Positions 1 through 64,000 of a stretch of DNA of 64,000 nt are shown here, piece by piece. This DNA comes from an uncultured bacterium (GTDB taxonomy: Bacteria; Bacillota_I; Bacilli_A; RFN20; CAG-826). The DNA is taken from contig CASFTG010000004.1 of the NCBI GenBank assembly GCA_949297805.1, positions 1 through 64,000 on the forward strand, written 5' to 3'. The notes under the pieces are model-generated. The model saw only the letters and a program-made list of their open reading frames with translations, was not told the DNA's origin and did not search any database. Position 1 is the stretch's first letter; every line of letters starts with the position of its first letter. A program made the translations under genes and the position numbers.

Positions 1-20
1 TTCCGCGGCGCTTAACTATT

Positions 21-70
21 GTGCCATCGGGCTTGTCAATCGCCCAAACGATGCCTTAGCCCGATGGCAC
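21..70. repeat. 13-bp perfect inverted repeat with 24-nt spacer
   Basis: GTGCCATCGGGCT at 21-33 is matched exactly by its reverse complement at 58-70, and CTTAA/TTAAG further out could extend the pairing. No T-run follows, so it is not a typical intrinsic terminator. It may be the end of a small mobile element or an RNA structure belonging to whatever lies left of the window. About 175 nt of gene-free sequence then precede the CarD gene. Confidence 0.55.
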
Positions 71-245
71 ATCCTTAAGATACGGACTATTTATTAAGAG
101 GACGTTATTATAGGTCCTTTTGGGCATTTGGACAGGGTCCTTGGGGCCGGATTCGCTTCCTTTTTCCTAGAAAGAGTGCTATATTTAAGTTGCCAAGGGG
201 TCCAAATTCACTTGGGGTTATATTTGTTTTTCGCAGGAGGTGTCT

Positions 246-737
246 ATGGGCGAAATCGCGGTTGGCAGCAAAGTGTTCCATCGTCGAAGCGGGCTTTGCC
301 TCGTCCAGGACGTCGCCCCTTTGCCGGGCGATGCCTCCGGCACCACCTATTATGTCCTCCGCCCCCAATATGGGGATGAGAAAGGGAACATCGTCCGCGT
401 CCCGACCGAGAATCCGATCTTCCTCCGGCCGGTCATCGATAAGGCCAAGGCCAAGCAATACGTCGCGGATTGGCCCTCGTTTAAGGAAGAGCATTACATC
501 GCCGATTCCAAGAAGCGGAAGCAATCCTACGAAGAGGCTTTATCCAAAGGCGATATCTATTTGATGGCTCCCCTTATCGTCGGGGCCTTGCAACGGAAGA
601 AGCGGGATGGCCACCTCAACTCGATGGATATCTCCTTCGTCAACCGGGCCGAGCCGATGGTCTTCGGGGAGATAAGCGAAGCCCTCGGTATCAGCTATCA
701 GGAAGTCAGCGATCTCTTAATCAAAGAGAATCGATAA
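246..737 (+). CDS. CarD/CdnL-type transcription regulator
   Basis: Predicted 163-residue RNA-polymerase-binding regulator. CarD/CdnL proteins bind the polymerase beta subunit through an N-terminal Tudor-like (RID) domain and stabilise the open promoter complex through a helical C-terminal domain. The N-terminus (VGSKVFHRRSGLCLVQDV, then YYVLRP) has the expected beta-rich RID pattern, the remainder is helical, and the length is normal for the family. A longer frame opens at a GTG at 240, but that codon overlaps the ribosome binding site AGGAGG at 235-240, so the ATG at 246 is the likely start. Monocistronic, followed at once by a strong terminator. Fairly sure of the family, not of the target promoters. 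Confidence 0.8.
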   Translation: MGEIAVGSKVFHRRSGLCLVQDVAPLPGDASGTTYYVLRPQYGDEKGNIVRVPTENPIFLRPVIDKAKAKQYVADWPSFKEEHYIADSKKRKQSYEEALSKGDIYLMAPLIVGALQRKKRDGHLNSMDISFVNRAEPMVFGEISEALGISYQEVSDLLIKENR

Positions 738-750
738 GGACAACAGAAAA

Positions 751-780
751 ACGGGACCGCGCGGTCCCGTCTTTTGTTTG
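751..780 (+). terminator. Bidirectional intrinsic terminator
   Basis: A 20-bp perfect palindrome (ACGGGACCGC and its complement, 751-770) is followed by CTTTTGTTT and preceded by AAAA. It lies between two convergent genes (CarD gene and 792-1256) and can end both transcripts. Confidence 0.85.
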
Positions 781-791
781 TCGGATTCTAT

Positions 792-1256
792 TTATTGCTT
801 CGAGGAGGAGTAGGCTCCGTAGAAGGAGAGCAGGGCTCCCGCGAAGGAGAAGATAAGCGCGCAGATGCAACCGGTGCCAAGGGTGATGGCTTCAGCCATG
901 TCGGAGATGATGTCGGCATTGGCAGAGGCATACAGCGAGGGGGCTAAGCACCAGAGGACGCCCGAGCCAGCGAGCAAGAGCCCGTTCAGCCCGAAGACGA
1001 TGGTCCCGAGTTTCCCCGGCATGAAGGAAGCGATGATCCCGACGAGAATCGAGAGGCAAAGGAGGATGAAGGCGATTAGTAACCCCGGGACCAAGGCATA
1101 GCCCATGGCGTCGGAGCCGAACATAACCGTGAACAGCGACCCCCGGACCGAGGGAGTATCACCAGCCCCGAAGGCGGTGGAGAAGAGGGTGAAGACGCCG
1201 ATGATGCTAAGCAGAGTCACCAGCAACCCGAGGAAGAGATTGGTTTTCTTATTCAT
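792..1256 (-). CDS. Four-helix integral membrane protein, unknown function
   Basis: 154 residues with four hydrophobic segments at about residues 8-28, 52-75, 84-108 and 125-148, Gly/Ala-rich and with short loops. It begins MNKKTN, a positively charged N-terminus followed by a helix, and ends in a Ser-rich tail. No catalytic motif or transporter signature is visible. The ribosome binding site is weak. Such small four-helix proteins are often uncharacterised lineage proteins, and no function can be proposed from sequence or neighbours. Confidence 0.65.
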   Translation of the reverse strand: MNKKTNLFLGLLVTLLSIIGVFTLFSTAFGAGDTPSVRGSLFTVMFGSDAMGYALVPGLLIAFILLCLSILVGIIASFMPGKLGTIVFGLNGLLLAGSGVLWCLAPSLYASANADIISDMAEAITLGTGCICALIFSFAGALLSFYGAYSSSKQ

Positions 1257-1336
1257 TATTCGTACCTACCGCGGATAAATATATACTTCGCTTCGCGAGG
1301 TTACAAACAAAACGGGCTGAAGGGGCAATAGAGTGG

Positions 1337-2062
1337 TTACTCTTTGATAAAGGAGAGGAGGCTGGCTTGGCTAAAAGGTTCCTTGGCCAATTCATCGTTC
1401 CAGATTCGGATGACGTTATGTTTGGTGGTGTATTGCAGGCCCTTCATAATCCTTGAGGCTTGATACATGGCCTTAGGATCGACTTCATTGGGTTTGATGA
1501 TCATCTCCCCTTGGTAGGGGATAAGCCCCGGATGGGCAAGATATTGTTTATATTGTCTAGGACATTGCGCTTCCAGCAGGTTCTCAATGGTGGGGTATAA
1601 AGTGAGGTTAACGGTATTCAAGGCGTAGTAGGGGATGATTCGGCCGGAGAAGGGATCGAGGGAGAGGTGGTTATAGAAGTCGATGTCGACGATGGTCCCA
1701 TGGATACGTCCGGATCCGCCTATTGATTTGATTTGCGCGGATAATTGACTAAGGCATTGCTCATATTGGGTTAAGAAAACCTTTAGGGACCGGCAATAGT
1801 CGTCCATCAAGGCGTAATAGTATTCCAATGGTTTGGCACCGATTTTCTTTTTGGAGCCCCCGCTTAAAAGGCAGAGTTGGTGTTTGGCGTTACAAGCGAA
1901 GAACATATAGGTTTGGTTCTTCTTGAGCATGATGATGGGCAGACCTTTGTCCTGGCAATGGATCGTCTCGCCTAAAGCCCGATAGAACTTCTTGTAGGAC
2001 TTGACGTTGATGGAGAAGATGCCGTCTTGATGATGATGGAAATAGTCGGCTGGGTGTTTCAT
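1337..2062 (-). CDS. Conserved-looking protein of unknown function
   Basis: 241 residues, soluble, no signal peptide or membrane segment. A distinctive stretch (GRIHGTIVDIDFYNHLSLDP, about residues 118-137) looks like a conserved core that I remember from uncharacterised Bacillota proteins, but I cannot attach a function. The N-terminus is His-rich (HHHQ near residue 10) and the middle is Cys-containing. No good Shine-Dalgarno sequence precedes the ATG. The reading frame is long and in typical codon usage, so the gene is probably real. Confidence 0.6.
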   Translation of the reverse strand: MKHPADYFHHHQDGIFSINVKSYKKFYRALGETIHCQDKGLPIIMLKKNQTYMFFACNAKHQLCLLSGGSKKKIGAKPLEYYYALMDDYCRSLKVFLTQYEQCLSQLSAQIKSIGGSGRIHGTIVDIDFYNHLSLDPFSGRIIPYYALNTVNLTLYPTIENLLEAQCPRQYKQYLAHPGLIPYQGEMIIKPNEVDPKAMYQASRIMKGLQYTTKHNVIRIWNDELAKEPFSQASLLSFIKE

Positions 2063-2352
2063 GGATTGGACTCAAAGTATTGTAAGGCGAGCGAGAGGGA
2101 GTGGTGTAATAAATTAACTACTTTATTTGGCGGCGTCGATTGAATATCGATTACTCAACCGAAGTTCGTTAGGAGGCGGCCTATCATCTTTTACGTTGTT
2201 TTACTGGGCTAGGGGTTGCCGACATGGGTGAGTTGGGGTTAAGGTTTATTGACCTTAGAAGCGGTTAGGTCTCTAAAGTCAAAATGGGAAAAGGGAAGTT
2301 AGGAGCCCTCTTCCCGACATACACATTCATAGCCTATTAAGGGAGGGCAAAC
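2063..2352. other. Gene-free spacer between divergent genes
   Basis: No convincing ORF. It must hold the promoters of the gene at 1337 (reverse) and the surface protein at 2353 (forward), but no clear -35/-10 pair stands out. The only firm signal is the AGGGAGGG ribosome binding site just before 2353. Confidence 0.5.
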
Positions 2353-4413
2353 ATGAAGAAATGTGGACGATTCGTCGCCGGCATGTTTGGGACTAGCCTT
2401 TCGCTAGCCATGCTGAGCGGCGCTTTTTTGATGGCCAACAAAGGGGCTGTCGAGACTGAGGCGGCGGGGGACGACATTGTAATCAGCCTCTCCGACGACA
2501 ATTTTGATCTTGTCGGGAGCCCCACCGTTCTTACGACAACTGTATCTGGCGTGAATTTCGAAGGCAAATTTAAGACCGCCTCGAGTGCCAGCTCAACGAA
2601 CAAATATGGCTATTTGATGATCAATAATGGATATTTAGCCAACGTTAGTGCTCCGGAAGGATATTTCATTTCGAAATTCGATTACAAGCAAAGCAATAAT
2701 AATCCCGCTGGTGGCGGATATATTTATGTTTCGTTTGGGGCCGAGGCTATGAATTCTGTAAAGACCTCCGGCTACGCAAAATCTTTTACTTCTTCTAAAG
2801 GTGGTTCGGGATCGATTACTAACGAGGATACTTCGCTTTCCTTCGCCAACCTTTCGGTTAATGCCAAGAACGTCCAAATTGCTGAGGCCACTTTCACATT
2901 CAGCCCTGTTCCGGCCACCATTGATGTCTCAAGCATTGAAATCGGGGGCGATTTGACAAAGAAAGATTATTTTGTCGGTGATTCGTTGTCTACCGACGGG
3001 CTGACCGTTACTGCTTATAACGCCGATAAGAGCGAATCGCTTGACGTCACTGATGACGTCGTTTGGTCCACCGATGTTGCTGAAGGTGGGCTAACCGCCG
3101 ACGATACTTCGGTTAAAGTTACTGCTACCTATGGCGAACTTACTGTCAGCAAAGACTTTGCTGTCACTGTCGCTGAACGTCCGGTCTTCACTACTCTCGA
3201 AGCCACCGGTATCACCAAAACCAGTTATAAGGTTGGTGAGAAGCTCGACACCGCTGGCTTAGTCGTTACCGCTAAGACCGCGGATGGTTCGAACTCTTAT
3301 GTCGTTCCGGCTAGCGAATATACCATTGATAAGACTGAGTTCACTATCGATGATGCGGCTGCTGGAAAGGCGACTATCACCGTTACTTATGGTGAACTTA
3401 AGGCTACCTTCGATGTTAACGTCTCGGCTATGTCGGTTGCTGAGTTCCGGGCTTTATCAGACGACGAAACCAGTGTTGTTGTTGGCACTGTTACCGGTGT
3501 TTATAGAACCAGCGAGCAGTCGAACAAAGAAGGCTTTGTCAACGTTTATTTGAATGACGATTCCGCAGGACTTCTCGTTTACAGCATCGATCCCGAACTT
3601 GTTGATGGCGAAATCGCGCTTGGGAAAAAACTTATGTTGCAAGGGCCTCGCGACACTTTCAGTGGAGTGGCGCAGCTCAATACCCCGACTAAGGTCGTCA
3701 TAATGGGTGAAGGCGATGAAATTACTCCGACTGAAATCAAATCCGTCGATGATCTGAAATCCGGCATGGATGGCCGTTTGGTCAAAGTCGAAGGTCTCAC
3801 CTATAAGAGCGGCAATATCTATGACTCCAGCGGCGCGGCCAACGTCACGCTTGAACTTAACGGCGAAGAAGTCGTCATGCGTTCTCAAAATGCCTCGGCG
3901 GCGAAAGACTTGAATGTTGCTGGGCTCGATGATTTGCTCCAGTCCACATACTCCGGTCTTCCCTTTACCTATATTGGGAACCTTGGCTGGTACAATTCTA
4001 ACCCGCAGCTCGCTCCGACTTCTATGTCTGAATTCTCCTGCCCGGCCTATGATGAAATCCTCAACTTCATCAAGACCTATATGCATATGGATCAGTGGGT
4101 TGGCTCCGATGCCTCTGGCACCAATGAGTGCTTGACCCTCTTCCCGGTTGCTAAGGAAGCTTTGGAGAAACTCTCTGAGGCTCAGCAGACCTACTTCCTC
4201 ACTTCCAATAACCCGGAAATCGCCGAAGCCCAGGCCCGTTATAAAGCTTGGGAAGCGGCCCAGGGCGATCAGAATGCCGCCTCGGTCATCATGAACACCG
4301 TGAACGAGAACAAAGGCGCCATCATCGCCGTCTCGGCCGTTGCCGCTCTCGGGGTCGTCGGGGCTGCCGCCTTGGTCATCAGCCGCAAGAAGCGGTCCAC
4401 CAAAAATAAGTAA
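2353..4413 (+). CDS. Secreted, membrane-anchored protein with Ig-like and OB-like domains
   Basis: 686-residue surface protein. It has an N-terminal signal peptide (about residues 1-38), a beta-rich N-domain, then two bacterial Ig-like repeats of the Big_3 type at about 195-275 and 278-357 (each starts with a YxVGDxLxxxGLxVTA-like pattern). A domain at about 365-515 resembles DUF5689/OB-fold modules (VVVGTVTGVY, AGLLVYS, GRLVKVEGL). The C-terminus has one transmembrane helix (AIIAVSAVAALGVVGAAALV) followed by a Lys/Arg stop-transfer tail. There is no LPXTG, so it is held in the membrane rather than sortase-linked. AGGGAGGG lies 8 nt before the ATG and a terminator follows. It shares its architecture with the protein at 44240. 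Probably binds a ligand or another cell; the ligand is unknown. Confidence 0.75.
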   Translation: MKKCGRFVAGMFGTSLSLAMLSGAFLMANKGAVETEAAGDDIVISLSDDNFDLVGSPTVLTTTVSGVNFEGKFKTASSASSTNKYGYLMINNGYLANVSAPEGYFISKFDYKQSNNNPAGGGYIYVSFGAEAMNSVKTSGYAKSFTSSKGGSGSITNEDTSLSFANLSVNAKNVQIAEATFTFSPVPATIDVSSIEIGGDLTKKDYFVGDSLSTDGLTVTAYNADKSESLDVTDDVVWSTDVAEGGLTADDTSVKVTATYGELTVSKDFAVTVAERPVFTTLEATGITKTSYKVGEKLDTAGLVVTAKTADGSNSYVVPASEYTIDKTEFTIDDAAAGKATITVTYGELKATFDVNVSAMSVAEFRALSDDETSVVVGTVTGVYRTSEQSNKEGFVNVYLNDDSAGLLVYSIDPELVDGEIALGKKLMLQGPRDTFSGVAQLNTPTKVVIMGEGDEITPTEIKSVDDLKSGMDGRLVKVEGLTYKSGNIYDSSGAANVTLELNGEEVVMRSQNASAAKDLNVAGLDDLLQSTYSGLPFTYIGNLGWYNSNPQLAPTSMSEFSCPAYDEILNFIKTYMHMDQWVGSDASGTNECLTLFPVAKEALEKLSEAQQTYFLTSNNPEIAEAQARYKAWEAAQGDQNAASVIMNTVNENKGAIIAVSAVAALGVVGAAALVISRKKRSTKNK

Positions 4414-4437
4414 TCATCTAGATTAGTTGTTCATCTA

Positions 4438-4470
4438 GGCCATCTCCAACCAGGGGGTGGCCTTTTCTTC
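4438..4470 (+). terminator. Intrinsic terminator of the 2353 gene
   Basis: GGCCA (4438-4442) pairs with TGGCC (4458-4462), with inner CC/GG pairs, followed by TTTTCTT. It lies 25 nt after the stop codon. Confidence 0.7.
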
Positions 4471-4492
4471 AAGATGCCCTCCACCATGGCTA

Positions 4493-4578
4493 TTCGTGTT
4501 GTTTAGTGTGAATTTCAATGAAAAATACGTGCAGTTTAATGTAAAAACAGTCATAAAAAATACACTAAACTACACGAA
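4493..4578 (+). repeat. Three iteron-like repeats upstream of ATPase 4620 (period 33-35 bp)
   Basis: TTCGTGTTGTTTAGTGTG (4493-4510) recurs as TACGTGCAGTTTAATGTA (4526-4543) and, inverted, as TACACTAAACTACACGAA (4561-4578). Centre-to-centre distances are 33 and 35 bp, about three helical turns, so all copies face one side of the DNA. The last copy ends 6 nt before a candidate -10 box TATCAT at 4585-4590. The placement suggests an operator array for the downstream gene, possibly bound by its own product. Confidence 0.7.
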
Positions 4579-4619
4579 TCGTGATATCATAGGCCTGTAA
4601 ACATAGAGGAGGAATGTAG

Positions 4620-5915
4620 ATGTACCGAAAAATCGTAAAGTTCCTGGAGCAATGGAAATCCGATGAGCGGCGCAAACCGTTGATTCTCCAAGGAGCGAGG
4701 CAAGTTGGAAAAACCTATTCCATTTTGGAGTTTGGGCGGTCCCACTATGAAAACGTCGCGTATTTTAATTTCGAAACCGACCCCAAATTAGCCCAAACTT
4801 TTGCCGAAGACATCCATCCCGATTATCTTTTGCCCATCCTATCGCACCTTTCTTCCCAAACGATAATCAAAGGCAAGACCCTCATCGTTTTCGATGAGGT
4901 TCAGCTTTGCGAAAGGGCTTTGACGTCGCTCAAGTATTTCTATGAAGAGGCTCCGGAATATCACGTTGTTGCCTTAGGAAGCCTCTTAGGTGTGGCGGTC
5001 AATCGAGCTCAATTTTCTTTTCCGGTCGGCAAGGTAGACATGAAAACCCTTTATCCGATGGATATGGAGGAATTCCTGTTGGCTTTGGGAGAGGAAAATT
5101 TAGTCGCTCGAATTAAGGAAGCATTTGCTACCAATTCTCCTTTGCCGGCCGCTCTCCATTACTCGGCTATGGGGTTTTACCGACAATACCTAGTCGTTGG
5201 CGGGATGCCGGAATGCGTGCTTAATTTCGTTCAAACCAAGGATTACATCCTCGTCCGTCATCTTCAGGACACCATTTTGGAGGGTTATTTGAATGACATG
5301 AGCAAGTACAACAAGGAGAGCGAAATTAAGAAAACCCGGCTGGCTTATGACAATATCACCGTTCAGCTTTCGAAGTCGAATACCCGATTCCAGTATAAGT
5401 TGTTGAAAAAAGGGGGCCGGGCGGCGGAATTTGAGAACGCGATTGAATGGCTTTGCCTTTCAGGGATCGTTTCGCGGGTTTATCGGGTTGAGCAAATCAA
5501 GAAGCCCTTGGAAAATTATCGGAACATCGATGCATTTAAGATCTATGTCTCTGATTTAGGGCTGCTTTGCGCCAAAAAAGACATCTTCGCCAATGATATT
5601 TTCTGCATGAGCGATGACTATAACGATTTCAAAGGCGGAATGACGGAAAACTACGTTCAAGTCCAACTCTCGATCAATGGCTACCGGACCTATTATTGGG
5701 AGTCGGAACGGGGGGCCGAAATCGACTTCGTTATTCAGAGGGAGGGCTCCATAATCCCCATCGAGGTTAAAGCGGCTGACAACGTTATGGCCAAGAGCCT
5801 AAAAATATACATGGACACCTATAAGCCTGATTATGCTATAAAACTCTCAGCCAAGAATTTCGGCTTCGATGGGTCAAAGAAGACAGTTCCGCTTTATGCC
5901 GCCTTCTGCATTTAG
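4620..5915 (+). CDS. AAA+ ATPase with DUF4143 domain (GARQVGKT subfamily)
   Basis: 431 residues with an AAA_14-type ATPase domain followed by DUF4143. Walker A GARQVGKT is at residues 25-32, Walker B LIVFDEVQ near 88-95, then the family's ALGSLLGV sensor-like segment. The C-terminus carries GAEIDFVI and, about 15 residues on, PIEVKAA. This E/D-xnxE-x-K pattern matches a PD-(D/E)XK nuclease fold and all key residues are present. AGAGGAGG precedes the ATG. No partner gene is attached. The family is widespread in bacteria and archaea, often many copies per genome, with no settled function; a DNA-targeting ATPase/nuclease is inferred. See the repeat array just upstream. Confidence 0.85.
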   Translation: MYRKIVKFLEQWKSDERRKPLILQGARQVGKTYSILEFGRSHYENVAYFNFETDPKLAQTFAEDIHPDYLLPILSHLSSQTIIKGKTLIVFDEVQLCERALTSLKYFYEEAPEYHVVALGSLLGVAVNRAQFSFPVGKVDMKTLYPMDMEEFLLALGEENLVARIKEAFATNSPLPAALHYSAMGFYRQYLVVGGMPECVLNFVQTKDYILVRHLQDTILEGYLNDMSKYNKESEIKKTRLAYDNITVQLSKSNTRFQYKLLKKGGRAAEFENAIEWLCLSGIVSRVYRVEQIKKPLENYRNIDAFKIYVSDLGLLCAKKDIFANDIFCMSDDYNDFKGGMTENYVQVQLSINGYRTYYWESERGAEIDFVIQREGSIIPIEVKAADNVMAKSLKIYMDTYKPDYAIKLSAKNFGFDGSKKTVPLYAAFCI

Positions 5916-6048
5916 TCTTAACTTAAAGGAGGTTCCGCTAGTCGGGGTATTGCTTTGTATCAATAAAATTTTTGAGCAACTTTATTCGATGATATGTGGT
6001 TAATTTGATCTTTTAGTCAAGAATAAAAACGGTTGCCATCAGCAGTTA

Positions 6049-6077
6049 AGGAAAGGCCACCAGTTTAGAGGTGACCT
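6049..6077 (-). terminator. Intrinsic terminator of the 6083 gene
   Basis: Read on the reverse strand, AGGTCACC pairs with GGTGGCCT (one G-T pair) around an 8-nt loop and is followed by TTCCTT. It begins a few nucleotides after the stop codon of the reverse-strand gene. Confidence 0.6.
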
Positions 6078-6082
6078 CGCGA

Positions 6083-6433
6083 TCAATATTCCTGCTTCAA
6101 AGAGAATTTGAGGTCATCGAGGTCGAGATGCCAATCCCCCTCGACCCGTTCATCGTCATGGCTATCGGCGTACTCCTGAATCCGATTCCAAATGGCGGTC
6201 CGGATATTATCTATCGCCCGTCTGGCGGCATTATTGAAGTCGGACTGCAAGGAATAATTAGGGGTGATGTAATAGAAGGTGATCTGGCCACTGACGATGG
6301 CTTTGTTGGGATGGAAATAGACGTCGACGCTGCAACAGTCGATCCTTGGCCCGGATCCATAACTCCAGCTGGTGAGGTAGGCGCTTTCGATGGCGTCTTT
6401 TATCTCATAACTCAGTTCATAGCTTTCGCCCAT
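6083..6433 (-). CDS. Small protein of unknown function
   Basis: 116 residues, acidic, soluble. A TTG start two codons upstream is possible, but GGAGGA lies only 2 nt from that TTG and 8 nt from the ATG at 6433, so the ATG is chosen. The protein contains CCSVDVYFHPN and an Arg/Asn-rich helix (RRAIDNIRTAIWNRIQEYAD). A forward frame covering the same bases reads as low-complexity and lacks a ribosome binding site, so the reverse strand is preferred. A terminator follows. Function unknown. Confidence 0.6.
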   Translation of the reverse strand: MGESYELSYEIKDAIESAYLTSWSYGSGPRIDCCSVDVYFHPNKAIVSGQITFYYITPNYSLQSDFNNAARRAIDNIRTAIWNRIQEYADSHDDERVEGDWHLDLDDLKFSLKQEY

Positions 6434-6589
6434 AAACAATGTCCTCCGGTTTCCGGAATTATCGCATACCTTGGAGTGAGGTCAAGGTTTTGAAAACCCT
6501 TCCGAAAACGTTTTCTTTCCTAGATAATGATTGGGGGTCTATCGGATAATAGCCCCATAGGGAAATTCCCCTGCGAAAGGTGGGTCAAT

Positions 6590-8635
6590 ATGAAGTCAAT
6601 CAAATTGTCGTTATTGCTGCTGGTCGCTTTGCTGTCGTCTAGTTGCACCGGGGAAGTCGGGTTAACCGGCCCGCAAGGGCCCCAAGGGGAGGTGGGGCAA
6701 ACCGGTCCCCAAGGGGAACCGGGTAAGGACGGGACCAGCTTGCTCACTGGGGAAGGGGCTCCCTCGGCCTCCTTAGGCAACGTCGGCGATTCCTATATCG
6801 ACACGGCGACCTGGGATTATTACCTCAAAACTTCGTCAGGATGGATCAAGCAAGGAAACATCAAAGGCCAAGACGGCGAGAAGGGCGAAGACGGGTCCCA
6901 AGGCCCGCAGGGTGAACCGGGGCAAACCGGTTCTCAAGGCGATGATGGTCTCTCCGCCTATGAGATATACATCAAGTATCACCCTGAATACCAAGGGGAT
7001 GAGGAACAATGGATTCATGACCTCGTCAACGGCAATCTCTACGAACCGGCTTACTATACGTTAAGCTTCGATACCCAAGGGGGCGACGATATCGATTCCG
7101 TCAATATTCCTGAAGGCGAAGCGATTGGCGATTATCTCCCCGCTTCCCCTTATCGCGACGGCTATGCCTTCATCGGATGGAGCTATGACCCGCTTGAGTA
7201 TGAAAAAGTAGACCTATTCGACACGATTGAAAAGGACACAACGATCTATGCGTTTTGGGAAACCGACGAAAAGCCGATAACTATCACCTTCTGGCACACC
7301 TTTGGGCAATATAATCGATCGCTTCTTTCGGACTTAATCGCCGATTTCGAATTGCTTCATCCCAACATAACCATTGTGCCGGTGATGGCGGGCGGCGGTT
7401 ATGATGATTTAAAGTCTAAAATCATCACCGGTTTCTCCTCCGGCGACTATCCCGACCTCGCCGTTTGCTATCCTGATCACGTTGCCGAATATCTCGACCT
7501 TGGATATGCCGTTAATCTCGACAATTACATCAATGACCCGACCTATGGCTGGACCGAGGAAGACATGGCCGACCTCATCCCGGCCTTTATTGAGGAAGGG
7601 CAGGGATACGCCGATGAAGGCACCTATTCGGTCTCGTTCTACAAATCGACTGAAGCGATGTTCTATAATCCGGAACTCATTGGAATCGACCTTTCGTCTA
7701 TCGACGCGGACATCAATAATGGCAATCCGCTGAGTGAAGAATACCTTGACACGCTGACCTGGGACGAACTCTTCAACAAGCTCTGCCCGGCGCTCGTGAC
7801 CTACAACAACGGACTGACCCGCAAGATTTGGGACGATACCGACGCCCATTCCGCCATCGTCGGCTACGATTCCGATGACAACTTCTTCATCACCCTAGCC
7901 GAACAATACGGCTATGCCTATACTTCCATCGGCAGCGACGGCAAAGGCAAAGTCGATTTCAACAACGACGGCATGAAAGAACTCATGAAGATGCTCAACA
8001 ACGCCGCCCAAAAGAAATACCTCACCACTAAGGGTGCGGCTGGCGACTACGTAACCAGCCTCTCGGTGGAAAGGAAAGTCCTCTTCTCCATCGGCTCGAC
8101 CGGTGGCTTTATCTACCAGCTCCCAGACGGCTCGCCCTGGGTTCCGAACGTTGCTCGGGTTCCCCAAGCCCCGACCGGCAACGGCCATAAGCAAGCCCTT
8201 ATGTCCCAAGGCCCATCGTTGACCGTTTTGAAGCATGTGAACAATGGCGTCGTCGATGCCGATCGGGTCATGGCCAGTTGGCTCTTTTACAAGTTTTTAG
8301 CCGAGACTGACAACTCCACCGACTGGGCACTCAACTCCACCGGTGGTTATATGCCGATCCGCACCTCCTCGATGGAATCGCAGGCTTATCAAGACGCCTA
8401 TGCTACCACCGGTAAAGAGGACCTCGAATTGCTCTTGGCTCGGGGCTTGGAATACTGTTCCGAGGTGCCGAGCATTATGTTTACTCCCAAAGCCTTCGTC
8501 GGTTCGTCTGAATGCCGTAACCAGGCCGGCTCCATCGTCCAGCAAGTCGTCGCCGCTGATCATGTGTTGATCGATGCCGAGCTCGACACCATCTTCACCA
8601 TTGCTTACAACAATGCCGTGGCGGCCATCAAGTAG
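6590..8635 (+). CDS. Collagen-like lipoprotein fused to an ABC solute-binding domain
   Basis: 681-residue lipoprotein: signal peptide and lipobox (LLSSSC, Cys at about 20), then two collagen-like Gly-X-Y tracts (GLTGPQGPQGEVGQTGPQGE and a second at about residues 90-118). These enclose a short module (GNVGDSYIDTATWDYYLKT) also found in the protein at 17267. One InlB-type repeat follows (about 148-225: LSFDTQGG, GYAFIGWSYD), then a family 1 extracellular solute-binding domain from about residue 233 to the end (TFWHTFGQYN, LIADFELLHPNI, DYPDLAV). Solute-binding proteins of this fold deliver sugars to ABC permeases, but none is adjacent. A frame 21 codons longer exists; the start at 6590 follows GAAAGGTGGG and gives the signal peptide. 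The collagen-SBP fusion is unusual. Confidence 0.8.
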   Translation: MKSIKLSLLLLVALLSSSCTGEVGLTGPQGPQGEVGQTGPQGEPGKDGTSLLTGEGAPSASLGNVGDSYIDTATWDYYLKTSSGWIKQGNIKGQDGEKGEDGSQGPQGEPGQTGSQGDDGLSAYEIYIKYHPEYQGDEEQWIHDLVNGNLYEPAYYTLSFDTQGGDDIDSVNIPEGEAIGDYLPASPYRDGYAFIGWSYDPLEYEKVDLFDTIEKDTTIYAFWETDEKPITITFWHTFGQYNRSLLSDLIADFELLHPNITIVPVMAGGGYDDLKSKIITGFSSGDYPDLAVCYPDHVAEYLDLGYAVNLDNYINDPTYGWTEEDMADLIPAFIEEGQGYADEGTYSVSFYKSTEAMFYNPELIGIDLSSIDADINNGNPLSEEYLDTLTWDELFNKLCPALVTYNNGLTRKIWDDTDAHSAIVGYDSDDNFFITLAEQYGYAYTSIGSDGKGKVDFNNDGMKELMKMLNNAAQKKYLTTKGAAGDYVTSLSVERKVLFSIGSTGGFIYQLPDGSPWVPNVARVPQAPTGNGHKQALMSQGPSLTVLKHVNNGVVDADRVMASWLFYKFLAETDNSTDWALNSTGGYMPIRTSSMESQAYQDAYATTGKEDLELLLARGLEYCSEVPSIMFTPKAFVGSSECRNQAGSIVQQVVAADHVLIDAELDTIFTIAYNNAVAAIK

Positions 8636-8700
8636 CCGAATTCTCATCGCCCTGATCTCTAATGGAAAATTATGACTGCAAGTAGAAAAGCCATTAACTA

Positions 8701-8820
8701 GCCGATGAGTTATTGGCTGTGGAGCAAGACCGTCTCCATGGGCTCTCGGATTATCCCGCCAAAGAGGTGGTGGCGAGGACGAAGGAAGCCATTAGGCAAG
8801 CCCAAGCGAAACTGAAGTGA
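8701..8820 (+). pseudogene. Remnant of a type II antitoxin C-terminus
   Basis: Opens directly after a stop codon, has no start codon, and ends in TGA at 8818. The peptide (ADELLAVEQDRLHGLSDYPA, then a helix ending AIRQAQAKLK) has the length and helical pattern of the C-terminal, toxin-binding part of RelB- or Phd-type antitoxins. No toxin gene remains nearby. Decayed module; family assignment is tentative. Confidence 0.35.
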
Positions 8821-8837
8821 GATTTTAGCGTTATCTC

Positions 8838-8868
8838 TTGATTATGCGCAAGCGGAACTGGCTATAAT
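8838..8868 (+). promoter_or_regulatory. Sigma-A-type promoter of the esterase gene
   Basis: TTGATT (8838-8843) and TATAAT (8863-8868), separated by 19 bp, 30 nt upstream of the esterase start. Confidence 0.55.
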
Positions 8869-8898
8869 TATCACCGGTAAATAACAGGAGCCCCACTT

Positions 8899-9717
8899 AT
8901 GGCTAGACTAACCGTCAATTTCTTCTCCACCTCTTTGAAGCGGACCGTCACCATCAACGTCATCCTGCCGGTCGATAAGGCCTTCAGCTATGACGGGAAG
9001 GATCGGGTGGTCAAACCTTATAAGACCCTTTATCTATTGCATGGCCTACTTGGCGATTGCAATGATTGGATCGAGAACGCTCCCCTGCGCCGGTTGGCCG
9101 AGGACCACGACCTCGCCGTCGTCTGCCCCTCGGGCGAGAACGCCTTCTATTTCGATTCCAAACTCATCCCCAATGCCGATTATGGGGCATTCATCGGCGA
9201 TGAGCTGGTCAAGATGACGCGGAAGATGTTCCCTCTTTCCCATAAAAGGGAGGATACCTTCATCGCCGGCCTTTCCATGGGCGGCTATGGGGCGATGCGG
9301 AATGGGCTTAAGTACCATAAGACATTCTCCCATATCGGCTGCTTCTCCGGGGCCCTACATATATTCGAGACCGATCGGCGTTCGAGTTTAAACGCCGACA
9401 CTATATTCGGCGATATGGAGAAAGCCGCCAAAACCGATCTGAACCCCCGGGTCTGCTTTATGAGGATGAGCAAAGCCTATAAAGGGAATAATCAACTCTA
9501 TCCGAAGATTTATATGTCCTGCGGGCAGGATGATGATTTGCTCCAAGCGAGCCTATCCTTCCGCGATTTCTTGCTTGAACAGGGGGCCGATGTTACTTGG
9601 CATCAAAGCAAAGGCGCCCATGAGTGGGGCGTCTGGCGGGAAGAGATCATCAACCTCGTCAATTGGCTGCCCCTAGGCAAAGCCGAGGTCGGGATCGGCT
9701 CGGGGAATGTAAAATAA
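8899..9717 (+). CDS. Alpha/beta-hydrolase esterase (esterase D-like)
   Basis: 272 residues, no signal peptide, so cytoplasmic. Oxyanion motif LLHGLLGD (about 51-58), nucleophile elbow GLSMGGYG (Ser at about 122), acidic residue in CGQDDDLL (about 212-219) and catalytic His in KGAHEW (about 238-243). All three members of the triad are in order, and length and motif order fit the esterase D / tributyrin esterase family, which cleaves short acyl or feruloyl esters. ACAGGAG precedes the ATG. Single gene with its own promoter and an A/T-rich hairpin downstream. Substrate not predictable. Confidence 0.85.
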   Translation: MARLTVNFFSTSLKRTVTINVILPVDKAFSYDGKDRVVKPYKTLYLLHGLLGDCNDWIENAPLRRLAEDHDLAVVCPSGENAFYFDSKLIPNADYGAFIGDELVKMTRKMFPLSHKREDTFIAGLSMGGYGAMRNGLKYHKTFSHIGCFSGALHIFETDRRSSLNADTIFGDMEKAAKTDLNPRVCFMRMSKAYKGNNQLYPKIYMSCGQDDDLLQASLSFRDFLLEQGADVTWHQSKGAHEWGVWREEIINLVNWLPLGKAEVGIGSGNVK

Positions 9718-9727
9718 TAAAAATTTT

Positions 9728-9754
9728 AAACAACTTATTATTATTAAGTTGTTT
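9728..9754 (+). terminator. Hairpin downstream of the esterase gene
   Basis: AAACAACTTA pairs with TAAGTTGTTT around a 7-nt loop. A third copy of AAGTTGTTT at about 9772 could form an alternative pairing, and a T-rich stretch follows only at about 9790. Plausible but weak terminator. Confidence 0.4.
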
Positions 9755-10716
9755 ACCTGCCGAACGATTAAAAAGTTGTTTGACAGGTTTTCTTTTATCC
9801 GTTACTTTATGGGTGAACCAATCCCCAAGAGGTAAAAAACCACCAATCGAAATCCAAGCCGATTAGGAAGACGAAAGGAAAGGCGAATAACCTCCGAAGT
9901 GAAGGAGTTCAACAATATCCGAGTTGAAAACCTTCTGGTTCGATGGATGATAAGCCGATTAATCGTTCATCAAAAAAGCTTCGATTAAAATTAGGGATTG
10001 GTTGTTGGAAAACCCTTCAGCAGAAGGGTTATGAAATGGGCGGTCATCCGATTGGAGCCGCCCTTTTGTTATGCCTTCTTAGCCTTGGCGCCAAGGTCCG
10101 CGCAGCAAAGTCGGTCTGTTGGCTTTGCGTTTCAAAAGACGTTGCAACGTTAAAAAGGCTCGAAGGCTCAACTGTGGTCTATGTGGTTCAACACCACAGA
10201 TGATGCCGTGGCTTAACGTTAAATCGATAAAAAGAAAGCAGTTTGTCCTGCGATCGGAATCCAAGAAGGAAATGCCGTCGGGACCGCAACATCTAGACCA
10301 GCCTTGGACTAGAATGAATTACGCCGGCGCTGATTAGGAGCCTAAAGTTTGCAAAACGAACTTTTTGCATGGATGCGCTGCCAGGCGCTTAGATGACATC
10401 CTTAATTGGCTTTTGACACCTTTTGGTCAGTTTTAGGACGTTCCATTGAAAACTTAGGCGACTTTCCCCTTCCTTTTCAGCGGTCCCCTTGTTATCGATA
10501 AGGATGAAGGCGGGCCCACACTAGAATCCGTAGCTTTCGGCTTTGGTTGATAAAAGAAAACGGTTTTTCCTACAATTGGAATCGGTGAATTACCAAGGAG
10601 AAAAAACCGACTGGATTTTACCATTTTGGCTAGGCTTGGGCTAGGGCGATGGTCTTTTTGGGCGCAGGCCAATAAGAACCGACGCCAGTGTTTTAACGAA
10701 TATCGAATTGACCGAA
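9755..10716. other. About 1 kb without a convincing gene, containing a diverged duplicated segment
   Basis: No ORF here has a ribosome binding site and sensible composition. A segment around 10223-10315 (GATAAAAAGAAAGCAG, CGGAATCC, CCAGCCTTGGACTAG) resembles one around 10543-10652 (GATAAAAGAAAACGG, TGGAATCG, GGCTAGGCTTGGGCTAG) at roughly 60 percent by eye. Just before the first copy one forward frame has a CxxC pair (LNCGLCGSTP). This looks like two old, decayed copies of the same element. Confidence 0.4.
10038..10067 (+). terminator. Orphan hairpin with T-run
   Basis: GGGCGG (10038-10043) pairs with CCGCCC (10058-10063) and TTTT follows. No intact forward gene ends just upstream, so it may belong to a lost gene. 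Confidence 0.45.
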
Positions 10717-10738
10717 GACGTTTCCCGCGGGAAACGTC
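10717..10738 (-). terminator. 22-bp perfect palindrome after the YccF gene
   Basis: GACGTTTCCCG and its exact complement form a loop-free palindrome 4 nt after the YccF stop. On the reverse strand it is followed by TTCGG rather than a U-tract, so it could be a terminator or a protein-binding palindrome. Confidence 0.4.
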
Positions 10739-10742
10739 AAGA

Positions 10743-11108
10743 CTACTTAACGAAGTCGTTGCCGAGCGGGGTCAAGACGAAGTGGGCAATCTTGAAGTAT
10801 TGTCGCCCAAAGGGGATGCCGATGATGGTGATGCAGTAGAGCAGCCCAACCAAGCAATAGAACAAAGCGTTGACCCAGCCAAAGAGTACGGCCCAGATGA
10901 GGTTGAGGACGGTCTTAAGGCCGGATGGCTTGACCTTGGTGACCTTCTTCCCGAATGGCCAGATGACGAAGCTGGCGAGCTGGAACAGCTTGACCCCGAT
11001 GGGGATGCCGATGATGGTGATGCACCATAAGGCGCCCTCTATGAGCAAAAAGATGGTGGAGATGAGGCCGCCGAAGACGACCCAAATGATGTTGCCAATG
11101 GTTTTCAT
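10743..11108 (-). CDS. yccF: YccF-family inner membrane protein
   Basis: 121-residue membrane protein with the two tandem repeats typical of the YccF (DUF307) family: IPIGVKLFQLASFVIWPFGK and IPFGRQYFKIAHFVLTPLG, each after a hydrophobic helix. A start six codons upstream is possible, but AAGGAGGG sits 4 nt before the ATG at 11108, so that is chosen. The family is broadly conserved and of unknown function. Single reverse-strand gene. Confidence 0.85.
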   Translation of the reverse strand: MKTIGNIIWVVFGGLISTIFLLIEGALWCITIIGIPIGVKLFQLASFVIWPFGKKVTKVKPSGLKTVLNLIWAVLFGWVNALFYCLVGLLYCITIIGIPFGRQYFKIAHFVLTPLGNDFVK

Positions 11109-11195
11109 GGAACCCTCCTTGTTCATTTAAGGATAAGGGCTCTTGGATGATAGTCAAGGTTTGGCCTTTGATTAGGCTAGCTTTTAGGTTACCAC

Positions 11196-11330
11196 TGCAA
11201 AACACTGCAGCCCTTTTTACAAAAGCGTCATTTTCCATCCTAGAAATTCATGCAAAACCGTTAATTCCGACTATCAATATACTTGCAAAAGCGTATTTTT
11301 TGGTCATCGAAAATCTTGCAAAAGTGTTAT
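11196..11330 (+). repeat. Five iteron-like repeats upstream of ATPase 11358 (period about 33 bp)
   Basis: Variants of TTGCAAAAGCGTTATTTT occur with their TGCAAAA (or ACAAAA) core at 11196, 11219, 11251, 11284 and 11317. The last four are spaced 32, 33 and 33 bp; the first is 23 bp away from the second and looks partial. The copy nearest the gene runs straight into a TATACT -10 box at 11328-11333, as expected of a repressor site. The repeat sequence is unlike that of the other ATPase genes, but the spacing matches 4493-4578 and 13651-13729. Confidence 0.75.
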
Positions 11331-11357
11331 ACTACCTCAAAAGAATAAGGAAAACCC

Positions 11358-12707
11358 ATGCTGTTCCGTAAGATTGCCTCCCTCATCGAGGACCACCTGA
11401 AAAAAGATACAAACAAGATATTGCTGATCGACGGGGCCCGTCAAATCGGCAAAACCTATATCGTCCGTTATGTGGGGCAAAAGCTGTTCCCTAATTTCAT
11501 CGAGGTCAACATGGTCCAGGATTTCCAAGGGAACCGTGCCTTCGCCGCGGTCCGGACCAAAGAGGATTTCTATCTTCGGCTTAGCGAATTCGCCGGGGAG
11601 AAGATGGGGAATAAAAACGATACCCTTATCTTTCTTGACGAGATCCAGCAATATCCTCATTTGCTGCCATTATTGAAATTCTTGGCCCAGGATGGGAAGT
11701 TCACTTTCATCGCCAGCGGTTCCTTGCTGGGGGTGAGTTTAGCCAATTCCACCTCTATTCCGATGGGAAGCATCCGGAAAGTGAGGATGTTCCCCCTCGA
11801 CTTCGAGGAGTTCGCCCGGGCCAATGGGGTCGGGGAGTACGCTTTGAAAAAGATGAAGGAACGGTTCGAAAACCTCGAGTCTTTGGAAGAGGACGTCCAT
11901 GACCGGATGATGGGTCTTTTCCGCCGCTACCTCTTAGTCGGGGGATTGCCGGATGCGGTCAATACCTATTTAGCGACCCATAACATCGTCCGGGTCCGGG
12001 AGGTGCAAAGCGAAATCGCCGAATACTACGCCGCCCTTGCCGCGAAATACGATCGAGAGCATAAACTCAAGATCGCCCGCATATACGATTTGATTCCCTC
12101 GTATTTGGAGAATAGGAAAAAACGGGTCACCTTCACCGAGGTTGAGGATAAGCCCGATGCCCGGTACGCCACCTATCTTGATGAGTTCGATTATCTCGTC
12201 AACTCCGGCATCGCTTTAGAGGTCAAAGCCATTGCCAATCCGGTTTATCCCCTTTGCTCCAGCGCGACTAAGAATTTGCTGAAGCTTTATCTCAATGACG
12301 TCGGCTTATTGACCAATGCCCTTTTCGGCAGCCGCATCCGTCCCGTCCTTGACGATGTCAGCAGCGTCAACCTTGGTTCGGTCTATGAAAACGTCGTCGC
12401 CAGCGAACTGATTGCCCATGGCTTCGATCTGTATTATTACGATAACCGCCAGAAGGGCGAAGTCGATTATCTTATCAATGACGGGGAGAACCTGGCTTGT
12501 TTGCCAATCGAGGTCAAATCGGGGAAGGATTATACCATCCACCGGGCGCTTGATCGTTTCATCGCCAACCCGGATTACCCCCTTAAACGAGCCTATGTCC
12601 TCTCTAATGAGCGGTTAGTCAAAAAGGAGGGCAAACTCATCTACCTCCCAATCTATTACGTGATGTTCATTAATGTCATCCCCGATGAGGATGAGCAGCA
12701 TTTCTAA
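11358..12707 (+). CDS. AAA+ ATPase with DUF4143 domain (GARQIGKT subfamily)
   Basis: 449 residues. Walker A GARQIGKT is at about 27-34, Walker B LIFLDEIQ near 92-99, and the sensor-like IASGSLLGVSL follows. The DUF4143 region contains LLKLYLNDVGLLTN, and the nuclease-like end has GEVDYLI and PIEVKSGKDY with all acidic residues and the Lys intact. The ribosome binding site is weak (AATAAGG). Stand-alone gene. Resembles the copies at 4620 and 13758 in architecture, but the sequences are clearly diverged, so this is not a recent duplication. Confidence 0.85.
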   Translation: MLFRKIASLIEDHLKKDTNKILLIDGARQIGKTYIVRYVGQKLFPNFIEVNMVQDFQGNRAFAAVRTKEDFYLRLSEFAGEKMGNKNDTLIFLDEIQQYPHLLPLLKFLAQDGKFTFIASGSLLGVSLANSTSIPMGSIRKVRMFPLDFEEFARANGVGEYALKKMKERFENLESLEEDVHDRMMGLFRRYLLVGGLPDAVNTYLATHNIVRVREVQSEIAEYYAALAAKYDREHKLKIARIYDLIPSYLENRKKRVTFTEVEDKPDARYATYLDEFDYLVNSGIALEVKAIANPVYPLCSSATKNLLKLYLNDVGLLTNALFGSRIRPVLDDVSSVNLGSVYENVVASELIAHGFDLYYYDNRQKGEVDYLINDGENLACLPIEVKSGKDYTIHRALDRFIANPDYPLKRAYVLSNERLVKKEGKLIYLPIYYVMFINVIPDEDEQHF

Positions 12708-12718
12708 TGATTGCCTTC

Positions 12719-12906
12719 TTACAAGAAGAAACCCCAGATGGCGAGGCCGATAAAGCCCAAGCCGAAGACGATGACCGCAATCCCGCCGGCGGCCGAACCG
12801 ACTTGCTGATATATCGACTTGGGGAAGCGGCCCCAAAATAGGTAGTAGATGCCGAAGGCGATGGCGCAGATTCCGAAGATGAGCAAGAGTAATTGATCGC
12901 CCCCAT
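12719..12906 (-). pseudogene. Small two-helix membrane protein, frameshifted in a G run
   Basis: From the ATG at 12906 the frame gives only MGAIN and then Ser-rich nonsense. One base later the frame encodes a clean membrane protein (QLLLLIFGICAIAFGIYYLF, a short loop, then GGIAVIVFGLGFIGLAIWGF) ending in TAA at 12719. The break is in a run of five G at the start codon (C run at 12900-12904 on the forward strand); six G would restore the frame. This may be a sequencing or assembly indel, a recent mutation or a phase-variable switch. Confidence 0.65.
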
Positions 12907-12952
12907 TGTAGCCTTAAGCTGGAAATAGTCCAAATTCAGCTATAGCCATATA

Positions 12953-12981
12953 TTGATTTGAAATAAGACTTTTTGTATAGT
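12953..12981 (+). promoter_or_regulatory. Promoter of the metallophosphoesterase gene
   Basis: TTGATT (12953-12958), a 17-bp spacer and TATAGT (12976-12981), 20 nt upstream of the ATG at 13002. Confidence 0.65.
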
Positions 12982-13001
12982 CAGGCTAAGGAGGGATCGC
13001 T

Positions 13002-13595
13002 ATGGACTATTTCACCGCCGATACCCATTTCGGGCATCAAAACGTCATCCGCTTCTGCGACCGGCCTTTCCCGGATGTCGAGACCATGGACCGGGTCTTG
13101 ATCGAAAACTGGAACGAACGGGTCCATAACGATGACCGGGTGTATATCCTGGGGGATTTGCTCTACCGTCATGAAGACCCGATAGCCATCCTTAAGCAAC
13201 TAAAAGGACGGAAGCACCTGATCATCGGTAACCATGATTACTCCTGGCTTAGCAAGACGGGGGTCAAGGACTTCTTCGTCGCTATCGCCGACTATGCCCA
13301 GATCAATGACGGGGCCCATGTCCTCATCATGTCCCATTACCCGATGCTTTCCTATTACCATCAGCGTCGTTCCAACGTCTATATGATCCATGGCCATATC
13401 CATAATGACACTGGGATCGATTTTTGGCCGTCCTTGCTCAAGCGGGAACATGTCCTAAACGCCGGGGCCGACATCAACGGCTTTCGGCCAGTCACCTTCG
13501 AGGAACTAGTGGCCAATAACCAGAAGTTCAAGGAAGAGCACGCCCTCGATCAGCCCCGTCCCTTCGGGGTAGGCCGGCAAAACGAAGAAATGTAA
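13002..13595 (+). CDS. Calcineurin-like metallophosphoesterase
   Basis: 197 residues. The five metal-binding motifs are present in order: DTHFGH (7-12), GDLL (about 48-51), GNHD (about 71-74), SHYP (about 107-110) and HGHIH (about 126-130). These define a dinuclear-metal phosphoesterase of the bacterial calcineurin-like group, cytoplasmic. AAGGAGGG lies 6 nt before the ATG. Single gene with its own promoter. Substrate (phosphodiester, nucleotide or protein phosphate) cannot be told from sequence. Confidence 0.85.
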   Translation: MDYFTADTHFGHQNVIRFCDRPFPDVETMDRVLIENWNERVHNDDRVYILGDLLYRHEDPIAILKQLKGRKHLIIGNHDYSWLSKTGVKDFFVAIADYAQINDGAHVLIMSHYPMLSYYHQRRSNVYMIHGHIHNDTGIDFWPSLLKREHVLNAGADINGFRPVTFEELVANNQKFKEEHALDQPRPFGVGRQNEEM

Positions 13596-13650
13596 TTCAA
13601 AGGGTTATAACCCCACGAATGATAAAACCATAAACCCACAAACCCTAAAA

Positions 13651-13729
13651 GCAAAACGGGGCAAAAGGGCTCTAGAAAGCCGCGCAAAACGGGGCAGAAT
13701 GAATGGAATAAGTTTAGAAAAACGGGGCA
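13651..13729 (+). repeat. Three iteron-like repeats upstream of ATPase 13758 (period exactly 33 bp)
   Basis: GCAAAACGGGGCA occurs at 13651-13663 and 13684-13696, and GAAAAACGGGGCA at 13717-13729. The CGGGGCA cores start at 13657, 13690 and 13723, so both intervals are 33 bp. The last copy ends 2 nt before a TATATT -10 box (13732-13737). The layout is the same as at 4493 and 11196, but the repeat sequence is unrelated. Confidence 0.8.
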
Positions 13730-13757
13730 AATATATTGAAATATTCAGCAATAGTCG

Positions 13758-15098
13758 ATGGAATTCGGCAAGGTGGCAAAACCAGTGGAAAGATTTTGCG
13801 AAAAAACAATCAAAGAACGGATTAATTCCCTTGATAAAGACAAGAAAGCCTTATTGGTGCTTGGCGCTCGCCAAGTAGGAAAAACCTACACGATTCGCAA
13901 AGTCCTTTCCGATTTGAGAGTTCCGTGCTTCGAACTTAATTTCCTAAACCATCCTGAACAAGCTGCCTCCTTTTCTAGTCTCTATGACCCAAAGGAGATT
14001 GTCAGCCGTTTTTCTTTGCTTTCGCCAGCGCCCTTGATTAAAGGGCAATCGGTTATTTTCCTTGACGAAATCCAAGCTTGCCCATCGATGATAACCAAGA
14101 TTAAGTTTTTGGTTGAGGAGGGGTCGTATCGTTATGTCCTAAGCGGTTCGCTCTTAGGGGTGGAACTCGCTTCTGTTGAATCCTACCCGGTTGGCTATAT
14201 ATCCCAGTTGGATATGTTCCCCTTTACCTTTCTTGAATTTGCCAATGCCTATGGGCTAAGCGAACCGAAAATATCCCATCTTCGGGATTGTTTTGCCAAT
14301 CGCCACCCAGTTGAGCCTTCGGTTCATCAAGAGGTCTTGAACCTATTTCATTACTATCTTGGATGCGGCGGCATGCCGGAAGCGGATGTCGATTTCATCG
14401 CCAACAAGAATCTTAATTCCTTATATCGGCGCCAGAAAGATATTGTTTCGGCCTATAAAAAGGATTTCACTAAGTATGAGAGACTTGATCGCCGTTTGGA
14501 TATCATCTCGATTTACGACAATATTGCGACTCAGATTAACAAGCAGAACCGAAAATTCATTTTCACCTTGTTCAATAAGGAGATGAAGTTTGACCGGTAT
14601 GAGCATTCCTTTCTTTGGCTGGCGGAGGCCGGAGTCGCATACCCTTGCTACATAGCCAATGAAGTTCGATCGCCGATTGCCTTATCGAAGAAAAAGAATA
14701 ATTTCAAACTCTACTTAAATGACGTCGGGCTGCTGTTAACCGCTTTCCCCCGCCGGGACCGGGAGGCGATAATGATTGGTGGCGATAGTTCGATAAATAA
14801 AGGCGGTTTATATGAAAACTTTGTGGCTTCGATGCTCAGCGCCCGATCGATCCAGCCGTTTTACTATAAGGATAAGAATATCGGGGAGATCGATTTCTTA
14901 GTCGATACTTCCTTCGGCGTGACCGCGATCGAAGTCAAATCGGGGGCGGATTATGCCAAACATAAGGCCCTCGATAATCTAATGGCCAAATACCCTAATG
15001 TTGTCCCTCTCGTTTTGTCTGAAGCCAATCTCCATAATGATGGGGCGATATTCTATTGTCCGATCTATTTGGCGGAGTTGATTGAGAACGGGTGGTAA
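13758..15098 (+). CDS. AAA+ ATPase with DUF4143 domain (GARQVGKT subfamily)
   Basis: 446 residues. Walker A GARQVGKT is at about 35-42, Walker B VIFLDEIQ near 99-106, followed by LSGSLLGVEL. The DUF4143 part contains FKLYLNDVGLLL, and the nuclease-like end has GEIDFLV and AIEVKSGADY. No clear Shine-Dalgarno sequence precedes the ATG; the TATATT box at 13732-13737 would give a leader of only about 14 nt. Codon use is slightly more A/T-rich than in the 11358 copy. Stand-alone gene followed by a terminator. Confidence 0.85.
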   Translation: MEFGKVAKPVERFCEKTIKERINSLDKDKKALLVLGARQVGKTYTIRKVLSDLRVPCFELNFLNHPEQAASFSSLYDPKEIVSRFSLLSPAPLIKGQSVIFLDEIQACPSMITKIKFLVEEGSYRYVLSGSLLGVELASVESYPVGYISQLDMFPFTFLEFANAYGLSEPKISHLRDCFANRHPVEPSVHQEVLNLFHYYLGCGGMPEADVDFIANKNLNSLYRRQKDIVSAYKKDFTKYERLDRRLDIISIYDNIATQINKQNRKFIFTLFNKEMKFDRYEHSFLWLAEAGVAYPCYIANEVRSPIALSKKKNNFKLYLNDVGLLLTAFPRRDREAIMIGGDSSINKGGLYENFVASMLSARSIQPFYYKDKNIGEIDFLVDTSFGVTAIEVKSGADYAKHKALDNLMAKYPNVVPLVLSEANLHNDGAIFYCPIYLAELIENGW

Positions 15099-15149
15099 CA
15101 AACTCTTCCCGCCGAAAACGGTGTAACGCGACCCCCTGGCTCAACCATC

Positions 15150-15190
15150 GATAACCTCGCCCTTGATTTTTCAGGGGGGGTTATCATTTT
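15150..15190 (+). terminator. Intrinsic terminator after ATPase 13758
   Basis: GATAACC (15150-15156) pairs with GGTTATC (15179-15185), with an inner CCCTTGA/TCAGGGG stem, then ATTTTCG. It precedes the ribosome binding site of the next gene by about 20 nt. Confidence 0.6.
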
Positions 15191-15215
15191 CGAAACAACC
15201 CAAGGAGGCTAACAC

Positions 15216-15452
15216 ATGAATGCGGCCGAAGTTGAAAAGACCCTAATCGTTTATTTCGGAGGGCGCCCCCAATATATGGGAAGCAAACTCTACAAGATCG
15301 GCGACATGCGGGTCGAATATATGGGGTCGAAGATCTACAAAGTCGGCGGCGCTCGCATTGAGTACATGGGCGATAAGCTTTACAAGGTCAATGGCGAGCG
15401 CGTTGAATACATGGGAAGCCGGGTTTATAAGATCGGCTCACGGAGGCTCTGA
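15216..15452 (+). CDS. Small protein of four 15-residue repeats
   Basis: 78 residues. After MNAAEVEKTLIVYFGG come four near-identical 15-residue units (RVEYMGSKIYKVGGA is typical), each with an aromatic-M-G-x-K-x-Y-K core that would suit a stacked beta-hairpin. CAAGGAGG precedes the ATG. The stop codon overlaps the next start (TGATG at 15450-15454), so translation of the GIY-YIG gene is probably coupled to it. I do not recognise the family; an adaptor or target-binding partner of the next protein is a guess from coupling. Confidence 0.7.
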   Translation: MNAAEVEKTLIVYFGGRPQYMGSKLYKIGDMRVEYMGSKIYKVGGARIEYMGDKLYKVNGERVEYMGSRVYKIGSRRL

Positions 15453-16231
15453 TGATCGAGGGGTGGAGCCCTGAGGTCGCCTCGAAGCTTAAGCATTACG
15501 TTTACCGGCTCGTCGATCCGCGCAACGGGGAGACGTTCTATGTCGGAGAAGGATGTGGGAACCGGGTGTTTCAGCATGTCGCCGCGGTCGATATGTCCTT
15601 CTATCAGGATAAAAGTCTATTGACCGAGCAGGATAAGCCTAGCGAATCCGATGACGACCCAGCCAAGATCAAGCGGATAATCGACATCAAGCGGCGGGGT
15701 TTGAATGTTATCCACATCATCCAGCGGTGGGGGATGGACGCCAGGACGGCTTTCGAGGTCGAAGCGGCCTTCATCGATTATTTTGGCTTAGGGAAACTGA
15801 CCAACAAGATCAAAGGCCATGACGATGAGCGGGGGATGCGTTACGCCGATGAGCTGGAAAAGGAGTTCGTGGCCGAGCCCTTCCCTGATTATCCGGCCTG
15901 CCCGCGATTCATCCTCATCAAGATCAATGATTACAACATCAATCTCAATGGTGGTTTCTACAACGGTGGGATCTATAAGGCCGTGAGAGGCTATTGGAAG
16001 ATCAAGCCATCAAGAGCCAATGATTATCCTTATGTTCTAGCGGTCCGTTATGGGATCGTCATCGGGGTGTATAAGGTCAATGAGAATGGTTGGAAGCCGG
16101 CTGGCGGAAACTCAAAACGAGCCTATTTCGATGGGGTTGAGGCCCCCGACGACATCAAGAAGATATTCTTGGGCAAAAAGATCCCCGAACGGTTTCGCTT
16201 ACGGCAAAATCCGGCGAGTTATTGCGATTAG
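15452..16231 (+). CDS. GIY-YIG (LEM-3-like) nuclease-domain protein
   Basis: 259 residues. The N-terminal domain opens with YVYRLVDPRNGETFYVGEG (about 15-33), the GIY-YIG hallmark in the LEM-3-like form (Y-V-Y / Y-V-G). Downstream are Arg and Glu residues suited to the active site, with AFEVEAAFIDYFG (about 107-119) where the catalytic Glu is expected. A second domain (about 190-250: GGIYKAVRGYWKIKPSRAN, YVLAVRYGIVIGVYKV) is beta-rich and resembles domains fused to such nucleases. Likely a structure- or sequence-specific DNA endonuclease, possibly defensive. Coupled to the repeat protein at 15216. Confidence 0.7.
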   Translation: MIEGWSPEVASKLKHYVYRLVDPRNGETFYVGEGCGNRVFQHVAAVDMSFYQDKSLLTEQDKPSESDDDPAKIKRIIDIKRRGLNVIHIIQRWGMDARTAFEVEAAFIDYFGLGKLTNKIKGHDDERGMRYADELEKEFVAEPFPDYPACPRFILIKINDYNINLNGGFYNGGIYKAVRGYWKIKPSRANDYPYVLAVRYGIVIGVYKVNENGWKPAGGNSKRAYFDGVEAPDDIKKIFLGKKIPERFRLRQNPASYCD

Positions 16232-16537
16232 TGTTGTGGCTGGAAAACCGACAAGGTCGGATTGATTGAGTTTCATCCATAGTGCGTACTTCGGATGCGT
16301 CTTTTTATAGCATAACCATCATTTAAGCCTCAACCCATTGAACAATTTACCGGGTGGGTAGTTTGAAACCGTGTTTTGCTTAATTTGCCTAAGGCAAAGG
16401 TCAGCACATGGCTTAGCCTGGGATACTTGAATAGACGATCGATTGAAAGCTACAATAAGGGCGCTAGTCAATATGCCTTGCCTCTCTCGCGATTCGTGCG
16501 GGGGGGGGTAATATTAGCTATTAATGTTATATCCTCG
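16232..16537. other. Gene-free spacer with a nine-G tract
   Basis: No ORF of interest. It holds an uninterrupted run of nine G (16500-16508), about 80 nt upstream of the next start and close to where that gene's promoter should lie. Homopolymers of this length are prone to slippage. Confidence 0.5.
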
Positions 16538-16572
16538 AACGGATCTAGGCGGTAAGAGCTAGATCCGTTTTT
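16538..16572 (+). terminator. Hairpin with T-run in the 16590 leader
   Basis: AACGGATCTAG (16538-16548) pairs perfectly with CTAGATCCGTT (16559-16569), followed by TTTG. It ends 4 nt before the AGGAGGG ribosome binding site of the 16590 gene. It is therefore either the terminator of the upstream unit or an attenuator in the leader of the 16590-20449 operon. Confidence 0.65.
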
Positions 16573-16589
16573 GCTAGGAGGGTGTAGCA

Positions 16590-17246
16590 ATGGCTTATAC
16601 GCAACCAATCAAGTTTCGATTCGTAATCGAAGGCGAAGGCGCGATTCCGCTTGCTGACTTCAGGAGGTCAGTCTCGGAAATTGAAGGCTTCTTGGATCGA
16701 TGCTACGAGGAGGCGTTTAGAAGGCTTCAAGGCGATTGCGAAAAGCTTGAGTTTGAGAAGAAGCCCCCTTTGGTTACATCCGTGGGAAACGGATGCATTT
16801 GGTTAGACGTCTTGCTTACTGTTCTTTCGATTGCCGCGCCGATTGTTTGGGACATAATCAAAGAACGATGGCGGGGCAAAGCGGAAGCATCGAATATTAA
16901 TGGCGACCAAGTTACCGTTCTTTCTTTAGACCCAAAATCGCTACCTCCTAAGAAAAGGAGATGGAGTGAATCGGATGAGCGTCTTTTCGTCGATTTGATA
17001 GTAGATACCTACGTCATAAAGAAGAAGAAAGAAGACATATATGCATTCATCGATTGGCTGCCGGCCAATCTGCAGGTTTATGGCCGCGATTCTTTGAAAT
17101 GCAAAACGGAAAATACGAAAGCCATATTCAATAACCTGTCGATTTCATTAGGGGACACTCTCGACTGCGCCCCATTAGAAAGATATTCCAAGCGGCATGA
17201 GAGGCTTGTTAAAGAGGCGCTAAGAAAGCACGGGTTCAAGCTTTAG
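16590..17246 (+). CDS. Protein of unknown function with one membrane segment
   Basis: 218 residues. A soluble N-part (FRFVIEGEGAIPLADFRRSV) is followed by one hydrophobic stretch (IWLDVLLTVLSIAAPIVWDI, about 73-92), a basic segment and a helical C-part. GGAGGG precedes the ATG. The gap to the GLUG lipoprotein gene is 20 nt, so the two are an operon and this protein may help anchor, export or control the lipoprotein. No known domain recognised. Confidence 0.6.
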   Translation: MAYTQPIKFRFVIEGEGAIPLADFRRSVSEIEGFLDRCYEEAFRRLQGDCEKLEFEKKPPLVTSVGNGCIWLDVLLTVLSIAAPIVWDIIKERWRGKAEASNINGDQVTVLSLDPKSLPPKKRRWSESDERLFVDLIVDTYVIKKKKEDIYAFIDWLPANLQVYGRDSLKCKTENTKAIFNNLSISLGDTLDCAPLERYSKRHERLVKEALRKHGFKL

Positions 17247-17266
17247 GCATGCAGTGGAGGTCAAAC

Positions 17267-20200
17267 ATGAAAAAATACGTGATATTCGTTGCGATGATTG
17301 GGCTAGCCTTGGGCTTGGCTAGTTGCACCGACCAAATCGGTTCGGCTGGCCCGCAAGGCTCGCAAGGTGAGCTTGGCCAAACTGGACCACAGGGAGAGTC
17401 GGGCACGGATGGTTTGAATCTGCTGACCGGCAAAGGGGAGCCGGCAGCCTCTTTGGGAAACATCGGTGACTCTTACATCGATACTGAAACATGGGACTAC
17501 TATGTCAAGACCAATAACGGATGGGTTAAGCAAGGAAATATCAAAGGCCAGGATGGGGCCGCCGGCGAGAAAGGAGAAACCGGGGAACAAGGGCCCCAAG
17601 GCGACCAAGGCCCGCAAGGTGACGAAGGGGAGCCAGGCGAAGCCGGGAAATCGGCCTACGAACTATATTGTGATGAGCACCCTGAATATGAAGGCACGCT
17701 TGAACAATGGCTCGAAGATCTGGCCAATGGAAACCTTTCGACGGTCTATCACACAGTCTCCTTTGAGGCTGGAACCGAGCAAGATATCGAGCCTCAGGAA
17801 GTCAAACATCTCGGTAAAATAAGCAAGCCGGTGGATCCCGAAAGAAAGGGCTATACGTTCAATGGCTGGACCTATCAAGGCGAGACTTGGTCGTTCACTG
17901 GCTATGTCGTTACCGAGGATATGACCCTAACTGCCGATTGGGAAGCTAATGTATACCATGTCACATTTGATCCAATGGGTGGTCAACTCGATGCGATTGA
18001 GGCTGATTATACTTTTGACGATGAGATAGCCTTGCCTATTCCGACCAAAGACGAAGCGGCTTTCCTCGGCTGGACATATGAAGGAGTAACTATCCAGGAC
18101 GGTCCTTGGTCAATCGATGAGGACTGCACCCTAATAGCCACTTGGAGGCAGGATTCATATACCGTTGAATATGATTACGGCTACGACGATCTTTCATCGT
18201 CCGAGGAAATACCCTATGGCGAATACCTTGATTTACCCTCGCCAAAAAGAGATGGCTACCAGTTCCTCGGTTGGCTTGACGAAGAAGACAACGTCGTTAT
18301 AAGCCAGGATTACCTTTGGCTGCACGATCTCAAACTGACCGCGGTCTGGAAGGCTGTGGAGACCGTCGTTACGTTAAACTCTGGCGAGGGGTATTTCGAG
18401 GGGTATTTACACGAGACCGTGGTTACCATTAATTATGATCAAGATTTTAAATTGCCGGTTCCTACTGGCGATAATTTTAATGGTTGGTACTACGGGGACC
18501 GGAGAATAACCGATGAGTTCGGCAAAGGCTTGGCACCATGGGATATAGTTTTATCGGAACTGACGTTAGAGGCGTTTTATTTCATTCCCATATATGATGC
18601 TGCTGATCTTTGCGCGATGTCCGATAATCTTGGTGGCAATTATCGTCTCATGAAAGACATAACTTTAATTGGTGAATGGACGCCAATTGGGACGAAAGAT
18701 TCCCCATTTACAGGATCCCTTGATGGGGCCGGACATTCGATTAAAGCTTTGTCAATCACCGAAAGTAGCGGGGACTATCTGGGCTTGTTTGGATATTTTT
18801 CAGGATCTATGGTTTCGAACATTAATTTCCGAGGTGCTACAATTAACGTTTCATATCCTTCGTCCAACCAGGATGCAATTTATGTCGGATTGGTTGCTGG
18901 ATATGTTACCTCACGTGCAAACTTCAGAAACATAAGTGTTGATGCGGCTTCTTCGGTTTTTGCGGATCGGCCAAAGAACTTGGATTCTTGCATTGGTGGT
19001 TTGATCGGTGGTGGAGATAAATTAGCATCGATATCTATTGAATCATCATCCAATTGCGGCAGCGTTACTAGTTCGTCCTCCTCTTATTACTCCGGCGTTG
19101 GGGGTTTTGTTGGGTACGGTTCTTATATTGCAATTTCCTCATCCTCTAACGCCGGGGCTATTTCCGGATCCGATGACGTTGGTGGCCTTGTTGGTCACGG
19201 AAGCCAAGCTCGAATTATTATTTCTTCATCTTCTAACTCTGGGGCTATTTCCGGATCTGATGACGTTGGTGGCCTTGTTGGTAATTTCACCGACGCTACC
19301 ATTTCATCTTCTTCAAACTCTGGCGTCGTCTCTGGGTTCTTTTTTGTCGGTGGCCTTGCCGGATGGGGTCATTCTATAACAATATATTCGTCGTTCAATT
19401 CATCGATTGTTTCCGGATCTGGCGAAATAGGAGGTCTCGTTGGGGGGTATGGTTCTAGCGTCGTCATTTCGTCATCTTTTAACTACGGTGATGTAAAAGG
19501 TTACAGCAATATGGTCGGCGGTTTGGTTGGCACTTGCTATCATGTAACAATTTTCTCGTCGTTTAATTCCGGCAATATATCAGGCTCCTCTTATGTAGGA
19601 GGTCTCGTTGGATATGTTTTCTCCAACTCTTTATCTTCGCCCAATGTTCAAGGATTTATTGAATCTTCTTCTAATGCCGGAAGCGTTAATGGAACCGGCA
19701 ATTGTGCCGGAGGCCTTCTCGGAGGAGCCGGCGATTCGGTTTCCGTTTCCATCTATTCTTCATCAAATGTTGGAGCGGTCAAAAGCCAAGGAGAAGTCGG
19801 CGGTCTCGCTGGCTCTGCAACGGAGCTCGTCGCTGAAAATTGTTTGGTTGTATGTGATGCCGAAGTAACAAGTACGGATGAATCAATTGGTTCTATTTTT
19901 GGAAGTTCCGATTCCCCCCAAGTTAATAATTGTCATTACCTTTGCACGTTTTCTTATCCAAGCGGATTTACCGGAATCAGCAATATAACAGGGATAGAAA
20001 TTTCTTCACTTGCCGAAATTACGATGGAGTTCTTTCCCGATACTTTGGGATGGGACCTCTCGCTTTGGGACTTCGGCGATTTTGATCCAGCAACCGGCGA
20101 TTTCCCAACCCCTTATTTAGGTTTTAAACCACTTGGAACGTGGAAGTTCTCCTCTTTTGTCCTGACTTTGTGCCAATATGACGGTACCGAGGACAGCCTT

Positions 20201-20449
20201 TCCGTTTTAACTGACTATGATGGCAATAGCTACAAGTTCGGTTTCAACATCGATTTATATACCAGGGATTATTCTTATACTTATGTAGATGGAGGTAATG
20301 TTTCCTATGTCAATATTGTTCAAGGCGATTCCGGTTACTTAGGACTAGTCTTAGAGGCGACATCTGGAAAGATGATTGTTGGAAACTTAATTTATGACGA
20401 GGGATTAATTATCGACGAGCAACACGATTGGTTTAATCGCGCTATTTAG
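17267..20449 (+). CDS. Large collagen-like / InlB-repeat / GLUG lipoprotein
   Basis: 1060-residue surface lipoprotein. Signal peptide with lipobox GLASC (Cys about 20), then collagen-like tracts (GSAGPQGSQGELGQTGPQGE; GEKGETGEQGPQGDQGPQGD) around the same module as in the protein at 6590 (GNIGDSYIDTETWDYYVKT). Four or so InlB/Listeria-Bacteroides repeats follow (about 155-430: YTFNGWTYQG, AAFLGWTYEG, YQFLGWLDEE, FNGWYYGDR). The GLUG region (about 435-950) has at least eight VGGLVG-type units separated by Ser-rich ISSSSNSG stretches, and a beta-rich C-domain ends the protein. GLUG repeats occur in adhesins and IgA-protease-like proteins. The start at 17267, not 17249, follows GGAGG and gives the signal peptide. 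Likely adhesin or cell-surface binding protein. Confidence 0.8.
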   Translation: MKKYVIFVAMIGLALGLASCTDQIGSAGPQGSQGELGQTGPQGESGTDGLNLLTGKGEPAASLGNIGDSYIDTETWDYYVKTNNGWVKQGNIKGQDGAAGEKGETGEQGPQGDQGPQGDEGEPGEAGKSAYELYCDEHPEYEGTLEQWLEDLANGNLSTVYHTVSFEAGTEQDIEPQEVKHLGKISKPVDPERKGYTFNGWTYQGETWSFTGYVVTEDMTLTADWEANVYHVTFDPMGGQLDAIEADYTFDDEIALPIPTKDEAAFLGWTYEGVTIQDGPWSIDEDCTLIATWRQDSYTVEYDYGYDDLSSSEEIPYGEYLDLPSPKRDGYQFLGWLDEEDNVVISQDYLWLHDLKLTAVWKAVETVVTLNSGEGYFEGYLHETVVTINYDQDFKLPVPTGDNFNGWYYGDRRITDEFGKGLAPWDIVLSELTLEAFYFIPIYDAADLCAMSDNLGGNYRLMKDITLIGEWTPIGTKDSPFTGSLDGAGHSIKALSITESSGDYLGLFGYFSGSMVSNINFRGATINVSYPSSNQDAIYVGLVAGYVTSRANFRNISVDAASSVFADRPKNLDSCIGGLIGGGDKLASISIESSSNCGSVTSSSSSYYSGVGGFVGYGSYIAISSSSNAGAISGSDDVGGLVGHGSQARIIISSSSNSGAISGSDDVGGLVGNFTDATISSSSNSGVVSGFFFVGGLAGWGHSITIYSSFNSSIVSGSGEIGGLVGGYGSSVVISSSFNYGDVKGYSNMVGGLVGTCYHVTIFSSFNSGNISGSSYVGGLVGYVFSNSLSSPNVQGFIESSSNAGSVNGTGNCAGGLLGGAGDSVSVSIYSSSNVGAVKSQGEVGGLAGSATELVAENCLVVCDAEVTSTDESIGSIFGSSDSPQVNNCHYLCTFSYPSGFTGISNITGIEISSLAEITMEFFPDTLGWDLSLWDFGDFDPATGDFPTPYLGFKPLGTWKFSSFVLTLCQYDGTEDSLSVLTDYDGNSYKFGFNIDLYTRDYSYTYVDGGNVSYVNIVQGDSGYLGLVLEATSGKMIVGNLIYDEGLIIDEQHDWFNRAI

Positions 20450-20558
20450 TTTGTTTGAAATGCAAATTGCTTAGATTCTATAGTTTCTATATTGTAGTTC
20501 ATGATCGCAAAAACGGACGAATTATGCGGTTATGGCTTTAATGAGTCGAGGGAGACGT

Positions 20559-20798
20559 ATGGCCGATATTCAAGTCACAGTCCTAATAGACGAGGAACTC
20601 AAACGCGAGGCTGAGCAACTATTCGCCAAGCTTGGACTTTCGTTGAATACCGCCATCAATCTCTTCCTCAAACAGTGCTTCCATATCGGCCACCTTCCTT
20701 ACGAAATTAGTCAGGACCCGAATGTTTACCAAATTGCCTTGGACTCTGACGTTGGGAAGATCTCCCGGAAACTCATGGAGGGGGCAAGAAACTTATGA
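20559..20798 (+). CDS. Orphan RelB/DinJ-type antitoxin
   Basis: 79 residues. The ribbon-helix-helix N-terminus (IQVTVLIDEELKREAEQLFA, then LGLSLNTAINLFLKQC) is typical of RelB/DinJ antitoxins, which repress their own operon and neutralise an mRNA-cleaving RelE/YafQ-type toxin. A frame nine codons longer exists; the start at 20559 follows GAGGGAGA. No toxin gene follows, and the next gene (20967) is a HipA-like kinase with its own promoter. The partner has been lost or lies elsewhere. Confidence 0.75.
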   Translation: MADIQVTVLIDEELKREAEQLFAKLGLSLNTAINLFLKQCFHIGHLPYEISQDPNVYQIALDSDVGKISRKLMEGARNL

Positions 20799-20929
20799 GG
20801 AATTGACTCCTTGAGCCAGCGCCCTTATAGTCGGCTGTCCGTTATTTTCGGAAAAGGCGCGCCAATTTGTTCAGAATACAGGCGAATGTTCATCGCGAGA
20901 TTCGTTTTTTGAAATTATGACATAACCGG

Positions 20930-20958
20930 TTGAATAGTCTTTTTCTTTCGTCTACTAT
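20930..20958 (+). promoter_or_regulatory. Promoter of the HipA-like gene, predicting a leaderless mRNA
   Basis: TTGAAT (20930-20935), a 17-bp spacer and TACTAT (20953-20958). The ATG at 20967 lies 8 nt after the -10 box, where transcription should start, and no Shine-Dalgarno sequence is present. Confidence 0.6.
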
Positions 20959-20966
20959 GTCTACCG

Positions 20967-22097
20967 ATGGGCACTTACTATCTGAAAAACCGCGATTTGC
21001 CTCTATTGAAATTCACGATGGAGATGACGGAAGAGGGTTTTGCCGTCGACATTACGGAAAGATATAAGGAGCATTCGAACCTCTTGCCTTTGGATTTGAA
21101 GGCGAACGAAGAGGGGCTGCTTAAATGGTTGAAAAGGCGAACCATCCCATCCAATCGGGCTTATGTGGTTAATTTCCTGGCCAAACTCGGGCTCAACGAG
21201 AAAGACGTTAAGGGCATTATCGATTATTGCCTTGGTCTGTCGCTTAATGATTGCTATTGGGTGACTCCCGACGGATTTCGCGGATCGTTTGCCGATTACA
21301 ATCTATTTGAGAACCGGTTTAGCCAAACCTTGGCCAACATCGCCTTCACCGGTTATGGGTCAGCCCTTCGATCAACCTTCCGTTCGTCCCCAGAATTCAC
21401 AACCAATGGGATGCTGCCGAAATGCTGGCGGAGAATTAACGGGAAAATATATTTGTTCAAAGGCGGAACCTCCGGCTTCGCCAATTCTGGAAATGAGCCT
21501 TACTGCGAGTTCTATGCCGCCGAGGTCGCCAAAAGGATGGGGCTTGAGGCGGTCAACTATAATCTAAGTAAATGGAAAGGGCAACTATGCTCGACCTGTG
21601 AACTATTCACTAGCCTCGACTATTCTTTTCTTCCGGCCGGTAGCTTGTTCAAAGACTCCTCAATCAATGGCTTCTTGTCTTTCCTCCAAGAATTAGGGGA
21701 GGAATATCATGAGGCGTTCCTGGACATGATCGCCTTCGACGCCGTCATCCTCAATACCGATCGGCATTATGGCAATTTCGGTTTCTTGATCGACAATAAA
21801 ACGAACTCGATCGCTTCTTTCGCCCCGATATTCGATAACGGGCTCTCCTTATTGACTTACGCCATGGATGATGAACTTAACGATTGGCATGCCTATGCGG
21901 CCACGAGGAAACCGGCTCTTTATGGGTCCTTCGTCGACTTCGCCAAAAAGCATATTGGGAAAAGGCAAAAAGAGAAGCTCCGCCATCTAATCGGTTTCCG
22001 TTTCGTCAAGCATCCACGTTATAACTTCACGCCCAAGCGGCTCAAGGTCCTCGAAGACATTATCGCCTATCAAGTCAATCGGCTGCTGAGCGATTAA
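20967..22097 (+). CDS. HipA-like kinase-fold protein
   Basis: 376 residues. The C-terminal half carries the HipA-C catalytic signatures: FDAVILNTDRHYGNFGFLID (catalytic Asp in NTDRH, Asn in GN, about 256-275) and PIFDNGLSL (metal-binding Asp, about 288-296). The N-terminal part (YYLKNRDLPLLKF) is not the classical HipA N-domain and no HipB repressor is adjacent, so it belongs to the large group of HipA-like kinases in gut Bacillota rather than to canonical hipBA. Substrate unknown. An antitoxin of another family (20559) lies upstream but is transcribed separately. Confidence 0.75.
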   Translation: MGTYYLKNRDLPLLKFTMEMTEEGFAVDITERYKEHSNLLPLDLKANEEGLLKWLKRRTIPSNRAYVVNFLAKLGLNEKDVKGIIDYCLGLSLNDCYWVTPDGFRGSFADYNLFENRFSQTLANIAFTGYGSALRSTFRSSPEFTTNGMLPKCWRRINGKIYLFKGGTSGFANSGNEPYCEFYAAEVAKRMGLEAVNYNLSKWKGQLCSTCELFTSLDYSFLPAGSLFKDSSINGFLSFLQELGEEYHEAFLDMIAFDAVILNTDRHYGNFGFLIDNKTNSIASFAPIFDNGLSLLTYAMDDELNDWHAYAATRKPALYGSFVDFAKKHIGKRQKEKLRHLIGFRFVKHPRYNFTPKRLKVLEDIIAYQVNRLLSD

Positions 22098-22155
22098 TCG
22101 CCTTTTTGGCGCTGCATCTTCGGCTGAACCTAGGGATGTCAATCTTTTTGCTGGC

Positions 22156-22184
22156 CTGACAAAGATGGTTGGACCTGCGATAAT
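22156..22184 (+). promoter_or_regulatory. Promoter of the 22191 gene, predicting a leaderless mRNA
   Basis: CTGACA (22156-22161), a 17-bp spacer and GATAAT (22179-22184). The ATG at 22191 is 6 nt after the -10 box and has no ribosome binding site. Confidence 0.65.
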
Positions 22185-22190
22185 GATTGC

Positions 22191-23069
22191 ATGGCTATCG
22201 GCAAAAGGTATCGGATTGGCAAAGGGCCCGATAACGTCAGTTTGTATGAACGCTTCGAACGGGAACGGCTCGATTTCTATTATGATCCCGCTGATCCCTT
22301 GACTTTTAATCCGAAGATTAGGCGGGCTGATATCGAGCACGCCCCGGAATTTAATACCCTATTGGCTAAAGGAACCAATTATTCCGATGCTTTGATGGAG
22401 CATAACCTACTCAACTGCGCTTCCTTCCTTGGCTTTAGCAGCGAGCAAGGATCTTTGCTATATAAAGGGGTCATCAAGGCTTTGACCTATTTTCCTAAGT
22501 TGACCAGCTTCATCGACTTCCTTGGCAGCCTTGATGGCTTTTCTTATCTAATGAATCGATTGGAGGAGGAAGAGATCGCTTTACGCTTCGGCTTAGCCTT
22601 CGTTAAACCGAATCGAAGAACGGACGTTAAGAAGTTCCTGATCCGTTATTTCCGGCGCTGCTATGCCAAGACCGCGCAAGGCGGCAATATGCTGGGGATC
22701 GACATCGATCACCTGGGTAAGCTCCATTTCATCTTCCTCGACGTCAAGAACCTCTCCGATCTCGATAGGCTGGAACGGGTCCGGCGTCGTTTTACCTCTT
22801 TTGGGTATGCGGTGGATCCCCTTTCCTTCGTCGTTGTCCACGAAATGATGCATGCCTTGGACCAGAAGCATTCTCTTGTTGGCCGGGATTATGAGATATG
22901 CCATTACTTCGCTGTCCATAAAGAAGCCGAACTCCAATCATTAATAGGGAAAGAGAAAGATAAATACGAGTATTACGCCTCAATCATGGCGATTGCCGTC
23001 TTAATGGATAAGAAGCCGCCTTTAGCCCAGGAACTGTTGGAAGCGACCTTCCGGGCCATCGATAATTGA
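22191..23069 (+). CDS. Predicted zinc-metalloprotease-like protein
   Basis: 292 residues, soluble, no signal peptide. A classic HExxH motif sits in VVVHEMMHALDQKHS (about 220-234), with a downstream Glu (KEAELQSL, about 244-251) that could be the third zinc ligand. The rest is helical and unfamiliar to me. The RBS of the next gene (23081) overlaps its stop, so they form an operon. A truncated relative lies at 58667. Peptidase activity is inferred from the motif only. Confidence 0.65.
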   Translation: MAIGKRYRIGKGPDNVSLYERFERERLDFYYDPADPLTFNPKIRRADIEHAPEFNTLLAKGTNYSDALMEHNLLNCASFLGFSSEQGSLLYKGVIKALTYFPKLTSFIDFLGSLDGFSYLMNRLEEEEIALRFGLAFVKPNRRTDVKKFLIRYFRRCYAKTAQGGNMLGIDIDHLGKLHFIFLDVKNLSDLDRLERVRRRFTSFGYAVDPLSFVVVHEMMHALDQKHSLVGRDYEICHYFAVHKEAELQSLIGKEKDKYEYYASIMAIAVLMDKKPPLAQELLEATFRAIDN

Positions 23070-23080
23070 GGAGCAAGGGA

Positions 23081-23521
23081 ATGGATGAGAAAGAAACATT
23101 AATTGAGCCAAAGAAAGACGAGCCGAGCGAATTGGCGAAGCGGAAGGCGGTACTAGAAGCCGCCCTTCAGGAATACCAGGCCGAAGAGGATGCCCTCTTA
23201 GCTAAGGTTCAAGAGAAGGATAAGCAAATAGCCTCATTGAAGAGAACCCATCTTTTCATTGTCATCGCCACCTCAATATTAAGCGCGATCATCTTCGGAG
23301 TCTCCTGGTATCCTTATGCCGATTACGTTCATTCCCATAAAGACGATCCGTCGGCAATGGGGGAAGCGAGCTATTTATTGATATTGCCAATCTTGGTCGG
23401 ATTGTTTTTAACCGCCGTCATCGTCATCGTGATTATCGGGACGAAGAAGAGCAAACAGCTACGGACGTTGCAAGCCGAGAAAGCCAAACTAAAAGAGGAA
23501 TACGAACGGATGGGACGCTAG
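23081..23521 (+). CDS. Coiled-coil protein with two membrane helices
   Basis: 146 residues. A Glu/Lys-rich coiled coil (about 12-58) is followed by a transmembrane helix (THLFIVIATSILSAIIFGVS), a loop, a second helix (YLLILPILVGLFLTAVIVIV) and a second short coiled coil to the C-terminus. The start at 23081, five codons after the first possible TTG, follows GAGGAG. Second gene of the operon with the HExxH protein; it may tether or control it at the membrane (inference from operon only). Confidence 0.6.
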   Translation: MDEKETLIEPKKDEPSELAKRKAVLEAALQEYQAEEDALLAKVQEKDKQIASLKRTHLFIVIATSILSAIIFGVSWYPYADYVHSHKDDPSAMGEASYLLILPILVGLFLTAVIVIVIIGTKKSKQLRTLQAEKAKLKEEYERMGR

Positions 23522-23565
23522 AACGTTATGCCTAGTGTCAGGCCTAAATCCCGTAAAACCTCGGG

Positions 23566-23618
23566 TTGAAACCCCGCCAACCTTCCGATTGGAATTCCGC
23601 CAACCTTCCGATTTGAAA
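23566..23618 (+). repeat. Repeat block with 23-bp period, possible orphan operator array
   Basis: CCGCCAACCTTCCGATT with flanking TTGAAA/TTGGAA occurs with CCGCCAA cores at 23574 and 23597 (23 bp apart); the TTGAAA flank appears a third time at about 23613. The 23-bp period equals that of the arrays in front of the GPKWCGKT-type ATPases at 31853 and 59222. A truncated ATPase of that type lies at 24753, so this may be its stranded operator. Confidence 0.5.
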
Positions 23619-23661
23619 TACTACAAGTGTACAAATAGTGCACATTTGATAATGAGTCAAA

Positions 23662-23708
23662 CGGCGAAGAAAGCGGTGAAGAAACGGTGAAGTAAACGGT
23701 GAAGAAAA
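23662..23708 (+). repeat. Four tandem CGGTGAAGAAA repeats
   Basis: CGG(C/T)GAAG(A/T)AA units start at 23662, 23674, 23685 and 23697, a period of 11-12 bp. No start codon or coding frame is linked to them. Part of a 470-bp gene-free stretch made almost only of short repeats. Confidence 0.6.
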
Positions 23709-23833
23709 ACTGATTCGCCGATTAAAATGGTCTCTTAATTTCCGTCTGGTCTCTTTTGAAACTTAGGCCACACGATAGTTAAGAGGTTTACGTAGTTGAC
23801 CCGATGAAGCCGGGCGTTGGGCCATTGTCGGCC

Positions 23834-23890
23834 GAAGCAGAAAATGAAGCAGTAAATGAAGCAGGAAACGGTCCGGCTGAAGCAGAAAAT
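23834..23890 (+). repeat. Four GAAGCAG(A/T)AAAT repeats
   Basis: GAAGCAG units start at 23834, 23846, 23858 and 23879; the first three are 12 bp apart. Between this and the previous block, TGGTCTCTT is repeated at 23728 and 23747. The stretch reads as several unrelated operator-like arrays left without genes. Confidence 0.55.
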
Positions 23891-23995
23891 AATCGCGGAA
23901 TAACGAAGAACCCTAGAAGATAACTTTGCTCTACCGCTTAGATGTCGCCAAACATTTCCTTTCGGCGTTAAGTCTCAATCAATTTAGATGCCAAC

Positions 23996-24607
23996 TTAAT
24001 GCAGCAGATCCTCAATGGTGCAGCACAAGGTTTTGGCTAAGGCATATAAGGTCTCCCCTTTGGCTTTCCAAAGGTATCGCCGGTCAGCCTCATAATAGTT
24101 GAGGGAACGGATATTGACCCCGCTTAGGCGGGAAAGCTGCTTTTTGGATAGTTGTCGGAGTTTCCGGTAATAGGTCAGTTTGTTCTTATTGGGGAGTTTG
24201 TCCTCGATCCATTTGGCGGTCTTGGACTCCGGGGCTTCGTGATAGGGGTGATAGATGCTGATTAAGGCGCTTAAGGGGACGGCTGTAAGTATTTTCTGGA
24301 ATGGGATATCCAGATACCACTGGGTATAAGCCAAGACCCAACCGGCCCAATACTCCGGGGTGCGGTCCATGCTGACCTGATTATAGGGGGCGTTTTGTTC
24401 AAGAATTTCGACCAGCATCTCAACCGCCGATTTGCCTGATAGGTAATTCGGATTCCCTTTCTCGATGGCGTTGGCGACAAAAGAGGCGGCGAACCTAGTT
24501 CCGATATCATCGGGATCCATCCCCATTGAGTTGATGGCGAGGTCGAATAAGTCCGCCAGGTTGCGCATGACGTCAGATAGATACACTTCATCGTAAGCGG
24601 GGATCAT
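23996..24607 (-). CDS. Helix-turn-helix (XRE-type) protein of a toxin-antitoxin-like module
   Basis: 203 residues. The C-terminal 65 residues form an XRE-type HTH (KLRQLSKKQLSRLSGVNIRS, then LNYYEADRR, ALAKTLCCTIEDLL). The N-terminal part (MRNLADLFDLAINSMGMDPD, WAGWVLAYTQWY) matches a pattern I recall from HTH proteins that follow DUF3791/DUF3990-type genes in gut Bacillota, thought to be toxin-antitoxin-like. Its start overlaps the end of an upstream remnant by 20 nt. GAGGAGG lies 11 nt before the ATG. Probably a DNA-binding antitoxin or autoregulator now missing most of its partner. Confidence 0.65.
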   Translation of the reverse strand: MIPAYDEVYLSDVMRNLADLFDLAINSMGMDPDDIGTRFAASFVANAIEKGNPNYLSGKSAVEMLVEILEQNAPYNQVSMDRTPEYWAGWVLAYTQWYLDIPFQKILTAVPLSALISIYHPYHEAPESKTAKWIEDKLPNKNKLTYYRKLRQLSKKQLSRLSGVNIRSLNYYEADRRYLWKAKGETLYALAKTLCCTIEDLLH

Positions 24608-24770
24608 TTTCTTCGATGCCTCCTCTTATGATGTCCATGAGGAAGATCCCGTCAAAGGGCTTTCCCTCCCGACTGTCCCGATAGGCCTTTCTCGCTTCTT
24701 CGTCCCGTTTTTTCCTAAGTGGATAAAAAACATCCTGCGGGGCGGGCTCCCGATGAATCTTGGCCTAAGC
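24588..24770 (-). pseudogene. C-terminal remnant of the partner gene of the HTH protein
   Basis: An open frame without a start codon runs into the HTH gene and overlaps it by 20 nt (KKRDEEARKAYRDSREGKPF, then DGIFLMDIIRGGIEENDP). The overlap is typical of coupled toxin-antitoxin partners. Its 5' end is cut off where the forward-strand ATPase fragment (24753) begins, so a rearrangement joined the two. Partner identity uncertain. Confidence 0.45.
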
Positions 24771-25484
24771 GAAGTTCAAGCCGCCAATAACCAAAACCCT
24801 TATTTCTATTCGTTGATTGAGGACTTAGAGACGGTCGATGAGGGCGACCGCGACCCTCGGAAATTAAGGCTGGTCTTACGAAGCTTAGCCCGGCATGAAA
24901 GCCAAACCTTAGCCAATGCCGAGATTAAAGAAGAGGTCTTTCGGAAAGACGGGGTCAACCTCGATATCGACACCGTCTCCATCTATCTTGAGGCGATGCG
25001 CTCTTTGTATATGATTGAGGAGATACCGAGCTTCGACCCCAAGTCATCGTTAAGGATCAGGCAACGCCCCTTACGCCATTTTGCTGACCCTTTCTTGCCG
25101 GTTAGTATCCTTCATCTCGATAAGCCTTCCTTAAGGCGGGATTCCCGTCTGTCGGGTCAACTATTCGCTTGTCTAGTCGAACGAGATCTTTTGACCTATG
25201 CCGATTGTTTCGATGGGAAGCTATTCCATTACGCCGATTACCGGAACCACTATATCGATGCCGTCATCGCCCTCCCTAATGGCGACTGGGTAGGCTTCAA
25301 TATCCTGCTGACCCCGGAGAATCTTGAGCGTTCCATCAAGAATCTTAAGTTGGCCAATAACGCCATCGTCCGCTCGGGTGGAAAGGGGGCGAGATCGTTA
25401 GGCGTCATCGTCGGGACCTTGAACCGGGCCTATCAACGGGAAGACGGGGTATACGTGATCCCCATCACTATGCTGAAGGACTGA
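24753..25484 (+). pseudogene. Truncated DUF4143 ATPase lacking the AAA+ domain
   Basis: 243 residues that align with the second half of the ATPase at 31853 (shared LVERDLLTYA, GKLFHY, IDAVI, KDGVYV-like segments). Walker A and B are missing altogether. The nuclease-like motif is also damaged: the intact copies have GIEIKLG or LVEIKLG, here it reads GFNILLT, so the Glu-x-Lys pair is lost. The 5' end abuts another truncated gene on the opposite strand. Best read as a dead fragment. The 23-bp-period block at 23566 may be its old upstream region. Confidence 0.75.
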
Positions 25485-25486
25485 AT

Positions 25487-25653
25487 ATGAATCCCAAAAT
25501 ATTCACGGTGCGGATTACCAATCGGGGACGGGTTACCTTGCCGAAGGAAATACGGCAAGCGCAGAAGCCAAACCCGGGGATTGGATCGAATTCGTCTTCG
25601 ATGGGCATGATTGCCGTCTTATTAATCGGGGATCGGCCATTAAACACCGATGA
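25487..25653 (+). pseudogene. AbrB/MazE-like antitoxin, frameshifted
   Basis: Starts 2 nt after the ATPase fragment ends. The first frame gives FTVRITNRGRVTLPKEIRQA, the swapped-hairpin AbrB/SpoVT core. The second half, KPGDWIEFVFDGHDCRLINR, continues in another frame and ends in TGA at 25651. One added base near 25562 restores a 55-residue AbrB-type protein (for example RQALEAKPGDW). In MazE-like modules this protein would repress its operon and bind a toxin; none is present. Confidence 0.65.
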
Positions 25654-25698
25654 AATGGAGATTTAGTAAAATTTCCAGTGGCACTGGAAAAAATACTA
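25648..25698 (+). repeat. Left direct repeat of the 25733 ATPase cassette, with operator-like palindrome
   Basis: A 50-bp sequence almost identical to 27008-27057; the 36 bp at 25662-25697 match without a mismatch. It contains the 19-bp palindrome TTTCCAGTGGCACTGGAAA (25672-25690), which covers the -35 position of the TATAAT promoter at 25702-25707. The palindrome is thus well placed as an operator for the ATPase gene. The right copy has the palindrome but no promoter. Confidence 0.8.
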
Positions 25699-25732
25699 CA
25701 CTATAATTTGTTTCGAACAAGACGGAGATTTT

Positions 25733-26962
25733 ATGATCGAAAGAACAATAAAAAAAGAGATCCTCAAATGTTTAGGGTTAAAGCCCATCACCTTAATCAC
25801 CGGGGCTCGACAGGTTGGTAAGTCGACCCTTTGCTATGAGCTGAAAAAGGAATTGGACTTCGATTACGTCAGTTTGGACGATATCCGGAATCGGGAGCAG
25901 GCCATCACCGACCCGGAGTATTTTTTGTCTTTGCATAAGCCACCCCTGATCATCGATGAGGTCCAGCATGCCCCGAAGCTATTCGACGTCATCGTCTCCA
26001 TCGTCAATAAGGAGAAATTAGAGAAAGGGCACAATGCCGGCATGTATATCCTCACCGGCTCCCAAACCTATGAGTTGATGAAAGGCGTGACTGAGTCGAT
26101 GGCGGGTCGGGTCGCTATCGTAAGGATGTCGCCGCTTAGCACGCGTGAGATATACGGAGAGAAAGAGGATAAGCTATCTTTTGATTTTTCTACGATGCTC
26201 GCTCGGGGGAAGGACTTTCAACTCGATCCGCGCGAATTGTTTCGCCTGATCGTGAGGGGCGGCTATCCCGAGCTCCACTCATCATCGATTGAACTCGATA
26301 ACTTTTATAGCGATTACGTCAACTCGTATTTGGAAAAGGACGTCTCGCAGCTGATCAACATCAAGGATAAGTTCCAGTTCCAGAATTTTATGCAGTTGCT
26401 GGCTTCTTTAACCGGACAGGAGATCGTCTATTCCAATCTATCAAAGGCCATCGGGGTCAAGGTCGAGACCATCCAATCGTGGATGAGCGTCCTCCTCGCT
26501 GGCGACCTCATTTACCTTCTGCAACCCTATAACGAGTTCTCGATCAGTAAGCGCATCGTCAAACGGCCGAAGCTTTATTTCTCCGATACGGGCTTGGCCT
26601 GCTTCTTGGCCCGGCTATCCGAACCGGAGGTTTTAGAAAGATCGATATTCTCCGGCCGCTTCGTTGAAACCTATATCGTTAATGAGATACGGAAGAATTA
26701 CCGGAACAACGGGGTTAAGGACAACTTCTATTACTATCGGGACAACAACCAGAACGAGATCGATCTGATCGTGCTCGATGGCGGACTGATGCACCTAATC
26801 GAATGCAAGTCCGGGGTCAGTTTCACCTCAAAAGACGTCAAGTCCTTCACCTGCCTCAAGGACACCAGCTATCAAAAAGGCGATAACTTCGTCATCTGCA
26901 ATACCCCCTCGCCTTATAAAATCGGGGAGGATACCTACGTAATCAACGTCACCGCGATTTGA
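25733..26962 (+). CDS. AAA+ ATPase with DUF4143 domain (GARQVGKS type)
   Basis: 409 residues. Walker A GARQVGKS is at about 24-31, Walker B LIIDEVQHA near 76-84, YILTGSQ sensor-like motif and AGRVAIVRMSPLS. The DUF4143 part contains RPKLYFSDTGLACFLARL, and the nuclease-like end has NEIDLIV and LIECKSG with Asp, Glu and Lys intact. The start follows GGAG. This form (GARQVGKST, SDTGL) is the widely distributed DUF4143 type and differs from the two other subfamilies in the window. It has a palindrome instead of an iteron array and is flanked by 50-bp direct repeats. Confidence 0.85.
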   Translation: MIERTIKKEILKCLGLKPITLITGARQVGKSTLCYELKKELDFDYVSLDDIRNREQAITDPEYFLSLHKPPLIIDEVQHAPKLFDVIVSIVNKEKLEKGHNAGMYILTGSQTYELMKGVTESMAGRVAIVRMSPLSTREIYGEKEDKLSFDFSTMLARGKDFQLDPRELFRLIVRGGYPELHSSSIELDNFYSDYVNSYLEKDVSQLINIKDKFQFQNFMQLLASLTGQEIVYSNLSKAIGVKVETIQSWMSVLLAGDLIYLLQPYNEFSISKRIVKRPKLYFSDTGLACFLARLSEPEVLERSIFSGRFVETYIVNEIRKNYRNNGVKDNFYYYRDNNQNEIDLIVLDGGLMHLIECKSGVSFTSKDVKSFTCLKDTSYQKGDNFVICNTPSPYKIGEDTYVINVTAI

Positions 26963-27007
26963 ACGATTCTCAGGGCGAAAAAGGCCTTGTAGACGTTTAA
27001 AAAGTGG

Positions 27008-27057
27008 CGATGAAATGGGCGTTTAGTAAAATTTCCAGTGGCACTGGAAAAAATACT
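27008..27057 (+). repeat. Right direct repeat of the 25733 ATPase cassette
   Basis: Second copy of 25648-25698 (CGATGAAATGG, then the 36-bp identical core with the 19-bp palindrome), 45 nt after the ATPase stop. No gene starts from it; the gene at 27062 is on the other strand and ends here. Confidence 0.8.
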
Positions 27058-27061
27058 GACT

Positions 27062-27610
27062 TTAGGCGAGGGGATCGTTTTCGGCTGTTATATCGATCCG
27101 GAAGCAGATCGTTCCCCCAAGAGGAATCCTATCGGCCTCGGTTTCATAGACAACTGAACCGATCTCTTTTCGCAGATAGCATTCGAAGTAACGACTAATT
27201 TCGCCCGGGCTAAGGAGATTGGTCCGAAGGTAGAATTCGCCATCGCTTAGGTCGATCAGATATTGTTCGTTGGCCCTCGATAAGCTGATGTCCCATTCAT
27301 AAAGGCGATAGGATAGGTCAGGAAAAACCAAGCTATCCCGTTCTTCTTGCGGGTAATCCTGAATATGATCGAGGAGACGAAAGAGGCTTAACACCCTTCC
27401 ACAGGCTTGGAATAGCTCCTTGGTTTTCGTCACCTCCTCGTCAAAGAAAAGATCGGCCTCCAAGGAGAGGGGCAATAACGTATTCCCAAAGAAATTCGGA
27501 TGGAGATCACGGAAATCACGAATCGTCTTCATGAACAAGAAGAAGATGGCTTCGTAATTCAAAAGGGAAATATCCTTCCCTCCCTCGGCGAGGAGACGGT
27601 ATTCACGCAT
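27062..27610 (-). CDS. Unknown protein coupled to a HerA/FtsK-like ATPase
   Basis: 182 residues, mostly helical in the N-terminal two thirds, soluble, no known motif. Its ATG lies inside the end of the ATPase gene (8-nt overlap, ATGCGTGA), so the two are translationally coupled and probably work together. Last gene of the 29672-27062 reverse-strand cluster. Confidence 0.6.
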   Translation of the reverse strand: MREYRLLAEGGKDISLLNYEAIFFLFMKTIRDFRDLHPNFFGNTLLPLSLEADLFFDEEVTKTKELFQACGRVLSLFRLLDHIQDYPQEERDSLVFPDLSYRLYEWDISLSRANEQYLIDLSDGEFYLRTNLLSPGEISRYFECYLRKEIGSVVYETEADRIPLGGTICFRIDITAENDPLA

Positions 27611-28211
27611 GGCGTTTCCCTAGCCGGTGGATATAGAGGCGCCGTTCCCCGAAATAGAGGGTCTCGGCGGGGCCAAACCGGTCAGCTAACTTCTCCTTCA
27701 CGTAACGGGTATAGCCTTCTTCCTCTTCTTGAAGCTTATCCCGGAACTCTAGGTAATAGTCGAACTTATCCGCGATTTCCTCTGGGCTGAGCATGACCCC
27801 TGGGACCTGGGTGGCGGATAGAATATGAATATGGAGGCAGGCGCATTCCTCGACGCTCGCCCAATCGAGCAAGGGGTCGGAAAGGGGACTGACCCGTTGA
27901 TGGTCGTCGCTAAAGTTCGCTTCCCATTCCAGCGTGTGCGCCAATTCATCGAAGATGACGTAGACGTCGGGATAGTCCTTCTCGCTATTTTGCGACCGCT
28001 CGGCGATTAATTGGCTTAGCGTCGCTTGGTCATAAGGCTTAATGTAAGGACGAGTGAGGTAACGGGCCCAACTGAAGAGTTTTTGATCATCGACGTAGAT
28101 GGTGGCATTCTCGGCCAAGTAATCGGCGAGATACTTGAGGAAGTGGGTTTTGCCGCTGCCGGTAGTGCCGACGATGAGCAGGTTCTTGCTTAATAAATCT
28201 TTGATTCCCAT
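27603..28211 (-). CDS. Small HerA/FtsK-like P-loop ATPase
   Basis: 202 residues. Walker A GTTGSGKTHFL is at about 15-25, Walker B VYVIFDELAHT near 84-94, with a Thr/Gln sensor (LSATQVPG, about 130-137), an order typical of the HerA/FtsK/VirD4 superfamily. It is much smaller than FtsK and has no membrane helices. AAAGGA lies 9 nt before the ATG. It follows a broken gene related to the N-terminus of integrative-element helicases, and overlaps the 27062 gene. Likely a DNA-pumping motor from a mobile element or defence cluster. Confidence 0.7.
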   Translation of the reverse strand: MGIKDLLSKNLLIVGTTGSGKTHFLKYLADYLAENATIYVDDQKLFSWARYLTRPYIKPYDQATLSQLIAERSQNSEKDYPDVYVIFDELAHTLEWEANFSDDHQRVSPLSDPLLDWASVEECACLHIHILSATQVPGVMLSPEEIADKFDYYLEFRDKLQEEEEGYTRYVKEKLADRFGPAETLYFGERRLYIHRLGKRHA

Positions 28212-28233
28212 ATAGATATTTCCTTTCTTTCAA

Positions 28234-29672
28234 CTAATTCAGATCTTCGACTAAAGGCATCGGGCGGAGAGGCGAGGGCCGACCGTTGGTTTCCAAAATC
28301 CTCTTAGCCAGGTCCAGCGGAGACTGCCTTTTTGGGGTATCGACGACCACCTTGCTGACATTGTATTCGCGGACGATATGCAGGAGGGCCCGTTTGATTT
28401 GGGAATAGGCTTCCGCGTCCCGATATTCGCGATCTGTATTGTAGAAACGGTCGAGGAGCCGTTTAAAGTCGGAATAGCTGTCATTGGGTCCAATCGGCGA
28501 ATAGGCATAGGCTTTGGCCAGGAAGGCGGCGAGGTTCACATCGTCATTGCCGATGGCGAGATCGGTCAAGCGAGTGAACTCCTTTTTGCTGACGGAGTAG
28601 ATATGACGGGTTCCTTCGTTAACGGAAGGCAACGTCTGAGAATAGCCGGGATTGTAATTGGATAGGAGGCGGCCTTTGACCCAATTGAAGGTCAATTTAT
28701 CCATCATTCCGTTGAATTTAGTCAAAGCGGTGACGATTTGTGGGTCGTCCTCACTCGGTTCCCGAACGATGGCGACGATGATGTTGACGGCGGCCTTGAA
28801 GGCGGATTTATCTTGATAGGTAGCCCCCCGACTCGCAACCGCCGGAGGGAACGATCGGCCTCTTTGATGAAAAGAACATAATCCTTTTCCGCGAAAATCC
28901 TCCCGAGTTCCATGTAACTGGGGGATTGGCGAATCAACAATCGCAAGGCTTGGTTCAGCTCTTTCTGCTTATCGAGGGCCAGAAGGGTTTGCTTGTGGTT
29001 GAGGCGGCGCCGGGTTTTCCCTTCATTGACCTGGGAATCATAGACTTTGGCCGGTCTTCCTTGGATGGTCTTTTCCAGAATATCCACTCCCCTTATCCGG
29101 CTGGTGCCGTGGCTGTTGGTTACCTGGGTAGACGATCCAAAATAGTACTCGTATTTGCCAATGACGAACCGGTCGGGGGAAATGATGCGGTAGGGATGGT
29201 CGAGGTAACGCGAATCGAGGCGAAAGTGTTCGATCACGAAGCGGGCGATAAGGGGCAAGGGGACCCAAGGGGAAGCGAGGGAGAAGTAGATGTCCTTGGG
29301 GGCGATCCTTAAAGGCAATACTTTCTTCAGCGCCTGGCAATTGGCTTTGAATACGGGGTTGTCCTTGGCGGCTTCCTCGGCTTGTTGCAGCTTAACGAGG
29401 ATATTGCCGGTTAGGTAGGAGTCGGCGGTCTCGTAGGGACGGGTGCTGCCGTTAAGGTATTTCCGGGGATTAAGGAAGATGGCCCCTTGGAGCTTAGTCA
29501 AAACCTCGGTCTCCTTTAGACCGGAGGCCGCGCATAGATAGTCCATATCGATGTAGCCTTTGTCGTTTAGGCAATGGACTAAGGCCTCTTCGACGGGGAG
29601 GGTGGCGGAAGTGGAGGAGGGGGCGCTTAAGGAGTCCCAGCCGATGGAAATCTTGGTTGGATCGATGCTCAT
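28234..29672 (-). pseudogene. Protein related to the N-terminus of ICE-borne SNF2-type helicase/methylases, frameshifted
   Basis: The first frame (29672-28722) has the order seen at the N-terminus of the very large helicases of integrative conjugative elements: DKGYIDMDYLCAASGL, IFLNPRKY, YETADSYLTGNI, KVYDSQVNEGKTRRRLNHKQ. It should then run into the second frame (KSAFKAAVNIIVAIVREPSE, DKLTFNWVKGRLLSNYNPGY), which ends at 28234. The break is a run of six G (C run at 28824-28829); seven G restore one protein of about 478 residues. Helicase and methylase domains are absent, so this is a short derivative. Confidence 0.65.
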
Positions 29673-29679
29673 GGATTTG

Positions 29680-29685
29680 ATTATA
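29680..29685 (-). promoter_or_regulatory. Perfect -10 box 7 nt upstream of the 29672 start
   Basis: TATAAT on the reverse strand, 7 nt before the ATG, no Shine-Dalgarno sequence and no good -35. Consistent with a leaderless transcript. Confidence 0.45.
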
Positions 29686-29931
29686 GCCGGGGGTATAACT
29701 CATTATTGGAGTCGGCGGCCGAAGTACGACTTTTCGTACAGTGGGGGAACGGTCATTGAGTTTGACGAAGAGCATTAAAAGAGGGGCGCCCTAGGATGTG
29801 GATGCTGATTGATGGACTGATTGGAGACTTAAAAAGGCGCTTTGGCCGTTGTTGCCACTCGAACATTCAACCCCCAATGGTTTTAAAGGGATATTTAATT
29901 TGCCTAAAGGCGATGGAGAAAACCGATTGAC

Positions 29932-30795
29932 TTAACGAAAACACCACCAAATGATTTGGTCGATTTGATGGGATGTTAAGTGCGTCATTTTCTTGAGTTG
30001 GTCTATATATCCGAGGTACGTCTCGTATCCAGTCTGGGAATGCTTTAGTTTCGTTAATTGGTGTTCAGAAACTTTGCTCCTTTTGCAAGTAGTGCTACTG
30101 ATTCCGTAAAAATCAAGGTAATGGGGAAGGTGGCTGCAAAGCACGCTGTCATAGATGGAGAAAAGAGATTTGCCGTTGGGGTCGTAACTGGCGTCGAACG
30201 GGTTGTTGTCGAGGAAATACCATTCATTTAGGTAGTAGCAGAATTTCGAGGCAAGCGACATGGCGTGGATTGGATCTCCATCATAATGACTTAAAATAGA
30301 GGCATAGGCACTGTCATGCGTATCGCAAATCTGCCAAACCAAAACGTTCATTTCCGAAATCGAAGGCGCAGAACTGCTTAATACGCTCATATGTGATGAG
30401 CTCGAAAGGACTTTCAGTATTATTTTAGACATTGCCAGTAGGGTCACGTTTTTCCCGATATTTGTGCTATTTTCAACGTCTAGGCGAAGGATAATGTCGC
30501 AAATGACGTTGTCATCGATTAGCCGTTTTTGCTTGTCATTTATGGTGACGATCCCGGTTTTAAGCCAATAAAGGTATTCAACCAGCGTTCTTCGATATTG
30601 TCCCACTTTGCATAAACTGTTAATGGCTTCGATTGCTGCCGGTTCTCCGAAACTCTCACCTAAAAGGCCTCGGCCGTATTTATTGTTCGACCTTATATCG
30701 TTATTAACTTTAACGAAATTGTTTTTGGTGAGATCGGGAAAGCCCTCGACCCCACAAGTAAGGCCACTGGTTGCCACGGTCAACCCTTTTTTCAC
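29932..30795 (-). CDS. Unknown protein, A/T-richer than its neighbours
   Basis: 287 residues, GTG start with AAAGGAG 9 nt upstream. Soluble, Ser-rich in the middle (SSSSHMSVLSSSAPS), with Cys/His scattered but no clear metal site. The base composition and codon use (many AAT, ATT, AAA) differ from the flanking genes, suggesting separate acquisition. No domain recognised. A short gene-free stretch separates it from the cluster at 27062-29672. Confidence 0.6.
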   Translation of the reverse strand: MKKGLTVATSGLTCGVEGFPDLTKNNFVKVNNDIRSNNKYGRGLLGESFGEPAAIEAINSLCKVGQYRRTLVEYLYWLKTGIVTINDKQKRLIDDNVICDIILRLDVENSTNIGKNVTLLAMSKIILKVLSSSSHMSVLSSSAPSISEMNVLVWQICDTHDSAYASILSHYDGDPIHAMSLASKFCYYLNEWYFLDNNPFDASYDPNGKSLFSIYDSVLCSHLPHYLDFYGISSTTCKRSKVSEHQLTKLKHSQTGYETYLGYIDQLKKMTHLTSHQIDQIIWWCFR

Positions 30796-30966
30796 TATAG
30801 TCGCTCCTTTTGTTTGGCTTTATTGACTTTAATTCGGATGGTATTTTTTACAATATTTGTCCTAATTTTGGCGGATAATAAATCCATAGATAGTTTACAC
30901 GACCTTACTCAGTGTCTAGCCTTCTATCTGACATTGTTAGAAAAATCGTCCAATTATCGGGATTGA

Positions 30967-31631
30967 TATTTCAACGCCGACGAATTAGCGAAAGCGACTG
31001 CCGAGCGGCTCAACGATCTTGACCGTGCTCGGATGGCGGTACCCCCGACCGACCGGCAGATCCGCCGGTATGTGAATACCATCAGCGAGGCCATTGTGTC
31101 AGTTGAGGCTCAACATTTCGAGGGATTCTATTTCCTGCATAAGCTCGGCTATACCAAGTTCTTTCGGCACGAGAAACAATTCGCCCCCATCGAAGGGGAA
31201 ACGCTCACCATCAATATCGAGGTGGACGAGGCGATGGAGCAGACCCTTCCTTTGATCCATTCCCTTCCTTATCGATATCGGGTATCGCCGGTGCGGGACG
31301 AATATGGCTATAGCCGGCATCGCCTCGTCCTCTTACCGATTTGGCTGGAGGAATGCCCGCCTCTGACTTGGCCGTTATGGGTTGATATAAGGGATCCGCA
31401 ATACGATAAATTGGTCCGTTTCGAGGCCTTGGCCGGCATGATGTCTGGGATCAGGAACTCGATGAATGGGAAGCCGAGTTGGATAAGAAGATGGCAATAG
31501 GGGAGCGGATCGGCCTCGCTACCATCATCGAGCGGCTCGGGATCGGGACGCCTAAAGCCCATCGGCTGTTTCTCCAGTTAAAGGCCAAAGGCAAAATCTA
31601 TTCGGCTTATCGGAAAAAGACGAGCGATTAA
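30967..31631 (+). pseudogene. 5'-truncated and frameshifted protein with a C-terminal winged-helix-like end
   Basis: The frame opens after a stop without a start codon (DELAKATAERLNDLDRARMA) and continues to about 31435, where the reading passes to the next frame and ends at 31631 (WDQELDEWEAELDKKMAIGE, then IERLGIGTPKAHRLFLQLKA). The end resembles the winged helix of FtsK-gamma-type domains. One missing base explains the break. The last 50 bp are duplicated beyond the following ATPase gene (33164-33212). Confidence 0.55.
31563..31612 (+). repeat. Left direct repeat flanking the 31853 ATPase
   Basis: CGGCTGTTTCTCCAGTTAAA and the next 30 bp recur at 33164-33212 with about six mismatches and one gap. 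The left copy is inside the winged-helix end of the broken gene; the right copy has no gene around it. The 1.55 kb between them hold exactly the repeat array and the ATPase gene. Confidence 0.7.
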
Positions 31632-31635
31632 AAAC

Positions 31636-31801
31636 TGTCTTGTTGAAAATCAAAAATCTCTCCTATTGAAAATCGAAAAACCCTCCTATTGATTTTCGAG
31701 AAAACGTCATATTAGATTTTGTAAAAGTCTCCTATTGAAAATCAAAAATCTTTCCTGCCAAAAAAAGATAATTTCTCCTGTTACAATTGCTATTGCCTCT
31801 T
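31636..31801 (+). repeat. Seven iteron-like repeats with exact 23-bp period upstream of ATPase 31853
   Basis: CTATTGAAAATCAAAAATC-like units are anchored at 31641, 31664, 31687, 31710, 31733, 31756 and 31779, every interval exactly 23 bp. Units 1, 2 and 5 are almost identical, 3 and 4 have an inverted inner part (GATTTTCG), and 6 and 7 are decayed (TGCCAAAAAAAG, TGTTACAATT). The array ends where a weak promoter begins (TTAAAC 31800-31805, 18 bp, TAGAAT 31824-31829). It is not coding. Fixed phase and position suggest cooperative binding of one protein. Confidence 0.85.
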
Positions 31802-31852
31802 AAACCGCCTAAAATTAACATCGTAGAATGCGTTCTTGGCATTGGAGGACTA

Positions 31853-33130
31853 ATGATGAAATTGAGCAATTATAAACCTCGAATAATTGACAAAACCCTC
31901 TCGTTTTATTTAAAAACCTTTGGAGCGGTTTTGATTGTTGGTCCTAAATGGTGTGGCAAAACGTGGACGGGACGGAACGCTTGTCGAAGCCAATTTATGC
32001 TTTCGGATTCGACTGGTAATTTTAATAATCGCCAAATGGCTATGCTCAATCCCGATTTCGCTTTGTCCGGCCGGCTGCCGCGACTAATCGATGAATGGCA
32101 AGAAGTGCCCTCGATTTGGGATGCGGTCCGTAATAGGGTCGACCAAAATCCCGCAAAAGGACAATTCGTCCTCACTGGTTCAACGGTGGTCGACCGGTCG
32201 AAATACCTCCATTCAGGTACCGGAAGGATCGCCCAATTAAGGATGCGGACGATGTCTTTGTTCGAATCGGGCGATTCGGATGGGCAGGTCTCGCTTGAAG
32301 ATATTTGTCTTGGGCAAGCGAAAGATGTTCTCACTGGGGAAGTATCTCTCAGTCGATTGTTGGATTATATCATCGCCGGGGGCTTCCCAGCCCGGCTAGG
32401 TTTAGATATTAAACAATCCCGCGCAATCGCCAACAGCTATATCGAGGCAGTCATCAATGAGGACATTTACCGAGTCGACGACGTCAAAAGAGACGGGGAG
32501 AAGGTTAGGCTGTTGCTGAAATCCCTGGCTCGGAATGAAGCGACGACGGCGAGCAACGCAACCCTAAAAAGGGATATCCAGGATAAAGATAGGGACGATA
32601 TTAATATAAACACCCTCACCGATTATCTTAATTTGCTCAAAAGGCTCTATCTAATCGAGGATATCCCGCCTTTTGGGGCGAGTATCCGTTCATCGTTGCG
32701 GGTTAAGCAAAGCGCGAAACGCCATTTCGTCGATCCCTCCTTGCCTTCGGCGGTCTTAGGCCTGACCCCGCAGCATTTAAAGAAAGACCTTTCGCTCGCT
32801 GGGTTCTTATTCGAATCCTTGGTCGAAAGGGATTTGCTGACCTATGCCGAGTCATTTGGCGGTAAATTGTTCCATTACCAGGACTACAAGAATAACGAGA
32901 TCGACGCGGTCATCGAATTAGAGGATGGCGAGTGGTGCGGGATCGAGATCAAGCTCGGGGCCCATCAGATCGAAGAGGCGGCTCATAACCTTTTGCGAAT
33001 CAATGAGCTCATCAAGGAAGAGGGAGGGAAGCCAGCCAAATCATTATTCGTCATCTGCGGGCTTTCTAACGCGGCCTATACCCGGAAAGACGGGGTCTAT
33101 GTGGCCCCGATCACCTCGTTAAGGGAATGA
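31853..33130 (+). CDS. AAA+ ATPase with DUF4143 domain (GPKWCGKT subfamily)
   Basis: 425 residues. Walker A GPKWCGKTWTG is at about 28-38, RLIDEWQ as the Walker B equivalent (about 78-84), FVLTGS sensor-like motif, and the family's GTGRIAQLRMRTMSLFESGD. The DUF4143 part has RHFVDPSLP and LVERDLLTYA; the nuclease-like end has NEIDAVI and GIEIKLG, intact. A frame 22 codons longer exists upstream, but TTGGAGGA just before the ATG at 31853 fixes the start and leaves the repeat array non-coding. Same subfamily as 59222 and the fragment at 24753. Confidence 0.85.
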   Translation: MMKLSNYKPRIIDKTLSFYLKTFGAVLIVGPKWCGKTWTGRNACRSQFMLSDSTGNFNNRQMAMLNPDFALSGRLPRLIDEWQEVPSIWDAVRNRVDQNPAKGQFVLTGSTVVDRSKYLHSGTGRIAQLRMRTMSLFESGDSDGQVSLEDICLGQAKDVLTGEVSLSRLLDYIIAGGFPARLGLDIKQSRAIANSYIEAVINEDIYRVDDVKRDGEKVRLLLKSLARNEATTASNATLKRDIQDKDRDDININTLTDYLNLLKRLYLIEDIPPFGASIRSSLRVKQSAKRHFVDPSLPSAVLGLTPQHLKKDLSLAGFLFESLVERDLLTYAESFGGKLFHYQDYKNNEIDAVIELEDGEWCGIEIKLGAHQIEEAAHNLLRINELIKEEGGKPAKSLFVICGLSNAAYTRKDGVYVAPITSLRE

Positions 33131-33163
33131 GGGCATCCGGAAAACATCGGCTCATAAAATTAA

Positions 33164-33212
33164 CGGCTGTTTCTCCAACTAAAAGCCAAAGGCAAATCTG
33201 TTCGGCCTATCG
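33164..33212 (+). repeat. Right direct repeat flanking the 31853 ATPase
   Basis: Diverged second copy of 31563-31612 (CGGCTGTTTCTCCAACTAAA and onward), 34 nt after the ATPase stop. Its reading frame is interrupted, so it is a relic. Confidence 0.7.
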
Positions 33213-33223
33213 CCCAGATAGCT

Positions 33224-34564
33224 TTAACGGATAACCTCCCAATAACCGGTCTTGTTTGAACCGACCCTTCGGATATACCCGTTTTCGATCAAGGAGGCGA
33301 TGGCTCGCTGAACGGTCCGAATTGACTTATGGCTTTTCTTGGCCAGTTCGGCCTTATTGAGATGAAGGTTGCTTTTGATGAACCGATAGACCGCTTCTTC
33401 AATCGCGGTTAATTTTGACTCCGTCCCCTCCTCCTTTATTTCCTCGGGCTCCGATCCCGGCCGGAGGAAGGCGAAGAAGAAGCCGATCGCGTCTTTCCGA
33501 TAGGTCCAGCGGATCCCTTTTTCTTGGCAGAGTTCATCCATCCGTTGGAAACCGGTCCCCGATTTCTCAACGTCTTTGCTCCGGAATAAGACATCTAGCA
33601 TCAGCTTGTTTCTCTTATAGGAAGGGATATTCCGCCTTATGAAATCATAAGGGGTCAGTTCGAAAGGGAAGGTCCCGGGATTGGATATCTCAATGGAATC
33701 GGGGTGAATCCCAATCTCGATCTCCGGCCAGGTTTCATAGTCGGCATGGGCAAAAGCATTGGCCACCATCTCCCGGATGGCTTCCTTTGGTATCTCTGGT
33801 ACTTCCTCCCGTTTCCGTTCCCTGATCTCCACCCGCCAGGAGATTCGAGAAAGGATGTAATTCAAGGCCTCGTCGATCAGGCGGTAGACGTTGCCGGTCA
33901 TTAACTTTAAATCGAGGATGGTGACTTTGTTGCCACTAGCATAGGTCGTGAGCTTTAAGCCGACCTCAGTATCTTTCCCGAATAAGGCGTAGCCCCCGTT
34001 ATTGAGGTATCCGCCTTGGGATAGCTCGAGCATCGTGAGGAGCTTATCCTCGTCGTATGGCTTCATTTCCTCGAACCTCCCGCAGGAGATGGCGCTTTGG
34101 TAGAAATCGTAGAGGGCGTCTTTATCGATATCCTCGATTCGACGGTCAGTCATCTCGAGTTCCCATTTTGAGGCATAGTCGGCGTTATTGATCAGCCTTT
34201 TCAATTCCTCCCCGGACATCCGCCGGTTTTCCGTCCCTTTCCTGATTAGATAACGGCCCTCGACAGAGTAGGGCCGGTTATGGCCAGCGAAGCTGACTTT
34301 GATGACGTCCTTCCCTTCGATCGATAAGACGTCGAGGTTGAAGCTGAAACTCGGCTCGATGGCTTCGCTTAAGGTCCGGGAGATATCGCGTTTGGTTCTG
34401 TCGGATATCATCTGCCCTTTGACGTAGCCATGGTCATCGATCCCAAAATAGAGGGTTCCCTTGGCGTGCTTATTCAAAATGGCGGCGATGGCTTCGGCCG
34501 CCTGAGGTTTCTCAGCGGTTGAAAGAACGAATTCGATCTGTTCGCTTTCGCTGCCGATAATCAT
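33224..34564 (-). CDS. AlbA_2-domain transcriptional regulator with ATPase-like and winged-helix domains
   Basis: 446 residues. N-terminal AlbA_2 (Schlafen-like putative DNA-binding) domain: SEQIEFVLS, then FGIDDHGYVKG and the RYLIRKGTENRRMS pattern (about 105-118). A GHKL/HATPase_c_4-like middle part follows (IREMVANAFAHADY, about 270-283; DVEKSGTGFQRMDELC, about 335-350), then a C-terminal winged helix (LNKAELAKKSHKSIRTVQRA). GAGGGAT precedes the ATG. Such proteins are common regulators of unknown ligand in anaerobes. Repeats in its upstream region (34619-34724) resemble the operator arrays of the ATPase genes in style. Confidence 0.8.
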   Translation of the reverse strand: MIIGSESEQIEFVLSTAEKPQAAEAIAAILNKHAKGTLYFGIDDHGYVKGQMISDRTKRDISRTLSEAIEPSFSFNLDVLSIEGKDVIKVSFAGHNRPYSVEGRYLIRKGTENRRMSGEELKRLINNADYASKWELEMTDRRIEDIDKDALYDFYQSAISCGRFEEMKPYDEDKLLTMLELSQGGYLNNGGYALFGKDTEVGLKLTTYASGNKVTILDLKLMTGNVYRLIDEALNYILSRISWRVEIRERKREEVPEIPKEAIREMVANAFAHADYETWPEIEIGIHPDSIEISNPGTFPFELTPYDFIRRNIPSYKRNKLMLDVLFRSKDVEKSGTGFQRMDELCQEKGIRWTYRKDAIGFFFAFLRPGSEPEEIKEEGTESKLTAIEEAVYRFIKSNLHLNKAELAKKSHKSIRTVQRAIASLIENGYIRRVGSNKTGYWEVIR

Positions 34565-34618
34565 GGTTGATCCCTCTAGGGTAATAGTAATCTATTCAAC
34601 CTCGAATGTCTAGATACA

Positions 34619-34724
34619 TGGCTTGATAAAATGGCTGGATAAAATGCAATAAGCATTATTTATCTATCGAATGTTTTCTTATATTTGAGACATCGAGTTG
34701 TATAATGAATTTGGCTCGATAAAA
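34619..34724. repeat. TGGCT-GATAAAA repeats upstream of the AlbA_2 gene
   Basis: TGGCTTGATAAAA (34619-34631), TGGCTGGATAAAA (34632-34644) and TGGCTCGATAAAA (34712-34724), plus the related CGAATGT at about 34605 and 34669. The first two are head to tail (13 bp). They lie 55-160 nt upstream of the reverse-strand start. Likely operator sites; a forward TATAAT at 34701-34706 also lies among them. Confidence 0.6.
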
Positions 34725-34733
34725 CAGCGGATC

Positions 34734-35066
34734 TTACAGCAAGTCATAGCCATTGCAGTGATAGACGGCTTTCTCGGCGCTTCGACGGTCAAAGACCCGT
34801 CGCCCTTTGCTTTGGGGATTGAGTCCAGGCAGACGGAATCCCATCGTTTCTTGGATATCGATGTTTTTACCCAATTTTCGAGCGAGCCGATGACCTTGTT
34901 TCTTAATAAGGACCTTACCGCCCGTATAGTAACGGACGATCCGCCCTTTCCTGCTCTCGTAACGGTATCCCCCGACGGCGATCCATCCCCTTTGGGCCGA
35001 GGCGATCTTTTGGGCATGCCGCTTTTCCTTTTGCTTCGCCCTGATGCGATCCAAATGCTTGCCCAT
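34734..35066 (-). CDS. Small basic protein, unknown function
   Basis: 110 residues from the ATG at 35066, very Lys/Arg-rich (RIRAKQKEKRHAQKIASAQR, then GWIAVGGYRYESRKGRIVRY and KKQGHRLARK). The aromatic/basic pattern resembles small mobile-element proteins that may bind nucleic acid. The frame is open up to 35252, but the extra part is proline/charge-rich and overlaps the next forward gene, so the shorter form is preferred. No Shine-Dalgarno sequence. Moderate confidence that it is a gene at all. Confidence 0.45.
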   Translation of the reverse strand: MGKHLDRIRAKQKEKRHAQKIASAQRGWIAVGGYRYESRKGRIVRYYTGGKVLIKKQGHRLARKLGKNIDIQETMGFRLPGLNPQSKGRRVFDRRSAEKAVYHCNGYDLL

Positions 35067-35204
35067 AACGGGTTTTAGTTTAGGCGTTGCCCGCTTTGTT
35101 GGTTTGTTTTCTGTCCTTGGCGTACGTAATTCCGGACATCCTTCAAAGAGATCGCGGCCTTTCGTTCTCTGGCCTTTATCATCAAGGGCTAAAGGACTAA
35201 GAAG

Positions 35205-35873
35205 ATGGGAATATCCATTCAATATTGGGCCGAAATCGTCTGCGATGGCCATTCCGAAAGGCTGAATGCCAAGGAGGTGACTTCGATCGTCATAAAAGAG
35301 GGGACCAAGCGGTGTTCCATTGCCTTGTATACAGTGCCTAACCTCGCATCCATTGAATTGCCGGCCTCGGTCGAGGAACTGGAGTTTCAGATCGATGGTT
35401 GCCCAAAGCTGAAGAAAATCCCCGTTGATCCGGCCAATCGGGTTTACGAATCGAAAGACGATCGCTGCGTGCTGCTTAAAAAGTCGGCCACTTTGATACT
35501 TGGCCTCAATTATATCCCCGAAGGGGTGAAGCGGATTGCCTCCCGTGCCTGTTGCGAGCCCACGTTTGTCATCGATCTGCCCTCATCGCTCGAATACGTC
35601 GAAGCTCGCGCGTTCATTGACCAAGGGCCACACCGGGTGATCGTCAATAGCCGTCTGCAAGCTGAGAAAACCGCCTTCAGCTGTTTCTCCCGCTTCGGCT
35701 CGGCGGTCGAGCTGGGGGAGGACGCCCTCGTGAGCCCGGACTTCTTCAAGCAAGCCATCGACTTCCTATTAACCCCTAAGCAATTATTCATTTCGGCGGC
35801 CAATCGAAACTATCGCATCAAAGACGGCCATCTCTATACCAAGGATGGGGAGGAGATAAAACTATGGGATTAA
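35205..35873 (+). CDS. Cytoplasmic BspA-like leucine-rich-repeat protein (paralogue 1)
   Basis: 222 residues with LRR_5/BspA-like repeats (NLASIELPASVEELEFQIDG, then YIPEGVKRIASRACCEP and IDLPSSLEYVEARAF). No signal peptide, unlike most BspA-like proteins, so it should stay in the cytoplasm. It ends with the same tail pattern as paralogues 2 and 3 (KDGHLYTKDGEEI). Shortest of four tandem paralogues; it lacks the middle domain of the others. A TTATCAT box about 23 nt before the start recurs in front of paralogues 2 and 3. Confidence 0.7.
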   Translation: MGISIQYWAEIVCDGHSERLNAKEVTSIVIKEGTKRCSIALYTVPNLASIELPASVEELEFQIDGCPKLKKIPVDPANRVYESKDDRCVLLKKSATLILGLNYIPEGVKRIASRACCEPTFVIDLPSSLEYVEARAFIDQGPHRVIVNSRLQAEKTAFSCFSRFGSAVELGEDALVSPDFFKQAIDFLLTPKQLFISAANRNYRIKDGHLYTKDGEEIKLWD

Positions 35874-35962
35874 GGGGTGTTGTCCGTTAGATTGGACAGT
35901 CCATTCCTTTTACTCCCATCCTTAGCCTCAGCCTTTATCATTTCCCTTGAAAGGACAAGGCA

Positions 35963-37288
35963 ATGAATGAGAAGGACTGTTATGGCTATTTGCTGATCGA
36001 CGAGAAAAGAATCGACCTCAACCCTAGGGATCGTTCTTTGATCGTTGAGGATGGGGTGAAGGAATGCGACATCGTCTTAAAGGGATGGAAGTCGCTTCAA
36101 AAGATCCACCTCCCCGCCTCTTTAATGGAAGTCCATTTCGCCATCGAGGATTGCCCGAACCTAAAGGAAGTGGGGGTGGCGGCCTCCAATCCCATATACG
36201 AATCGATCGAAGGTCGGGCCCTCATCCTGAAAGCGGACCATCGTTTAGTCCTGGGCCTTAACTATATCCCGGCGATGGTGGCGGGGGCCGGCGCTTCCGC
36301 CATACTCACCAGCGAGGAAGCGGATTTAATCCTGCCCCCGACCTTAGAATGGATTGAGGGGGATGGCCCTTTGAATTGTCGAAGACTCATCATCGAGGGC
36401 GATACCCTCATTAACCCGTTGTTCTTCCGCGGAAAGAATCTCCAAGAAGTCATCATCAAAGGCCATCCCCGTATTGAGGATACTGGCGTAAGTTACTATG
36501 GTCCTTTAACGCGAGGGAAGCTTCTTTTCTCAATCCTCAATAATGACTGCCCCTATCGATATGAAGACGGGGCGTTATTGGAAGGCAACCGGGTCCTGGT
36601 CGGCTCGTTTGCTGAGGATGGTCGCCCGATCATCCCCTCTTCGGCGGAAATCATCGGGAGGGCCGCTTATGCGGGCGTCGAATGTTCATCCGTCTCGATT
36701 CCCGATGGGGTCAAGGAAATCGAGTCCCAGGCCTTTTCGGTTAAGCACCAGGCAACAATATCCATCGGGAAGGGGCTAGCCAAGATCGGGCGGAACCCGT
36801 TTCGCTTCGCTCGGTCGGCTCTTTTGAATGTCGATAAGGATAATCCATATTTTTACTCTGACTCGAACTGTTTGATAAGAAAAGCGGATCAAACTGTTGT
36901 CTTTGGGTGCCCTGATTCCAAGATCCCCGAGGGGGTGAAGAGAATCGCGTCCTATGCTTTTCCTGTTCCCCCTGCGGAAATCGAATTGCCTTCCTCATTG
37001 GAGGCGGTGGAGTCCTTTGCCTTTAGAAGCGCCCCCTCTTCCTATCGGGTCACCATCAATAGCCGTATTATCGCTGGCAAGCACGCCTTTGGGCGACCGG
37101 TTTCCATTGTTTTGAATAAAGAGGCCGATATCCCCCTCGATTTCTTTCAGTCCAGTTTCCGGATTATTCATAAAGAAGACGTCTATCTATCACTAGGGAA
37201 TCCTAATATCTTTACCAAAGATGGGCGCCTATTTAATAAGCAGGGGGAGGAGATCGCCTTCCCCATTTACGGTAGTTGTCCTGAATAA
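35963..37288 (+). CDS. Cytoplasmic BspA-like leucine-rich-repeat protein (paralogue 2)
   Basis: 441 residues. N-terminal repeats (SLQKIHLPASLMEVHFAIED), a middle region (RLIIEGDTLINPLFFRGKNL), further repeats (VSIPDGVKEIESQAF, IPEGVKRIASYAF, IELPSSLEAVESFAF) and the shared end (KDGRLFNKQGEEI). No signal peptide or membrane helix. Start preceded by AAAGGACAAGG. LRR_5 proteins typically bind other proteins; the cytoplasmic location here suggests an intracellular partner. Confidence 0.75.
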   Translation: MNEKDCYGYLLIDEKRIDLNPRDRSLIVEDGVKECDIVLKGWKSLQKIHLPASLMEVHFAIEDCPNLKEVGVAASNPIYESIEGRALILKADHRLVLGLNYIPAMVAGAGASAILTSEEADLILPPTLEWIEGDGPLNCRRLIIEGDTLINPLFFRGKNLQEVIIKGHPRIEDTGVSYYGPLTRGKLLFSILNNDCPYRYEDGALLEGNRVLVGSFAEDGRPIIPSSAEIIGRAAYAGVECSSVSIPDGVKEIESQAFSVKHQATISIGKGLAKIGRNPFRFARSALLNVDKDNPYFYSDSNCLIRKADQTVVFGCPDSKIPEGVKRIASYAFPVPPAEIELPSSLEAVESFAFRSAPSSYRVTINSRIIAGKHAFGRPVSIVLNKEADIPLDFFQSSFRIIHKEDVYLSLGNPNIFTKDGRLFNKQGEEIAFPIYGSCPE

Positions 37289-37358
37289 CCCTCAGTTAAG
37301 GGGGATATCCATTCTTCCCTCCCTTTGTCCCTTATCATTGGGGGCGGAGGACCAAAAA

Positions 37359-38723
37359 ATGAAAGCGGACAAACAACTATTCGAAGACGAGAACGATGAT
37401 TCCGAACCCGTGGGCCATCTGGAGCTCGATGGGTTGGGCACCTATATCTTTCGCGAACAAAAGACCATCGTCATCCCTGAAGGGACGATCGACTGCTTAA
37501 TCGATATCGAGGAGTCGCCGAACCTCGAGGCGATCGAACTCCCGGCATCGCTCGAGAAAATCCGCTTCAGCATTGATAGGGCCCCGCGTTTAAAAAGGAT
37601 CACCGTCGATCCCGCGAACCCCAATTACCAATCGGTCGATGGCCGGGCCTTAGTCGATAAGCCGGCCGACAGTTTGATTTTGGGGCTTGGCTATATCCCC
37701 GAAGACCCGGAACTCAACCGGATCAATGCCTCTTCGATTTTGACTTATGAAGATGAGGACCTAGTCATCCCGAAGACGGTCCACCAGATGTATGGCGGGA
37801 AGAACCTCAATTGCCGTCGGGTTATCCTTGTGGGACGAACCTATATCCATCCCTCTTTCTTCATAGGCGACAAGTTAGAGGAAGTGGTAATCAAAGGCGG
37901 AGCCACCATATTTCCTTTCGGGTACGCCTCTAATACTAAGGGGATCCGCCACCGGCTGACCTTCACCATCCTTGAGCCGAATAGCTCTTATCGCTATGAG
38001 GATGGGGCCTTATTCGCTGGGGATAAACTGCTCCTCGGTTCTTTTGATGATAAGGGGTGCCCGATCATCCCATCTCCAACGAAGATTATCGGGGATTACG
38101 CTTTCTACGGGGTCAAGGCCAAGGGTATCAATATCAACGATGGGGTCAAGCAAATCGGGGACTTCGCCTTTTGCCTTTCTAGCGGGCCATCTTTTATTTG
38201 GGTTGGGAAAGACCTAAAGCGCTTGGGCGTCGCTTCCTTCCTGCCCGAATGGGACAGTCAACTTAAGATCCGGGTCTCAATGTATAATCCTTATATATAC
38301 CAGAGGCATAACTGCCTGATTGAGAAGAAAACCGCGACTTTGCTTTTCGGGGGACCGAACGGGCAGATAGCCGAAGGGGTCAAGCGCCTCGCCAAGGGCG
38401 CTTTCCCCTGCGCCCCCCATGATATCTATCTGCCGAAGACCCTGAAAAGCCTCGCCCGGAAAGCCATCTTCGCCCAGCGGGGAATTCATCGGGTTTACTT
38501 CAACCATCATCTCCGGTTGGGACAAGGGGCCTTCTGGGGTCCTGGGGCCTATCGGGTCTATTTAGGGAAAGAAGCGCTGATCTCCACTTCTTTCTTTAAA
38601 GAGGGATTCAAATATCCAGTCGGGAAGGATAACGTCTTCCTTTCCGTCGGCAATCCCAATTACGCGATCAAAGACGGTCAACTTTTTGATAAAGATGGAA
38701 ACCCCATCGATATCCCGGAATAA
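37359..38723 (+). CDS. Cytoplasmic BspA-like leucine-rich-repeat protein (paralogue 3)
   Basis: 454 residues from the ATG at 37359, which follows GGCGGAGG; the frame is open 46 codons further up, but that part lacks a ribosome binding site and overlaps gene 35963. Domain order as in paralogue 2: LEAIELPASLEKIRF, CRRVILVGRTYIHPSFFIGD, ININDGVKQIGDFAF, IAEGVKRLAKGAF, and the shared end KDGQLFDKDGNPI. Acidic N-terminus (FEDENDDSEP). The paralogues are well diverged, so the duplication is old. Confidence 0.75.
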   Translation: MKADKQLFEDENDDSEPVGHLELDGLGTYIFREQKTIVIPEGTIDCLIDIEESPNLEAIELPASLEKIRFSIDRAPRLKRITVDPANPNYQSVDGRALVDKPADSLILGLGYIPEDPELNRINASSILTYEDEDLVIPKTVHQMYGGKNLNCRRVILVGRTYIHPSFFIGDKLEEVVIKGGATIFPFGYASNTKGIRHRLTFTILEPNSSYRYEDGALFAGDKLLLGSFDDKGCPIIPSPTKIIGDYAFYGVKAKGININDGVKQIGDFAFCLSSGPSFIWVGKDLKRLGVASFLPEWDSQLKIRVSMYNPYIYQRHNCLIEKKTATLLFGGPNGQIAEGVKRLAKGAFPCAPHDIYLPKTLKSLARKAIFAQRGIHRVYFNHHLRLGQGAFWGPGAYRVYLGKEALISTSFFKEGFKYPVGKDNVFLSVGNPNYAIKDGQLFDKDGNPIDIPE

Positions 38724-38815
38724 TTCCTGTCCGTTATTTTCCCCAGTTAGGGCAAAAACAATCGATGATGAGGGCTAACCGTTATATTTATCCCCGTAAT
38801 TAGGAGGAAAACAAA

Positions 38816-41041
38816 ATGAAGGTCGAATATAACGACATCCGGTTCGAAGGCGAGAAGGCCTATATCCAGAAAGATAACGTCAGCCTTTATACCGATATGG
38901 TCAATCATCGGAACGAAGTCCACGTCGAAGAAGGGGTTAAGCAAGTGAGGGCCCTGCATTTCGCCGATATCCCTTGCGCGGTCTATCTGCCCGATAGTTT
39001 GGAATCCATCAAGGAGTTTGAGGTCAGCCCCTCAGCCAAAGTCACCATCCACTTCCCCAAGGGGAATAAGCGGTTCCTCGATAACGACCCCTCTATCCTT
39101 TTCGATAAGCAAGAGGGCCGCCTGTTTTATTCCGCGAATGGGGCGATCCCCATGGGGACCAAGATTATTGAGGAAGGGGCCCTTGATGGATATGAAGGGG
39201 AGGAACTTCATCTCCCTTCTAGCGTCAGCCAAGCCTACTTGGACTTCCGGACGATGAAAGCCGGTTCCCTTTATTTCGATAGCCTTATCAAATTCAGCGT
39301 CCACCCCGTCAAGGGATTGAAGGTGTTCTTGGGTCCGCGCGCCGGCTTTATTGGCTATCCCATCCATTTGGACTTCGATGACCCGGATGGAGGATACATC
39401 GTAAGTTCGGACAATGAACGCTATTATCAACTCGATGGGGTGTTGGTCGATAAAGAAAGCGATGACTTGCTTTATCTTCCCGCCACCAAGGAAATCCCGC
39501 CATTCGTCAAACGCATCGAAACCGGGGCCATCGGGGGAAAGAATAGGGTCGAGCTTGTTGTTCCCGACTCGGTGGAGGAGTTCGATTGTTACGCGATTGA
39601 GAAGGCCCCCAACTTGAAGTCACTCCAACTCGGGAAAGGGGTGGCAGGCTTCGGCCGTTATGTGATGGAGGAGGCTCCTAACCTCGCTTATTTTTCCGTT
39701 ACTCCCGATAACCCCTATTTCTATGCCGATGGGAATTGCCTTATCAGCAAGGAGAGCCATTCCGTCGTTCTCGGCGGTCCCGAAAGCGTTATCCCTCCTT
39801 CGGCTAAAGCCATCGCTTCTGGGGCGTTCATCAACCCGCCCGTTGACTTCGCCATTTCCTCCTCCGTCCTCTCCATCGAAGAAGGGTCGGATTTGGGCGA
39901 GGAGGATTTCTTCCCTTTAATGGGGGTCAAAGGGGAACATTTCCATATCCTTTATCTCGATAGCCCCTCCTTCGATGGTTTATCCATCGGCGACGTCGAT
40001 AAGCTTATCCTCGGCCCCCATTTCCCGCGCCTAGAGGGCTATCAATTCCGCGAGCATATCCACGGGAAAGTCAAAGAAGTGGTGCTACAAGGGGATAACT
40101 CCGGCTTAACCATCACCGAAGGCCATGGCCTCATCGATAGCAATGGGACTTTGGTAGCCGCCCTTGAGGGATTTGAATTCACATCCGACATCAAGCGGAT
40201 TGGCTATTTAGCCTTCGCCCATTGCGATATCGAAGAACTCATCGTTCCCAATACCGTGACTTCCTTAGCCCGTGGGGCCTTCGACTATATGCTGAAGCTT
40301 CGCCGCTTAGTCATAGGAGGCGGGATTCATGCCATCCCGAGCTCCCTCCTTTGTGGTTGCCCCAAACTGGAGGAGATAGTCTTAGAAGAAGGGGTGGAGA
40401 CGTTAGAGCATGATGGCTTCAGCGGCCTCCCTTCCTTGAAGCGGATCTCCCTCCCCGAGTCGTTATCCGCCATTGAGCCGGGGCAATTCGTCGAGTGTCC
40501 GTTCATTGAGCATATCGAAATCCCGGAAGAGGGGAACTACCGTTTTGAGGATGGCTATGACTGCCTCATCGATAAGCGGAACGAGGAAGTGGTCTTCGCT
40601 TTTGGGAGGATCCGCTTGCCTGAGGGGATTAAGTCGATTGGGGCGGGGGCCATCGCCCATTATCAAGAGGGGTTCCCCCTCATTATCCCCGCCTCAGTCG
40701 AAAGGCTTGGGGAAGGGGCGGCCATGGAGTCGAGCTTTAAGAACATCGAGTTCAAGGGGAACCTTATTAAGGTCATCCCAGAAGAGGCCTTCGCTTATGT
40801 CCACTTGCGTGTCCCCTCGCTTACTATCCCCGAGGGGGTGGAGGAGATTGGACCCAACGTCTTCGCCTCTACCCCGATTGAGTCGTTGTCGCTCCCCTCA
40901 ACCATCAAGAAGATTGGGGCCAAGGCTTTTGAATCCTCTGGCCTCGATGAAGTGAATGGCTTACCGAGTGGCTGCGTTATCGGGCCCGACGCCTTTAAGG
41001 GCAATCCAATTGAAATGCTTGTCCAAAATAACGGACATTGA
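38816..41041 (+). CDS. Cytoplasmic BspA-like leucine-rich-repeat protein (paralogue 4, longest)
   Basis: 741 residues, AGGAGG 8 nt before the ATG. Many LRR_5 units, for example VNHRNEVHVEEGVKQVRALH, LVVPDSVEEFDCYAIEKAPN, LIVPNTVTSLARGAFDYMLK, LTIPEGVEEIGPNVF, LSLPSTIKKIGAKAF. No signal peptide. Last of the four tandem paralogues and followed, 67 nt later, by a WYL-like regulator, which may read the same signal or control the cluster. Confidence 0.75.
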   Translation: MKVEYNDIRFEGEKAYIQKDNVSLYTDMVNHRNEVHVEEGVKQVRALHFADIPCAVYLPDSLESIKEFEVSPSAKVTIHFPKGNKRFLDNDPSILFDKQEGRLFYSANGAIPMGTKIIEEGALDGYEGEELHLPSSVSQAYLDFRTMKAGSLYFDSLIKFSVHPVKGLKVFLGPRAGFIGYPIHLDFDDPDGGYIVSSDNERYYQLDGVLVDKESDDLLYLPATKEIPPFVKRIETGAIGGKNRVELVVPDSVEEFDCYAIEKAPNLKSLQLGKGVAGFGRYVMEEAPNLAYFSVTPDNPYFYADGNCLISKESHSVVLGGPESVIPPSAKAIASGAFINPPVDFAISSSVLSIEEGSDLGEEDFFPLMGVKGEHFHILYLDSPSFDGLSIGDVDKLILGPHFPRLEGYQFREHIHGKVKEVVLQGDNSGLTITEGHGLIDSNGTLVAALEGFEFTSDIKRIGYLAFAHCDIEELIVPNTVTSLARGAFDYMLKLRRLVIGGGIHAIPSSLLCGCPKLEEIVLEEGVETLEHDGFSGLPSLKRISLPESLSAIEPGQFVECPFIEHIEIPEEGNYRFEDGYDCLIDKRNEEVVFAFGRIRLPEGIKSIGAGAIAHYQEGFPLIIPASVERLGEGAAMESSFKNIEFKGNLIKVIPEEAFAYVHLRVPSLTIPEGVEEIGPNVFASTPIESLSLPSTIKKIGAKAFESSGLDEVNGLPSGCVIGPDAFKGNPIEMLVQNNGH

Positions 41042-41108
41042 CAGTACAATAAGCCCAAGGAATCGAAAGAATGACTATTCTATCGCTGTACAAAAAAGGA
41101 GGAAGGAT

Positions 41109-42437
41109 ATGCAGGATAATACCTTAAGGATAATCAAGGCGCTCTGGGATACCGATAAGGAGCACCCTTTGACCCAAGGCCAAATCGCCAACCGGATAAT
41201 CGATGAGAAGGGGAAGCCGCTTGATAGGAAGACGGTGAACGCCGCCTTCAAAAGGTTATTGGAGGCTGGCTTCGACATCGTCGCTTCCGAGAAGCGGGGC
41301 TATTACCTCGATTCCCGGATCTTCAACGTCGATGAGGCATTGATCCTGCTTAAGACCATCGGCGATTCCGCCCTCTCCTTAGCTGATAAGCGGCACTTCG
41401 CCGAGGGGATCCGCTCTTTGTTCTCTGACTATACCGCCAAGCAGCTTAAGGCCCAGGTCCCCCTTAAGGGGACGAATGCCGAGTCCTCGATCACGATGCT
41501 TGAGGACATCCGGGCCTATATCGATTCGCAGGACGTCGGCATCATCTATACCAAGGATGGGCAGAAACTCCCGGCCATCTTCACTGGGCTTACCTATTCT
41601 TCGGGTGAAAGGGACTATGTCCTCGACGCCTATGCCTTTACTCTTTCTTCCGAGAAAGAGCATCGGACCATCAAATTAGGCGATATCGCCAAACTCGCCC
41701 AAGCCCCGGAGGGGATCTATACCAACAAGGATAAGTTCCTCCTCTCCTCCCAAGGGTTCTATCAATACGAATGGAAGGGGCTGACCCTCTATTCCTTCCT
41801 TAATGAAGCCCCAACCATGGATATGGCGGAGTCGGCTTATTTCGACCTGCTTCCCTACCGGCGGGCCATCCTTAAGGGGCGCCCGATGCCTTCCCTTACC
41901 CTACAAAAGGCGATTGAACGGGGTCGGGTCTTCGGGCCCTTTGATATATATTCCCTGCCAAGTGACGATACCCCATTGGGGAAAAGGCTCCGGCATAGCC
42001 TGCTGGTCTTTATCTCCGCCCTTATATACAACGGGCGTTACAGCCAAAAGTCCCTCGCCTCCTTATCGGGCCAATACATCGATTTGACCTCGGATGACCG
42101 AGTTATGTCCAAGCCAGGCCAGGCGATGTTCGCCTTCGCTTTGGCCAATGGTTCCATTCCCGAATGTAACGCCATGCTGAACAAGGGATTGACCCTTGAG
42201 GAAGCCAAGGTGCTTTCTAAAGCCCAGGACCGGCATATCGACGAAATGCTCCTCAGGGGATTCAGCCTCGATCCAAGGCTTGAGCTCTATCCCTATTTCG
42301 AGGCGGCGGTTCGTCGCCTGGCGAAAAAGCAGGGCGAATCCCGTGCCGAGTCGATCCTTTATCTTCTCCTCCATAAGAGGACCTCCTCATTGGAAGAGGC
42401 ATTAGGCGAGCTTAAATCACAGTTGGAACAAGAATAA
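41109..42437 (+). CDS. HTH / WYL-like transcriptional regulator
   Basis: 442 residues from the ATG at 41109, preceded by AAAGGAGGAAGG; the longer frame to 40956 overlaps gene 38816. The N-terminal winged helix (LRIIKALWDTDKEHPLTQGQ, RKTVNAAFKRLLEAGFDI) is followed by a WYL-like ligand domain (about 135-230: IIYTKDGQKLPAIFTGLTYS, YVLDAYAF, IKLGDIAKLAQ). The C-terminal 200 residues are helical and not part of the usual family. WYL proteins are often nucleic-acid- or nucleotide-sensing repressors of defence and repair genes. A strong terminator follows. Confidence 0.7.
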   Translation: MQDNTLRIIKALWDTDKEHPLTQGQIANRIIDEKGKPLDRKTVNAAFKRLLEAGFDIVASEKRGYYLDSRIFNVDEALILLKTIGDSALSLADKRHFAEGIRSLFSDYTAKQLKAQVPLKGTNAESSITMLEDIRAYIDSQDVGIIYTKDGQKLPAIFTGLTYSSGERDYVLDAYAFTLSSEKEHRTIKLGDIAKLAQAPEGIYTNKDKFLLSSQGFYQYEWKGLTLYSFLNEAPTMDMAESAYFDLLPYRRAILKGRPMPSLTLQKAIERGRVFGPFDIYSLPSDDTPLGKRLRHSLLVFISALIYNGRYSQKSLASLSGQYIDLTSDDRVMSKPGQAMFAFALANGSIPECNAMLNKGLTLEEAKVLSKAQDRHIDEMLLRGFSLDPRLELYPYFEAAVRRLAKKQGESRAESILYLLLHKRTSSLEEALGELKSQLEQE

Positions 42438-42439
42438 GA

Positions 42440-42501
42440 AAGGCGCCGGTGATCACACAAAAACAGTCAGAGCTGTATGGGCTACGCCGGCGCCTTACTT
42501 T
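42440..42501 (+). terminator. Intrinsic terminator after the WYL-like gene
   Basis: AAGGCGCCGG (42440-42449) pairs perfectly with CCGGCGCCTT (42487-42496), with an inner ACAG/CTGT hairpin in the 37-nt loop, then ACTTTTCC. Confidence 0.75.
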
Positions 42502-42544
42502 TCCTAACCTAATGTTCCTTTAATAGTCAAACGGAGAGAAGAAG

Positions 42545-43045
42545 ATGAAAGGTAAATACTCCTTGGTTCTGGAAAGGGTCTATCCGGAATACGAATCATC
42601 GTTTAAAAGGCTGAAGGCCCTGGATAAGAATGGGATCCTGGCTAATCGGGATCCGGATGAATGGGCGGTGAATAAGCTGGCGTTTGAGGCGGGATCGCAG
42701 TTTGTTCGGCTCTTCCTTGGCCTGATGGATGATTACTTTGATGGGGGCATTGGAGTGATTACCGTTGCCGAGATCAAGGGGATTGGCTTATTGGTCGAGG
42801 AACTGGGCTTAAGCCCAAGACGGGTTTATGACTGTTTCCTTGATGGCTTGGACATCAAGATGATGTCGATGGATGGGTATTCTTATTGGACCGAGGGGCA
42901 AAGGGAAGCGGCGGCGAGGCTATTTAGGAAACTCGGCAAGGCGGTCTATGCCGATATCCGGCAAGGGAAGGGGTTGGCCATCAGTTTGGAAACGCATCTA
43001 AGGAGGGAATGGTTATATGCAGCTGACGAAGGATATATTGATTGA
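42545..43045 (+). CDS. Unknown helical protein, first gene of a three-gene operon
   Basis: 166 residues, helical, soluble. Contains FVRLFLGLMDDYFDGGIGVI and LLVEELGLSPRRVYDCFLDG. No known domain. The start follows GGAGAGAAG. It overlaps the next gene by 29 nt, whose strong ribosome binding site (AAGGAGGG) lies within it. Confidence 0.6.
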   Translation: MKGKYSLVLERVYPEYESSFKRLKALDKNGILANRDPDEWAVNKLAFEAGSQFVRLFLGLMDDYFDGGIGVITVAEIKGIGLLVEELGLSPRRVYDCFLDGLDIKMMSMDGYSYWTEGQREAAARLFRKLGKAVYADIRQGKGLAISLETHLRREWLYAADEGYID

Positions 43046-43577
43046 GTATCTGGGATTCCTTGGGGTTAAGGAGGAATCGATCATAAGCATTGCTAAAGGG
43101 AAGTGGTGCTGGTATGTATCGATTAAGAAGGATCCGTATCTTTTTGATTCCGTTAATGATATCGATAAGCTCCCTTATATCATCCAGGCCCTTGATAAGA
43201 CGTTCAGTGTTACCCCTGAGAAGTGGATGAAGAAGGGATGCTATGAGTTCCGGGTCTCCGCTGGCAGCCGGCACCCCGTGATGGAGTATGGGGATGTTAA
43301 AGACCTATTCCTTCACCTAAAGAAGATTGGTTTCCATATCGATCCCTTAATGATTGAGGATGATGGGTATGTCTTAAGGATCAAGACAATGATTGATGAT
43401 TCAGCCGTCGATTTGGAATATCGGGTGAACCAGTTAAAGGAACTGGAGAAGGATATCCGCGATCGAGGCTGGGGGTATCGGATGAATGAACTAAGCGCCA
43501 ATAGTTATGAATTCATCATCAGTTACCGTTGTCATCTCGACTCAGGCTTCGGTAGGGCAGCAAATGAAACTGTCTAA
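43017..43577 (+). CDS. Unknown protein, tandem paralogue A
   Basis: 186 residues, beginning MQLTKDILIEYLGFLGV. It shares its layout with the next gene: short helix, WYVSIKKDPYLFD (compare FYVSLWKEHYLLD), LPYIIQALDKTF (compare FPRIIEVLNRSF), YEFRVSAGS (compare FAFRVSKES), LKKIGFHI (compare LKRIGYRL). AAGGAGGG fixes the start at 43017. Function unknown. Confidence 0.6.
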   Translation: MQLTKDILIEYLGFLGVKEESIISIAKGKWCWYVSIKKDPYLFDSVNDIDKLPYIIQALDKTFSVTPEKWMKKGCYEFRVSAGSRHPVMEYGDVKDLFLHLKKIGFHIDPLMIEDDGYVLRIKTMIDDSAVDLEYRVNQLKELEKDIRDRGWGYRMNELSANSYEFIISYRCHLDSGFGRAANETV

Positions 43578-44184
43578 AGCGTTATTGAAGTCCTATCTTA
43601 AGGGGATGGAGGTCAATCCCCTTTCGATTGAAGGGATAAGAGAGAATAAGATGGTGTTCTATGTTTCCCTATGGAAAGAACATTACCTATTGGATGAACG
43701 GCATCATGTCAATCGCTTCCCGCGGATCATCGAGGTATTGAATCGGTCGTTTGATGCCGAGGAGGTGGAGTCCCTTATAGATGGATGCTTTGCCTTTAGA
43801 GTGAGTAAGGAAAGCCATGAATCGACGATGGATATTGATGATGAACTAGACCTCTTTGCTCGTTTAAAGCGGATCGGTTACCGCCTCACCCCTGAATACA
43901 TCCATGACGATGGCCATCGATTGATGTTTGAAACCAAACTCGGAAGTGAGGTGATCTTACCGGTCGATACCCGTAAGCAGCTGATGTGGGAGTTCGTGGA
44001 GTATGTTGAGTCTAAGGGATACGGATGCGACGTTTGCTTCTACCATCGAGGGCCGGTTTGTTCGTGTCATATATCAACGGAGAGCATCAAAGCCGGACGA
44101 TTTGATTTCCGACCGTCTTGGTATAGGTTTGAGATTACCTATGATCCTTTGCCTATGGCAAATAATGGCCTATCCAATAAATAA
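43564..44184 (+). CDS. Unknown protein, tandem paralogue B
   Basis: 206 residues from the ATG at 43564 (MKLSKALLKSYLKGMEV), which aligns with the start of paralogue A. A longer frame to 43507 exists but would lie deeper inside the previous gene and spoil this alignment. Overlaps paralogue A by 14 nt. The C-terminal region has a Cys-rich stretch (CDVCFYHRGPVCSCH) that paralogue A lacks. Function unknown. Confidence 0.6.
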   Translation: MKLSKALLKSYLKGMEVNPLSIEGIRENKMVFYVSLWKEHYLLDERHHVNRFPRIIEVLNRSFDAEEVESLIDGCFAFRVSKESHESTMDIDDELDLFARLKRIGYRLTPEYIHDDGHRLMFETKLGSEVILPVDTRKQLMWEFVEYVESKGYGCDVCFYHRGPVCSCHISTESIKAGRFDFRPSWYRFEITYDPLPMANNGLSNK

Positions 44185-44239
44185 ATTGACGGTTAATCAA
44201 TTTGGTCTTAAACTTAATTAACCTTCAAAGGAGGCCATT

Positions 44240-45151
44240 ATGAAAGCCTATCCCCTCCTTCTTTTGACGTTAGTTGGGGCGTCGTTATGCCCAAACTACG
44301 CCAGCACGTCCGTTTATGCCGAGGCGGCAGAAACTCCTTCGACCATCGCCATAACCCCAACGGGGTTAGAGAGCTGCGAGGTTGTTTCTGCCCTGAATGT
44401 TGAGGTGAGTTATTCGTTGACCAACCCCGATCCAAGCAAGTTATCGACTGAGGATTATCTACCCAACAACTCGGTCGCGACTTATAGCTTGGAGGGACTG
44501 GGCAGCATCAATATCACCGAGGTTTCTTTCTCTGCGAAAAGCCCAATAAGCAACGCCAATTTTTATATCGCCTATTATTTGAACGACGGTGATAGAGTAA
44601 GGCAATATTCGGGATTCGATACTTTAGCAGGTAAATCCACAAGCGATGATTATCTGGACTTAATCGCCCCGTTCGAATACCCCATCGAAAATGCGGAGAA
44701 GTTCCGTTTCGAGATACAGATGTTAGCCGGTTCGTTCTATGTCCAATCACTTACCGTCATCTACGAAGAATCGATGGATCCGTTTGCTAAGGCTATGCTT
44801 AGCGACCTAAGCTGTGACGCAAGCGGAGTGACTCCGCCATCGGGGGAGGAGTGGGACGCCGCTAGAGAGGCGTTTGAGGCCTTGGGTGCCGAAGAGCAGG
44901 GCAAGTACATGAATGCCGAAGCGGACCCCAATGGAGACGTTTACCAGAGGGTTGTCGCTAAATACGATTACATTCTCTCGAAGTATGGGACCGAGAAGTA
45001 TGTGAAATTCTTGGGGAGAGATGTTAAAAATAATGTGGTCTTCACGAAGCTTTACAACAGCTTTGATATCGTTGCTTGGACTGGGTTGTGCATTGTTGGG
45101 GTGGCGATGATTGTTTTCTTACTGGTGGCAAGGAAAAGGATAAACAACTAA
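44240..45151 (+). CDS. Secreted protein with C-terminal membrane anchor
   Basis: 303 residues. Signal peptide (about 1-28, ending near SVYAEAAE), a beta-rich ectodomain (about 35-180), a helical stretch and one C-terminal transmembrane helix (VAWTGLCIVGVAMIVFLLVA) with an RKRINN tail. The same plan, including an acidic region before the anchor, is seen in the larger protein at 2353. AAAGGAGG precedes the ATG. No enzymatic motif; probably surface-exposed ligand binding. Confidence 0.65.
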   Translation: MKAYPLLLLTLVGASLCPNYASTSVYAEAAETPSTIAITPTGLESCEVVSALNVEVSYSLTNPDPSKLSTEDYLPNNSVATYSLEGLGSINITEVSFSAKSPISNANFYIAYYLNDGDRVRQYSGFDTLAGKSTSDDYLDLIAPFEYPIENAEKFRFEIQMLAGSFYVQSLTVIYEESMDPFAKAMLSDLSCDASGVTPPSGEEWDAAREAFEALGAEEQGKYMNAEADPNGDVYQRVVAKYDYILSKYGTEKYVKFLGRDVKNNVVFTKLYNSFDIVAWTGLCIVGVAMIVFLLVARKRINN

Positions 45152-45265
45152 GGCCGATTTTCGATATTGTTGGAGGCAGTTTGAACAAAGCACAAATATG
45201 ACATTTCAACGGATCACAGCCATTAATTTGGTTGTCCTTAATTTCGGATACTTAGAGAATTCTTT

Positions 45266-45293
45266 TTGATACTTAACCTCTAGGTTGTAAAAT
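45266..45293 (+). promoter_or_regulatory. Promoter of the restriction-modification operon, predicting a leaderless mRNA
   Basis: TTGATA (45266-45271), a 16-bp spacer and TAAAAT (45288-45293), 7 nt before the ATG at 45301; no Shine-Dalgarno sequence. GATACTTA also occurs at 45247, so a repeated site overlaps the -35. Confidence 0.6.
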
Positions 45294-45300
45294 TCGAGTT

Positions 45301-46290
45301 ATGGATGGAACGCCAATGGCTACCATTGAGCCTGATATGGAATACGAAATTGATATTCCTTTGTTGGACTTGCTGCTTAAGGATCAGACCACCGGGCAGA
45401 GCATCATTTTCGCAACCGACAATTACAAGAGCAAGGGCTATGAACCCAAAGACCATATAACCTCATCTATTTTGATGTCTAAGAAAAGGAAAATCATTCG
45501 TCCTAGGGTCGAGAAAAGCAAGGCCGAGCAACAAACTCGGTCTAAAGCAAAAGGCGAGGTCTTTACTCCGTCTTGGATTTGCAACAAGCAGAACAATCTT
45601 ATTGATCGGGCTTGGTTTGACGGCGACCCCGGGTTTAATCAGGAAACCGAAAATGGCTGGGTGACCTGCTCCGGGAAAATAGATTTTCAGCGCTATAACA
45701 AAAAATGGGAAGATTACGTTAATGATATCCGTTTGGAAATAACGTGTGGCGAAGCCCCTTACCTTACTAGTCGCTATGACACTGTTACTGGCGAATTTAT
45801 CCGGCCATTTGATAGAGTCGGATTATTGGATCGCAAGCTCCGTGTTATAAGCGAGAACGTCGATGATGAGGCTACTTGGATTGAATGGGCCAAGAAGGCC
45901 TACCAATCCATTTATGGATATGAATACCAAGGTGATAACCTGCTGATTGCCAGGGAGAACCTTTTGCTTGATTTCATTGAGTATTACACGGAAAAATTCT
46001 CGGCTAAACCGTCCGGCCCACTTTTGGAGCAAATTGCCTTGATTATTACTTGGAATGTCTTTCAAATGGACGGCCTTAAGTTTGTTGTTCCCGAAAGTTG
46101 CACTTGCATATATCGCGAAAGTCTTGATCTTCACACTGGCAAAACAATAAGGATGAGTTATCCTTGCGAAGGGTGCAAGAGCAACAACCCCAACCGTCAC
46201 AATGGCAAATATTGTTATGTTATGGATTGGGTGAAAGGAACTAAAATACGTTTTATTGGATTAATGAGCGGAGGATTATCTAATGTCTAA
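45301..46290 (+). CDS. Restriction-modification methylase, small subunit (split N6-adenine MTase)
   Basis: 329 residues. GEVFTPSWICNKQNNLID (about 84-101) is the F-x-TP-type AdoMet-domain entry segment of Eco57I-like and type I adenine methylases. GEAPYLTSRYDTVTGE (about 152-167) and a four-Cys cluster (CTCIY ... CEGCKSN) follow. The catalytic NPPY motif is not here but in the next gene, which overlaps by 8 nt, so the methylase function appears split over two chains. I recall similar pairs annotated as restriction subunit M in gut bacteria. Confidence 0.65.
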   Translation: MDGTPMATIEPDMEYEIDIPLLDLLLKDQTTGQSIIFATDNYKSKGYEPKDHITSSILMSKKRKIIRPRVEKSKAEQQTRSKAKGEVFTPSWICNKQNNLIDRAWFDGDPGFNQETENGWVTCSGKIDFQRYNKKWEDYVNDIRLEITCGEAPYLTSRYDTVTGEFIRPFDRVGLLDRKLRVISENVDDEATWIEWAKKAYQSIYGYEYQGDNLLIARENLLLDFIEYYTEKFSAKPSGPLLEQIALIITWNVFQMDGLKFVVPESCTCIYRESLDLHTGKTIRMSYPCEGCKSNNPNRHNGKYCYVMDWVKGTKIRFIGLMSGGLSNV

Positions 46291-49200
46291 TTTCGATTTC
46301 AACAACACCTTTAGTTATAAGTTGATTTACGTATTTCGCATTAACGATGAACGTCATTCTGGCTATCTTAAGATTGGCGATGCTACTATCCATACCGATA
46401 AGGATTTTTCCGAACTTCCGCCAAATTGTCATGATTTGAATAATGCTGCAAAACAAAGAATAGCCGACTATACGAATACTGCCGGAATCCCCTTTGATTT
46501 GTTATATACCGAAATTGCGGTCTATAAGAACACTGATCCAAACAGCGAAAAGTTCGGCAAGGTGCTCGCTTTTCGCGATTATGACGTTCATTCCGTTCTG
46601 AAAAGGTCAGGCATTTCTCAAAAGTTCTTCGATACTGGTAAGAGACAAAATGAGTGGTTTGAATGCGATCTCGCGACCGCCAAAGAAGCGATAAAAGCAG
46701 TCAAAAATAATCAGTCTGCACTCGATGGATCTCAGATAACCACCGGGCAAAGTCCAATCGTTTTCCGTCCGGAACAGATCGCTGCAATCGAGAAAACCAT
46801 TAAACAATTCAAAAACAGCGATCGAATGCTCTGGAACGCAAAGATGCGTTTCGGGAAAACATTGACCGCGTTGGAAATAGCAAAGAGGAACGAGTATCCC
46901 CGAACCATCATCATGACTCATAGGCCGGTCGTTAATAAAGGCTGGTATGATGATTTCCAAAAAATATTTTACGATCGCGACGATTACGCTTTTGGATCGA
47001 AAACCATGGGGCGAAGCCTTGAAGATCTCGAAGCCAGCGGCAAGAAATATGTTTATTTTGTATCGATTGAAGACTTGCGGGGGTCCAAGAGGGTCGGTGG
47101 CGAATACGACAAGAACGAGGATATATTTGATACCAACTGGGATTTTGTTATAGTCGACGAAGCGCACGAGGGTACTAAAACCGATCTCGGTAAAGCTGTT
47201 TATAAGGCCGTTATCAAGCCGGATGATGAGGAACATATAACTAAAACTTTGGAACTTTCCGGCACCCCGTTTAACCTTTTGGTTGATTACGAAAACGGTG
47301 AGATTTTCACATGGGACTACATCATGGAGCAGCAGGCGAAGCAAGACTGGGCTCGCAATCATTTTGGTGACAGCAACCCGTACGAAGATTTGCCTAAGCT
47401 TAATATCTTCACCTATCATCTCGAGGACAGTTTCAAGAAATATGTTGATTTAGAAGACAGAGCCTTCAAGTTTGGCGAGTTCTTCCGCGTTTGGACTGGC
47501 GATATTTTTAAAGATTATGAACGCATGCCTGAAGGCGCTGCTGTCGGAGATTTCGTTCATGAAGATGATGTAAAAGCTTTCCTTAATTTGATTTGCGAGG
47601 AGAGTGATACGACCAATTATCCTTTCTCTACTGAGCGATATCGCGAGTACTTCCGCCATACTCTATGGGTCGTGCCTGGCGTCAAAGAAGCAAAAGCTTT
47701 ATCTAAGTTGCTTCATGCTCATCCGGTATTCTCTCAGTTTGAGATTGTTAACGTGGCTGGCGATGGTGACGAAGAAATCGATAGTCGGGATGCTTTGAGG
47801 GCAGTTAAAAATGCTTTCGGATCGGATCCGAGTTCTACTTATACGATTACGCTTTCTTGTGGTCGGTTGACTACTGGAGTTTCCGTTCCTGAATGGACTG
47901 CTGTTTTGATACTCGCGGGATCATATTCCACCCAAGCGAGTCAATACCTTCAAACTATTTTCAGGGTTCAAACCCCGGCGAATATCAACGGCAAGATGAA
48001 GGAGAACTGCTATGTGTTCGATTTTGCTCCTGATCGAACTCTAAAAATGGTCGCTGAGAGCGTTCAGCTTTCCCAAAAGGGAGCGGGGTCTGTCTCGGCA
48101 GAAGTTTGTCTTGGCAAGTTCCTTAATTTTTGTCCAATCATTTCGGTTCAGGAATCCGAAATGAAGGAATTTAAGGTTTCCTATCTTCTCCAAGAACTTA
48201 AGAGGGCCTATGTCGAGCGCGTAGTAAGAAATGGTTTCGACGACATTCGACTATATAACAATGACAGCCTTCTTAAACTTACCGATATCGAGCTTAAGGA
48301 CTTCAAAGACCTGGAATCCAAGGTTGGCTCATCGAGGGCTCATGGTAGACTCCAGAATATTGACATTAACGCCGAAGGGTTTACTGACGAGCAGTACGAG
48401 CGATTTAAGAAGCTTAAGAAAAAGAAAAAGAATGAGCGGACCCCAGAGGAAGAGAAAGAACTTGAGGAGGCCCGAAAACGAAATGCGCAGCGACGAAATG
48501 CTATTGCCATTCTCCGCTCCATCTCCATCCGGATACCGTTGCTTGTTTATGGAGCTGATGTGCCGGTTGAGCAAGATATCACAGTCGATTCCTTTGTCGA
48601 TTTAGTCGACTCCAATTCCTGGAAAGAATTCATGCCGGACGGGGTCACCAAATCCGTATTCAGGAAATTTACCAAATATTACGATAAGGACGTTTTTGCC
48701 GCGTCGACTAGCCGCGTTAGGCGTTTCGCTAAATCGGCTGACGAGCTTGAGCCGACTGAACGGATTAAAAAACTCGCGGAATTGTTCACAACTTTCCGCA
48801 ACCCCGATAAAGAAACGGTCCTGACCCCTTGGCGCGTAGTCAACATGCATATGTCTGAGACTATTGGAGGGTACGATTTTTGGAACGATGATCATTCGGA
48901 AGAGATTAATGAACCGCGTTTTGTCAACCATAAGGGTATAACGGACAAGATTTTCCGTGATCCAAATGGCAAAGTGCTCGAGATTAATTCGAAATCCGGT
49001 CTTTATCCCTTATATCTCGCTTATACTTTCTACAGGGCTAAATGCGATAATTGCAAAGAAGACGAGTTGACACTCGAAAAACGTTTGGAAATTTGGGATG
49101 AGGTGGTAAAAGACAACATTTATGTAGTTTGCAAGTCTAAGATGGCTAAGCAAATTACTAAACGGACCTTATTGGGGTATCGAGAAGGAAGAATAAACGC

Positions 49201-50329
49201 CAGAGCATTCGATGACCTTATCCAGAAATTAAGATATAAATCCGATAAGTTCGTGAACAAAGTTACTCTTGGCAAAACATGGAGTAGGGAGGCAACCAAA
49301 ATGAAGTTCTCTGCAGTAGTAGGCAATCCCCCATATCAAGGAGTTAATCACCAACAGATTTATCCTTTCTTCTATTTAGCGTCTATTGCTCTCGGCCATT
49401 TTGTGTCGCTCATATTCCCGATTGGATGGCAACAGCCTTCTAACGCCAATAACTTGGCGAAATTGAATAATGTTCGAGTCAAGCGGGACCCGCGCATTAG
49501 GTTTATTAATAACGTCCAAAATGTTTTCCCAGGTATTTCGGGAGCTGAATGGGTCAACATTATCCTTTGGCAAAAAGATTTTGATAACAAACTTCATGGT
49601 TCACAAAACGTATATACGAACGGTGAAGATTTGAAGGTTATCGAACTGCCTATCAATCAAGATAGTGTGGAAAAGCCAGCCGAAATTGTCAAGCTTTGTG
49701 AAATCGTTCAAAATTCAACAGGATTTATATCCCTGCAAACGCAAACTTCGACGTCAAAACCTTATGGATTGAGAAAGAATGCTTTTGGAATGTGGGAAGA
49801 ATATAACATTGAGCCTATGCACAGCGAAAAAACCAGCGAAGACGATATTGCAGTCTATGGTTCAAATGGAAGGATCATGTACGCGCCGCAAAATTATAAG
49901 TTTCCGAAAATGTCGCCGCGTCTTCACAAATACAAGGTTTTCGTTGGCTCGGCTTGGGGAAATATGGACGAGAAGTCTGGGCTCGGTGGATCGTACGCTA
50001 ACATTATTTTAGCCGGCCCTAACGATGCCTGCACGGAAACATACCAAGAATCGGGATCATTCGATGATCTTGAAACGGCCAGAAAACACGCGAAATTTCT
50101 CATGACAAAGTTCTGCAGAGCTTGTCTATATTTAAATAAATTTAGTCAAATGTCTACCCAATCTTGGGCCGCAGTTCCTATTCAAGATTACCATGAGGAT
50201 TGGTGGAATTTGTCAATTGAGGAGATTGATGACAAATTGTTTATAAAATATAATGTCCCAGAAGACATTGTTAAATTTATTAAAAAACATATTCAAACTA
50301 AATTTGAGAGTAATATTATTAATTTTTAA
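46283..50329 (+). CDS. Large restriction-modification protein: GIY-YIG-like, SF2 helicase and N6-adenine methylase
   Basis: 1348 residues. The N-terminal 130 residues open with LIYVFRINDERHSGYLKIGDA, a GIY-YIG/T5orf172-like pattern suggesting a nuclease. The SF2 translocase follows with MRFGKTLTA (Walker A, about 185), VIVDEAHEG (DEAH, about 290), SGTPFNLL (motif III, about 326) and LQTIFRVQTP (motif VI, about 557). From about 1010 the methylase core shows VVGNPPYQG (motif IV) and a target-recognition-like C-part (MSPRLHKYKVFVGSAWGN). Together with 45301 this resembles single-chain Eco57I/ISP-type systems that cut and methylate DNA. The reading frame is intact. Confidence 0.75.
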   Translation: MSNFDFNNTFSYKLIYVFRINDERHSGYLKIGDATIHTDKDFSELPPNCHDLNNAAKQRIADYTNTAGIPFDLLYTEIAVYKNTDPNSEKFGKVLAFRDYDVHSVLKRSGISQKFFDTGKRQNEWFECDLATAKEAIKAVKNNQSALDGSQITTGQSPIVFRPEQIAAIEKTIKQFKNSDRMLWNAKMRFGKTLTALEIAKRNEYPRTIIMTHRPVVNKGWYDDFQKIFYDRDDYAFGSKTMGRSLEDLEASGKKYVYFVSIEDLRGSKRVGGEYDKNEDIFDTNWDFVIVDEAHEGTKTDLGKAVYKAVIKPDDEEHITKTLELSGTPFNLLVDYENGEIFTWDYIMEQQAKQDWARNHFGDSNPYEDLPKLNIFTYHLEDSFKKYVDLEDRAFKFGEFFRVWTGDIFKDYERMPEGAAVGDFVHEDDVKAFLNLICEESDTTNYPFSTERYREYFRHTLWVVPGVKEAKALSKLLHAHPVFSQFEIVNVAGDGDEEIDSRDALRAVKNAFGSDPSSTYTITLSCGRLTTGVSVPEWTAVLILAGSYSTQASQYLQTIFRVQTPANINGKMKENCYVFDFAPDRTLKMVAESVQLSQKGAGSVSAEVCLGKFLNFCPIISVQESEMKEFKVSYLLQELKRAYVERVVRNGFDDIRLYNNDSLLKLTDIELKDFKDLESKVGSSRAHGRLQNIDINAEGFTDEQYERFKKLKKKKKNERTPEEEKELEEARKRNAQRRNAIAILRSISIRIPLLVYGADVPVEQDITVDSFVDLVDSNSWKEFMPDGVTKSVFRKFTKYYDKDVFAASTSRVRRFAKSADELEPTERIKKLAELFTTFRNPDKETVLTPWRVVNMHMSETIGGYDFWNDDHSEEINEPRFVNHKGITDKIFRDPNGKVLEINSKSGLYPLYLAYTFYRAKCDNCKEDELTLEKRLEIWDEVVKDNIYVVCKSKMAKQITKRTLLGYREGRINARAFDDLIQKLRYKSDKFVNKVTLGKTWSREATKMKFSAVVGNPPYQGVNHQQIYPFFYLASIALGHFVSLIFPIGWQQPSNANNLAKLNNVRVKRDPRIRFINNVQNVFPGISGAEWVNIILWQKDFDNKLHGSQNVYTNGEDLKVIELPINQDSVEKPAEIVKLCEIVQNSTGFISLQTQTSTSKPYGLRKNAFGMWEEYNIEPMHSEKTSEDDIAVYGSNGRIMYAPQNYKFPKMSPRLHKYKVFVGSAWGNMDEKSGLGGSYANIILAGPNDACTETYQESGSFDDLETARKHAKFLMTKFCRACLYLNKFSQMSTQSWAAVPIQDYHEDWWNLSIEEIDDKLFIKYNVPEDIVKFIKKHIQTKFESNIINF

Positions 50330-50358
50330 TCTTTAATATTATTAAATGTATAATAGTT

Positions 50359-51038
50359 ATGGAAGAAGTTATACATGTGGATCGCGGCGATCCGCTTACG
50401 ATTATTAAGCCAGACTTTTGCCCTCATTGTCACAAAGGAATCAGCCCTGTCGTTAGAGAGCAGACTATTTTGAATAATCATGATTTATTTTGGCTTTATG
50501 TGTGTTTTCAATGCCCTGTATGCCAAGAAGCGTTCTTCTGTAGCTATTCTCTTAATATATCTAACCGTTTTGATGTATCACGCCTATCTCATAAGCAGCT
50601 ATATTATTCGCAGATTATCGGCGGTTGTGGTGTTGTCCGGACTTTTCCAAGGAAATAAAAGAGATTAGTCCTCTGTTTGTTGAGATTTACAATGATGCTT
50701 CCAAGGCAGAGCAAAGTGGCTTGCTTTCTATCGTTGGCTTGGGCTATCGCTTAGCATTTGAACACCTTATTAAGGACTATTGCATAAAATGTCATCCTAA
50801 CGATCGAGATGAGATTATCAAGATGCCTATATCAAAATGCATTCAAAACTTTCTTGGCCAAGATATAAAAGACATATTCAATAGGGCAACATGGCTTGGG
50901 AACGATTTTTCCCATTACGAGTCAAAACATCCTGACATGAATTTGAATGATTTGAAGGCGGTAATCGACATTTGTATTTCCGATATTGAAATGCGGTTAA
51001 AAAAGCAATTCTACATGGACCATATAAATAAGTTGTGA
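50359..51038 (+). pseudogene. Zinc-ribbon DUF4145 protein, frameshifted
   Basis: The first frame gives FCPHCHKGISP and CFQCPVCQEAFFC (a four-Cys zinc ribbon) and stops at 50658. The second frame (from 50625) continues with the DUF4145 core KEIKEISPLFVEIYNDASKA, GYRLAFEHLIKDYCI and ends at 51038. One extra A near 50652 (CCAAGG to CCAAAGG) gives the expected FPKEIKEISP join. DUF4145 proteins often accompany restriction and other defence genes, as here. A TATAAT box lies 4 nt before the ATG. Confidence 0.75.
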
Positions 51039-51389
51039 TGTTTGTGACGAAATCAAAGACGCAAGGCATAATTTACATTGGGACATCTCAAATGTTCCGT
51101 TCTTCCCAACTGATAACTTTTGACTGACTGGTTCGCCTTCTTTTGTATAATCTAGTAATTGGCGTGGGATACGGCGGATGATCATGTTCCAACTTCCCAA
51201 TAGTATTTCGTTGTGGCCAGATGTAGATATAGATTGATACTTCGCCTATGTTGCTCTTCTTTGGTCTTTTGCCGAAACTCCATTTTGCTGAATGAACGAA
51301 AAGGCAGGTGATAATGGGACTCCTCTGATTACGCTACTTTGTGCATTGAACTATCGCTTTTTATTTGAACGTTTATGATATACTTTTCT
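51039..51389. other. Spacer between defence operons with a possible reverse-strand gene relic
   Basis: No intact forward gene. On the reverse strand, about 51230-50997, one frame reads sensibly (IIRRIPRQLLDYTKEGEPVS) but lacks a start signal and runs into the DUF4145 gene. Probably a relic. Confidence 0.35.
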
Positions 51390-51441
51390 TGACCGGAAAG
51401 GTCTTATACATAGATTCCTCGTTTACGCAAGCGAGGGATCG
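51390..51441 (+). promoter_or_regulatory. Two hairpins in the leader of the helicase operon
   Basis: GACC-GGAAA-GGTC (51390-51402) and GATTCCTCG paired with CGAGGGATC (51413-51441, 11-nt loop) lie directly before the AAAGGAGA ribosome binding site. A TATACT box at about 51379-51384 could start this leader. Leader structure this close to the ribosome binding site may control translation. Confidence 0.45.
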
Positions 51442-51456
51442 CAAAGGAGAATTCTT

Positions 51457-54400
51457 ATGCGAAAAGCAGTAACGGGGTTCGTCCAGGTTTGCCAGTCTAA
51501 CTGTCAATCCGATAACCATGGAAATTCTGTTCCACATGGTCTTAGGGTGATTGACGTGCCGACTGGAGCCGGCAAGACCACCATCGCCATCCAACTGATT
51601 GCCGACTTCACTCGAGACAGTGTTTTCTCTGATGTCCGGCGGATTATCTTCATAAGCCCGCAGAACAAGAACGTCGGGGATCCGTACGCAAAACTTAAAG
51701 AGGCTTTAGCTGATTCTGCCTCCCTTTTCGAAAAGAACTGCCTGTGGTTGCAAGCGAATTATCAACCATTAGTCGATAATTTCGATAAGGTCAAGAGCGA
51801 GATACCCGATGAACTCAGGAGCAAGTTGAGCTTCAAAAAACTCGAAAGCGCGATTCACGCCTACAATTCGTTTGACAATGATTCTTCGTACAGCGAAGTG
51901 GAGAAAGCCTTGCGCAAAAACGTCGACGATAGTGACCGTGGTTTTCGCCGGGATGTGAAAGGATATATCAGTTCTTTTAAAGGCGACAGCAAGCGTCTAT
52001 ATGGGAAAGAATTCCGGTGGCTAACTTCCATCTATCCGTCCGTAAGGGTGCCAAATAGCAAAGTCATCTTTATGAGTGTCGACAAGTTTTTACTTCCCTG
52101 CGACCCGATTGTCGATAAGACGTTCAATTTCTGCGATCCTGATTTTCTGAAGAATACTTTGATTTTCATCGATGAGTTCGATGCCTCGAAGTCGGTGGTA
52201 CTGTGGCGACTGATTGATCAGAGTTCGAATAAGAAAATTGACCTGGTTACGTATCTGACGCTTCTATGGTCGTCCCTTTCTAACAAGGAGGTGCCGGAAT
52301 CTTTGGAAAGGAACGAGCAATCCCGTGCTGCTCTCGAGAAACTTAAGGCCAAAGTCAAAGCGTGTTGGCACGATAACCGCTTGGATTACCAATTCAAACT
52401 CGAAGACCAAAACGGGCGGGGCAAATGCTTCCTCTTCCAAAGCGGCGGGTTCCACTTTGTTTTGAATAACGGGAAGGACGCTTTCATCAACGTCCATACC
52501 GATGAAAAGCGAAAACAAAATATTATTCGAATAAACGACAATACCACGGATAGCCGGTCGTTCGGTTCCTTGATATCTAGCTTACGGGGAATCTTGAAGT
52601 ACTCCATCCAAACTTTCTCCATGGTGGCCAGAAACTATTTGAACGATCACAACGCCGAAGCAAATAAAACGAATGGCGATCGCATGACGCTGGATAAAGC
52701 CATCTTGACCGTCCTAAAACTCTTTGATTTGTCGGATAACGAGGCTATCAAGGACATGGTGCTTAGGGATTACAATGAGCACGACCGGAATAAGCCCAAT
52801 CGTTTATATTGGGAAAGCTTTTATTCATCAGGTTTTTACTATATCGATTTTATCGATGATCAATCTCACAATCTGACTACCACGTTTAATTTCTGCTCCT
52901 TGGACGATACTCCTGAACGGTTCATGCTTTCGCTCTGTTCTTCGGCCATGGTGGTCGGGCTTTCCGCCACTGGTACCATAGACACCGTGACTGGGAATTA
53001 CGACCTCGAATATTTGAAGAACCAATTGCGACGCTCGTATATCCCACTGACAGAAGATGACAAGGCCAGGATTGCAGCCAACCTAAAGAAAAATGAACGG
53101 GATTATTCGACTGACATCATGGTTATGGAAGCAACGGAAACCGACGAAGAAAAGCTAGCCAAACTTGTCTTTGTCGACTATGATCACATTGATGATTTCG
53201 CCAATCTCCTCAGGTATTTCAACCTATCTGGCAACAATGATTCCTCCTTTCAAAAGCAACGTTTTGTCCGGCTTATCTTGGCGATAAAGCAATTTCTCTC
53301 CGATCTAGATGGCAAAGTCATCTTGACGCTAACCAATAACGCATTGAAGACTGATGATCGCCACCCTTTCAACAAGAAGTCGGTGGAAAAAATCGTCAAG
53401 GACCTATGTGTTGAACTCGGTTTGAATCAAGGTGTAGACGTGTATGACCTCCATGGCGCTGACTTCGATAGCGAGAAAGAACGATATAAACGCGACATAA
53501 AAGAAGGAAAGAAGGCGATATTGATATCAAGCTACCCTTCTTCCGGCACCGGGCAAAATCTGCAGTATTCGGCCGAAGACGAAGCGGGCGCTTTGGTCGA
53601 AAAGGATATCGATTCCCTTTATCTTGAGAATCCGACCAACATTTTGGTTAACCTCAACAATTATTGCAAAAGCGATAGTCAGCCGATGACTGAGGAATCG
53701 CTCAAACAATATATCTATCAGGCCGAATGCCTCGTTACTCGGGGCGAGATCAGCCATGATTACGGTTTTAATATGTTTGAAAACGGTTTCCGCGTTTATT
53801 CAGGCAACCGTAGACGCGATTATGGCAACGACGAATACCGGACCGATTCGGTGAACAACCAAAAAGCCGCTATTTTGATTCAGGCGATTGGCCGAATCAA
53901 CCGGACTCGCAACAAAAAGAAATCCCACAGGCATATTTATCTCGATCAAGACATAGTCGAAAGCGTCGATTTCCAACCGGTTGCGGACAAATTGCTAAGC
54001 AAGGATGTCCGCGATGTTATCGCCGCTTTGCCTAAAAAGGAGATCGACCCTGAATCCAAATTGAATCGATGGCTGGTCGAAGCGAGCAATCGTTCAAACG
54101 GAATTGCCAACACGCTGGATAAGCGCATAAAAGCGGATTGGTTCTCCTGGTCGGCTTCGAGCATGCAGGAATGGAAAAGCCTGCGGCAATGGGCTCTTGC
54201 CCATCCGACATGTTCCGCCGAGGAACTGAAGGACCATCCAGAATACTATGATCTCTATTATCAATACCACTCCGGCAAGGACAATCGTCTCTACTGCTCG
54301 TCATTGAATTCCAACGAGGTGACGATCGGCTTGTCGAAGACGAAAGAGACGCCGGCTTGCTTATCGGAATCCGAATGTCGCCTTGATGAAATAGCTCGGG

Positions 54401-54906
54401 TGCCGGAGATAAGAAAGTTTTTCGCCGCGAAAGGGTATGCCCTTTCCTTTGAGCCCAACGAATTCATATTGCTCCCCTCGGTCTATACTAACATCTATAA
54501 AGGAGCGTTAGGGGAAGCGGCGGGTTTGGCGGTTTTCTCTGCTTGCGGTTTGCTTTTGGATGAGATAGACGATCCGGAGAAGTTCGAAAGATTCGATTTC
54601 GCTTTCCGGGAATATGACGGGGTTTACGTCGATTTCAAACTCTGGAAGGTGGAGATGGATGGCGAAGGGGAGAAACACTTGCAAAAAGCGGAAAGCAAAC
54701 GTCAGCAAATCGGCGCCCGCCAAGTCTTAATCGTCAATGTCCTATCTGAAGATGAAGATAGCCAAAACTTGTCCGGCGGTTCAATCTATCGGGTACCGGG
54801 TTTACTTCGTCGTCAAGGCGGGAGTTTGGCAATCGACCAGCAAAGGATAATTGATATATTCAATGAACTGACTAGGGGAGGCGAAGATGATGGTCATAAC
54901 CAATAA
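51457..54906 (+). CDS. Large SF2-type helicase of an unassigned three-gene operon
   Basis: 1149 residues. VPTGAGKTTIA (Walker A, about 34-44), TLIFIDEFDASK (Walker B, about 232-243), VVGLSATGT (motif III, about 498-506) and AIGRINRTRNKK (motif VI, about 809-820) define a superfamily 2 helicase/translocase. The two RecA parts are separated by some 250 residues of unfamiliar helical sequence. The last 250 residues include ALGEAAGLAVFSACG and DGVYVDFKLWKVEMD, the latter reminiscent of a restriction-endonuclease-like core. Overlaps the next gene by 20 nt. Lies beside a restriction system; a defence role is inferred. Confidence 0.7.
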   Translation: MRKAVTGFVQVCQSNCQSDNHGNSVPHGLRVIDVPTGAGKTTIAIQLIADFTRDSVFSDVRRIIFISPQNKNVGDPYAKLKEALADSASLFEKNCLWLQANYQPLVDNFDKVKSEIPDELRSKLSFKKLESAIHAYNSFDNDSSYSEVEKALRKNVDDSDRGFRRDVKGYISSFKGDSKRLYGKEFRWLTSIYPSVRVPNSKVIFMSVDKFLLPCDPIVDKTFNFCDPDFLKNTLIFIDEFDASKSVVLWRLIDQSSNKKIDLVTYLTLLWSSLSNKEVPESLERNEQSRAALEKLKAKVKACWHDNRLDYQFKLEDQNGRGKCFLFQSGGFHFVLNNGKDAFINVHTDEKRKQNIIRINDNTTDSRSFGSLISSLRGILKYSIQTFSMVARNYLNDHNAEANKTNGDRMTLDKAILTVLKLFDLSDNEAIKDMVLRDYNEHDRNKPNRLYWESFYSSGFYYIDFIDDQSHNLTTTFNFCSLDDTPERFMLSLCSSAMVVGLSATGTIDTVTGNYDLEYLKNQLRRSYIPLTEDDKARIAANLKKNERDYSTDIMVMEATETDEEKLAKLVFVDYDHIDDFANLLRYFNLSGNNDSSFQKQRFVRLILAIKQFLSDLDGKVILTLTNNALKTDDRHPFNKKSVEKIVKDLCVELGLNQGVDVYDLHGADFDSEKERYKRDIKEGKKAILISSYPSSGTGQNLQYSAEDEAGALVEKDIDSLYLENPTNILVNLNNYCKSDSQPMTEESLKQYIYQAECLVTRGEISHDYGFNMFENGFRVYSGNRRRDYGNDEYRTDSVNNQKAAILIQAIGRINRTRNKKKSHRHIYLDQDIVESVDFQPVADKLLSKDVRDVIAALPKKEIDPESKLNRWLVEASNRSNGIANTLDKRIKADWFSWSASSMQEWKSLRQWALAHPTCSAEELKDHPEYYDLYYQYHSGKDNRLYCSSLNSNEVTIGLSKTKETPACLSESECRLDEIARVPEIRKFFAAKGYALSFEPNEFILLPSVYTNIYKGALGEAAGLAVFSACGLLLDEIDDPEKFERFDFAFREYDGVYVDFKLWKVEMDGEGEKHLQKAESKRQQIGARQVLIVNVLSEDEDSQNLSGGSIYRVPGLLRRQGGSLAIDQQRIIDIFNELTRGGEDDGHNQ

Positions 54907-56632
54907 ACTTGTCTGCCAATTTGACTTTGGGGCCATTGGCGAACGTTATGACATTTACCAAATAACTACCTCCGACCGCTATATCGCCTATGGATCATAC
55001 ATTCTGGATATTCCAACCAAAGATCTGAAGGCCGTCTCGGTCACATTCGACCAAGGCAAAAGCGCCTATGCGATGTTTGATAAGGGGAAGGTTGATCGAG
55101 CCCAGCTTGTCCGATTGCTAAACGATGAGAAATTATCCATTCGGCCGATGCCGCCGCAGGAGACGCCGACCTTCCTCTTGGCCCGGTTGTTCCTTTGCGC
55201 TTTATCCAATTACTCGCTGGAGGAAAATAGGTTCAACAACATTGGCGGCAAATTGTTCATGACCATTCCCGTTTGGCGCCGGAAAGACGGCCGAAGCTTT
55301 AAAGCTTTGGAAATCGCAATTGACCGTGAATTGCAATTAAGTGCCAAGGCCACTACCTTCACCTTGATCTCAAGATTCGATAAAGGAACCAAAGGGTTGG
55401 CGGAAGCCCCGCGATATAAATTGCTGGACAACGGGAGGCTTCGCCGGATCCTCAAAGACGACGACAAGGAAAAGGTTTATGTGAACAAAGGGCTGCCCGG
55501 CAAGAAAACCGAACTCCCCTTTTTGGAACTCCATGTCAAAAAAATAAAGGAGACCAAAGCCTATTTCCTTAATTGGGTTATTCAAACTCTGAACGAACGC
55601 TATAAAGGATTGCTGTCGATTTCCTTTTCTATGTTGGAAAAGGAAGAAACTATCGATGAAAGGCTGGATAGCGATTTCGACGACAAATCCTTGGCCTGCG
55701 TATCTTCTCACAATGTTTGCCTGACCAGTTTGCTAGAGAAAGAATACGAAGATGATCCGCTTAGGCTTCAGCGAGTGCTAAGCGAAGATTTGAATCGGCC
55801 CATTTCCCTTAATTCTTCAGTCGACCAAAAAGATATGGAGATCGCCCTTCTGCATAACGAGGAATACTACCAGCAAAAAGACGATCCCTATAAAGCGCTG
55901 TCTCGGGAACACGTCGTTCAATGCATTACGCACGAAGACGGGTTAGAAGAAGCCATTGCCAACCCTGTCGTCAGGAAGACGATTTACAAAGAGATGACGA
56001 TTAAGAACGACATCATTAACGCCCGGCGGATAACTCTTGACGATTGGTCTTATTTCGGATTTGACGGCGACTGGTATTTCGGGGAGGAGAAAAACCGTCA
56101 GAAGTATTTCATGATCATCCAACCCGATGGATCTTTCGACTTTCCCCGACCGTTTGGGATGTTTGACGGATATAGCGATCCGATTCTGAATCATCTCAGC
56201 CGTTCCCTTAATGAATTCGATCTTAAAGGTAAAACTATCGTCATGAATCACCGAGGAGACGTCAATCTTATTTCTCGGACCAATTCTTTCTGCTTGCCCA
56301 ATCCTGAGATATACGATCTCCTCTCCATTAGCCGTTCAAAGGCCTCGCGAGACCAATATCTCAACGGTTTAGTCGATATTAACCTATTCCACGACAAGGA
56401 GGGGCACTGTTTCTATAATGCCGGACTCCGGGGAACCGGGATGAAACCCAGTCTTCCCAAAGCCAATATCCTTTATCATGTCACCGTAATCAAAGGGAAA
56501 AACATAATCAAAGAAATACTGCGCCTTATGTCGGTAATCTTCGTTAAATACAATAGTTTCACCGTCCTGCCTTATCCGATCAAATACCTTCGGGAATACA
56601 TGCTCATCGATGGGGCGAAAGGGCTGCTCTAA
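54887..56632 (+). CDS. Unknown 581-residue protein, second gene of the helicase operon
   Basis: 581 residues, soluble. The start is 54887 or the adjacent ATG at 54890, after GGGGAGG inside the helicase gene. The middle has an aromatic stretch (WSYFGFDGDWYFGEEKNRQK). The C-terminal 130 residues (CFYNAGLRGTGMKPSLPKAN, YHVTVIKGKNIIKEILRLMS, FVKYNSFTVLPYPIKYLREY) look conserved and RNase H/Piwi-like in rhythm, but I see no firm catalytic set and do not claim that homology. Translation is coupled to the helicase, so it is probably a complex partner. Confidence 0.6.
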   Translation: MMVITNKLVCQFDFGAIGERYDIYQITTSDRYIAYGSYILDIPTKDLKAVSVTFDQGKSAYAMFDKGKVDRAQLVRLLNDEKLSIRPMPPQETPTFLLARLFLCALSNYSLEENRFNNIGGKLFMTIPVWRRKDGRSFKALEIAIDRELQLSAKATTFTLISRFDKGTKGLAEAPRYKLLDNGRLRRILKDDDKEKVYVNKGLPGKKTELPFLELHVKKIKETKAYFLNWVIQTLNERYKGLLSISFSMLEKEETIDERLDSDFDDKSLACVSSHNVCLTSLLEKEYEDDPLRLQRVLSEDLNRPISLNSSVDQKDMEIALLHNEEYYQQKDDPYKALSREHVVQCITHEDGLEEAIANPVVRKTIYKEMTIKNDIINARRITLDDWSYFGFDGDWYFGEEKNRQKYFMIIQPDGSFDFPRPFGMFDGYSDPILNHLSRSLNEFDLKGKTIVMNHRGDVNLISRTNSFCLPNPEIYDLLSISRSKASRDQYLNGLVDINLFHDKEGHCFYNAGLRGTGMKPSLPKANILYHVTVIKGKNIIKEILRLMSVIFVKYNSFTVLPYPIKYLREYMLIDGAKGLL

Positions 56633-56683
56633 ACCTAACTTAGCGGTAAGAACTTTTCGGAAGAATGAATGGAGACATAACTT

Positions 56684-57325
56684 ATGGACATTATCAATTC
56701 GTATGACATCCTGATTGCCCTTATTAAGGCTCAGCAAGACGCTTCAAGCGATCAAGACGATCCCTTCGTCAGAGGCCCGGTTGGGCTTGAAGGCGAAATG
56801 GGTGGCTCTCATTACCTTTTAGGCCAATGCGTGAGGCAACTATGGAACCGGAAGGGCCATGTCTGCGTCTCCAAGGCGGCCCTTGATCATTGGAACCGCT
56901 TGAAAGTAGGAGATTCCATCTTCAAATACCATTACCAAGATCGGGTGTTCTACAAAAACGAGGAAGCGGTTCGTGTCAAATTCTATGTCGGGGCCAAAAG
57001 CGTTCCGGATTGGGAGGATGACATTAAATTCACCAAGAAAGGAGATTGCTTCCGCTTCCGACAGGTATTCCATACCGAGCATATTGTTCCAATTGGCGTG
57101 ATATTGGGCCAACTTCTCGAACTAGATTTATCCGAGCCTCGAGAAGAAGTCTACAAAAAGCTAGATTCAATCGTAGATAAAATATACGTCTGTTACATGA
57201 CGAAGGAAGAGGACAGGCGATTGAATAAGCACGCCAAAACCAAGCGGTCCGACGATTACCTTCAAGTCATCAATACCTTTTATAAAGACGCAGGAATTGA
57301 AATCGCCGAGTGGCGCGACTGGTGA
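56684..57325 (+). CDS. Possible HNH-like nuclease, third gene of the helicase operon
   Basis: 213 residues. RFRQVFHTEHIVPIGVILGQ (about 123-142) has the E-H-x-x-P-I core of HNH-type nucleases; the expected second His could be in LNKHAKTKRSDDYL (about 181-194). N-terminal half: VRGPVGLEGEMGGSHYLLGQ. GGAGA precedes the ATG, 51 nt after the previous stop. Nuclease function is inferred from the short motif and would fit an effector in a helicase-based defence operon. Confidence 0.55.
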   Translation: MDIINSYDILIALIKAQQDASSDQDDPFVRGPVGLEGEMGGSHYLLGQCVRQLWNRKGHVCVSKAALDHWNRLKVGDSIFKYHYQDRVFYKNEEAVRVKFYVGAKSVPDWEDDIKFTKKGDCFRFRQVFHTEHIVPIGVILGQLLELDLSEPREEVYKKLDSIVDKIYVCYMTKEEDRRLNKHAKTKRSDDYLQVINTFYKDAGIEIAEWRDW

Positions 57326-57395
57326 TTCCAAACAAATCATTCTTGCATAGATAGGCGTAGGGCAACTGGGCCAATTCTTAATTGCCGAAATCGTC

Positions 57396-58234
57396 TCACT
57401 CCTCATCCGCCATCTCTTTCATCTTTTGCCAGTGGTTTTTCTCCGATCTGGTCACGATGCTCCAGCGGCGGAAAGGCTCTTCGATCTCGAACTTGATGAA
57501 CCCTTGCCGATTGGGGGCGAAGTAGAATGGGAAGCGGTAGTCGATCCGGCCAAAAAGGATCGGATGGTCCTTCCCGGCATGGTGTTTTCCGTGGAGCACC
57601 CGGACTAACTCCGTCTCATCCTCCATCTGATCCTCGTCCCCTTCTTCCATAACCGAGGTCATCTTGACCGCAAGGGTATGGACTTCCAACCCATAGCCAA
57701 AGGGGCCAAGGGCCAAGGAAGGCGAGACCTGCATTTTGAAGGAGTCGAAATTCCTATGGACAAAGACAAGTTCCTGATAGGAGAGCAAATACATATGCTC
57801 CGGCAGTCGGGTGGTGAGGGAATCGGGCAGATCGATATAGTGAGTATCCGAATCGCCGGGCTCGTTTATGTCGACGAACTCGATTGAGTCGCCTTTCAAT
57901 CGGCCATGGCCATAGAAACGGAAGGGGCTCTCATCAAAAAGGCCGATATGCCAGATCTCGCCTTGTTCCAGCCGGGCTTTGATCGCTTCTATCGGCTGGC
58001 CTTTGAACTTGAATAAAACTCCGGCTTAGAGGAACGCCGCTTAGGGCTAAGGGAGAGCTTGATGTAGCCTTTGCCGACAAGCGGATAGATCCCGTTATCC
58101 ATCAAGATCACCCGATCGGCGAAGGTCAATTCGAAGGATATGACTTCCTTCCCAAGAACCGTGCAGGTCTCATCATTATCGAAGACGATGCTCTGAATTC
58201 TTAAGGTTGATTGCCTTTTTCTTAACGGTGTATC
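57396..58234 (-). pseudogene. Frameshifted unknown gene without a start codon
   Basis: The upstream frame (from 58234: TPLRKRQSTLRIQSIVFDND, GKEVISFELTFADRVILMDN) and the downstream frame (GVLFKFKGQPIEAIKARLEQ, WHIGLFDESPFRFYGHG, to 57396) join into one protein if one base is added in CCGG at 58021-58024. No ATG is found at the 5' end; TTAACGGTGTA there recurs in altered form at 58377, suggesting a damaged duplicated start region. Function unknown. Confidence 0.5.
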
Positions 58235-58392
58235 TTATTGCGTTCTTTCCTTTTGGTTCCTCGATGGGGTGGGTCAATTCTCAATTGCCGTTCCCTTTCT
58301 TCGGTCTAGTCCTGATTGTCCATTCCCTAAATGGCGGATTCTTCTTATACCTAATGAATCCCGGGGCATGGTCTCCTTCTTAACCGTGTACC

Positions 58393-58674
58393 TCATTCCT
58401 CTTCTCCCCCGAAGACGAATATCAAGGTGCCATCCGCGGTATGGTACTGATAACCGGAAATAACCCCATCCTGCCCTTCGAGCTCGACCATATCCAGGAA
58501 TTCCCCGTTCGGGTCTTCGGCATCGAACGAGAGGGCGTCAAACGGGCATTCGTAAAGGGTGTTCTCCTTCGGGGCCAATTGGGCGAAATAAGCTTCGTGG
58601 CGGGCTTTATCCTCTTTCGTCTTATCGGCGAGCCGGACTTTGAAGCTACCACCTTTGACCCGGTGGATGTTCAT
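58393..58674 (-). CDS. Small acidic protein of unknown function
   Basis: 93 residues from the ATG at 58674, which follows GAGG by 8 nt; longer forms to 58680 or 58722 are possible. Sequence: SFKVRLADKTKEDKARHEAY, ENTLYECPFDALSFDAEDPN, ending GGEEE. No motif recognised. Its 5' end overlaps the antisense start of the protease relic at 58667. Confidence 0.5.
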   Translation of the reverse strand: MNIHRVKGGSFKVRLADKTKEDKARHEAYFAQLAPKENTLYECPFDALSFDAEDPNGEFLDMVELEGQDGVISGYQYHTADGTLIFVFGGEEE

Positions 58675-59020
58675 CGTCATCCTCGACGAGGATAGCTTCA
58701 ACCTGGATTCCAAGTGGGGCAAAACCCGGTCGCGCTACCCCGACGCGCCGTACCCTCTTTCGGCCACCACGGCTTTCTTCGCCGCCCACGAACTGGCCCA
58801 TGTCCTGGATTCCCATTATTTCCTTAGCGATCGGGATTACGACATCAATAAATTCTTTTCTCGCCATGGTGCGGACGCCTATTTAAACGAGCTTCGTTTC
58901 TCCGAGGATAACCGGGCTGAGGCCTTCGCCTCCTTATTGGCCCTTTATCTCTGCTCGACCTATAAGTCTCCCTTAGCCAATGAGCTTTACCAACTGGTTC
59001 AGGCGGCGATTGCTCATTAA
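58667..59020 (+). pseudogene. N-terminally truncated relative of the 22191 HExxH protein
   Basis: 118 residues (FIVILDEDSFNLDSKWGKT ...) that match the last third of the protein at 22191: same HExxH context (FFAAHELAHVLDSHYFLSDR versus VVVHEMMHALDQKHSLVGRD), a following Asn/Glu-rich helix and the same end (PLANELYQLVQAAI versus PLAQELLEATFRAI). About 170 N-terminal residues are missing and there is no ribosome binding site. Confidence 0.65.
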
Positions 59021-59185
59021 CAAAGGCCCCTGTCCTTGGGGGTCGTCGGTTAATAGTTCCAGCCCTTCTTTGATCGTCTTTCCGAAAGGGGCTAACCCAA
59101 ACTCTTTTTTCCGTGTTTCTTTCTTAAGGCCGACTGGGGCGAACTCGTGCTCGTTGTTTGTATATTTCGCCCGATGCCAATGGCA
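59019..59185 (-). pseudogene. Relic related to the gene at 60665
   Basis: An open frame without start (NNEHEFAPVGLKKETRKKEF, then GKTIKEGLELL) that parallels NEREFADVGFKTKEEKKQF and NMKEALKHW in the gene at 60665. The two related pieces lie on either side of the 59222-60481 ATPase gene. Confidence 0.4.
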
Positions 59186-59221
59186 TGGACGACGCCTTCG
59201 CGAGGCGCAGGGCGTTTCTCT

Positions 59222-60481
59222 TTAATCCTTAAGGCACGATAAGGGGACGACGTAGACGCTATCCGCTCGCCTGTAAGCGTAATCGCCTATCCCGACCAAT
59301 ACCATTAGGAAGGAAGGGGATTTCATGGCCTCGGTGTCGATTTTGCTTGATAGCTTCTTAAGGGCACTCGCCCCTTCCTCAATCGCTTTCTCGCCGCCGA
59401 GCTTGATTTCGACCAGGCCATAACCTCCGTTTCTTAGATGGATCACGGCATCGCATTCGAGCCCGGTTTTGTCCCGGTAATGGTAGACGGTACCGTTTAG
59501 CGCGTCGGCATAGACGCGTAGATCCCGGATGGCCATGGTTTCGAATAGAAGGCCGAAGGTGTGGGGGTCATCGATTAAATCGGCTGGCCCGATGCCTAAG
59601 GCCGCCGCGGCGATCGAGGGATCGGCGAAATAGCGGGTATCGGACGTCCGAATCGCCGTTTTCGAACGCAGATTGGGGTTCCAGGCCGGCATATCCTCAA
59701 TGACGAACATGTTCCTTAGGGCCGCTAGGTATTTTTCGAGCGTGCTCTCGTCGATGCGGCTTTGCATATCGGCCTTAAGGGTGGCGATCGAGGCTTGGCT
59801 CCCTTGGTTTCTGGCGTAGGCGCGGAAAAGTCTTTTGGTCCGATCGGGGTCGCGTTCCACGCGCTTGAACCGGCCTAAATCCTGGTGGATGACGGCGTCG
59901 AGGTAATCCGGGGCTTGAGCGAGGGCGATTTCCTCTTCCATATCGATCGAAGCGGGCCAGCCGCCCCGGCAAGCCAAGAAAGCGATGTCCAGCAAACTGA
60001 CGGGTTTGAACCCGCTTATCGATTCGGGCCGATCGAACATTTCGGCAAGGCTTACTTCCCCGGTCGATTCCTTCGATTCGTATAAGCTCATCGTCCGCAT
60101 CCTTAACCACCCGAATCGCCCGGTGCCGCTATGGTGGATCGAGTCGGTTGCCTCCGGGACGGAAGAGCCGGTTAAGATGAACTGACCCATTTTCCGGCGA
60201 TGATCGACTTCGAATCGGATGGCATCCCATAGCTTAGGCGCTAGCTGCCATTCATCGATAAGCCGAGGGGCGGGGCCATTCAAAACCTCGGCGGGGCTTA
60301 GGTCCGCCAACTGGAGATAGGGCTGATAGGGGTCGTCTAAGCGGATGACGCTTTTCGCCGTCTGCTCGGCCGTGGTCGTTTTGCCGCACCATTTCGGCCC
60401 TTCGATCAAAACCGCCCCCTTAGCCTTCAAGCGCTTTGCCAGTATTTTGTCGGCGATTCTCTCTTTATAAAATTCCGTCAT
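59222..60481 (-). CDS. AAA+ ATPase with DUF4143 domain (GPKWCGKT subfamily)
   Basis: 419 residues. Walker A GPKWCGKTTTA is at about 28-38, RLIDEWQLAP as the Walker B equivalent (about 73-82), FILTGSSVP, and SGTGRFGWLRMRTMSLYESK. DUF4143 part: TRYFADPSIA, TMAIRDLRVYADAL. Nuclease-like end: LECDAVI (Cys in place of the usual first Glu/Ile) and LVEIKLGGE, intact. Clear paralogue of 31853. GGAG precedes the ATG; promoter and 23-bp-period array lie upstream. Confidence 0.85.
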   Translation of the reverse strand: MTEFYKERIADKILAKRLKAKGAVLIEGPKWCGKTTTAEQTAKSVIRLDDPYQPYLQLADLSPAEVLNGPAPRLIDEWQLAPKLWDAIRFEVDHRRKMGQFILTGSSVPEATDSIHHSGTGRFGWLRMRTMSLYESKESTGEVSLAEMFDRPESISGFKPVSLLDIAFLACRGGWPASIDMEEEIALAQAPDYLDAVIHQDLGRFKRVERDPDRTKRLFRAYARNQGSQASIATLKADMQSRIDESTLEKYLAALRNMFVIEDMPAWNPNLRSKTAIRTSDTRYFADPSIAAAALGIGPADLIDDPHTFGLLFETMAIRDLRVYADALNGTVYHYRDKTGLECDAVIHLRNGGYGLVEIKLGGEKAIEEGASALKKLSSKIDTEAMKSPSFLMVLVGIGDYAYRRADSVYVVPLSCLKD

Positions 60482-60501
60482 CTTTGTTCTCCGTTGAGGG
60501 T

Positions 60502-60531
60502 ATTTTATGCTGATTTAATCGCGGCTTTCAA
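60502..60531 (-). promoter_or_regulatory. Promoter of ATPase 59222
   Basis: On the reverse strand TTGAAA (60531-60526), an 18-bp spacer and TAAAAT (60507-60502), about 20 nt upstream of the start. The repeat array begins 7 nt beyond the -35. Confidence 0.6.
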
Positions 60532-60538
60532 TGGGAAA

Positions 60539-60596
60539 TCGGTAATTTGGACAAAAGATTTTCGGTAATTTGGCCATAATATTTTCGGTAATTTGG
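60539..60596 (-). repeat. Three iteron-like repeats with exact 23-bp period upstream of ATPase 59222
   Basis: TCGGTAATTTGG (forward-strand reading) starts at 60539, 60562 and 60585, both intervals 23 bp. The A/T-rich 11-bp spacers are only loosely alike, so the 12-bp core is the conserved part. The array sits just upstream of the -35, as in the sister gene at 31853, but the repeat sequence is different. Confidence 0.8.
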
Positions 60597-60664
60597 CGAA
60601 TCGAATGTTTTTCGAGGGTGCAGCGGCAGCCAATGCAACCTAATGGTTTTCGCGGTTTCTGTTT

Positions 60665-60952
60665 TTAGATAAGCATACAAATATTCATAATGAGAGTCGT
60701 CCGCGAATTTGCATTGGCTCGCCAATGTTTTAACGCTTCCTTCATGTTGACCCTAAAACGGATGAGATTCTGCTTGAATTGCTTCTTCTCCTCTTTGGTC
60801 TTGAAGCCGACGTCGGCGAACTCGCGTTCGTTATCGATGCATTGGCTGTCGAACGGCTTCGATACCTTCCACATAAGATCGTTTAGCTCTTTGTCGTCTC
60901 TATAGTTCCTCCGACAAGCCGACGCCTTCCCCATCGATTCAATCCCGTTCAT
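60665..60952 (-). CDS. Short basic protein of unknown function
   Basis: 95 residues, Lys/Arg/Asn-rich (CIDNEREFADVGFKTKEEKK, FRVNMKEALKHWRANAN), no clear ribosome binding site. It has a relic homologue at 59019-59185, which supports a once-coding frame, but it may itself be decayed. Confidence 0.45.
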   Translation of the reverse strand: MNGIESMGKASACRRNYRDDKELNDLMWKVSKPFDSQCIDNEREFADVGFKTKEEKKQFKQNLIRFRVNMKEALKHWRANANSRTTLIMNICMLI

Positions 60953-61104
60953 ACCTGTATTCCAATAGCGGCCCTAACGTCTTCCTAAGCGTTTCGGCAA
61001 CAACCGTATCGGAGGTGATCCCCCATCTGATCGCGGCTAATCTGGGTCTTCCCTTGAAATCTCGGGGGTGGGGCTATAATTCCTAAAAAACAGGAGTCAA
61101 ACTC

Positions 61105-61997
61105 ATGAAAAGGAAACTAGTTGGCGCGCTCGTGCTTATCTCGGGGCTACTAGGAGGCCTCGTGAGCTGCGAGATGAAAAACAAGGAAATCATGGGGCTG
61201 GATCAGAAGATACATATTAATAAGGACGATTCTTTTCTTTAACGGATATTGCGCGATATAGGAATCAAGATGTCCCGGCCGATGTAGTCAAAAATTGGCT
61301 TAGGCGGAAAGATACCATTGAATTTCTCGGATTGTGGGAACGACTGAATAACCCCGATTTTAAAGTGGTCGAATTCGACCAGTTTAAAAATGAGGCGGGG
61401 CGCAATTATTTCACCCTTTCGCCGAAGAAGTGGATCGAAGGTGTTAAGGCCATCGGATTAGTTTCGAAAGCAGGAAAATATAATGCCGGGACTTATGCAC
61501 ATAAAGATATTGCGTTGCAATTTGCTTCTTGGATATCGCCTGAAATCAATTTGTATATTGTCAAAGAATTTCAACGATTGAAGGCCGAAGAGCAGCAGCG
61601 AGTCGGCTGGTCCGTCAAGCGAGAACTCGCGAAAATCAATTATCGGATACATACGGACGCCATCAAAGACAAGATCGTCATACCTAGAGAGATATCTAAA
61701 GAACAGGCGATATTCGTTTATGCGAGCGAAGCCGATGTACTCAATGTGGCATTGTTCGGAATGACGGCCAAGGAGTGGCGCGAGAAAAATCCTGACCGGA
61801 AAGGCAACATTCGCGATTATGCTGAAATGGCGCAGCTTATTTGTCTTTCCAACCTCGAAAATTTGAACGCTTATTTGATCGACCGAGGGGTAAGTCAATC
61901 GGAACGGCTTATAGAATTGAACAAAACAGCGATCCGTCAGATGAAAGTTTTGGCGGAGGAGAGAACGAAACTGCTTGTTGATGATCTAGAAAATTAA
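61105..61997 (+). pseudogene. KilA-N domain protein, frameshifted, behind a lipoprotein-like leader
   Basis: From the ATG at 61105 (CAGGAG upstream) the frame encodes a lipoprotein-type signal (MKRKLVGALVLISGLL ... LVSC), then KNKEIMGLDQKIHINKDD, and stops at about 61241. The next frame continues SLTDIARYRNQDVPADVVKN, WLRRKDTIEFLGLWERLNNP, FTLSPKKWIEGVKAIGLVSK to 61997, a typical KilA-N protein. Adding one T to TTTT near 61233 joins them (DDSFSLTDIA). KilA-N is a phage-type DNA-binding domain and would not be exported, so the leader is probably a fused remnant; an internal ATG at 61174 fits the usual KilA-N start. Confidence 0.65.
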
Positions 61998-62365
61998 CAA
62001 CCTCTTAATTTCCCCAAAAAACAAAGAGACAATGGCAATGTAGTTGCAAGGACTAAGGGGCGGCTCCGATTTTCCGTATTTAGTTATTGTTAGCATAGAG
62101 GTGAACCTTAATCGAAATCATTTTTTGCCGATAAACTTGGCGCGGTGGAGTTTGAATTGTCGAAAGGATAGGCATGATAACGAGTGGGGCTCTCGCTTTA
62201 AAGCACGCCTAGCCGTTTGTCTAGCCGGACCCCTTTTTATCGGTGTATTTTCTTTGGATAGGTGTATACTATTATTGTCGAAGTTCACATACGATTGTGC
62301 CCTTCCTCAAACCCAAGCAGTTCGTCAGAGGGGTGCGAATTGGCTTGGGGTTTTGTGGGCCAAAT
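61998..62365. other. Gene-free spacer
   Basis: No frame with a ribosome binding site and normal composition. I see nothing in it except the promoter of the next gene at its right edge. Confidence 0.5.
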
Positions 62366-62393
62366 TTGCATTTTGCCTGGTTTAGGCTAATAT
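62366..62393 (+). promoter_or_regulatory. Promoter of the 62402 gene, predicting a leaderless mRNA
   Basis: TTGCAT (62366-62371), a 16-bp spacer and TAATAT (62388-62393), 8 nt before the ATG; no Shine-Dalgarno sequence. Confidence 0.55.
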
Positions 62394-62401
62394 AGCCCCC
62401 T

Positions 62402-63682
62402 ATGAATTGCCCCTTCTGCGGAAAACCCTTGCTTGATGAGACCGTCAAAGTCTGTCCCGAATGTGGGTCCGCTTTATACACCCCGGAAGGGAAATCCCAT
62501 CTTCGCTTGACCCTAAGCATCCCCAAGGATGAACTCCCCGGGGTCGATAAGGCGGCGAAGCGGTATAAACGGAAATCGACTCTTCTTTACGTCTTGACGA
62601 TTGCCGGGGCGGTCTTCGCTCTACTGTCCTTAGCCCTCGGGTTCACCGGCTATTTCGATATCTTTTTGCTAACCCTATTGAAGGTTGGATTCGCCTGCTG
62701 CTTAGTCTCGATTCTCTTCGCCCTCTATTTCGTCTTCAAAGGGGCTTCTTCTTTACCCGGTGGCCGGCTTGCTAAAACTTATTGGCCGGGTCGGATCTAT
62801 TTCCTCTGTTCCGGCTTACTTAACGCCGGCTTGGTCTTAGCCATCGCCTTATCCGATCGGCTTGGCTATTCGAAGTTCTATCAAGCTGACGATCAAGCGT
62901 TCTATGGCTACAAGGACGGGGGCTATGAGCTCTTCTCCTTAAAGCTATCGACTGATTCGGTCACCGTTCCTTCGGTTATTGAAGGGGTGCCGATCGTCTC
63001 AATCGCCGATCATCTATCGGGGACTGCTTCGAATACCACCGCGATAACCTTCGAAGGCTTTGAGACCTTTACTATTAAGGATTACGCCTTTTCGGGTTCT
63101 GACAAACTAAGCTCCATGACCTTTGAAGGGGACGGGGAGTATCGTTTAGGTCGAGGAGCGTTCGAGAATTGTCCAAGCCTTAACTCCATCACAGTCGATG
63201 GGGCCAGCTTAACCCATGATACCGATTATTCCGCCTTCCCGAGCGTCCCCGCCTCTTCGATAACCTTAGAAAACGGGGGATCGCTACTCGATTACCATGA
63301 CCATATCTCGACTCTTTTCCTAAGCGAAGGCTCCTCGGTCAGCCTAACTAATGGCTATCTCCGGGACGGGGTCGAGCTCTTGCCCGAGCTCGGGGAAGCG
63401 GTGTTTCCCGACGGGTTTGTTTTTATTGAAGAGACGTTGACCCGGAGCCGGACCGACTTAGAAGGCAACACCACCTATTATCCTTTCGCCACCGAGATCT
63501 ATCTTCCGGCTTCCGTTACCAAGATACCGGCCAACTTCTTCGGGACGGTTGGGACCTGTCAGATCCATTATGGTGCTGACCCAGCGAGTTTCCGCAAGAT
63601 CGAAGTCGCCAAAGAAGGGAACGACAACTTCTTCGATGGGCATTACCAAATCGATTACTACGCCGAATACGGGGAGGAATAA
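62402..63682 (+). CDS. Zinc-ribbon membrane protein with C-terminal LRR-like domain
   Basis: 426 residues. N-terminal zinc ribbon (CPFCGKPL ... CPECGSAL, four Cys), a basic linker, three transmembrane helices (about 60-82, 88-113, 128-150), then an ectodomain of BspA/LRR_5 type (about 185-410: VTVPSVIEGVPIVSIADHLS, IYLPASVTKIPANFF). The ribbon faces the cytoplasm and the LRR part lies outside if the three helices all span. This ribbon-TM-LRR layout recurs in gut Bacillota. The next gene starts 4 nt after its stop, so both are one operon. Confidence 0.7.
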   Translation: MNCPFCGKPLLDETVKVCPECGSALYTPEGKSHLRLTLSIPKDELPGVDKAAKRYKRKSTLLYVLTIAGAVFALLSLALGFTGYFDIFLLTLLKVGFACCLVSILFALYFVFKGASSLPGGRLAKTYWPGRIYFLCSGLLNAGLVLAIALSDRLGYSKFYQADDQAFYGYKDGGYELFSLKLSTDSVTVPSVIEGVPIVSIADHLSGTASNTTAITFEGFETFTIKDYAFSGSDKLSSMTFEGDGEYRLGRGAFENCPSLNSITVDGASLTHDTDYSAFPSVPASSITLENGGSLLDYHDHISTLFLSEGSSVSLTNGYLRDGVELLPELGEAVFPDGFVFIEETLTRSRTDLEGNTTYYPFATEIYLPASVTKIPANFFGTVGTCQIHYGADPASFRKIEVAKEGNDNFFDGHYQIDYYAEYGEE

Positions 63683-63685
63683 GGA

Positions 63686-64000
63686 ATGGGTAAACTCAAA
63701 GGCAAGAAAATCTATTGCTTAGGGTCCTCGGTGACCTACGGCTATGCGACGCAAGGGGTCTCCTTCGTCGAGATGCTCGGCAAGGAAACCGAAGCCACCT
63801 ACGTCAAAGACGCGGTCAATGGCACGACCTTAGCCGCCTGTTATCCTGATTCCTATCTTATCCGGGGGAAGAAGGGGCTGAAGGACGGCTATGACGTCTG
63901 CTTTTGCCAGCTTTCGACTAACGATGCGGTTCGTCACGTTCCCCTTGGCGACGTCTTCTCTCATGACGAAGCCACGACCGCCGGAGCCATCACTTCGCTT
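63686..64000 (+). CDS. SGNH/GDSL-type hydrolase (cut by window end)
   Basis: The first 105 residues are visible. KKIYCLGSSVTYGYAT (about 7-22) is block I with the nucleophile Ser in GSS, and CQLSTNDA (about 74-81) is block III (x-x-ND) of the SGNH fold. No signal peptide, so cytoplasmic, with a typical role in removing acyl or acetyl groups from sugars or lipids. GGGGAGGAATAAGG precedes the ATG at 63686. The catalytic Asp-His end lies outside the window. Confidence 0.75.
   Translation, partial: MGKLKGKKIYCLGSSVTYGYATQGVSFVEMLGKETEATYVKDAVNGTTLAACYPDSYLIRGKKGLKDGYDVCFCQLSTNDAVRHVPLGDVFSHDEATTAGAITSL

What the first reader, a model, noticed from the sequence alone, without database searches (positions are those of the whole stretch)
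31636..31801. Seven repeats at an exact 23-bp step in front of ATPase 31853
Unit anchors fall at 31641, 31664, 31687, 31710, 31733, 31756 and 31779 with no drift, although the units differ in sequence. The phase is preserved even in the two decayed units next to the promoter and in two units whose inner part is inverted. Selection on spacing rather than sequence alone points to a polymerising or multimeric DNA-binding protein.
Basis: seen in the sequence. Interest (0 to 1): 0.65.

Follow-up and report, generated by a model that had tools for sequence, protein, structure and literature searches.

The report
Self-read operator array of ATPase-nuclease gene
A common but uncharacterised family of bacterial and archaeal ATPase-nucleases, suspected of fighting phages, carries in front of each gene a private row of evenly spaced DNA sites (every 23 or every 33 bases) that co-varies with the protein's own DNA-reading helix, so each protein most likely binds and controls its own gene.

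Summary
Seven 23-bp units fill 31636-31796 (0 of 1000 shuffles reach the score), in front of an AAA_14+DUF4143 ATPase-nuclease that matches PADLOC candidate defence family PDC-S01.

It is not a local oddity. In 86 related loci from Bacillota, Bacteroidota, Spirochaetota, Actinomycetota and archaea, 65 have a significant array with step exactly 23 and 8 more with 46. A second DUF4143 clade uses 33+-1 (106 of 121). A third usually has none, and 0 of 225 control windows show 23 or 33. Unit sequences differ from gene to gene, even within one genome.

The array core covaries with the recognition helix of the protein's winged helix-turn-helix (residues 252-260; 44 disjoint pairs, permutation p<0.001). 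The 33-bp clade repeats this (p=0.0015). The array is locked in phase to the promoter: 24 of 36 strong -10 boxes start at the same unit position (p=1.5e-13).

Best explanation: each ATPase binds its own array cooperatively, with a clade-set pitch, and represses its own promoter. Binding is well supported by sequence; repression and lateral contacts are inferred. The sister strain has one unit fewer and one 22-bp step, so the phase is strong but not absolute. No prior description was found.

The parts
31636..31796 (+). Operator-like array: seven 23-bp units (31636, 31659, 31682, 31705, 31728, 31751, 31774), core TCTCCTATTGA + variable spacer + A-rich block
   Evidence: 0/1000 shuffles
31787..31792 (+). 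Candidate -35 (TTGCTA), inside unit 7, 17 bp before the -10
   Evidence: sequence; consensus only
31797..31819 (+). Next (8th) slot in phase; no clear unit, but holds most of the promoter spacer and the -10
   Evidence: arithmetic
31810..31815 (+). Candidate -10 (TAAAAT), at unit position 13 of the in-phase slot, the family-wide position
   Evidence: 24 of 36 strong -10 boxes at positions 12-14
31853..33130 (+). AAA_14 + DUF4143 ATPase-nuclease, 425 aa, PDC-S01-like (23-bp clade)
31940..31963 (+). Walker A GPKWCGKT (residues 30-37)
   Evidence: G30, G35, K36 invariant
32495..32728 (+). Winged helix-turn-helix, residues about 215-292 (WHD position of a STAND NOD module)
   Evidence: AF2 model pLDDT 93.9; structure matches span residues 1-304
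32606..32644 (+). Recognition helix, residues 252-264; residue 253 is the column that best tracks the array core
32897..32953 (+). PD-(D/E)XK nuclease motif, E349-x-D351 ... E365-x-K367
   Evidence: D351, E365, K367 invariant in 61 sequences, E349 nearly so
60539..60597 (-). Second 23-bp array (GCCAAATTACCGAAAATATTATG) of a paralog at 59225-60484 (-)
23546..23626 (+). Third 23-bp array (CCGCCAACCTTCCGATTGGAATT), in front of a broken DUF4143 gene (remnant 24753-25484)
13651..13743 (+). 33-bp-step array in front of 33-type paralog 13758-15098

Best explanation
The array is a private operator array read by the ATPase that it precedes. The protein is a STAND-type ATPase (NBD-HD-winged-helix) fused to a PD-(D/E)XK nuclease. 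Its winged helix binds the core of each unit through helix 252-264. Neighbouring protomers are held 23 bp apart (33 bp in a sister clade) by protein-protein geometry, so the array fills cooperatively. Because the next slot in phase is the core promoter, filling the array blocks transcription and keeps the gene low until the protein is drawn away or switched, for example in phage infection. Well supported by sequence: gene-array association, clade-specific step, covariation with the recognition helix, promoter phase. Inferred: direct contact, cooperativity, repression. Unknown: the trigger, and whether the nuclease acts in defence.
For: (1) Array in front of almost every 23-clade gene: lag 23 in 65/86 loci plus lag 46 in 8; 17+3 of 24 in the genus; all four named plasmid genes checked, e.g. 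Collinsella aerofaciens ATCC 25986 and Bacteroides uniformis pBUN1. Controls: 0/225 windows; canonical DUF4143 genes mostly none (17/20). (2) Units are private: the window's unit occurs elsewhere in its genome only at chance level, and paralogs in one genome have different units; a common host regulator would not give this. (3) Covariation: of 353 variable columns, residue 253 tracks the unit core best; window 252-260 ranks first, p<1/2000; it stays at or near first over pair choices and is absent for spacer and A-block positions. Independent repeat in the 33 clade at the corresponding helix, p=0.0015. (4) AF2 places a winged HTH exactly there. (5) Promoter phase lock, 24/36 at positions 12-14, p=1.5e-13; in 5 of 7 Bacteroidota loci a -7 box lies there too. 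(6) An ortholog pair differs by one whole unit.
Against: No binding, footprint or expression data. Covariation could in principle pass through a third partner, though none is consistently encoded alongside in what I saw. G030 has a 22-bp step, and a few arrays carry 1-bp slips (L123, L167) or other lags (L041, L153). Eleven of 86 loci were not significant. In the 33 clade the promoter phase could not be resolved, and the 33-type model is only moderate. In many loci the last clear unit stops before the -35, so activation rather than repression is possible.
Confidence: 0.75

Rival explanations
1. The array is a loading or assembly platform rather than chiefly an operator: protomers line up on it as an inactive or poised nuclease store, and regulation of transcription is secondary.
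For: STAND/NOD fold (2qen Z 14.6, 2fna Z 13.2, NLRs, CED-4, Apaf-1), in which the winged-helix domain is the switch domain (own knowledge). Steps 23 and 33 differ by about one helical turn, so each leaves a similar angular offset (about 70 and 50 degrees at 10.5 bp per turn; my arithmetic). Up to about 10 units occur (L146), more than repression needs.
Against: Promoter phase lock and position right before the start codon argue for transcription control; many arrays have only 2-3 units.
Confidence: 0.25
2. Transcription activation: upstream-bound protein contacts RNA polymerase from an in-phase position (class with the last unit just before the -35).
For: In many loci the last unit ends 3-7 bp before the -35 and stays in phase; the window is of this class.
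Against: In a second class the last unit lies between -35 and -10, where a bound protein would more simply block polymerase; near-consensus -10 boxes are common in both.
Confidence: 0.15
3. Iteron or centromere-like array for replication or partition of a mobile element.
For: 22-23-bp iterons bound by winged-helix initiators are a known architecture (own knowledge); Orc1/Cdc6 is among the structure matches; some genes sit on plasmids.
Against: About two dozen DUF4143 genes per genome here, most with their own array; array always at the gene's own promoter; the protein carries a conserved nuclease motif.
Confidence: 0.04
4. Plain tandem-duplication noise or a satellite.
For: Slippage clearly changes unit number.
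Against: Step fixed by clade across bacteria and archaea, absent from control windows, covariation with the protein.
Confidence: 0.01

Closest known systems
PDC-S01 (PADLOC phage defence candidate; ATPase + PD-(D/E)XK), PMC12988326
   Same: The window protein and its 33-type paralogs match its models over their full length (E 2e-62 to 7e-172); very common in rumen and archaeal genomes (PMC13356809, PMC12988326).
   Different: I found no mention of an upstream array, DNA reading or regulation; defence is unproven for the family.
RptR, autorepressor of a Type I R-M defence island (PMC12255303)
   Same: Represses its own promoter by binding direct repeats at the -10; linked to phage defence.
   Different: RptR is a separate 9-kDa homodimer on three 9-bp repeats with one conserved palindromic site; here the effector itself is the likely reader, with 23/33-bp steps and gene-private sequences.
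STAND ATPases: archaeal SSO1545 / PABY2304, NLRs, CED-4/Apaf-1, Avs
   Same: NBD-HD-winged-helix arrangement.
   Different: Here the winged helix shows the signature of a sequence-specific DNA reader, and the effector is a C-terminal nuclease.
Iteron-binding plasmid initiators (RepA/RepE/Pi; own knowledge)
   Same: 22-23-bp phased direct repeats bound by winged helices, with autoregulation.
   Different: No sign of a replication role; mostly chromosomal, many private arrays per genome.

Membership tests
AAA_14-DUF4143 / PDC-S01 | Full-length match to family models | tested here: met
   Pfam AAA_14 45 bits and DUF4143 105 bits, both above cut-off; PADLOC PDC-S01 E 2.3e-62 over residues 5-423
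AAA_14-DUF4143 / PDC-S01 | ATPase fused to a PD-(D/E)XK domain with conserved catalytic residues | tested here: met
   Walker A G30, G35, K36 and D351, E365, K367 invariant in 61 sequences, E349 nearly so
AAA_14-DUF4143 / PDC-S01 | Anti-phage activity | not testable with these tools
STAND NTPase | NBD-HD-WHD module fold | tested here: met
   VIA-align Z 14.6 to 2qen and 11-12 to plant NLRs over residues 2-313
STAND NTPase | Signal-driven oligomerisation | not testable with these tools
   Needs protein
Autorepressor with operator array (works like) | Protein binds its own upstream sites | tested here: inconclusive
   Strong indirect evidence: recognition-helix covariation in two clades; no direct binding data
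Autorepressor with operator array (works like) | Sites overlap or phase with the promoter | tested here: met
   24/36 strong -10 boxes at unit positions 12-14
Iteron replication origin | Array needed for replication of a replicon | not tested
   Many copies per chromosome and promoter-bound position make it unlikely

The most novel reading that the evidence does not exclude
In this family the winged-helix switch domain of a STAND ATPase is the DNA reader, and the array is a nucleation ladder: bound protomers stand 23 or 33 bp apart (two or three helical turns plus a similar twist) in a poised, inactive nuclease assembly that also silences its gene. A trigger that releases it would both arm the nuclease and raise its synthesis.
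Probability: 0.25. Interest if true: 0.92.

Novelty: new variant of a known kind. Interest (0 to 1): 0.82.

Why it matters
PDC-S01 is reported as the fourth most common defence system across all prokaryotes (PMC12988326), and I found no known mechanism for it. A built-in, gene-private operator array says where the protein binds and gives a natural DNA substrate, a reporter assay and an apparent specificity code (residue 253: D with CCGAAT/CGGAAT, E with CGGATT, K with CCAAT). It also offers very many natural protein-site pairs for learning winged-helix recognition, and a clean case of selection on the pitch of a DNA-bound assembly.

Tried and rejected
Satellite noise and a shared host regulator were rejected on private sequences, fixed clade-specific step and protein covariation. 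The profile found no solved homologue by sequence. Per-residue-pair correlations on all sequence pairs were noisy and were replaced by disjoint sister pairs. A register-free whole-unit distance also put the same helix first but was weaker (p=0.09). The 33-clade promoter phase could not be resolved because units could not be put in one register. Literature: DUF4143 occurs in one paper of the open library, and no paper on its upstream repeats was found; preprints and most subscription papers were not searchable.

Full report
Observation. Seven 23-mers run from 31636 to 31796 without drift, in front of ATG 31853. The lag-23 score (31.2) is twice the best of 1000 shuffles over all lags 12-79 (15.2). 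The gene encodes AAA_14 + DUF4143 and matches PADLOC PDC-S01.

A family-wide trait. The host genome (1.65 Mb) has 24 DUF4143 matches. With strands set right, about 17 have their own upstream array, each with a different sequence, with step 23 in one group and about 33 in another. Searching sister genomes with the window protein gave 24 scorable 23-clade genes: 17 at lag 23, 3 at 46. A scan of 84,980 species genomes and of viral contigs gave 86 scorable loci from Clostridia, Bacilli, Bacteroidota, Spirochaetota, Actinomycetota and methanogenic archaea: 65 at lag 23, 8 at 46, 11 not significant, 2 other (one viral locus is present twice). None was best at 22 or 24. Four named plasmids (Collinsella aerofaciens ATCC 25986, Bacteroides ovatus, B. 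uniformis pBUN1, Prosthecochloris aestuarii DSM 271) all have step 23.

Clade controls. The second clade was surveyed in 121 genes of the genus: 106 have step 32-34 or its double, mode 33. Canonical DUF4143 genes of the same genomes mostly lack arrays: 17 of 20, the other three having other lags. Of 225 windows of 300 bp taken elsewhere in the same loci none has lag 23, 46 or 33. So the step is a property of the protein clade, not of the organism or of AT-rich DNA.

Private sequences. The window's unit core is found elsewhere in its own genome only at chance level. After circular registration the units share a loose plan: an A-rich block, then a variable core around CCGAATG, then a weakly conserved spacer. 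Inside arrays, positions 17 to 8 agree between neighbours at 73-97% and positions 9-16 at 56-74%. So there is a footprint of roughly 14 bp, and a spacer whose length matters more than its letters.

The protein reads its own array. Registration used no protein information. Over 92 proteins, similarity of the unit core is best explained, beyond overall protein similarity, by residues 246-260. In 44 disjoint sister pairs residue 253 is the best of 353 columns and window 252-260 the best of all windows (r 0.65, max-statistic permutation p<1/2000). The result holds over pair choices and vanishes for spacer and A-block positions. AlphaFold2 (pLDDT 93.9) places helix 252-264 as the second helix of a helix-turn-helix followed by a wing. 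In the 33 clade, with different sequences and numbering, the best window is 265-273, within a cluster spanning 262-277 (p=0.0015), which falls on the turn and start of the corresponding helix (274-282) in a moderate model (pLDDT 77.6). Two clades thus point to the same structural element. Examples of the apparent code at residue 253: D with CCGAAT/CGGAAT, E with CGGATT, K with CCAAT, N with CTGAAT or CACAAT.

Promoter phase. Strong -10 boxes start at unit position 12-14 in 24 of 36 loci (p=1.5e-13), both where the last unit sits between -35 and -10 and where it ends one period earlier. In five of seven Bacteroidota loci a TAnnTTTG -7 box lies at the same phase. In the window the candidate -10 TAAAAT at 31810 falls at position 13 of the next slot (31797). 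The automatic scan had picked TACAAT inside unit 7 for this locus and so counted it as off-phase; the choice of 31810 is mine, from its 17-bp spacing to TTGCTA. The array therefore looks like operators laid out in register with the core promoter.

Evolution of the array. Two archaeal orthologs (97% identical) differ by exactly one 23-bp unit. The sister of the window gene (95%, G030) has one unit fewer plus a 1-bp deletion, i.e. one 22-bp step.

What the protein is. Structure comparison puts residues 1 to about 304 in the NOD module of STAND ATPases: 2qen Z 14.6, 2fna Z 13.2, plant NLRs, CED-4, Apaf-1 and EfAvs5. The C-terminal part has an intact PD-(D/E)XK motif. In NLRs and Apaf-1 the winged-helix domain is the switch (own knowledge); here it carries the DNA-reading signature. 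That suggests, but does not show, that DNA binding and the activity switch are coupled.

Mechanism and confidence. Binding of its own array by the ATPase: about 0.9. Autorepression: about 0.7. Lateral contacts fixing the pitch: about 0.7. Trigger and nuclease role: unknown; defence is plausible only because PDC-S01 is a defence candidate (PMC12988326, PMC13356809). The nearest documented analogue is RptR (PMC12255303), a separate small repressor on short palindromic direct repeats.

Limits. All evidence is computational. The locus sample was taken by similarity to the query. Sister pairs reduce, but do not remove, phylogenetic dependence. The absence of earlier reports holds for the open library only.

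Noticed in passing
window 23546-25484: A third 23-bp array (same unit as the intact G024 gene, L040) stands before a broken DUF4143 gene: only the C-terminal part remains (24753-25484), with a stretch carrying a reverse-strand ORF (23996-24607) in place of the N-terminal half.
   Followed up: partly
window 31563-31595 and 33164-33196: A 33-nt direct repeat (91%) flanks the array+gene unit; in G030 the downstream copy is 105 bp, as if the module was inserted with duplication of the end of the upstream ORF.
   Followed up: partly
window 1-64000 (contig C4, 77 kb): Eight DUF4143 genes or fragments of three clades crowd on one 77-kb contig, out of 24 in the genome: a possible island.
   Followed up: no
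window 34618-34646: A short 13-bp tandem repeat (2.2 copies) lies just upstream of the neighbouring SLFN/AlbA_2-type ATP-binding gene (33224-34564, -); such genes might carry their own arrays.
   Followed up: no
L146, upstream of the gene: The longest 23-bp array seen, about ten nearly identical units, before a Clostridiales member.
   Followed up: no
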